This document shows, piece by piece, positions 1 through 32,994 of a stretch of DNA of 32,994 nucleotides (position 1 is its first letter; every line of letters begins with the position of its first letter). The DNA comes from Alphaproteobacteria bacterium (GTDB lineage: Bacteria; Pseudomonadota; Alphaproteobacteria; UBA2136; JAPPOO01). The notes below the pieces were generated by a model, which searched no databases, was not told where the DNA came from, and saw only the letters and a list, made by a program, of their open reading frames with translations. The stretch lies in NCBI GenBank assembly GCA_028817875.1, contig JAPPOO010000006.1, positions 1-32,994 of the forward strand, written 5' to 3'. The translations under genes were made by a program, and so were the position numbers.

Positions 1-22
1 GCCAAGCTCCTACCAAAGTAAA

Positions 23-2014
23 ATGTTAGGTATTCGTGAAAAATTGGATGACCGTCAGGTGCGTTATGCTCGGGCATTTGGTATTGTTGAGGAAGCTGTA
101 AAGCAAGTTGAAAATGTATCTTTGCCAGAAACAGCAAAGAATAAACAACAAAGCACTGAAAATATTAGCGCTGAGGGGGGAGAAGTCCAACAAGAAGTGC
201 AAGCTCCGGTAGCTATTCCTCGGCAGGAAATATTTTTACGTAAGCTTGGGGCAAGGGAACAGCAAAAATTCCGTACTTTGGAAGGAATCAAGCTAGACCA
301 ATTGGCAGAAGCTCAAACGGGTAGTGAGAAAGTTTCTGCTGCTCTTGATCTTGCTCGAGTCTACGTTGCCTTTCATCGGTATGATCAAGCAGAAGGTATT
401 GTGCGTTCACTCCCTAAAAATGACAAAGGTATACCAGTAGATATGGTGGCTAGAACTCTTTTAGGAGCAGTGCTGGTTTTGCAAGACCGTGGTGAAGAAG
501 CCTTGCCTGTTTTAGAGGGAGTGGAAGATGTTGAGGAGCATCAAACTATTTGGTTGGCGGCTGCTCAGGTGCAAAGTGCACAATATGATGCAGCGGCTAA
601 TAACTTTAAAAATGGTATGCAAGCGGTGTCATTTTACCCTAATCATGTGGGGGTATTTCTAAAGATTTTAGAAGGAAAAGCACTTTTAGAAACACAACAG
701 TATAGTGCTCTTTTTGAAAAAATGGATGAACTAGCTTTAGAACAACTGGATGAACAAATGCCAATGCAGGCAAAATACTATGTTGCTCGTGCTTATCTAG
801 AGCTAGGGCAAAGCGATGTTGGGAGGCGGATGTTATCGGAAGTTTCTGAAGAGGGAGGCGGTAAAGATTCTATCCAAGCTAAGCTGGATTTCATTTTGGA
901 CATGGCCAGAACCAAGGATTTATTAAGTCCTCAGGTTATTTTATTTTTGGAAGATTTACGCTTTTTCTGGCGCGGAGATGAGTTAGAAGGAGAAATGCTG
1001 AAAGAGCTTGGTAGTCGTTATGTTGAACGTAGAAGCTATAGAACCGCACTGGATCGATTTAAAACATATTCTGTTGCTTTTCCTGAGGCAGAAGATATTG
1101 GCGATGTAACAAACACTATGCGCCAAGCATTTGTTGAAGTTTTTGATCCACAAAACCGTTATATGCTGGACGATTTAGGCCTGTTAGGCATGTATTACGA
1201 TTTTCGAGAACTTACACCTGCAAACGAGAAAGGGGACCGCCTTGTACAGGATGTAGGGATTGTTTTGGATAAAGTTTTGCTATACGAACGTGCAATTGCG
1301 TTATTTGAGCGTCAGCTTGAATTTCGGGTTAAAGACCCTGCTGAAAAAGCAAGGCTTAGTGCAGAGCTTGCATCATTGTATCGTAAAAATAGTCAGCCAT
1401 ATGATGCTTTAGCAACGTTAGACCGCTGGGGAAAAGATGTTGAAAAATCGCCTGAAATAGAAAGAGAGTACGCACTAGAGCGTGCGCGAGCACTACTAAA
1501 CTTGGAAATGTTTACTGAAGCATGGCTTGCATTAGAAGGTATGTTGGATGATACGGCGCGGTCTATACAGGTAGATATTGGTTGGCAATCTGAAGACTAT
1601 GCCGCCGTTGCGCGTTTATTGGCTCAAATGTTCGATACAAATGAGTATCCTAGCTTTGAGGAAGTACAAACACGGACAGATTTTATCCGCCTTGTATATG
1701 CGTTGGTTCAGTTAAATGAGCAAGATGCGTTGGTTCAGTTGCTTCAAAATTATAAAGCTGATTTAAAAGAATACCCTGAAATGGCGGATATTATTAATGT
1801 TTATGCGGCACGTGCAAAGGTAGATGAGAAAAATTTAGTGTTTACAGCAGGCAGACCTTTGCAGCGTATTGCAAAACAATTACTAGCCTTAAATGAGTTT
1901 GAAGCCGACTACGATAAAAAACTCGAAACTTTGTCAGAGCGTCGTCGCCTGCGGGAAATATACAACCAAAAACAAGATTATATGGACTACCTGCGTGAAG
2001 GTGGGTTGTTATAA
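23..2014 (+). CDS. Tetratricopeptide-repeat (TPR-like) protein, probably truncated at 5' by window edge
   Basis: 663-aa ORF of alpha-helical repeat units (e.g. ALDLARVYVAFHRYDQAEGIVRSL, AKYYVARAYLELGQSDVGRRML). The reading frame stays open upstream to base 2, so the true start may lie outside the window. Confidence 0.7.
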   Translation: MLGIREKLDDRQVRYARAFGIVEEAVKQVENVSLPETAKNKQQSTENISAEGGEVQQEVQAPVAIPRQEIFLRKLGAREQQKFRTLEGIKLDQLAEAQTGSEKVSAALDLARVYVAFHRYDQAEGIVRSLPKNDKGIPVDMVARTLLGAVLVLQDRGEEALPVLEGVEDVEEHQTIWLAAAQVQSAQYDAAANNFKNGMQAVSFYPNHVGVFLKILEGKALLETQQYSALFEKMDELALEQLDEQMPMQAKYYVARAYLELGQSDVGRRMLSEVSEEGGGKDSIQAKLDFILDMARTKDLLSPQVILFLEDLRFFWRGDELEGEMLKELGSRYVERRSYRTALDRFKTYSVAFPEAEDIGDVTNTMRQAFVEVFDPQNRYMLDDLGLLGMYYDFRELTPANEKGDRLVQDVGIVLDKVLLYERAIALFERQLEFRVKDPAEKARLSAELASLYRKNSQPYDALATLDRWGKDVEKSPEIEREYALERARALLNLEMFTEAWLALEGMLDDTARSIQVDIGWQSEDYAAVARLLAQMFDTNEYPSFEEVQTRTDFIRLVYALVQLNEQDALVQLLQNYKADLKEYPEMADIINVYAARAKVDEKNLVFTAGRPLQRIAKQLLALNEFEADYDKKLETLSERRRLREIYNQKQDYMDYLREGGLL

Positions 2015-2018
2015 AAAT

Positions 2019-2489
2019 ATGACAGATAATATACTGACTCTTCAAGGGGTTGTAACTCAAGGTTACCAAGTCGCTTCTGGTTTAAGTGAGGAAAATCCTT
2101 TTCCTAAAGGAACTATTGAAATGCAACTTCTGCATTTTGCAGAGCTGGGCTTAGATTTGCGAAGAAAAATTCCTAACCTTTATTTGGGAACGATTAACGT
2201 GTCCATTGCGCCTGAACAGGTAAAAGTTACTCGCCCCGACTATAGGTTTGAGCAAGTCAACTGGACTGACCAAATAGATCCGGAAAATTTCTTTTTTGTT
2301 GAAGCAACGCAGGTATTTAAAGGTCAGGAATACAAAGGTTTTATCTATTACCCTGACCCATCTACAAAACCTAAAGTTCACCAGCATGACTTTAGTAAAT
2401 TAGAATTCTTAGGCCCGTGGATTGAAGGAATAAACTACGGGGATGGTGTAGAGCTGATAATTCGTAAAAGCACCCTCAAATTTATCTAA
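2019..2489 (+). CDS. Small protein resembling CTP-dependent riboflavin kinase (RibK/DUF120) fold; function unknown
   Basis: ATG at 2019 follows the TPR stop and lies in the 1893-2489 frame. Product MTDNILTLQGVVTQGYQVASGLSEENPF...LYLGTINVSI...EYKGFIYYP...KLEFLGPWIEGINYGDGVELII has the motif order of archaeal RibK (SGLGEG.., GTLNl, IE..AP..L..GD.v.I). Confidence 0.6.
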   Translation: MTDNILTLQGVVTQGYQVASGLSEENPFPKGTIEMQLLHFAELGLDLRRKIPNLYLGTINVSIAPEQVKVTRPDYRFEQVNWTDQIDPENFFFVEATQVFKGQEYKGFIYYPDPSTKPKVHQHDFSKLEFLGPWIEGINYGDGVELIIRKSTLKFI

Positions 2490-2509
2490 ATTTCAGGGGT
2501 GCAAATATG

Positions 2510-2534
2510 TTTAGGGGGCATAAAGCCCCCTAAA
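2510..2534. terminator. Hairpin terminator between convergent genes
   Basis: Perfect 10-bp stem TTTAGGGGGC-ATAAA-GCCCCCTAAA between convergent stops at 2489 and 2547. Confidence 0.8.
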
Positions 2535-2546
2535 TAATTATTTAGT

Positions 2547-3485
2547 TTATGAGTATGCCAGCATAAACGCTGGAACAGCTGCTAATGTTACCCAAAAAAC
2601 GTCATCTTTAAACTCTTTTAGGCGTTGTTCCCGTGACCTTTTTCGTATAAAAATGAACGACATCAATGGGAGTTGTACACATAAATTTGAGAACCTTGCC
2701 GTTTCGGTAACGGTTATCGGTAGATACTCAAACATAACAATTAGCACAACTGCTTCAAAAAGTACCCAAGCAATGCCGGCTGTAATACACATAGGGTCGG
2801 TAAAAGCCATAACAATATAGCTTTTAACTTCTTTGTGGCCTTTTGTAGTAAGGCTATAAAACAGCGCTGCTATAAACATTGCGATGTTACTGATAAGTAG
2901 AGAGGTGAACCATGAAAAGTCATTACTTTTTACTACGTTATCCGTCATGGCAGGTGAAGTACCAAGCAAGATAATTGATATAAAGATGATGACATCACGT
3001 AAACCTGTTCCGTCTATTTGACCTTCTGTGCGCAATTTATAGGCTGTGAAAACGATACCGACAAAAATTAAAAAAGCGGTAGCAAACCATTGCCAGTAGG
3101 TCAACTGTTCACCAAAGTACCAGTTGACAATTGCTAAAGGTGCCAGTCCTATAAAAGAGGAATAGGTGAAAGATTTAAATTTCTTTCTACTTGCAAGTTC
3201 TTGCTTTAGCAATAATACAAGAGGAACAAGAATTGCACCTTTAAAAACCATTAAGGTAAAGCTAGTAGGATCCTCTTTTAGTTTAGGGATATCAGTCAGA
3301 AGCATATTCTGAAGATAAGGGCTTACAATTGCACAGACTGTAGAAATTAGCAGAATCCAACTACTCACAACTACTAAAGAGGCAACGCCTCCGTTTTTGA
3401 GAGTTGTATAAACAATGCTAATGTTCTTAAATAGTGCAACTGCTATTAAGGCCAGTACAATAAGTACCATTAAGCTAGTAGACAT
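2547..3485 (-). CDS. Polytopic membrane protein, DMT/EamA-like transporter
   Basis: 312-aa ORF with about 10 hydrophobic segments and DMT-like organisation. Confidence 0.55.
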   Translation of the reverse strand: MSTSLMVLIVLALIAVALFKNISIVYTTLKNGGVASLVVVSSWILLISTVCAIVSPYLQNMLLTDIPKLKEDPTSFTLMVFKGAILVPLVLLLKQELASRKKFKSFTYSSFIGLAPLAIVNWYFGEQLTYWQWFATAFLIFVGIVFTAYKLRTEGQIDGTGLRDVIIFISIILLGTSPAMTDNVVKSNDFSWFTSLLISNIAMFIAALFYSLTTKGHKEVKSYIVMAFTDPMCITAGIAWVLFEAVVLIVMFEYLPITVTETARFSNLCVQLPLMSFIFIRKRSREQRLKEFKDDVFWVTLAAVPAFMLAYS

Positions 3486-3654
3486 GTCGCTTATCCTTTA
3501 TATATGAATTTCTAAGAATTAACAAAAGGAGTAGGTTGTTGTTATGCCCAACCCTCCCCTGCTAGTTATGAGCTTTTAAAGCTCCAAGAAAATGTTAATT
3601 ATAGATAGTGCATTTTTTGTATACTTACTTGAAAAGTTGAAGGTATGTCAAGTT

Positions 3655-4419
3655 TTAAACATGAAAGGATTCGACAAGAGAGCCGCATAGTAGGCGCCAG
3701 CCATCTACCAACACAAAGAAAATAATCTTGAAGGGAAGGGAAATCATCACAGGGGGTAGCATCATCATCCCCATCGACATCAAGATAGATGCAATAGTGA
3801 GGTCAATCACAATAAAGGGCAAAAATATTAAGAAGCCGATTTCAAATGCACGGCGAAGCTCCGAAATAATAAAAGCAGGAATAAGTGACCTTAAAGGAAT
3901 ATTCTCAATTGAACGTGTTCCGTCAGGGTTTTCTACCAAGGTAATTTCGTCACGTTCTTCAGCAGGTAGCATATTGGTAAATAAGGTTAAATCATCGTTA
4001 TGAACATTGCGCAGCATGAATTTTTCAAAAGGTGCTACGGTTTCCGTAAAGGCTGTTTGCTCGTCAATTTGCTTATTTAAATAGGGTGATATGCCGTTCT
4101 CGTAAGCCACATTAAATGTTGGCCCCATAATAAAAATCGTCAAAAATAGCGCAAGTGAAATAAGAACCGTATTTGGTGGGCTACTTTGCAAACCCATAGC
4201 ACTTCTTAAAAAAGAAAACACCACGACAATACGGGTAAAGCTGGTGACCATCATCAGTAGAGATGGCGCTAATGATAAAAACGTTAGCAACGTAATCATC
4301 TGGAAAATTCGCGTGCTAGAAAGTAAATCATTCCCAACATTAATATTAATGGGGCTTTCCTGAGCTACCCCTAAAGTGGGTAACAGTAAAAAAGGAAGAA
4401 GACGAAGAGCAAAAAGCAT
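3655..4419 (-). CDS. fliP: Flagellar biosynthetic protein FliP
   Basis: Signal peptide and hallmark blocks: QMITLLTFLSLAPSLLMMVTSFTRIVVVFSFLRSAMGLQSSPPNTVLISLALFLTIFIMGP, LIPAFIISELRRAFEIGFLIFLPFIVIDLTIASILMSMGMMMLPPVMISLPFKIIFFVLVDGW. Confidence 0.97.
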   Translation of the reverse strand: MLFALRLLPFLLLPTLGVAQESPININVGNDLLSSTRIFQMITLLTFLSLAPSLLMMVTSFTRIVVVFSFLRSAMGLQSSPPNTVLISLALFLTIFIMGPTFNVAYENGISPYLNKQIDEQTAFTETVAPFEKFMLRNVHNDDLTLFTNMLPAEERDEITLVENPDGTRSIENIPLRSLIPAFIISELRRAFEIGFLIFLPFIVIDLTIASILMSMGMMMLPPVMISLPFKIIFFVLVDGWRLLCGSLVESFHV

Positions 4420-4425
4420 AAAAAG

Positions 4426-4731
4426 TTATTCCTGCACGGTTGGTTTGTCTAAAGTTGGTCTTTCTGAGGCGTTAGCAATAACGGTATCACCTTGGGGGCC
4501 CGTTAAAATAAGGTGTTCTGTTCCATTGTGTTGAACTAAATGCAATTGGTGGCGTGGCGTAAGGTTAAGAATTTCCAACCGTTTAATACGGCGCGGTAGA
4601 CCTTCCGATTTATCATGTTTGAATTTTGCCAATACAAGGGAAAAACCACCCAGCAAAAGGAACAGGACTAACGTCCCGATGACCCAACGGGTTAAGTTAA
4701 TATCGCTAATAAAAACGCTTGAGATGTCCAT
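4426..4731 (-). CDS. fliO: FliO-like flagellar export protein
   Basis: 101 aa, one TM helix then a basic SH3-like segment (RIKRLEILNLTPRHQLHLVQHNGTEHLILTGPQGDTVI). Directly upstream of fliP. Confidence 0.75.
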   Translation of the reverse strand: MDISSVFISDINLTRWVIGTLVLFLLLGGFSLVLAKFKHDKSEGLPRRIKRLEILNLTPRHQLHLVQHNGTEHLILTGPQGDTVIANASERPTLDKPTVQE

Positions 4732-4732
4732 A

Positions 4733-5032
4733 TTATTTGCTAGTGCTCATTTTTTTATAAGCTTGCTGTGCCATGGCACGGTTAACCAAACCTGTAATTT
4801 TTTTACGAATTGTCGCACGCTCGGCAGGTAAAACCTGCCCTAATTTATTAATGGCCGCATGTAACCGTAAGTACGTTGCTTGGTCAGGGGGAGGTGTGCC
4901 CTGTAAATCCTTCGCAACTTGGCCAAGGCGTATAATTGTTTGCTCCAACTGAGCAGCTGCTTGTGGGGTATCAGACTTCGCATGCGTGTGCATGGTATCC
5001 AAAGTAGAAAGAAGTGTGTTCCAACCGGTCAT
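4733..5032 (-). CDS. Small helical hypothetical protein in the fliOP operon
   Basis: 99-aa ORF tightly packed between the flhX-like gene and fliO, overlapping the upstream gene by 4 nt. Confidence 0.6.
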   Translation of the reverse strand: MTGWNTLLSTLDTMHTHAKSDTPQAAAQLEQTIIRLGQVAKDLQGTPPPDQATYLRLHAAINKLGQVLPAERATIRKKITGLVNRAMAQQAYKKMSTSK

Positions 5033-5322
5033 GATGATGAGTTTGCTTTCTGTTGGTTTACTTTATAAATGTAAGAAAAAATTTCGGCAACAATTGCATA
5101 AACTTCTAACGGAACTTCCTGATCAACCTCTACCGTTTCCAAAACTTCCATCAAATCGGCATCTTGGTGGATGGGAATATCATGCTCTCTAGCTACGGCT
5201 AAAATGCTCTCCGCAACCTTACCTTTACCCTTTGCCGTTAGCTTAGGGGCTGCGTCTTTATCTTGGTCATAACTTAAGGCAGCAGCTTTAGTGGTTATCG
5301 GTTTTTCTGGCTTATCCGTCAT
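5029..5322 (-). CDS. FlhB C-terminal-domain homologue (FlhX/FhlB type)
   Basis: ALSYDQDKDAAPKLTAKGKGKVAESILAVAREHDIPIHQDADLMEVLETVEVDQEVPLEVYAIVAEIFSYIYKV matches the FlhB cytoplasmic domain after its NPTH cleavage site. Confidence 0.85.
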   Translation of the reverse strand: MTDKPEKPITTKAAALSYDQDKDAAPKLTAKGKGKVAESILAVAREHDIPIHQDADLMEVLETVEVDQEVPLEVYAIVAEIFSYIYKVNQQKANSSS

Positions 5323-5529
5323 TTGGCATCATTCATGCATTTTATTTCGTATCAAATCTTCTGCTTCAATAAAGCGGAAGGTTCGTTAGAGCGATTTACG
5401 GCTTTTATAAAGCTTATTGCTCTAAACAGGTTAGGTATTGTCGCACGCTAATGGGCGTGGGGCAACTTGGTAGCGAATGTAAATTGCTATCAAAAATAAA
5501 TAACAGGTAGTTAAAAGGATTTAAAAAGC

Positions 5530-7218
5530 ATGCAAACACAAATCCCTGCTCAAATTGGTAATGCCCAAGGGCTGTTTAGTGGTTTATTTGGTGGCCAAGT
5601 AGGAGCCAACGGCGCACTGCCCGCAGGGCTGCAAGGGTTGTTTGCGGCATTAGTTGCAGGTAATAAAGCGGGCGAAGGTGACTTAACCTCTCTTCTGCAA
5701 GGAACGCCACTACTTGAAGGAAGTACTGCGCCAGAAGGCTTGCTTTCTAAACTAACTGATGCTCTCGGTAAAATTGATTTTCCTGCTGATTTTGCAGGGC
5801 AGGAGCATATTACTATTAAAGTTGAAACCCTTACGGTTCAACTTCAAGAATTTGTTGTAACGCTGGAAGAGGCGGGTATACCTCCTGTAACAATGGGAAG
5901 CGCTCAGGATCTCGCCGCAGCTTTACACCACCAAGGCATGCCGTTGGCAGATGCACTAAAAGAAGCACAGCGCATTGATGCAGCGCTTAACCATATTCGT
6001 CAAAAATTGGGTTTGGAAGTCACAGATGAATCTTCTTTAGCCCAACTTCCGCTTTCCCTAACTGAGATGGTGAGCACAACCTCACTGACTCAGGCACATA
6101 TTCAAGTTTCTCATGTAAGTATTGAAGTCGGGCAAGTCCAGAGAGGACAACAAATTGCCTTGTTTGATGCTCAGCAAGAGAATGCACCAGTGACGGATCT
6201 TCTTGAAAAAGTGGAAAAACAGCAGCCTTTGGTACGTTTGCCACAGCAAAGTAATCCGCTATCTACTGAGGGGCAGCAAGATAGGCTGGCCGCAGGCGAA
6301 GCTGTTGTGGAAGGTGATGTAGATGGTCTGCTAGAAGAAGCTGTTAAAAGAGAAGGTGTTATTGAAAAAGCTGAAGTTGCAACCCGTACAAATAAAGCTG
6401 GTGAGCTTGTAAATGGTGAGGCTGTGGAAGAGGCTCCTATTATAACTGCACGCCAACGTGTGGGTGAGCACAAAGCGCCCGTTTTTGAATCCAAACCAGT
6501 TTCTAAGCTTGTTGTCGATGTAGCTGAAACAGCGGGGGCTGAGAAAGGTATGCGTGTAGCTTCTGCAGAATTGGCAGATGCACCAGCACCAATTCAAGGA
6601 ACAACAATTTATAAATGGCAAACAACAAAAGTCGGCATGGACGTTGTAACGCAAGTGCAGGAAATACCAAGCCAGTTAGACGGTGCTGATATTGCTATGG
6701 ATATGATGGATGGTGCTGATGTGGATGAAGCTGAAGGGATGGAGCGCCCTGCCGCACCACGCCAAACATTTGCTGAAAAAATGGCATCCTTTGCACGGGC
6801 AGCCAACATTGGTCAACAAACAGCGCCAGCTATGAAAACACTAATTGAGCAAGGGGGTGGGCAAGTACGTTTAACTCTCAACCCTGCTGATCTTGGTGAA
6901 ATTGAAATTGACCTCAAAATTAGAGATGGCCAAGTACAAGGAACAATTGCTAGCCAAAACCCTGAAGTTATTGAGCAATTGGCACGGGAGTTGCAACAAT
7001 TAAAACAAGGTTTGACCGAAGCAGGTTATCAATTGGGTGAAGAAGGTATTGCCTTCCTACTGCAAGATAACGGTGATGGTCAGCAAGGTAACCAACAAGA
7101 TGACGGTACCGACTTAGCTGCAGATGAAGCGTCCGATAGTTCTAACGAACAGGGGGAGGAGGCCATTGCAGCTGAAGGATGGATAAATCCCGACCAGTTG
7201 GTTGATGTAAAAGTTTAA
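5530..7218 (+). CDS. fliK: Flagellar hook-length control protein FliK
   Basis: Long low-complexity N-terminal region and Flg_hook C-domain GGGQVRLTLNPADLGEIEIDLKIRDGQVQGTIASQNPEVIEQLARELQQLKQGLTEAGYQL. SD-like aaaagga upstream. Followed by flgD-flgE. Confidence 0.9.
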   Translation: MQTQIPAQIGNAQGLFSGLFGGQVGANGALPAGLQGLFAALVAGNKAGEGDLTSLLQGTPLLEGSTAPEGLLSKLTDALGKIDFPADFAGQEHITIKVETLTVQLQEFVVTLEEAGIPPVTMGSAQDLAAALHHQGMPLADALKEAQRIDAALNHIRQKLGLEVTDESSLAQLPLSLTEMVSTTSLTQAHIQVSHVSIEVGQVQRGQQIALFDAQQENAPVTDLLEKVEKQQPLVRLPQQSNPLSTEGQQDRLAAGEAVVEGDVDGLLEEAVKREGVIEKAEVATRTNKAGELVNGEAVEEAPIITARQRVGEHKAPVFESKPVSKLVVDVAETAGAEKGMRVASAELADAPAPIQGTTIYKWQTTKVGMDVVTQVQEIPSQLDGADIAMDMMDGADVDEAEGMERPAAPRQTFAEKMASFARAANIGQQTAPAMKTLIEQGGGQVRLTLNPADLGEIEIDLKIRDGQVQGTIASQNPEVIEQLARELQQLKQGLTEAGYQLGEEGIAFLLQDNGDGQQGNQQDDGTDLAADEASDSSNEQGEEAIAAEGWINPDQLVDVKV

Positions 7219-7237
7219 GAGAACGGATAGAAGAGAG

Positions 7238-7948
7238 ATGTCAGTCGAATCAGTCACAAGCAGTTCCGGCGCAATTACCTCCATTGCAGGTGGTGGAGAC
7301 TCCGCAACAGCAAACCTTGGCTTTGATACGTTCTTGAAGCTCCTTGTTACGCAGTTGCAAAACCAAGATCCGTTAAACCCAATGGATGGTACACAGTTTA
7401 CCGAGCAAATGGCAACATTCTCTCAGCTAGAGCAACAAATGCAGACCAATAGCTATTTAGAAGATATTTCAGCCGCGCGGGATTACAGCGCACAAACGCT
7501 GGCAGTTTCCTATATTGGTAAGGAAGCCTTGGTACCTGTAGGTCAAGAATTTGAAAATGCAGCCGTAAGCTTGCCGGAAGATGGCACAGTTGGCTTTGCC
7601 TACACCTTGGCCGATACAGCTTACGATGTACAAATTAAAGTCTTTAACGAAGAAGGTGACCTTGTGCGTCAAGAAACAGGCGATAATTTTGAAGGTGTTA
7701 ACGCTTATGTTTGGGATGGTAAGGATAGTGCTGGAGAACAAGCAGAAGCTGGTATTTACAATGTTGAAATTACAGCTGTCTCTAAAGATGGCGATAAGAT
7801 TGCCCACAGGCTTTACAGCTATGGGGAAGTGGCTGCGGTAGCTGCCGATGGTGCGGGCTCAATTACCTTGAGCCTAAAAGACGGGCGTGAAGCTAATTTT
7901 AATGATGTTTTACAGGTGAAGGATGCGGGTGCATCCACCACTTTGTAG
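7238..7948 (+). CDS. flgD: Flagellar hook assembly protein FlgD
   Basis: FDTFLKLLVTQLQNQDPLNPMDGTQFTEQMATFSQLEQQMQTNSYL is the FlgD N-terminal signature, with a FlgD Ig-like domain following. Confidence 0.96.
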   Translation: MSVESVTSSSGAITSIAGGGDSATANLGFDTFLKLLVTQLQNQDPLNPMDGTQFTEQMATFSQLEQQMQTNSYLEDISAARDYSAQTLAVSYIGKEALVPVGQEFENAAVSLPEDGTVGFAYTLADTAYDVQIKVFNEEGDLVRQETGDNFEGVNAYVWDGKDSAGEQAEAGIYNVEITAVSKDGDKIAHRLYSYGEVAAVAADGAGSITLSLKDGREANFNDVLQVKDAGASTTL

Positions 7949-7984
7949 GAAATAACTTCAGGTAAGAAGGAAGGAGTTCAAGTT

Positions 7985-9655
7985 ATGGGTTTGTTTGGAG
8001 CAATGACAGCGAGTGTGTCTGGGTTGAGTGCTCAGGGGGAGTCAATATCGGTTATTTCCGATAACCTCTCCAACACAAATACAATCGGTTATAAAGCAAG
8101 TCGAGCCTTATTTTCCCAGTTGGTAACAACAGGTGGGTCAGGCGGAACAACGTATAATGCTGGTGGTGCCCAAAGTGATATTACGCGTAACCAAGCGACA
8201 CAAGGGTCTATTATTAGTACAACCAGTGCAACGGACTTATCCCTTTCAGGTAACGGGTTCTTCGTTGTGACGGATAGTGCGAGCATTACAACAGATACAG
8301 CTTATTTCTACACACGGGCAGGGGCTTTCTCTGAAGATAAGAGTGGTTACTTGGTTAACCCATCAGGTTTATATTTACAAGGTTGGCAAACGGATTCAGA
8401 CGGGAATATTTTGAACCTTCAAAACCCGCAGAGTGTTGAGCTACAGTCTGTTGGAGTGTCTGCTCAGGCAACAACAGAAGTAAACGTTGGTGCTAACTTA
8501 ACAAGTACAGAAACAAATAACACAAACTACGATACAACCAGTTCACTGGCGACAGATTTGGGGACGATTATTGCAACCCCAACATTGGCGGATTATGTAA
8601 CGGATGTACGGGTTTATGATGCTCAAGGGGGTGCACGAGATGTATCTATTGCATTCTCAAAACGAGGCGCAAACTTCTGGGATTGGAGCATGTACACAGA
8701 CGGTAGTAATATTGAAGGCGGTACCGCTAATACAAATACATCCATTGGAACAGGAACTGTGCGCTTCAATTTGGATGGTACATTGAAATACGCCACAGGA
8801 ACCTCTCTAACAGTAGATTGGGCTGGTGGTGTTGATGATGGATCAATGACTGGTTACTTTGGAGATTACTCTGGTGGTGGCGTTGTGAGTGCTACAACAA
8901 GTTTAGACTTTACCGACCACGTGCGTGATATTGCGATTGAAGAAGATATTTCTTCAACCGATACAACGGCGCCGACGGGAACTTACACACTTGTGCTTAC
9001 GGCTGCTAATACATGGCAGTTAACAGACCCTAACGGTCAGGTGGATACTCTAACAACCAGTGGTACAGCTGAACAGGAGCTATTATTCCAATTCCCTGGA
9101 GCAGGTGCTGACCGTGAGTACGACGTACGGATGACAGTGAGTAACAGTTTTGCAGTAACAGCAGGTTCTTACCCGTCAACAGTTGGTGACTTCACAGTAA
9201 GTAGTGTTGCTGCGTATGATACCGGTGCTGGTAGTGATGGGGTGATTCAATACGCTGCTAGTTACAATACATCCTTTATTAACCAAAACGGATTTAGTTC
9301 AGGAACACTATCCAACATTCAAGTAGATGAAGAAGGTTTTGTTTCAGGAACATTTACTAACGGTGAAACGAAGAAACTCTGGAAGCTTGCTATCGGTGTG
9401 TTCCAAAACCCAGCTGGGTTGGAAACAGTGAGTGGAAGCTTGCTACGGGTGACTGAATCTTCAGGTCAGGTTCTTTTGAAAGAAGCTGGCGTGGGAAGCA
9501 CTGCATCGGTTGTATCTGGTTCGTTGGAAGGTTCAACGGTGGATATTGCGAACGAGTTTAGTAGCATGATTGTTTCCCAACGGTCATACCAAGCGAACTC
9601 CACAGTGATTTCTACGGTAGACCAAATGTTGAACGAACTTCTACAACTACGATAA
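7985..9655 (+). CDS. flgE: Flagellar hook protein FlgE
   Basis: N-term MGLFGAMTASVSGLSAQGESISVISDNLSNTNTIGYKASRALF and C-term ANEFSSMIVSQRSYQANSTVISTVDQMLNELLQLR. SD aaggaaggag. Confidence 0.96.
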   Translation: MGLFGAMTASVSGLSAQGESISVISDNLSNTNTIGYKASRALFSQLVTTGGSGGTTYNAGGAQSDITRNQATQGSIISTTSATDLSLSGNGFFVVTDSASITTDTAYFYTRAGAFSEDKSGYLVNPSGLYLQGWQTDSDGNILNLQNPQSVELQSVGVSAQATTEVNVGANLTSTETNNTNYDTTSSLATDLGTIIATPTLADYVTDVRVYDAQGGARDVSIAFSKRGANFWDWSMYTDGSNIEGGTANTNTSIGTGTVRFNLDGTLKYATGTSLTVDWAGGVDDGSMTGYFGDYSGGGVVSATTSLDFTDHVRDIAIEEDISSTDTTAPTGTYTLVLTAANTWQLTDPNGQVDTLTTSGTAEQELLFQFPGAGADREYDVRMTVSNSFAVTAGSYPSTVGDFTVSSVAAYDTGAGSDGVIQYAASYNTSFINQNGFSSGTLSNIQVDEEGFVSGTFTNGETKKLWKLAIGVFQNPAGLETVSGSLLRVTESSGQVLLKEAGVGSTASVVSGSLEGSTVDIANEFSSMIVSQRSYQANSTVISTVDQMLNELLQLR

Positions 9656-9689
9656 GAAAGGGTAGATAAAACAAGAGTTTATAAAAGTT

Positions 9690-9912
9690 TGACTCGCCTG
9701 TGTCTGGCGGTGGGAACAGCAGAAAGCTATCTTACCGTCACAGTTGAAAAGCTGCTGATACAGGGCCGACAGTCTCAGTCGGTGCCGGTGGAGGGTTCTC
9801 CCTAATACTCCACAGGACGATCAAAGAGTTACGGCTAGCTGCGTCTCTCTCCCCAAACTTCCTAGCTGGCCGTAAGCCCAAGCCCCTGCAGAAAGCGGGG
9901 GCTAATTCTTTG
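9690..9912 (+). ncRNA. Candidate structured non-coding RNA downstream of flgE (unidentified class)
   Basis: Consecutive helices: CTGTG/CACAG; GGCCGAC agtctca GTCGG(tg)CC; GTGGAG/CTCCAC; TACGGCTAGCT (9830-9840)/AGCTGGCCGTA (9864-9874); AGCCCCTGC-agaaa-GCGGGGGCT (9881-9903) followed by aattctttg. No plausible ORF on +. Confidence 0.55.
9881..9912 (+). terminator. Hairpin ending the candidate ncRNA or flgE transcript
   Basis: 9-bp stem with one G.U pair, 5-nt loop, then aattctttg. Confidence 0.5.
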
Positions 9913-9936
9913 CACAAACCTTCCCATACCCCATGA

Positions 9937-9963
9937 AAAAAGAGCCTCAATAATAAGGCTCTT
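9937..9963 (-). terminator. Rho-independent terminator of the 9974-10336 gene
   Basis: Minus strand reads AAGAGCCT-tattattg-AGGCTCTT followed by TTTT. Confidence 0.8.
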
Positions 9964-9973
9964 CTTCCAACGA

Positions 9974-10336
9974 TTAACTATTCAAGTACTGCTCAGCAGT
10001 GCGAGCGTCCAAAACCAAGTTGTCTTCACCAATGCCAATAATTACCTTATCAATATAATAGATGTTCTTGGAAGGTCTTGCAGTTACAGTCCGTTGCGCA
10101 ACCAATTTAAGAAGGGGTAAGCCGTCCGAGTGAACTTCATTGGTGATGTCATCTGTTTGGTTTAGCGATATCCCAACTTCGTTGCGGCAACAGCCGTTGC
10201 TTCTGACTTCAATTCCCCCGATCAGCACGGTTCGGTTGCCACTGTCCACCACTCTAAAAGTGGTTAAGTATTGAAGATTGCCCAAGTGTTCCCCAACATC
10301 AGCAAAAGAGATTGGTTCTTTTTCAGAATGAGTCAT
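9974..10336 (-). CDS. Hypothetical protein
   Basis: 120-aa ORF with its own downstream terminator; no recognised family. Confidence 0.6.
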   Translation of the reverse strand: MTHSEKEPISFADVGEHLGNLQYLTTFRVVDSGNRTVLIGGIEVRSNGCCRNEVGISLNQTDDITNEVHSDGLPLLKLVAQRTVTARPSKNIYYIDKVIIGIGEDNLVLDARTAEQYLNS

Positions 10337-10415
10337 TTTTACATTTCTCCGTAAAAATTAATAATAAATGATAGTTAGATAAAAATTTGTATACATTAAA
10401 TTGAAAGGCATGTCA

Positions 10416-10447
10416 AAAAAAGACCCCTAGCAATAAGGGTTCTTTTT
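10416..10447 (-). terminator. Rho-independent terminator of the 10453-11118 gene
   Basis: Minus strand AGAACCCT-tattgct-AGGGGTCT-TTTTTT, one mismatch in the stem. Confidence 0.75.
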
Positions 10448-10452
10448 CAAAT

Positions 10453-11118
10453 TTATGCAACAGCGTCCATTTCTTTCATGAGCGTTTCTAGGGCTGCTGC
10501 GGAACCTTCTTTTTTTGTAATATCAGGAACAGCAACAGAAATACCAAGGTAAATACTGTTAATATTTTTTTCTGTTTCCTCACCCAGTGGTAGTGTTTTC
10601 TCTATATTGGCGCAGGTATGTACCAATATACGAAGCGTTGACATAAACTCAGAATGTTCGTCACGGTTAGAGCAGCCAGCATTTCTATCAATCGTTGAGG
10701 AAAATCCTTGCCACGATGCTAAGTTTTGCTCATGAAAGTTCAGAAGGAGATGTCGCACGTCGCCAACAACATCAAGCTGCGGTATATTTTCACCACCCAA
10801 TAGGCTACGCAAAAAGAAGTAAAAAACAGGCGTATAGTCAGAGCCTTCCTTGCACAGCTCTACAAAATGAGTGATGTAACCTTGTTTAGTGTCGGTTTTA
10901 AATTCACCAGCTTTGATAAGGCTGGCAAAAGTAAAAAGCAAGGGGAGGGGGAGTCCGTGGTCTCTACCAACCTTCACAAGTCTTGTTTGTAGGTTGAGGT
11001 CGTCTTGATTTGGCTCAAGCAATCGTTGAAGTTTAGCAATAAAGTTATCTTTACCCCTATTACTTTCATACTTAAAGATGAGGGAGGGAGCTGGTGGTAT
11101 GTTCAGTTTATTGCCCAT
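10453..11118 (-). CDS. Hypothetical protein
   Basis: 221-aa ORF with dedicated terminator; soluble, no recognised family. Confidence 0.65.
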   Translation of the reverse strand: MGNKLNIPPAPSLIFKYESNRGKDNFIAKLQRLLEPNQDDLNLQTRLVKVGRDHGLPLPLLFTFASLIKAGEFKTDTKQGYITHFVELCKEGSDYTPVFYFFLRSLLGGENIPQLDVVGDVRHLLLNFHEQNLASWQGFSSTIDRNAGCSNRDEHSEFMSTLRILVHTCANIEKTLPLGEETEKNINSIYLGISVAVPDITKKEGSAAALETLMKEMDAVA

Positions 11119-11328
11119 AAGTTTCTCCTATGGCTTTTTTCAAAAAAAGATATAAGTATTTGTGCAACGTATACGAAAATATGTTCTTAAAGTACAAGGA
11201 AAAATATAGTTTTTATTGAGGTGTCCAATATGGGCGCCTTTTCGCATTTGTGGGGTAAGCGTGTGGTTTTGCGCACAGTATGTTTGGCTCAAGTTGAGGG
11301 GATACCCCTTTGGTATGACCATAAACAC

Positions 11329-11357
11329 TTGGCAAAAAGCGGAAGCTTGGGTACTGT
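11329..11357 (+). promoter_or_regulatory. Putative sigma70-type promoter of the polysaccharide operon
   Basis: TTGGCA-17 nt-TACTGT upstream of the PCP gene start at 11388. Confidence 0.35.
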
Positions 11358-11387
11358 TAGCGTTAATAAGAGGATAAATTCAATCTC

Positions 11388-12356
11388 ATGCTGTGGTTTT
11401 TTCGGGTACTGGTTTTTTTGTGGAATCATCGCTATCGGCTTATTTTGCCAGCTATATTGTTGCCATTGTTTACGCTTTCTTGGACGTTAAGCCGCCCAAC
11501 ACTTTATATTGCAACAACAACGCTTCAGTTGGATTTAAGCGTGGCGGATTCCCCCATGTTCAAACATTTGACCCAGACTGGAAACGACCATGTTTTGATG
11601 GATATTTTGACATCTGAATCTGTTTTAAAAGATACAGAAGCTGAGACAGGCACTGCGATTAACCCTGATTATTTATTGTTACGCGCTTTGGATGAGAGGC
11701 TGATTCAAATTGTGTATAAGTCAGATTATCGTGATGGGTTGGAACAAACGCTGGATACGTTGGCGTTGAATTTTATTCATGAGATTTTAGCGCCGGAGCG
11801 TTTTCGTACTGAACAAAAATTGCAGGATTTGGAAGACAAAATTAAAAGCTACAAAACGGGTTTAGAAAAAACAGCCGACACGCTTAAAGAGCTGAAAGAA
11901 CAGGTGAACTCACGTATATCCGCCAGTGTTCAGGCGTATGAGCAAAAAAGAGACGCTTTTACGTTTCAGCAAGAACGGTTGGAGACTCAGCTGAAAATTG
12001 CTCAGGAAGATTATGAAAGCTTGCTTTCTTCCTTACAGGTTTTGGCTGCGCCGCAGTCCGCAGATGGGTTGTCGACTTCCGGTGTGTTATGGTTTGCTGA
12101 GCCAACAATGGTGGTTGACCCTGCAGGCGACAAAACGCTGTATATTGAGAATGTGGCGGATGCTTTTTACCTTGGCTTGTTTATCGGCATTTTGTTGGTT
12201 TTGTTGAAGAAGTTGACGGATCGCAGTTTGCGGCGAGATGATGAAATTACCAAGTTTACAGGTGCCCGTGTGTTGGGGCGCTTGCCTGCCTTGAATTACG
12301 TGCAGATTGAACAAAACGAAATTACAACTCGTCCTGAAAGGAAGGTTTCCGCATGA
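11388..12356 (+). CDS. Polysaccharide co-polymerase / Wzz-type chain-length determinant-like protein
   Basis: TM helix near N-term, long coiled-coil periplasmic domain, C-terminal TM, then cytoplasmic DRSLRRDDEITKFTGARVLGRLPAL linker typical of PCP/BY-kinase systems. Confidence 0.8.
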   Translation: MLWFFRVLVFLWNHRYRLILPAILLPLFTLSWTLSRPTLYIATTTLQLDLSVADSPMFKHLTQTGNDHVLMDILTSESVLKDTEAETGTAINPDYLLLRALDERLIQIVYKSDYRDGLEQTLDTLALNFIHEILAPERFRTEQKLQDLEDKIKSYKTGLEKTADTLKELKEQVNSRISASVQAYEQKRDAFTFQQERLETQLKIAQEDYESLLSSLQVLAAPQSADGLSTSGVLWFAEPTMVVDPAGDKTLYIENVADAFYLGLFIGILLVLLKKLTDRSLRRDDEITKFTGARVLGRLPALNYVQIEQNEITTRPERKVSA

Positions 12357-13066
12357 ACCAGTTGAATCCCACTTCTTTTGCTGAAGTTGCCCGTTTGCAT
12401 CGTTCTGTTACAAATGGCTTGAAAGGAACGCTGGTTGTGACGTGTACGCAGTCAGGTGAAGGTGTTTCTTTGACATCGTACCTGTTGGCGCGGCGAAGTG
12501 CTGAGGATGGCAAAAAAACGTTGTTTATAGATTTAAACCTCAAAAATACGTTTTTTACACAAAAATTGGGGCTAAAGCCTCAGTTGTGGAATATTGCCCA
12601 GCTTGCGAAGTTGGAAGAACTGGCTGATTTAGCTGTTGAGCATATTCAAGGATTGGATGTTCTGCCTGCTCCGTCTGACCAAGAAAGTGTGCGTTGGTTA
12701 TGTGAGCAAGAGCAGGCTAAAATGCTTTTTAAAGCGTTAGAAAAGCGGTACGACCACATTGTTGTGGATACAACGCCTTTAACAGCGACGAATAGGAATA
12801 ATGCTGACCCTGTGCTATTGGCTGCGGCTGCGGAGCGGGTTTTGCTTGTGTTGCTCTCTGGTGTAACGCACAGAGATAAAGTAAAGCAAGCCGTACAAGA
12901 TTTGCAGACAGCAGGCGCGAACTTGGTGGGGATTTCTGTGAATGATAAGTTTTACCAATCTGCGCAGGATACAATTTTTAAACTTGCCCACGGGTTGCGG
13001 CGAGTTAGCCCTGGTTTAAGTAGTTGGCTGGAGCATCGCGCACGTACGGCAGAATTAAGGAACTAG
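12353..13066 (+). CDS. CpsD/CapB-like tyrosine-kinase-family ATPase with degenerate Walker A
   Basis: GTLVVTCTQSGEGVSLTSYLLARRSAEDGKKTLFIDLNLKN...YDHIVVDTTPL...VLLVLLSGVTHRDKVKQAVQDLQTAGANLVGISVN. ATG overlaps the stop of the PCP gene. Confidence 0.8.
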   Translation: MNQLNPTSFAEVARLHRSVTNGLKGTLVVTCTQSGEGVSLTSYLLARRSAEDGKKTLFIDLNLKNTFFTQKLGLKPQLWNIAQLAKLEELADLAVEHIQGLDVLPAPSDQESVRWLCEQEQAKMLFKALEKRYDHIVVDTTPLTATNRNNADPVLLAAAAERVLLVLLSGVTHRDKVKQAVQDLQTAGANLVGISVNDKFYQSAQDTIFKLAHGLRRVSPGLSSWLEHRARTAELRN

Positions 13067-13074
13067 CATTAGAT

Positions 13075-13704
13075 ATGTTTAAAAAGTTTCAGGCTTTTTT
13101 GGTTGTTCTGATTTTTTTCATCGGACTTATTATAAATACAGCACTAGCTGATAGCCACCCTGTGATTGGAAAGGTATCGGTTGCAAAGGGAAGTGTTGAG
13201 TTATTTCGAAATAAGCAACGGATAGGCTCTGTAGAATCTGGTGAAGTTCTTGTGCTTGGTGATATTATTAAAACAGGGCAAAGGGCGCGTGTGCTTATTA
13301 CCCTAAATGATAAGACTGAGCTAACCATTGGCCGGGAATCTCAAGTAAAATTAGAGGATTATGCTTTTACACCTAAACGGCAAGCTTTGGTGCTGGATAT
13401 TCCTAAAGGGTGGTTTTTGTATAAAAGTGGGGATATTGCGAAGAAATCCCCTGATAGTGTAAAACTTGTGAGTGAATTTGCGACGATTGGTGTACGTGGG
13501 ACAAAAATTTGGGGTGCCATGGTGGAACACGAATGTGCCGTGTACGTGGAAGATGGTGTTGCGAGTGTAATGAATGACTACGGAAGTGTTGTGCTAGAAC
13601 ATGGTGATGGTACGCGTGTGCAGGGGGCAGGTGTGGCTCCGTCCTCTGTTAAGCCGTGGGGCAAAAAAGCGATTCGCACAATCAAGCGAGAAGTTTCTTT
13701 ATAG
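13075..13704 (+). CDS. Secreted FecR-domain protein
   Basis: Signal peptide MFKKFQAFLVVLIFFIGLIINTALA, then FecR-like GKVSVAKGSVELFRNKQRIGSVESGEVLVLGDIIKTGQRARVLITLNDKTELTIGRESQVKLEDY...TIGVRGTKIW. Start chosen at ATG 13075 because of the signal peptide. Confidence 0.8.
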   Translation: MFKKFQAFLVVLIFFIGLIINTALADSHPVIGKVSVAKGSVELFRNKQRIGSVESGEVLVLGDIIKTGQRARVLITLNDKTELTIGRESQVKLEDYAFTPKRQALVLDIPKGWFLYKSGDIAKKSPDSVKLVSEFATIGVRGTKIWGAMVEHECAVYVEDGVASVMNDYGSVVLEHGDGTRVQGAGVAPSSVKPWGKKAIRTIKREVSL

Positions 13705-13732
13705 GCAAATACTTATTTGCTAAAGTTCGCCC

Positions 13733-14650
13733 ATGGTGGATTTATCTCAGAAAAAAATTGCTATTATTGTTCCTTGTTATAACGAAGCATTAAGCATTAA
13801 ACAGGTTGTTGTGGCTGCAAAGCAAGCCTTGCCACAGGCGGAAGTTTGGGTGTGCGATAATAACTCGACAGATGAAACAGGGGCTATTGCGCGCGAGGCT
13901 GGTGCTAAGGTTGTTCATGAACCTAAACCAGGGAAGGGGAATGCGGTACGGCGTTTGTTGCGCCTTATAGATGCCGATTATGTTGTGATGGTGGATGGTG
14001 ACGCCACGTATGATTTAAGTGTTGTGAAGGACTTGCTTGAAAAGGCTGAGGATGAGCAGTTAGATATGGTGATTGGTTGCCGTAAGCCTGTGGAAGAAGC
14101 TGCTTACCGTAGTGGCCATGTGTGGGGAAACCGTTGGTTTACCAGTTTGTTACAGTTCTTTTTTGGAAAAGGATTTACAGATATTTTGTCCGGTTATCGG
14201 GTGATGAGTCGTCGGTTTGTACGCTCTTTTCCTTGCCGAAGCCAAGGCTTTGCGTTGGAAACGGAAATGTGTGTACATGCGTTGGAACTGAATGCTCCTG
14301 TGGGGGAGGTGGAAACGGCGTATGAGGCGCGGATAGAAGGTTCTGAAAGTAAATTGAGTACCTACCGCGATGGTTTTAGAATTTTGGGTATGATGTTGAG
14401 TTTGGTTTTGACGGAAAAACCCTTGTTTGCTACAGGGATAGGGGCTGCCGTGTGTTTCCTTCTGGCCATTCCATTTTATGTGCCCGTGCTTATGACCTAT
14501 TTTGAGACGGGGCTTGTGCCGCGCTTGCCGAGTTTTATGCTGGCTTTATCTCTTACGGTTATTTCAGGCATTTTCTTACTGGTAGGGATGATACTTTATG
14601 CCATTGCCCTTAACCGACGTGAACAAAAGTTATTAGCGTACAATAGTTAG
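13733..14650 (+). CDS. Family 2 glycosyltransferase with C-terminal TM helices
   Basis: IAIIVPCYNEALSIKQVV...VWVCDNNSTDETGAIAREAGAKVV...GKGNAVRRLL...DYVVMVDGDATYD; two C-terminal TM segments. Confidence 0.92.
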   Translation: MVDLSQKKIAIIVPCYNEALSIKQVVVAAKQALPQAEVWVCDNNSTDETGAIAREAGAKVVHEPKPGKGNAVRRLLRLIDADYVVMVDGDATYDLSVVKDLLEKAEDEQLDMVIGCRKPVEEAAYRSGHVWGNRWFTSLLQFFFGKGFTDILSGYRVMSRRFVRSFPCRSQGFALETEMCVHALELNAPVGEVETAYEARIEGSESKLSTYRDGFRILGMMLSLVLTEKPLFATGIGAAVCFLLAIPFYVPVLMTYFETGLVPRLPSFMLALSLTVISGIFLLVGMILYAIALNRREQKLLAYNS

Positions 14651-14655
14651 TTTTT

Positions 14656-16437
14656 ATGTTTTCTTTTGCGATTATTCCTGATTTTCACCAGATTTTAGCT
14701 TTGTTGGCATCTTACTTTGTGTTTGCCACGTTTATTTTGAGCGGTGCTCTTATTTGTCGCCATAGGGATGATATTCCAGTTGCTTTGTTGCCGTTTGTCG
14801 GCGCAGGGGCGTTTTATGCGTTGTTGCTCTTGGTTTCTTTTTTGCGCTTGCCGTGGGGGATTGCCTTAACCATGGTGATTATTACTGCGGGTACTTGGGT
14901 GTATGTGGGTAAATGTTGGCAGCAGTATGCCCCGATTTTGCGGCAGTGGATGCCGTTGCTTTTGTTGGTTTTCCCCGTTGCTTTTATTGTTGCAGGTAAG
15001 GACGTTAAAATGTGGGACGACTTTGCCCACTGGCTACCTGCTGCGCAGTACATAACAGAGCTAGGGCATTTGCCGATAGCTGATATTCCGGCAACCCATG
15101 CAAACACGAGTTACCCCTACGGTTTAGCTTTGCAAAATGCGGCGATTAGTTGGTTGAGTGGGCATTTTTCAGGTAATGCGAATGCGATTATGAATGTGTT
15201 GTGGCTGAGTTCTTTACTGTTTTGGTTACCTCGCGCTGTGGCAGGAGGAGCTGTATTTTGGGCAGGTGGGTTAGCGTTGTTTGGAAGTGTTTTAGGGGCT
15301 GAATACTTGGCTTCTTCCTATGCTGACCCCTTATTGGCTGTTGGTGTGACTCACTTGCTTTTATGGGGTTTACAGCACGTACGGGACGTGCCGACGTTTA
15401 CAATGCGGTGGCTTGTATTTTCTTTGATGGCTGTTGTTTTTGTTTCTATCAAACAGGTAGGGGTTGTGATGCTGTTTTTTGCAGGCTTTGCCTTATTTTC
15501 TACCCACTTGTGCTTTAGCAGGCCGACATCTGTGAAAGAATTGTTTGAAAAAGGTTTGCGGTGGGTTGCTGTTTTTGCCCCTGCTTTGGTGTTAGACCGT
15601 GTTTGGTCCTTGTATGTGATGTGGAATGAAATTCCGGGAGGGTTTGGCATCCGTGCGCCGTCTGAATGGTATTGGGAATTTCTGCCGTTAACGTTGGCGT
15701 CCGCATGGCAGTACGTGCAGATGACGCCATCGGTTTTTGTTTATCTGCCATTGTTGCTTGTTCTTTCATTATTTAAAAAATGGCGTGTGCAAACGCTGGT
15801 TATCTTAGGATTTTGTGTTTTATATATTCTGTTTTTGTTGTTTACGTATATTGCTAGTTTTTCGCCATTTGAAGGGAAGACTGCGGCATCTTTCAGCCGT
15901 TATGCAGGGCATGTGGCTTTATTGGGTTGGGTGGGTGTTTTAATTCCTGTTGGTAGTTGTTTGGGAGGTTTTATCAAAAAGCGTTTTGATGCTTTGGTGG
16001 TGACGATTTTAAGCGTGGCTGTTTTGGCTGGAGCGGTTTATTACGAGCGTGCTGAATTTTGGCACCAAAGCGGTTATACTTCCAAAGTGTGGGACGCTTT
16101 GGCAGAGGAATTAGTAAAAAGTGTGCCGAAGGGGACATCCCTTACTGTGATAGATGCTGTGGGGAATGGGTTTGTTGCAAAACATATTGAGTATAAAATG
16201 AACCGCCACGCGACGTTGCCGATGTTAAATATGTACCACAACGATTTAAGTATGAATGGCCTTATGGCGTTTGTGCAGGAGCACGATTCTCCGTTTGTGT
16301 TGTTATACTCTTTAAGGCCTGAGCATTTTGGTGCGATGAACTTAGAAGCGGGGCGATGGTATTTGGTGGAGGTTATGCATCACCCTGAAAATGGTACAAA
16401 AGCATGGCATGTGCGAAAAAACTGGCAGATACCTTAA
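14656..16437 (+). CDS. Polytopic membrane protein, possible GT-C-like glycosyltransferase or ligase
   Basis: 593 aa with many TM helices; KMWDDFAHWLPAAQYI loop early in the protein; located between GT2 and GtrA genes. Confidence 0.6.
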   Translation: MFSFAIIPDFHQILALLASYFVFATFILSGALICRHRDDIPVALLPFVGAGAFYALLLLVSFLRLPWGIALTMVIITAGTWVYVGKCWQQYAPILRQWMPLLLLVFPVAFIVAGKDVKMWDDFAHWLPAAQYITELGHLPIADIPATHANTSYPYGLALQNAAISWLSGHFSGNANAIMNVLWLSSLLFWLPRAVAGGAVFWAGGLALFGSVLGAEYLASSYADPLLAVGVTHLLLWGLQHVRDVPTFTMRWLVFSLMAVVFVSIKQVGVVMLFFAGFALFSTHLCFSRPTSVKELFEKGLRWVAVFAPALVLDRVWSLYVMWNEIPGGFGIRAPSEWYWEFLPLTLASAWQYVQMTPSVFVYLPLLLVLSLFKKWRVQTLVILGFCVLYILFLLFTYIASFSPFEGKTAASFSRYAGHVALLGWVGVLIPVGSCLGGFIKKRFDALVVTILSVAVLAGAVYYERAEFWHQSGYTSKVWDALAEELVKSVPKGTSLTVIDAVGNGFVAKHIEYKMNRHATLPMLNMYHNDLSMNGLMAFVQEHDSPFVLLYSLRPEHFGAMNLEAGRWYLVEVMHHPENGTKAWHVRKNWQIP

Positions 16438-16853
16438 TGTTTCAAAAACATTGGCGCACGTTTAGTCGGTTTTTCTTTATTAATGTTCTTGCCCTAATTG
16501 CAGATATTTTTTTGTTTATGCTTTGTACGGATTTTTTGAAAACTCCGCTGAATATAGCTGTTGCTGTAGGGGTAGGGAGCGGAGCCGTTGTTGCTTATGT
16601 AGGGCATAGCCTTGTTACATTTGGTAATAGAGATGCATTACTGGGAGAAAAACGTGCGGTTGCTTATACGTTTGGGCGGTATGTTCTTATTATTGCCGTT
16701 GTTTATGCGGTGCGGCTATTGATAACTTCCGCGCTGTCTCCGTATATTTCTATTACACTCGTGGGGTACTGCGTTGCGGTTGGGGTGTCCTTTTTGGTGA
16801 ATTATGTTTTAAGTTATAAACTTTTCCACAGAAGGGTACCAACTGAGGGCTAG
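16437..16853 (+). CDS. GtrA-family membrane protein
   Basis: About 139 aa with 4 TM helices: FFFINVLALIADIFLFMLCTDFLKTPLNIAVAVGVGSGAVVAYVGHSLVTFGNR...VSFLVNYVLSYKLFHRR. TAATG overlap with the upstream stop. Confidence 0.85.
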   Translation: MFQKHWRTFSRFFFINVLALIADIFLFMLCTDFLKTPLNIAVAVGVGSGAVVAYVGHSLVTFGNRDALLGEKRAVAYTFGRYVLIIAVVYAVRLLITSALSPYISITLVGYCVAVGVSFLVNYVLSYKLFHRRVPTEG

Positions 16854-16911
16854 CTGTGGCAAAGTTGAGGAACGTATTTTGCAGAAGGGAAAAAGGGGGG
16901 ATCTGTATATT

Positions 16912-18345
16912 ATGACTCAACAAAATCTAAAAGCTGTAGAGCAAATTGCTGAGGATAAATCACCGAAGATATTTGCGTTTCATGACTTGCATCCTGAAGA
17001 TAACGCCATGTTGCAGGCTTTATATTCCCGTAGTCCTGCTGGCGTGTTGAGCCATTTGGAAAAAGTAAAAAAAGCTGGTTCTGGTAAATTTATGGCCAGT
17101 TATTATGTAGGGTACGGTCATGCTTCTATTGGGGACTGCGGCACGACGACGATTTTTATTGAAAATTATTCCATGCTGGCGGCAAAAGCAATTCAAGATA
17201 GCCAGCTGTATTCAGGGCAAGAAGCTTCTACGCGTTACTTAGATTTTTCTGAGCAGCCGTTGTATGACCCGTTTGGGGAAGAGGAGACGAGTAAAATTCA
17301 ACAGCGTTGGTTGGATTTGTACAATGAATATATGCCTCAAGTTAAACAAGCGTTGGCAGAAACATACCCGTATAACTCAGAAGATTATAAAACTGAAAAA
17401 GTATGGCAAAACGCTATTAATGCGCGTGCATTTGATATTTTACGTTGTTTGCTACCTGTTGGTGCGACAACATTATTTAGTTGGACAACAAACTTACGCC
17501 AAGCACGGGATAGGTTGATGCGCTTGCGGAACCATCCATTGCCTGAAATTAAAGAATTAGCGCGGGATTTGTTTACTCGTTTAAATGACCAGTACCCACA
17601 TAGTTTTACCGGTACAGAAATGGATGATAACGAACGTTATACAGAGCGCCATGCCTATGAAGCCCAGTACGGTGAAAAAGACCATGTTCAGACGTTTGAC
17701 GATGTAATTCAGCGTTATCAGCTAACGGAAGCGGAACAACAGAAGATACATGATGGTGGGGTTGTTTATCGTACGGAACATTTGGATATTGCAGGTATTA
17801 ACCGTGATGAAAGTGAAGCTTTGCAAAATAGGCCTGATGGCGCAGCGTTGCCTCATCGCCTAAAAAGCTACGGTGTGGTTGATATTCTATGTAAGCTTGA
17901 TTTCGGTTCTTTCAGAGATTTACAGCGTCATCGTGGTGGTGTTTGCTTATTGCCGCAGGTGGATAATACTTTTGGGTTTAATAGTTGGTATTTGTCTCAG
18001 CTTGAAGATTTACTGCCTGACAACGCAGTTGCTTTGAAGGCAGCGATTCAAGAAAATTTAGGTGAGTTAGAAACACTTAAAACACAGGGTAAATCTTCGC
18101 TGTTGTTGCAATACTTATACCCTATGGGGATGGATATTGCTGTGAACGTAACGTATTCCGTGCCGCAAATTCAGTACGTGGCAGAGCTTCGTTCTGGCAA
18201 GCCTGTTCACCAGTCTCTGCGACCTATTGCTCAGGATATGGTTCTGTTTTTGAAAGAACATTTTCCGAACATTGCGTTATATGCAGATATGGATAAAGAC
18301 AATTGGACGGCTAAACGGGGCGAACAAACGATTGAAGAGAAATAG
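16912..18345 (+). CDS. Double-domain ThyX-like (FAD-dependent thymidylate synthase family) protein
   Basis: N-domain: GHASIGDCGTTTIFIENYSMLAAKAIQDSQLYSGQEASTRYLDF...LPVGATTLFSWTTNLRQARDRLMRLRNHPLPEIKELA. C-domain: FGSFRDLQRHRGG...YLYPMGMDIAVNVTYSVPQIQYVAELRSGKPVHQSLRPIAQ. RBS-like aagggggg before ATG 16912. Confidence 0.8.
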   Translation: MTQQNLKAVEQIAEDKSPKIFAFHDLHPEDNAMLQALYSRSPAGVLSHLEKVKKAGSGKFMASYYVGYGHASIGDCGTTTIFIENYSMLAAKAIQDSQLYSGQEASTRYLDFSEQPLYDPFGEEETSKIQQRWLDLYNEYMPQVKQALAETYPYNSEDYKTEKVWQNAINARAFDILRCLLPVGATTLFSWTTNLRQARDRLMRLRNHPLPEIKELARDLFTRLNDQYPHSFTGTEMDDNERYTERHAYEAQYGEKDHVQTFDDVIQRYQLTEAEQQKIHDGGVVYRTEHLDIAGINRDESEALQNRPDGAALPHRLKSYGVVDILCKLDFGSFRDLQRHRGGVCLLPQVDNTFGFNSWYLSQLEDLLPDNAVALKAAIQENLGELETLKTQGKSSLLLQYLYPMGMDIAVNVTYSVPQIQYVAELRSGKPVHQSLRPIAQDMVLFLKEHFPNIALYADMDKDNWTAKRGEQTIEEK

Positions 18346-18415
18346 GTGACCTTCTCTGTGAAGGAGGTGTGTTTCAAACTTGGGTTTCGTGTTAAAACGC
18401 GTTAGACTTGCAGCT

Positions 18416-19057
18416 ATGAAAAAGAATAATTTTTTTGCGTACGCTATTTTGTTGTCTCTCTTTGTTGTTCCGACATGGGCGATGGAGAAGGAGCCTTCTG
18501 CGGAAGATCAAGTTTTGACGCGACTGATGACAATGAGTTCTTATAAGGGGATTCAGGTGAAAGTCGCGAGTATTCTGAAGCACGATGAAGCGCGGTATAC
18601 GCCTGAGTGTTCTCAATTAGCGACAGTTGAGCCGGTAGAAATTACTGTATTGGAAGAGCCTGAGTTTGCTGAAAACCAAACACCTGTAAAGGGGTCTTGG
18701 ATGGTTCGCTATGAAATGGATGTGTGTGGACAAAAATTGTTACGCGCTATTTATTTTCAGGTGAGTGATGAACAAATTAGTATGGCATCGCTTTTGCCTG
18801 GTAATACAAAAACAGACCCTCAGCTTCAAAAAGATGTGACACGGACATTTAAGGAGGCTGTATTGCGTGCGTACCCTGATTGTAAAATTCCATTTGTGAC
18901 GGATACGCGTTTGTTGGCATTGCCTAAAAACGGTGATGCGCCATGGGAAGAGCTTTGGGTGATGAATGCTTGTAACAACGTATTTGGGCAGGCTATCCGT
19001 TTTGTCCCGCAGGATGATGGCACGGCCTTTTCATTATATATTCCAACCAAGCAGTAA
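18416..19057 (+). CDS. Secreted hypothetical protein
   Basis: 213 aa from ATG 18416 with signal peptide MKKNNFFAYAILLSLFVVPTWAM; Cys-containing mature region. Confidence 0.65.
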   Translation: MKKNNFFAYAILLSLFVVPTWAMEKEPSAEDQVLTRLMTMSSYKGIQVKVASILKHDEARYTPECSQLATVEPVEITVLEEPEFAENQTPVKGSWMVRYEMDVCGQKLLRAIYFQVSDEQISMASLLPGNTKTDPQLQKDVTRTFKEAVLRAYPDCKIPFVTDTRLLALPKNGDAPWEELWVMNACNNVFGQAIRFVPQDDGTAFSLYIPTKQ

Positions 19058-19075
19058 GTAGGTTTCTCAATCTTT

Positions 19076-19888
19076 ATGGATCATATTCAGTATATTATTG
19101 CCGTTGCTAGCGGCAAAGGTGGGGTGGGTAAATCTACAACTGCCATGAATTTAGCGGTGGCCCTTTCTGTTATGGGAAAAGAAGTTGGGTTGTTAGATGC
19201 GGATGTTTACGGGCCTTCTCAACCACGTATGCTGGGTGTAAAAGATGCTCAGCCTGCGTCAGACGGAGAACGGATTGAGCCTGTGTTGGCGCATAGTATC
19301 CGCATGATGTCTATGGGGTTTATGGTGGAGGAAGAAACGCCCATGGTTTGGCGGGGGCCAATGGTGCAATCCGCCCTGATGCAAATGTTGAAACAAGTGG
19401 ATTGGGGCACGGCGGATAATCCGCTAGACGTCCTTATTTTAGATATGCCGCCTGGGACGGGAGACACGCAGTTGACTATTAGTCAGCAAGCACAGTTGGA
19501 TGGTGCCGTGATTGTTTCAACCCCGCAGGATATTGCTTTGCTAGATGCCCGCAAAGGCTTGGAGATGTTCAAAAAAGTAAACGTACCGATTTTGGGTGTT
19601 GTTGAAAATATGTCTATGTTTTGTTGCCCGAAATGTGGCGAAGAAACGCCGATTTTTGCGCACGGCGGGGCGCGCCAAGTGGCAGAGGATTTGGGCTATC
19701 CGTTGTTAGCGGAAGTGCCGTTGGATATTGAAATACGGGAACAGACGGATAGTGGTAAGCCGTTGGTTTTGATGAACCCTGACAGCAAGGGGGCGGAAGC
19801 CTACCGCGGTATGGCGGAGAAAGTTTGGGAGACGCTAGAAGTTCAGCGGGCGCAAGCGGCGGAGCCCGTTAAAATTGTGATTGAGTAG
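19076..19888 (+). CDS. mrp: Mrp/NBP35-family Fe-S carrier P-loop ATPase
   Basis: IIAVASGKGGVGKSTTAMNLAVAL...GLLDADVYGPSQPRMLG...LDVLILDMPPGTGDTQLTISQ...VENMSMFCCPKCGEETPIF. Confidence 0.95.
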   Translation: MDHIQYIIAVASGKGGVGKSTTAMNLAVALSVMGKEVGLLDADVYGPSQPRMLGVKDAQPASDGERIEPVLAHSIRMMSMGFMVEEETPMVWRGPMVQSALMQMLKQVDWGTADNPLDVLILDMPPGTGDTQLTISQQAQLDGAVIVSTPQDIALLDARKGLEMFKKVNVPILGVVENMSMFCCPKCGEETPIFAHGGARQVAEDLGYPLLAEVPLDIEIREQTDSGKPLVLMNPDSKGAEAYRGMAEKVWETLEVQRAQAAEPVKIVIE

Positions 19889-19896
19889 TTGATAGG

Positions 19897-19938
19897 TTTC
19901 CTCTGCCATTAGCTTTGTGGGCTTAATAGCAGAGGAAA
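19897..19938. terminator. Long hairpin between convergent genes (putative bidirectional terminator)
   Basis: Perfect 10-bp stem TTTCCTCTGC/GCAGAGGAAA with inner ATTAGC/GCTtAAT extension; lies between stops at 19888 and 19945. Confidence 0.5.
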
Positions 19939-19944
19939 GTTACT

Positions 19945-20436
19945 TTAGTCTGAAAAGTTATCCCATTTTATAGTATAGACTTTTGCTTTTTTCTTTCGGC
20001 GTTTCCTGTAAGGTCTCTGTTTTTTTCTTTTTCGCCATGCGTATTTTTTGTACCGTTTTTTCTTTCTTTTAGCGTACGTTTTTCCGAAATCAGATCGTTT
20101 AATGCATAGTACTTCTGATTTTTTAGCGCTGTATTTTTTAGCGCAACGTTTACGGCCTTTTTTTACAATGACAAATTTTTCCCTTGGTTTAAACAGCATT
20201 TTGAATGCAAAACATCTGAGGTTTTTGCACTGCTGGTTATAGTACATGGGGGTGGGGACAAAAATGGGGTTTTTGCAGTTAAAGTTCTCACAAGTCGCGA
20301 CAAAGATAATGATTTCGTCAACTTGTTTTTTCATATGGCCGTCAGCGGATGCTGGTGTACTGTTGAACGTGCATACACATAGTATGAGCGCAATGAAAGT
20401 GCAGGCAAGTTGCCTGTGGGGTGATTTAGGGGGCAT
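19945..20436 (-). CDS. Secreted, extremely basic Cys-containing hypothetical protein
   Basis: 163 aa with signal peptide (...TFIALILCVCTFNSTPASA), six Cys in the mature part and a Lys/Arg-rich tail KRKKKRYKKYAWRKRKKQRPYRKRRKKKAK. Confidence 0.6.
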   Translation of the reverse strand: MPPKSPHRQLACTFIALILCVCTFNSTPASADGHMKKQVDEIIIFVATCENFNCKNPIFVPTPMYYNQQCKNLRCFAFKMLFKPREKFVIVKKGRKRCAKKYSAKKSEVLCIKRSDFGKTYAKRKKKRYKKYAWRKRKKQRPYRKRRKKKAKVYTIKWDNFSD

Positions 20437-20553
20437 GGGTTACCTCGTGGAAAAATTTGTAGATTAAATTTGGCGGGAATGTAACGGTTTGTTGGATATA
20501 TGGCAATGTTATTTTTTAGGCAGTTATGATAACTGGATTTGTGACTTAAAACC

Positions 20554-20581
20554 TTGACCTTACGGGGGAACACTTTATCAT
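20554..20581 (+). promoter_or_regulatory. Putative hflK promoter
   Basis: TTGACC-16 nt-TATCAT ending 7 nt before the hflK ATG. Confidence 0.55.
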
Positions 20582-20588
20582 ACCCAGC

Positions 20589-21713
20589 ATGAAAATATTT
20601 GAATGGGATAATGGAGAAGGCCCGTGGGGCGCGCCGAAAAAGCCGCGCAAAACGGGTTCTCAAGGGCAGCGCCGCGGTAGCGGACAAGATCAACCAGATA
20701 TTGAAGAAGTTGTACGCTTCGCGCAGGAGCGTTTTAAAAACAGCTTTGGCGGTGGAGATGGTGGTGGACTGCCATCTGGCCGTGTTGCAGGGCTTATTGC
20801 GATTGGGCTATTTGTTTTGTGGTTGTTCTCAGGGTTTTATATTGTTGCACCTGACCAACAAGGGGTTGTTTTACGCTTCGGTAAATACGTGCAAACGACG
20901 GATTCTGGCTTACATTGGCATTTGCCAGTTCCTATAGAAACAGTTTTAAAGCCGCAGGTGACGCGCGAAAATGTGATGCAAGTTGGCGGTGGAAATATTG
21001 TTTCTAATGATGGTGGTGGATTTTCTTTTGGGCGTTCTGTGAGTCGTGCTTCTGTATCTTCTCCACTTATGTTGACGGGTGATGAAAACATTGTTGATTT
21101 ATCTTTTACAGTACGTTGGAAAATTTCTGATGCGCGAGATTATCTGTTTAATATTACGGATGTGGCGGATACAGTGCAAAACGTTGCAGAGAGTGTGATG
21201 CGCGAAGTAATTGGGCGCCGGCCTATTGATGATGCGTTAACAGGTAATAAAACTGAAATTCAGCAAGAAGCGCAGGAGCGGATGCAGGAAGTTTTGGATA
21301 GCTACCGCGCAGGTGTTGCTATTAACGGAGTTGAACTGCAAGAGGTGAACCCACCGCGTGAGGTGATTGATGCTTTCCGTGATGTGCAAGCGGCACGTGC
21401 TGATGCTGAAAAAGCTGTGAACGAAGCCATGGGGTATGCCAACGACATTTTACCACGTGCTCGTGGGCAGGTTGCGCAGGTGATGCAAGAAGCTGAGGCT
21501 TATAAGGCTTCACGGATTGCTCAGGCGGAAGGGGATGCTTCTCGGTTTACATCGCAATTGGTGGAATACCGTAAGGCACCGAGTGTAACGCGTAAGCGCT
21601 TATACTTAGAGGCCATGCAGTCCGTTGTGGAATCTTCTGATAAAATTATTTTACCGAAGGGGAGTGGCGGTAACATTTTGCCGTACTTACCATTGAAGAA
21701 GGAGGGTAAGTAG
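20589..21713 (+). CDS. hflK: HflK, SPFH-family FtsH modulator
   Basis: Gly-rich N-term, TM, SPFH domain GFYIVAPDQQGVVLRFGKYVQTTDSGLHWHLPVPIETV; paired with hflC. Confidence 0.95.
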   Translation: MKIFEWDNGEGPWGAPKKPRKTGSQGQRRGSGQDQPDIEEVVRFAQERFKNSFGGGDGGGLPSGRVAGLIAIGLFVLWLFSGFYIVAPDQQGVVLRFGKYVQTTDSGLHWHLPVPIETVLKPQVTRENVMQVGGGNIVSNDGGGFSFGRSVSRASVSSPLMLTGDENIVDLSFTVRWKISDARDYLFNITDVADTVQNVAESVMREVIGRRPIDDALTGNKTEIQQEAQERMQEVLDSYRAGVAINGVELQEVNPPREVIDAFRDVQAARADAEKAVNEAMGYANDILPRARGQVAQVMQEAEAYKASRIAQAEGDASRFTSQLVEYRKAPSVTRKRLYLEAMQSVVESSDKIILPKGSGGNILPYLPLKKEGK

Positions 21714-22562
21714 ATGCGTCCGATGTTATTGATTGTTCTTGCAGCGATTGCAGGTATTGTATGCGTAAATGGTTTCTTTACCGTGGCTGAAACTCAACAG
21801 GCGATGGTATTAACGTTGGGGAAGGTTGACCGTGTTGTTGCTGAGCCAGGGTTAAATTTCAAAATGCCTTTTTATCAGCAGGTTATTTATTTTGATAAAC
21901 GTATTTTAGAGACGGATTCTGACCCCGAAGAAGTTCAAAGTGTTGATAAAAAGCGAGTTGTGGTGGATAGCTTTACCCGTTGGCGTATTGTGGATGCTGA
22001 GGCTTTTTATAAAGCGGTTCGGAATCAGTCTACAGCGGTAAACCGTATTGATACGATTGTAAATTCTAATATTCGTCGAGTTGTGGCCAGAGAAACTTTG
22101 GAAGAGTTGGTTTCTGGTGAGCGGACCCGTTTGATGGAAGAGATTCAAAAAGAATCAGGTAAACAGGCAGGGCCTTTAGGCATTGAGATTGTAGATGTAC
22201 GTATTAAACGTGCAGATTTACCACAAGCAAATGCTAGTGCTGTTTTCCAACGGATGCGTACAGAGCGTGAAAAAGAGGCAAAAGAAATCCGTGCGAACGG
22301 AGCTGAAGAAGCTCAAAAAATCCGCGCTGACGCGAATAAGCAACGTACAATTTTGCTTGCTGAAGCCGAACGTGATGCTCAAAAACTGCGTGGTGAAGGG
22401 GAGGCTAAATCCATCAAAATTACGGGAGAGGCTTTCAGTAAAGATAGTTCTTTCTACAGTTTTTTAAGAAGTTTGGAAGCTTATACTGAAAGCTTGAAGA
22501 GCGGTACAACGATGGTGCTAGATTCTTCCGTAGAATTTATGGATGTATTTAGCGGTAAGTAG
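21714..22562 (+). CDS. hflC: HflC, SPFH-family FtsH modulator
   Basis: GFFTVAETQQAMVLTLGKVDRVVAEPGLNFKMPFYQQVIYFDKRILETD...GIEIVDVRIKRADLPQ; SD aaggaggg. Confidence 0.95.
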   Translation: MRPMLLIVLAAIAGIVCVNGFFTVAETQQAMVLTLGKVDRVVAEPGLNFKMPFYQQVIYFDKRILETDSDPEEVQSVDKKRVVVDSFTRWRIVDAEAFYKAVRNQSTAVNRIDTIVNSNIRRVVARETLEELVSGERTRLMEEIQKESGKQAGPLGIEIVDVRIKRADLPQANASAVFQRMRTEREKEAKEIRANGAEEAQKIRADANKQRTILLAEAERDAQKLRGEGEAKSIKITGEAFSKDSSFYSFLRSLEAYTESLKSGTTMVLDSSVEFMDVFSGK

Positions 22563-22598
22563 GTTTTGTGGCCTTGTTAAAATTGTATTTTACTTGCT

Positions 22599-22620
22599 TT
22601 TTTCTTCAGGGCGATATAAT
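22599..22620 (+). promoter_or_regulatory. Putative acpP promoter
   Basis: Perfect TATAAT at 22615-22620 with CTTGCT-like -35 about 16 nt upstream; leader with SD before ATG 22664. The -35 is weak. Confidence 0.5.
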
Positions 22621-22663
22621 GATGACAGCTCAAGTTAAAAGACGGAGATAAAAAAGGAATCTC

Positions 22664-22900
22664 ATGGAAGATATTATTGTACGCGTAAAAAGCGTTATCG
22701 CCGAAAACCTAGGTGTAGAGGAAGACAAAGTTGTTGAATCTGCTAACTTTGTTGATGACCTTGGTGCTGATAGCCTAGACACTGTAGAAATGGTGATGGC
22801 TTTGGAAGAGGAGTTTGGTATTGAAATTCCTGATGCTGATGCTGAAAATATTGCAACTGTAGAAGATGCAATTGAATACGTGAAAAAAGCAACAGCTTAA
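22664..22900 (+). CDS. acpP: Acyl carrier protein
   Basis: 78 aa; [29 protein letters not shown] phosphopantetheine-site motif. Confidence 0.98.
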
Positions 22901-22917
22901 GTAAATTATAACTTTCA

Positions 22918-22941
22918 AAAAAGGGCCTTTTGGCCCTTTTT
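22918..22941 (+). terminator. Rho-independent terminator after acpP
   Basis: AAAAAGGGCC-TTTT-GGCCCTTTTT. Confidence 0.85.
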
Positions 22942-22984
22942 GCAACCCTTGTCATAAACTCTCTAATCAAGCACAATAGCCCCC

Positions 22985-24247
22985 ATGAATTCTCAAACAA
23001 ATCGTCCTCGTATTGCTATTACTGGCATTGGCCTTGTTAGCTCATTGGGGCAGTCTACCCAAGAAAATTGGCAAAATGTGCTTGCTGGTCAATCAGGTAT
23101 TCGTACTGTAACACAATGCGATATTTCTAATATTCCTGCTAAAATTGCTGGGGAAATTGATACTTTTTCTACCGAAGGAATTATTCCTCCTAAGGATTTG
23201 AAAAAGTGTGATCGCTTTATTCAAATAGGGTGGGTGGCTGCTCACGAAGCTCTTACTCAAGCAGGTTTAATTGAAGCCGAAACAGGTAAAATTCTTGAGG
23301 AGTTACAAAACCGTACAGGAGTTATACTTGGTTCTGGTATTGGTGGGCTTACTGAAATTCAAAAAGGTTGTAAAACGCTCTCTGAAAGGGGCGTTGGCCG
23401 TTTATCCCCATTTTTTATTCCATCTATTTTGATTAATATGTTGGGTGGCCAAGTAAGTATGGCTTACGGTATAAAAGGGGCAAATATGGCACCTGTTTCT
23501 GCTTGTGCCACGGGGACTCACTCGATTGGAGATGCAATGCACCTTATTCATAACGGTACGCATGATGTTATTGTTGCAGGGGGCTCAGAAGCTTGTATTT
23601 GTGAGCTAGCCATTGGTGGTTTTGCAGCGGCGCGGGCGTTATCAACTAGTTATAATGATACGCCTGAGAAAGCAAGCCGTCCTTTTGATAAAGGTCGAGA
23701 TGGTTTTGTGATGGGAGAAGGAGCTGGTGTATTGATTCTTGAGCGTTGGGAACATGCAGTTGCCCGTAAGGCAAATATTATTGCTGAATTAGCTGGCTTT
23801 GGACAAACAGGGGACGCTTACCACATGACTTCTCCACTTGAAGGTGGAGAGGGAGCCCAGCGCGCAATGGAGCAAGCATTGGCTGATGCTTCTTTAACAG
23901 GAACAGATGTTGGATATGTTAATGCCCATGCGACATCTACTCCACCAGGAGATATTGCTGAGTGTAAGGCCATTAAAGCGGTTTGTGGGGATGCTGTGCC
24001 TGTGTCTTCTACAAAATCTATGACTGGCCATATGTTAGGTGCAACGGGGGCTGTGGAAGCTGCTTTTGCTGTGCTAGCTTTGCGTGACCAAATAGCTCCG
24101 CCAACTATTAATGTGGAAAATCAAGACCCTGCGTGTGATTTGGATGTTATTCCTAACCAAGCGCGAAAGTTAAATTTAAATGTTTCAGTCAGTAATACTT
24201 TTGGATTTGGGGGAACAAATGCTTGCTTGGTTTTCAAAAAAGCCTAA
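22985..24247 (+). CDS. fabF: 3-oxoacyl-ACP synthase II (FabF)
   Basis: RIAITGIGLVSSLG, APVSACATGTHSIGDAMHLI, YVNAHATSTPPGDIAE, STKSMTGHMLGATGAVEA. Confidence 0.97.
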   Translation: MNSQTNRPRIAITGIGLVSSLGQSTQENWQNVLAGQSGIRTVTQCDISNIPAKIAGEIDTFSTEGIIPPKDLKKCDRFIQIGWVAAHEALTQAGLIEAETGKILEELQNRTGVILGSGIGGLTEIQKGCKTLSERGVGRLSPFFIPSILINMLGGQVSMAYGIKGANMAPVSACATGTHSIGDAMHLIHNGTHDVIVAGGSEACICELAIGGFAAARALSTSYNDTPEKASRPFDKGRDGFVMGEGAGVLILERWEHAVARKANIIAELAGFGQTGDAYHMTSPLEGGEGAQRAMEQALADASLTGTDVGYVNAHATSTPPGDIAECKAIKAVCGDAVPVSSTKSMTGHMLGATGAVEAAFAVLALRDQIAPPTINVENQDPACDLDVIPNQARKLNLNVSVSNTFGFGGTNACLVFKKA

Positions 24248-25253
24248 AAAAAATAGCCGTTCTTTGAAGTCGATTCAAATTCGTAACGGTCATATTATTG
24301 TTGCTGTTATTGCTTTGCTGGCATTGTTTATTTTAGTAACAGGTAGTTGGGGGTGGTACCTTGCTCAGCCGGGGCCTCTTAAGCAAGAAAGCTATGTTGT
24401 GATTAAAAGCGGTTCTTCTGTTGGGGGGATTGCGCGCGTACTTAAAAAATCTCAAGTTATTGAAAATGAAAAATTATTTCGTATTGCGGTGTGGTTAATG
24501 CGTTTGCAGACATCCCTTCAAGCAGGGGAGTACCAATTTGGGCCTGCTATTTCTTTACGTACCATAGTTAATAAAATTGCTACTGGAGATACAATTAAAC
24601 GAGAAATTACCCTTCCTGAAGGCCTTACTGTATTGGAAATGATGGAAAAAATTGAAAAACTTCCTTTTGACGTTAAAAATGATGATTTAGCTGAAATTCC
24701 TGAAGGAACGTTGTACCCAGATACTTACGATTACCAGTACGGGGGAAGCCTCTCTCAGTTTATTCAAAGGTTACAAAAGCGTATGGAGAAAGAGCTTCAA
24801 TCTGCGTGGAGTTTACGGATTAGTAACTTACCGCTTGCCAGCCCAAATGAATTGCTTATTTTAGCATCTATTGTTGAGAAGGAGACGTCTGTGCCGAGTG
24901 AGCGTGCTCGCATAGCAGGTGTATTTATTAACCGTTTGAATAAAGGGATGAAGTTGCAATCTGACCCGACGGTTATTTATGGAGCCAGTGATTATGCTGG
25001 TGACTTAAAAGCGGTTCATTTGAAAGAAAACCACCCTTATAATACCTATGTACATAAAGGTTTACCTCCTACACCTATTGCAAACCCTGGTAGAGAGGCT
25101 TTGATAGCAACTGCTCAGCCAGAAAATCATGACTACTTTTACTTTGTAGCGAGCGGAGAAGGCGGGCACGTTTTTTCTAAAACATACCAAGAGCATTTAC
25201 AGAATGTTGCGAGGTATTTGAAAATTTATCGACAAAAGCATGGAAGAAAATAG
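24219..25253 (+). CDS. mltG: Endolytic murein transglycosylase MltG (YceG)
   Basis: N-terminal TM, LysM-like region, ILASIVEKETSVPSERARIAGVFINRLNKGMKLQSDPTVIYG, NTYVHKGLPPTPIANPGREAL. Start chosen at internal ATG 24219, overlapping fabF. Confidence 0.95.
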   Translation: MLAWFSKKPKKNSRSLKSIQIRNGHIIVAVIALLALFILVTGSWGWYLAQPGPLKQESYVVIKSGSSVGGIARVLKKSQVIENEKLFRIAVWLMRLQTSLQAGEYQFGPAISLRTIVNKIATGDTIKREITLPEGLTVLEMMEKIEKLPFDVKNDDLAEIPEGTLYPDTYDYQYGGSLSQFIQRLQKRMEKELQSAWSLRISNLPLASPNELLILASIVEKETSVPSERARIAGVFINRLNKGMKLQSDPTVIYGASDYAGDLKAVHLKENHPYNTYVHKGLPPTPIANPGREALIATAQPENHDYFYFVASGEGGHVFSKTYQEHLQNVARYLKIYRQKHGRK

Positions 25254-25256
25254 CTT

Positions 25257-25904
25257 ATGGCACAGCCAATTCCTACAAATCGTATTTTATTCACCCTAAC
25301 AGGCCCTAGTGGTGTGGGTAAGGATTCTATTATTAGAGGGGTATTAGAGCAGGATACTAAGCTTAACTTTTTGACAACTTGCGTAACTCGTGACCCACGG
25401 CCTGGTGAAGTGGATGGTCAAGACTATTTCTTTTTGACGAAGGATTCTTTTCGACAAGGTATAGAAATGGGTATTTTCTTAGAATACGACGAACATTATG
25501 AAAATTACTATGGTACACGCCGTCAAGAGGTTGCTAACGTCTTCAAAGATAATAAGGATGCTGTGACTGACCTTAATTGGCCGGGAGTAGCTCAGGCAAG
25601 CTCTCAGATGCCGGAAAACCTTGTGAGTATTCTTGTGTTGCCGCCGTCTTTAACGCAATTGGAGCAACGTTTGTTAAGGAGAAGTTCAGAAGGTGGTAGC
25701 CCTGTGAGTGCTGAAAGGTTTGGCAAAATTCGGGAGGATATTTTGCATATGGACGACCCTGCTTACGTTTTTACAAACCCTGATATGATTGGTTCGACGT
25801 TACGTCGGTATAATCATGTTATTACTAATGATAATTTAGATCAGGCTATTCAGGATACTTTAAAGGTTATGAACCTTGAGCGTGAAAAGAGGCGTGTCAG
25901 TTAA
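25257..25904 (+). CDS. gmk: Guanylate kinase (with divergent P-loop)
   Basis: LFTLTGPSGVGKDSIIRGVL, TRDPRPGEVDGQDYFFLTKDSFRQGIEMGIFLEYDEHYENYYGT; in an mltG-gmk-rsmA context. Confidence 0.85.
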   Translation: MAQPIPTNRILFTLTGPSGVGKDSIIRGVLEQDTKLNFLTTCVTRDPRPGEVDGQDYFFLTKDSFRQGIEMGIFLEYDEHYENYYGTRRQEVANVFKDNKDAVTDLNWPGVAQASSQMPENLVSILVLPPSLTQLEQRLLRRSSEGGSPVSAERFGKIREDILHMDDPAYVFTNPDMIGSTLRRYNHVITNDNLDQAIQDTLKVMNLEREKRRVS

Positions 25905-25945
25905 GGGGTAATTTTTTCTATCACATTGTTGCATACAATGCTGTG

Positions 25946-26428
25946 ATGATAAGAAAAAGTATTCTGTTTGGTTTTTGTGCTGTAACCTCTCTGTTACTAC
26001 AGGGGTGTGTTGGTACGTTAGGTTCTGTTGCGATGCAGGGGCTGGAAGGAAATGGTTATTGCTCGCCAGAGGTTCGGCAGCAAGCTTTTCAAACTCATGC
26101 TAATTTATCCTATATTTCTCAAGGTGCTTACGTTAATAATGTGCTTAATGAAGCTGGGTTGCCAGAAGAGAGATTACGAGTTGTTCTAAAAAATAAAGCT
26201 GTTTTAGATGTTTGGAATTATCGAACAGGGCACCAAGATTGCCGTGGACTTCCGACAGAGGAAGATTATTCACCTGTGGTATTTCAAAATAAGCAAGTAA
26301 TTGGTGTTGGTAATAAATATTACGACCGTTATGTTCGTCGCTATGTGAAGCATAAAGTTCAGTTAGCAGGGCAGAAGCGACAAGAAGGGTATGATAGTTT
26401 TATGTACCCGTTTAATAAAGCTTTTTAG
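25946..26428 (+). CDS. Small lipoprotein
   Basis: Signal peptide with lipobox LLLQGC; ATG 25946 preferred over GTG 25943. Confidence 0.75.
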   Translation: MIRKSILFGFCAVTSLLLQGCVGTLGSVAMQGLEGNGYCSPEVRQQAFQTHANLSYISQGAYVNNVLNEAGLPEERLRVVLKNKAVLDVWNYRTGHQDCRGLPTEEDYSPVVFQNKQVIGVGNKYYDRYVRRYVKHKVQLAGQKRQEGYDSFMYPFNKAF

Positions 26429-27211
26429 TTAGTTTCTAATAAATTTTGAGAGGTGGCATAGTTGTTCGGTAGATAACTCTGCTGGCCGTTGGGTTGGCTG
26501 TATATTAATACCTAGCATGTCTTCTTCGGTCACAAGCCCTTTTAAGCTTTTGCGTAACATTTTACGGCGTTGAGTAAAAATTTGATGAAGGAGTTGTTTT
26601 AACTGAGAGGCATCAAATTCATACTGTGGAGTAGGGCGGGGGATAAGTTCTACTACACTGCTTGTTACTTTAGGAGGAGGGTTGAAAGCACCTGGTGCTA
26701 CGTCAAATAAACGTTGCCTGTTTGTAAGTAAGTCGCACCATACTCCTAAACGCCCCCATTCTGGTGTGTTAGAGGTGGCGCATATACGTTGTATCACTTC
26801 TTTTTGAAGGAGGAATACCATTTTGCTAAAATGGGTACGGTTGTTTTGAATAGCGTTAAAGACGATTTCAGTGCCTACATTGTAAGGGAGGTTGCCTGCT
26901 AGGGTACTTCCTGAAGGGATTAGGGTTGAAAAATCTACTTTTAAAGCATCTGCATGTTGGACCGTAAGGCGGTTTTGGTACTTGGCACTTAGTTCTGATA
27001 AAAGTGGAATAAATCTTTCGTCTTTTTCAACCGCAACAACGGTAGCACCACCCATGAGTAAAGCTTCAGTAAGGGCGCCTGGCCCCGGCCCAATCTCTAA
27101 GACAGTTTGACCTTCAAGAGGACCGCAAGCATGGGCAATGCGCCCTAAAATACTTTTTTCATGAAGATAATGCTGCCCAAGTTCCTTATTAGCAGTGGGG
27201 ATATTTGTCAT
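26429..27211 (-). CDS. rsmA: 16S rRNA (adenine1518-N6/adenine1519-N6)-dimethyltransferase RsmA/KsgA
   Basis: KELGQHYLHEKSILGRIAHACGPLEGQTVLEIGPGPGALTEALL, AGNLPYNVGTEIVF, VFLLQKEVIQRI, FTQRRKMLRKSL. Confidence 0.96.
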   Translation of the reverse strand: MTNIPTANKELGQHYLHEKSILGRIAHACGPLEGQTVLEIGPGPGALTEALLMGGATVVAVEKDERFIPLLSELSAKYQNRLTVQHADALKVDFSTLIPSGSTLAGNLPYNVGTEIVFNAIQNNRTHFSKMVFLLQKEVIQRICATSNTPEWGRLGVWCDLLTNRQRLFDVAPGAFNPPPKVTSSVVELIPRPTPQYEFDASQLKQLLHQIFTQRRKMLRKSLKGLVTEEDMLGINIQPTQRPAELSTEQLCHLSKFIRN

Positions 27212-27213
27212 AT

Positions 27214-28494
27214 TTATAGGCGGATATCTATAAAGGCACGCTCTCTTAGCTCGCGCATAAATTTTCGTGCTTCTAAATCAACTCGGTTTTCTAGCAAACG
27301 TTCTTTAACCCTAGCTCTGTACTCATCCAGTTTTTCAGGGAGTACTGTACGTTTAGCAGCAACAAAATATACCGTCCATCCGTCTTCTGTTTCAATAAGG
27401 CGAGAGGTGCCCTTGTTACGTACGCGAGAGATAGCTTTGAGTTGCTGCTCTGTTAGTTTTTGGGTGTCTTGCCAGCCTAGGTAGCTGCTATTAGAGAAAG
27501 ATGCATTATCGTTGTTTTCTGATAAGAACTGTTTTACATCTTCGGCTGAGCCCCATTTTTTATAAGCTTTTTTTAATAGGGAGATATTATCGTGATTTGT
27601 CTGTCTATCTTCTATTTTTGTGAGCTTCACTTCCCATAAATCTAACTGGTTAGAAGGCTTTGTAGAAATTGTTTGTGTAGCCCTTTGGCGCAAAACTTTT
27701 AAAATATGCCAACCTTGAGGGCCTCGGATGGGCTGGCTAAATTCTCCAGGGTTTAGGTGTTCTACAACTTGTTCTAGTTCAGAAAGCATTTCACCAGGAG
27801 CGAACCACCCCATGGTACCTCCTCGAACTGCTGCTGCATCGTTACTGTACGTTTTTGCTAGTTGTTCGAATGTTGCTTCACCGTTTTCAAGTTGTTGGTA
27901 GACGTCGCGTACTTTTTGTTCTGTATTTACATTATTTTCGTCTGTAGTAATAAAAATTTGTGCAAGTTCTCGCTCGGTAACTTGTTGGGCACTGAGCATC
28001 TCATTAATAAGCCTGTCTACTTCTACATTACTTACAATAACATTAGGACGAACGGATTTTCCGATAAGCTTACGCCAGCGTATTTCTGCTGTGATTTTTT
28101 GAGTTGCTACTTGCTCTAATCCTTTGACTGCTTCTTCGTAACCTCCTGATGGGAGGTTGTTATTATGTTCAATAATAGTGACTGCTTTATCAATATCTTG
28201 TTGGCTTATATGAATACGTTTGCGTTGAGATTCCTGCTTTTGCAGTTCTTCATCAACCATGTTCGAAAGGATTTGTTGCTTTAAAATTTCTCGCCGACGA
28301 GTAGGGAGGTATGTTGTTCCCATTTGGCGCATTGTAAGGTTGATGCGTTCTTCTACTTCGCTATCTAAAACAATACCATCATTAACAACAGCAATAACGC
28401 CGTCTTCTAAAGCATTGCTTGGTGACGTGATAAAAGCTAAAAAAGCAAGCGCAGTAATAAATATTTTGGTGTACATACCTTTTTTCCTATTCAT
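27214..28494 (-). CDS. surA: Periplasmic peptidyl-prolyl isomerase/chaperone SurA
   Basis: Signal peptide, SurA N-domain, parvulin domain (AQIFITTDENN...GGTMGWFAPGEMLSELEQVV...PQGWHILKVL); adjacent to lptD. Confidence 0.92.
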   Translation of the reverse strand: MNRKKGMYTKIFITALAFLAFITSPSNALEDGVIAVVNDGIVLDSEVEERINLTMRQMGTTYLPTRRREILKQQILSNMVDEELQKQESQRKRIHISQQDIDKAVTIIEHNNNLPSGGYEEAVKGLEQVATQKITAEIRWRKLIGKSVRPNVIVSNVEVDRLINEMLSAQQVTERELAQIFITTDENNVNTEQKVRDVYQQLENGEATFEQLAKTYSNDAAAVRGGTMGWFAPGEMLSELEQVVEHLNPGEFSQPIRGPQGWHILKVLRQRATQTISTKPSNQLDLWEVKLTKIEDRQTNHDNISLLKKAYKKWGSAEDVKQFLSENNDNASFSNSSYLGWQDTQKLTEQQLKAISRVRNKGTSRLIETEDGWTVYFVAAKRTVLPEKLDEYRARVKERLLENRVDLEARKFMRELRERAFIDIRL

Positions 28495-30538
28495 GTCCTA
28501 AAGATAGTAGTTGTAAGTTGATGATGTAGTCAGTTGAAGGTTTTACATCAGCTGTTGTAAAGCCTCTGCGCCTTGTAAGCATTGTAATGCGGTAACAATC
28601 GTACGTATAAGCTAGTGAGACTTCACCATATAGTTGGCGCCCACCATCAGCTATGTCTCGTTGGGTTTCAGCCGCTAAGTGCCAACGTTCTGAAAGAGGC
28701 ATTTCAAGCTCAAGTTTTAATTCTTCTGGGCCTTGGTCAATCAATGTATGGGTAGCTTGTAAATGCGTTTTTTCCAATTCCCCAATACGTAAACTTGTAT
28801 CTAAACGTCGAGCATTCCAATCTGCATTATCTAAACGGAAAGAACTAGAAAGATTTAGTTTCTCATTTGGATTTGCTTGAAGAAGACCAACCCAATCTGA
28901 TAGCTTAGTTGCAGTTCCTCCACTTACTGGTAGGGCATCATCGTCGTCTCTACGCCAGCTTTGTCCTAAAAATAGTCTCCATTGTGTGTGGTGTGCGGCT
29001 CCCCAGCGGTTGTCTAAACCATAAATAAACCTTAAGCCATTTTCTACCCTATCTAAGCCAGCAAAACGATTTGTAGAAAAGAGGTTGTTCATTTCTAATT
29101 CATAAGCAACAGAATCTTCGTTTGGAATATCCTCAGGGTTACCACCTTTAGGTGCGAGCACTAGCATTGCCATTGGTGTTATGAGGTGATTACCAGAAGG
29201 TGAGCGCATAGGTCTTTCCCAAAGCAAAGAGGTTTCGGCTAATCCTCTTACAGTTGTGCCATCATCAGCAGGGCCATTAACATTATACAAATCGCTTCGG
29301 AGCATAGCAGAAAAGGTGACTCTGTTACCTGCTGGTAGCATCCAAGGTTTAATGTATTCTCCTGCTGTAATAAACCGTTGATAGCGAGTTCCTGTAGAAC
29401 GGTGAAGGGCAAGTGCGTCAGCTGAAAATATAGCTTGGCCGCCAGTATCGTCTGTATTCCATACGCGTTCAAATTCTATACGGGGTAAAATATGGGCTGT
29501 GTTAGCAGGGTCACGAGATGTTTCTAAGTCTTGGTACCATGTTGTGTTAATGCCAAAATAGTGATCTTGAGATGTGTCTTCAGCATAGAAACTTGTTGGT
29601 AAATAGTTTTCAGTACTATTAAAAAAGTCATTTAAATAGGTATCATCAGAGGAGACTTCTGAATTAAAGCCTGCACGGCGGCCAGCTTTTAGCAAGTATT
29701 CAAACTCCAAATCAGCATGACCACGCCATGTGTCTCTTCTATCATCACGGATAAAAGAGGTTCTCATATCATAATCGTATGCTATTTGTTCTCTACGAGA
29801 TTCAATTTGCCCCATCAGACCTCGGCTGCTCATAAAGCGTGTACGGAATGTATAGTCTGTATGGTCATCAGGAATATGGTAGTAGTAACCGAGGTTCACT
29901 TCAGTTCCTAAATTTGTAGAATTACCAAAGCGAGGGGGGAGTAAACCATTTTTAGGTTCGTTACCACGGACTGGGTGGCGGAAGTACGGCAAGTATAATA
30001 CTGGAATGCCATAGGCATTTAGTACGGCATGGTTGTAGGTCATTTCATTTTCAGCTTGATTGAAACTGATTTTTTTTGCCCTGATTTGCCATGGCTTACG
30101 CCCGTTTGTACAATCTTTGCAGGGGCTGTACGTTGCATCTGATAGAGAGTATATATTGTTATCCAACTGCCCAGAAGAAGCTTGTAGTACCTCTCCTAGT
30201 CCTTCAGTTCTTAGGCGTAGTTCATTGAGTGTAGCTTTTTTTAAATCTCCAGAAAGTACTAATTCATCCAGCGTAAGAGCTTGGCCGTTACCATCTTGGT
30301 AAATAACGTTGCCGATGGCACTTATTTCTTCGGTCTTTTGTTTATATTGAACCTTGTTTGCTTTGATAACTTGGGAACCGTTTGTGATTTCTACATCACC
30401 ACTGGCAACTAGCGTTTGAGTTGAGTCATCAAAAGAAATTTCGGTAGCTTGTAGGGAGTAAGGAAGGTCGCCTACCTGAGCGTGAGCAAGAAACGCAGGA
30501 AATGCAAAAAATAGGGGAGAAAAGAACCAACGTTTCAT
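28487..30538 (-). CDS. lptD: LPS-assembly protein LptD
   Basis: Signal peptide, OstA-like N-domain (ISFDDSTQTLVASGDVEITNGSQVIKANKVQYKQKTEEISAIGNV), beta-barrel C-part, lptF/lptG neighbourhood. Confidence 0.95.
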   Translation of the reverse strand: MKRWFFSPLFFAFPAFLAHAQVGDLPYSLQATEISFDDSTQTLVASGDVEITNGSQVIKANKVQYKQKTEEISAIGNVIYQDGNGQALTLDELVLSGDLKKATLNELRLRTEGLGEVLQASSGQLDNNIYSLSDATYSPCKDCTNGRKPWQIRAKKISFNQAENEMTYNHAVLNAYGIPVLYLPYFRHPVRGNEPKNGLLPPRFGNSTNLGTEVNLGYYYHIPDDHTDYTFRTRFMSSRGLMGQIESRREQIAYDYDMRTSFIRDDRRDTWRGHADLEFEYLLKAGRRAGFNSEVSSDDTYLNDFFNSTENYLPTSFYAEDTSQDHYFGINTTWYQDLETSRDPANTAHILPRIEFERVWNTDDTGGQAIFSADALALHRSTGTRYQRFITAGEYIKPWMLPAGNRVTFSAMLRSDLYNVNGPADDGTTVRGLAETSLLWERPMRSPSGNHLITPMAMLVLAPKGGNPEDIPNEDSVAYELEMNNLFSTNRFAGLDRVENGLRFIYGLDNRWGAAHHTQWRLFLGQSWRRDDDDALPVSGGTATKLSDWVGLLQANPNEKLNLSSSFRLDNADWNARRLDTSLRIGELEKTHLQATHTLIDQGPEELKLELEMPLSERWHLAAETQRDIADGGRQLYGEVSLAYTYDCYRITMLTRRRGFTTADVKPSTDYIINLQLLSLGHE

Positions 30539-30589
30539 TAATACATCAATAAATATTTAAAACTTAAACTACAATACAAATTTTTCTTG

Positions 30590-30617
30590 AATATAGCAGA
30601 ATTGAATGTGTCCTCAA
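30590..30617 (-). promoter_or_regulatory. Putative lptD promoter
   Basis: Minus strand TTGAGG-16 nt-TATATT about 50 nt upstream of the lptD ATG, in the 144-nt lptG/lptD gap. Confidence 0.4.
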
Positions 30618-30682
30618 AACAGAAAGAGGTAAAGAAAGGCGTTAAGTTTTGTTGACATATTAGATTGTGGGATATTTGGTGA

Positions 30683-31786
30683 TTATTCTTCACGAAAATG
30701 TAAAAATAGAGCAATACCAACTAAGCCGGCAACAAGTGTTGGAGCCCACGCAGCAACAGCTGCTGGGAGTCTTCCTGAAAGGCCATATGCCGTAATAACT
30801 TCTTTAAATAAATAGAACCCAAACCCTGTTACAAGGCCAACCAAGAGGACTTGCCCCATACCGTGTGTTCTTGAAAACCGCAATGCAAAGGGGGCTGCAA
30901 GTAAAAACATTGCAATGAGTAATGCTGGCATGGAGAGTTGTCGGTGGAAAAATAGTTCATGTTTTTGTGTCGGTAACCCTGCTTCTTGTAAACGTTGGAT
31001 AAATGTGTGCAACTCCCATAAAGGAAGTGTTTCTGGAGATGATAGGCTATTGGCAATAACTTCCGGCGTTAACTGTGTTTCAAGAGTTTCTTCTGCCTGC
31101 CAAGTGACTTCCTGCCAAGGGTTTAAGTGAAAAATATGTTCAAGCTGCCAATGCTGAGGATGATAAGTCATTAATTTAGCATCAGAGCGTTCTAAAAATT
31201 GTCCACTGTGTGAGAACGTAAAGAGAGTTACGTTTTCTAATCTTTTTCCGCCATTGAGAACTCGTTGTGCGAAAAGGAATAATTCGTGTGTTTTTTCGGG
31301 TTGTCTTAACCAAATTTGCCCGCCTTTGGTGACTAACCCGTGTGTAGAATTTGGAAAGTAGAGCGCTTCTAGTTGTTCGTACTTTTTCTTAGTTGTTGCG
31401 GCTAAAGGGTTCATAACGGCGATATTTACCAAGCCAATACCCAGACATACCCAAAGGGCGGGAACAAGAAAACGGCGTGCAGGTAAGCCCGCACCACGTA
31501 CAGCTACAAGCTCTCTGTCTCTTGTTAGCCGTGTAAAGCTAATAAGCGTACCTAACAGCATAACAAAAGGAGCAATTTGAAGTGCCATTGCTGGAAGTTT
31601 GTAGAATGCCATGATGAAAGCTACATGGTTTCCAACCTCAGTGTTTTTGCTGAGGCGACGCATAAGTTCTATGACATCTAAGAGGTAAATGAAGCTTATA
31701 AGAAGTAGTGAGGTTAAAATAATTGTTAAAAAATACCTGCGGCATAAATAAAAGAAGAGTGTTGAGGAAAAACGAGGGGCTGACAT
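30683..31786 (-). CDS. lptG: LPS export permease LptG
   Basis: YLCRRYFLTIILTSLLLISFIYLLDVIELMRRLSKN...ALQIAPFVMLLGTLISFTRLTRDRELVAVRGAGLPARRFLVPAL. ATG at 31786 preferred (SD-like ggagag upstream); the listed ORF begins at 31807. Confidence 0.93.
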   Translation of the reverse strand: MSAPRFSSTLFFYLCRRYFLTIILTSLLLISFIYLLDVIELMRRLSKNTEVGNHVAFIMAFYKLPAMALQIAPFVMLLGTLISFTRLTRDRELVAVRGAGLPARRFLVPALWVCLGIGLVNIAVMNPLAATTKKKYEQLEALYFPNSTHGLVTKGGQIWLRQPEKTHELFLFAQRVLNGGKRLENVTLFTFSHSGQFLERSDAKLMTYHPQHWQLEHIFHLNPWQEVTWQAEETLETQLTPEVIANSLSSPETLPLWELHTFIQRLQEAGLPTQKHELFFHRQLSMPALLIAMFLLAAPFALRFSRTHGMGQVLLVGLVTGFGFYLFKEVITAYGLSGRLPAAVAAWAPTLVAGLVGIALFLHFREE

Positions 31787-31788
31787 AG

Positions 31789-32877
31789 TTAACGGTTTTC
31801 TCTCCATATAAATAACAGTGCTATAAGGCTAAAGACCACTGGTAGTGACCATTGTGCTATCAGTATAAAAACCATACCTCCCACGGCTAAGCTATGAGCG
31901 ACAATTAGTAATGTTTGATAGGTAAAGGCACATAATGATGCAATAGTAAGAGAGGTGCCTACACCGCTTCGGCGAGTGCGTGGAATAAGTAAAAAAGCAG
32001 CCGCTAAGAGCACTAGTGGAAGAGGGGTAAGGGGCCACAAAAAGCGTTTATGTAGTTCGGCTTTTAGCTGGTAAGTATCCTTTTGAGATGTTTTTTTATC
32101 TTGAATTATACTTTGCAGTTCTGAGATTGTGTATTCTTCTGGTGCGCGGCTGCGAGGCCCTGGAACTTTAAGGGCGCGAGATACTTCAACAGCGTGTTCT
32201 TTGAATTGTAGCATACTTACTTGGTTGGGAGTTATGTCCTGCCGGATACCTTCTTGTAAAATGAGTTGAGGCAGCCCTGTATCGCTAGCTTTAATTTCGC
32301 CTTTTTGAGCCATCCAAGTAACGGGGCGTTCCTCATCACGGTTATCATGCACCAAGATGCCTTCCATTGTATAAGGGGATGTTCTGCGCTTTAAGTAGAC
32401 CATAAGTCCATCCCCAAGTTGGTTAAAAGTACCTGTTTCTAGTAGAAGGTGTCCTTCGCTATTACGTAAATGATGCTGAAAGTTTTTAAATGAAACCATG
32501 CTGTTAGGAAGAATGTGTAATGATATAGCATATCCAAGAGCAATAACGAACACTGTTGCTAATAGAATAGGTTTAATAAGTTTAAAGCTTGATAAACCTG
32601 AACTAAAAAGTGGAGGGAGTTCGCTATCATCATTTAACCTTTTAAACAGCAGACAAGCACCTGCAAAAAATGAAAGTGGTAAAATAAACATCAATAGAAA
32701 TGGTACGAGTAGCAAAGTAAGATGCAAAAATGTGGATAGGCCTAGCCCTTTATTCATCATTAAGTCTAAAAAACGGAGGCTTTGAGTAAGCCAAACGAGA
32801 GAAAGCAGGACGAATGTTGCCAACAAAGTTGGGCGTGTAAGCTCTTTAATTAGGTAAAAATTTAGCATTGGCAACAT
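31789..32877 (-). CDS. lptF: LPS export permease LptF
   Basis: FYLIKELTRPTLLATFVLLSLVWLTQSLRFLDLMMNKGLGLSTFLHLTLLLVPFLLMFILPLSFFAGACLLFKRLNDDSELPPLFSSGLSSFKL. Start may be 32877 or ATG 32868. Confidence 0.93.
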   Translation of the reverse strand: MLPMLNFYLIKELTRPTLLATFVLLSLVWLTQSLRFLDLMMNKGLGLSTFLHLTLLLVPFLLMFILPLSFFAGACLLFKRLNDDSELPPLFSSGLSSFKLIKPILLATVFVIALGYAISLHILPNSMVSFKNFQHHLRNSEGHLLLETGTFNQLGDGLMVYLKRRTSPYTMEGILVHDNRDEERPVTWMAQKGEIKASDTGLPQLILQEGIRQDITPNQVSMLQFKEHAVEVSRALKVPGPRSRAPEEYTISELQSIIQDKKTSQKDTYQLKAELHKRFLWPLTPLPLVLLAAAFLLIPRTRRSGVGTSLTIASLCAFTYQTLLIVAHSLAVGGMVFILIAQWSLPVVFSLIALLFIWRENR

Positions 32878-32994
32878 GTCTACATTAAAAATCGTTGTTT
32901 GTTAACTAAGAAAAGTTTCAGCGCCTCTTGCATTAAGTGTATAGCCGTTATATCTTCAAAATACTTAATTGTATCAGGTTAATAATGCTAAAAA

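Follow-up and report, generated by a model that had tools for sequence, protein, structure and literature searches.

A CU-loop hairpin kept at either end of a flagellar hook-gene transcript points to a possible undescribed RNA regulator of flagellum assembly in an alphaproteobacterial order

Background

FlmE (CJnc230) of Campylobacter jejuni is a proven sRNA derived from the 3′ end of the flagellar hook gene flgE; it carries an anti-Shine-Dalgarno motif, is processed by RNase III, and represses flgM and cfiR (PMC11187230). Within the Alphaproteobacteria, the alpha-r14/cuckoo sRNAs (NfeR1, SmelA075/SmelA099) display anti-Shine-Dalgarno loops on variable stems; in these stand-alone RNAs, which are not tied to flagellar operons, CCUCCUCCC recurs in every one of the three or four hairpins (PMC3927594, PMC10746234). 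A candidate structured RNA named after flg genes, flg-Rhizobiales (RF01736), has been reported from Rhizobiales (PMC2864571), and in Caulobacter FlbT binds the flagellin 5′UTR (PMC3930126).

The element described here lies in a 32,994-nt stretch of DNA (hereafter the window) from an alphaproteobacterial genome of 1.58 Mb (G000). Like FlmE, it is located directly downstream of flgE, with its central hairpin at 9829–9875 and the end of flgE at 9655, consistent with the flgE 3′UTR location given in a preliminary description of this DNA. FlmE stems from a sigma-54 (RpoN)-dependent hook transcript, and the window's hook operon, with sigma-54-like promoters before fliK and flgD, may depend on sigma-54 too; both elements are structured and have an anti-Shine-Dalgarno motif in an unpaired region. 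However, the FlmE motif is CCUU, within a 12-nt stretch between two stem-loops, whereas the window has a CU-rich loop atop one stem; FlmE belongs to another phylum, while half of the window's relatives have the hairpin in the fliK leader instead; and FlmE alone has proven processing and targets. Sequence homology to CJnc230 is unlikely given the different phylum and motif, and the element would be most like FlmE in its way of working, by analogy and with no sign of common descent.

Variable stems under a conserved anti-Shine-Dalgarno pyrimidine loop, typical of alpha-r14/cuckoo RNAs, are found among the hairpins of the window's order too. The CCUCCUCCC loop motif, however, is absent (the window's loop reads UCUCUCUCCCC, those of relatives CUCUCUCUCC or UUCUCUCCCC), and the window has one CU-loop hairpin, with (U)CUCUCUCC, rather than three or four. 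Flg-Rhizobiales is likewise an alphaproteobacterial candidate structured RNA, but its covariance model found no match, either at gathering score in the whole window or at E ≤ 5 in 9500–10100. By the features tested, the element is a member of neither group. The FlbT system also represents post-transcriptional control of flagellar mRNA in Alphaproteobacteria, but it acts on flagellin mRNA rather than the hook operon, and a CU-loop hairpin is not described in PMC3930126.

The hook operon and its promoters

Pfam identification places a hook operon on the plus strand at 5530–9655, consisting of fliK (5530–7218; Flg_hook), flgD (7238–7948; FlgD), and flgE (7985–9655; FlgE_D2/Flg_bbr_C). A sigma-54-like −24/−12 promoter, TTGGCATCATTCATGCA, precedes fliK at 5323–5339 (+) with one mismatch to the pattern, and another, TTGGCACGGGAGTTGCA, precedes flgD at 6979–6995 (+), towards the 3′ end of the fliK gene; relatives of the same order show the pattern at both places. 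Allowing up to one mismatch, the window holds no third match, but the count is itself weak evidence because 21 of 100 shuffles also reach two. The region after flgE is best explained as the 3′UTR of a hook transcript (fliK/flgD-flgE) driven by sigma-54.

In the window itself, the leader of fliK (5350–5520) is about 190 nt long and contains several strong predicted hairpins, none with a CU loop. On the far side of the operon, a hairpin recognized by eye at 9940–9963 (AAGAGCCT/AGGCTCTT) has a T run behind it on the minus strand and is likely the terminator of a convergent minus-strand gene at 9974–10336; this is one of two convergent genes (120 and 221 aa) on the minus strand at 9974–11118, for which no Pfam match was returned at E ≤ 0.01.

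Structure of the region after flgE

The preliminary description had proposed a structured RNA, read from the plus strand, in the gap after flgE (9690–9912). GC content is indeed raised there (56% at 9700–9899, against about 41–48% around it), and the reported lack of a convincing plus-strand ORF was borne out: a small protein was rejected as the product of the gap, the sole plus-strand candidate of at least 20 aa being a 38-aa TTG frame. The plus strand of 9690–9912 folds with a minimum free energy of −94.4 kcal/mol, as compared with −73.1 ± 4.3 for shuffles (z = −4.96; 0 of 200 as good). The z score of the minus strand is −1.0, and the argument for plus-strand orientation from G.U pairs therefore holds. 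Rfam gave no match for the whole window at gathering score, nor for 9500–10100 even at E ≤ 5, and the preliminary description had likewise not recognized it as 6S, SRP, RNase P, tmRNA, or a common riboswitch.

Folding of the 5′ half alone (9694–9819; z = −3.56, 0 of 200 shuffles as good) predicts a three-way junction at 9697–9764 (+), with an outer stem (9697–9704/9757–9764) and hairpins at 9705–9740 and 9741–9754, followed within 9765–9816 (+) by two more hairpins (9765–9770/9778–9783 and 9788–9793/9808–9813). The core of the region is a CU-loop hairpin at 9829–9875 (+), with counterparts in relatives of the order. Its stem, first drawn as 11 bp (9830–9840/9864–9874), is present and slightly longer, with 12–13 bp and an internal G.U pair (9829–9841/9863–9875; z = −3.45 alone). 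The exposed loop carries the anti-Shine-Dalgarno-like motif UCUCUCUCCCC (9844–9854, +), common to the hook-operon hairpins of relatives, so that the pyrimidine-rich loop singled out at the outset proved to be the conserved feature. TCTCTCYCC occurs twice, overlapping, within this loop, against a chance expectation of 0.21 matches per whole window. A terminator-like stem (9881–9889/9895–9903; z = −3.18 alone) follows as originally proposed, extending with its tail over 9881–9911 (+), though the tail, AATTCTTT, is just a weak T-run. A DNA-level search of G000 identified no further copies of the element.

Distribution among relatives

Comparison was made by gene position, from collected flgE orthologs, because the comparison covered relatives outside the window's own family and a DNA search of 60 relatives yielded no match. 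Hairpins were scored by a mechanical criterion: a pyrimidine run of at least 8 nt containing TCTC and TCC, in a 12–34 nt loop closed by at least seven consecutive pairs, at least four of them G-C. A CU-loop hairpin was found in the fliK-flgD-flgE operon of all 16 assessable genomes of the window's order, with one copy per operon by this strict criterion; G007, whose contig ends inside the loop, and G012, with no clear flgE ortholog, lie outside the count. By the same criterion, 2 of 57 flgE downstream regions sampled outside the order passed, both with loops unlike the element, as did 26 of 2018 background windows (300 nt each), a figure that includes real copies. Since the criterion was drawn up with the hairpins already known, this outside and background contrast outweighs the 16/16 count.

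The position after flgE held in 8 of the 16 genomes (G000, G002, G003, G004, G005, G006, G008, and G017), while the other eight (G001, G009, G010, G011, G013, G014, G015, and G016) carry the hairpin in the fliK leader. Many flgE orthologs are followed directly by the CU-loop hairpin and then by a terminator-like stem, as in G003, where the hairpin reads GTTGCGGCCGGAA[TGTTTCTCTCCCCCTAACAGCC]TTCTGGTCGTAAC. Leader copies, exemplified by G014 (AACGGTGCAGGGCT..CTCTCTCTCC..GGCCCTGCACTGTT), begin about 2–3 nt past the start expected from the −12 element of the predicted sigma-54 promoter in the seven that were aligned; no terminator able to release a separate sRNA is visible in them. The leader copy of G010 is a variant within a larger branched fold, and G016 has a weaker CU hairpin after flgE in addition to its leader copy.

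Pattern and model searches found the hairpin solely in the window's order. A covariance model built from the fliK-leader hairpins (R1) gave strong matches at fliK within the order only; its remaining matches across the class (E ≥ 0.0037 per genome, 386 genomes) were treated as chance. In the nearest outside relative (G196, L218), CCTTCTCTCTCCCCCC stands directly after flgE and before a strong terminator, without a surrounding hairpin, and TATCTCTCCTC occupies the same place after flgE in L009; G075 has neither.

Covariation

Automatic alignment put the arms in the wrong places (A1, A2, and A4), and the stems were therefore trimmed by hand. In the flgE-3′ set, the loop core was unified, G006 lost a one-base bulge, rows sharing the same arms were collapsed into one, and the 3′ copy of G016, whose inner stem is uncertain, was omitted. 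The covariation counts lean towards structure as a consequence of these trimming, unification, and row edits, and related sequences can exceed shuffles even without structure. With this caveat, the fliK-leader stems (7 sequences, 14 pairs) are paired in 98% of cells, with 14 cells changed on both sides as compared with a shuffled mean of 6.3, and have a covariation score of 0.531 against 0.281 for shuffles (0 of 500 as high). The flgE-3′ stems, window included (6 distinct sequences, 8 pairs), are 100% paired; six of the eight pairs are changed on both sides and the score is 0.700 against 0.401 (0 of 500 as high). Slid controls fell far lower in both sets. A conserved structured RNA is very probably present after flgE, with conservation attaching to the covarying CU-loop hairpin and not to the whole 223-nt fold as first outlined.

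The leader and flgE-3′ hairpins may constitute one family, a view based on their shared loop, similar GGCTGG/CCAGCC arms, common operon, and complementary distribution rather than on a joint alignment; R1 gives no score to the flgE-3′ copies.

Search for trans targets

The suggestion that the loop pairs with Shine-Dalgarno sequences was not supported: a swap test on 68 loop/start-region pairs gave loops from the matching genome no advantage over exchanged ones (p = 0.32). The flgF core alone gave p = 0.037, as one of twelve tests and not significant after correction, and complementary sites in the window's own genome showed no excess over a reversed-pattern control. The best single match in the window's genome, GGAGAGAGACGC, lies directly before the start codon of a BBP2_2 outer-membrane porin gene (L030 1501–1517; G000 C74:2331–2347) that adjoins a UDP-glucose-dehydrogenase-like gene, and complements the window loop GCGUCUCUCUCC perfectly over 12 nt. 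This porin was rejected as a target, the match not being kept in orthologs of relatives, and it may reflect chance.

In G005 (L140 1783, 2560, 3823; L292), GGAGAGA ribosome sites precede flgC, flgF, flgG, and flgH, and flgA has GGGGGGGG; all are complementary to that genome's own CU loop. GGAGAGA-type sites were rejected as general targets, as the G005 pattern does not hold across genomes of the order.

Possible function of the hairpin

Computational analyses establish a plus-strand hairpin with covarying arms, restricted to the hook operon and lying either downstream of flgE or at the start of the fliK transcript; its retention at one end or the other suggests an RNA regulator of flagellum assembly that is as yet undescribed. 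We tentatively favor, at somewhat less than even confidence, a modular regulatory RNA that rides on the sigma-54 hook transcript and acts in trans through its CU loop in the manner of FlmE. The hairpin would be made whenever the hook genes are transcribed, its loop would base-pair with purine-rich, Shine-Dalgarno-like stretches of other mRNAs, the window's copy would act after release as a 3′UTR-derived sRNA, and some flagellar or surface genes would thereby be translated in step with the hook stage. Exposed on a stable stem and produced as part of the hook mRNA, the CU loop resembles an anti-Shine-Dalgarno seed, and the position independence of the hairpin within one operon fits a trans product. 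Counting against this reading are the lack of a conserved target, the leader copies without a visible terminator, and the window's weak T-run; since the target tests failed (the 68 pairs, the own-genome sites, and the unconserved best match), it rests on architecture and precedent.

A role in cis on the hook mRNA is a close rival and nearly as likely. A protein or GA-rich RNA would bind the CU loop as a docking or stability element, working from either end to set decay, translation, or localization of the transcript. In every case the hairpin belongs to this one operon, close to the extreme 5′ or 3′ end and present in a single strict copy, and no trans targets were found; moreover, the binding of FlbT to Caulobacter flagellin 5′UTRs shows that in this class flagellar mRNA can be controlled by a protein (PMC3930126). 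However, no convincing GA-rich partner hairpin occurs among the CU/GA sites checked, and the 5′ copy is too distant from the fliK start codon for direct blocking.

An element acting at the level of DNA, for instance a palindrome bound by an activator of the sigma-54 promoters, is very unlikely. The leader copies are inverted repeats adjoining a sigma-54 promoter, but their arm sequences change together, the asymmetric CU loop is conserved rather than the arms, folding is strand-specific, and the copies after flgE adjoin no such promoter; hairpins that begin at about +2/+3 of the predicted sigma-54 start, as those in the leader do, fit an RNA rather than a DNA binding site. Equally improbable is an ordinary terminator plus chance structure after the operon, for although a terminator-like stem is present and the 5′ half (9694–9819) has no homolog among the relatives searched, the CU hairpin is distinct from that stem, recurs, covaries, and also appears in the fliK leader, where no terminator would be expected, so that this explanation is largely excluded for the hairpin but may hold for 9694–9819.

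If the trans reading is correct, a second, unrelated bacterial lineage would have hook genes whose transcription sends out an RNA signal of its own, suggesting convergent evolution of hook-stage RNA regulators. Its fullest form, a hook-riding CU-hairpin family that moves between 5′ and 3′ ends with function kept and signals the assembly stage in trans, as an independently evolved alphaproteobacterial counterpart of FlmE, is a more speculative possibility. A cis role would instead imply that an as yet unknown regulator recognizes CU loops in alphaproteobacterial flagellar mRNA. The exchange between 5′ leader and 3′ end in one operon would be an unusual, testable case of a regulatory RNA for which the carrier transcript matters and position does not.

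Two further observations concern possible partners and flagellar mRNA control. In G003 (L109, about 5500–5560), a second hairpin, GTTACCTGACGGGAGAGACAGGTAAC, lies just upstream of the CU hairpin; its loop, GGGAGAGA, is an exact complement of the CU loop, making it a possible kissing partner or sponge. The window's genome, in which a fliW gene (Pfam FliW, E = 8e-22) carries a GGAGAGA ribosome site (L308; G000 C5:9453–9467), may also use CsrA-FliW control of flagellar mRNA.
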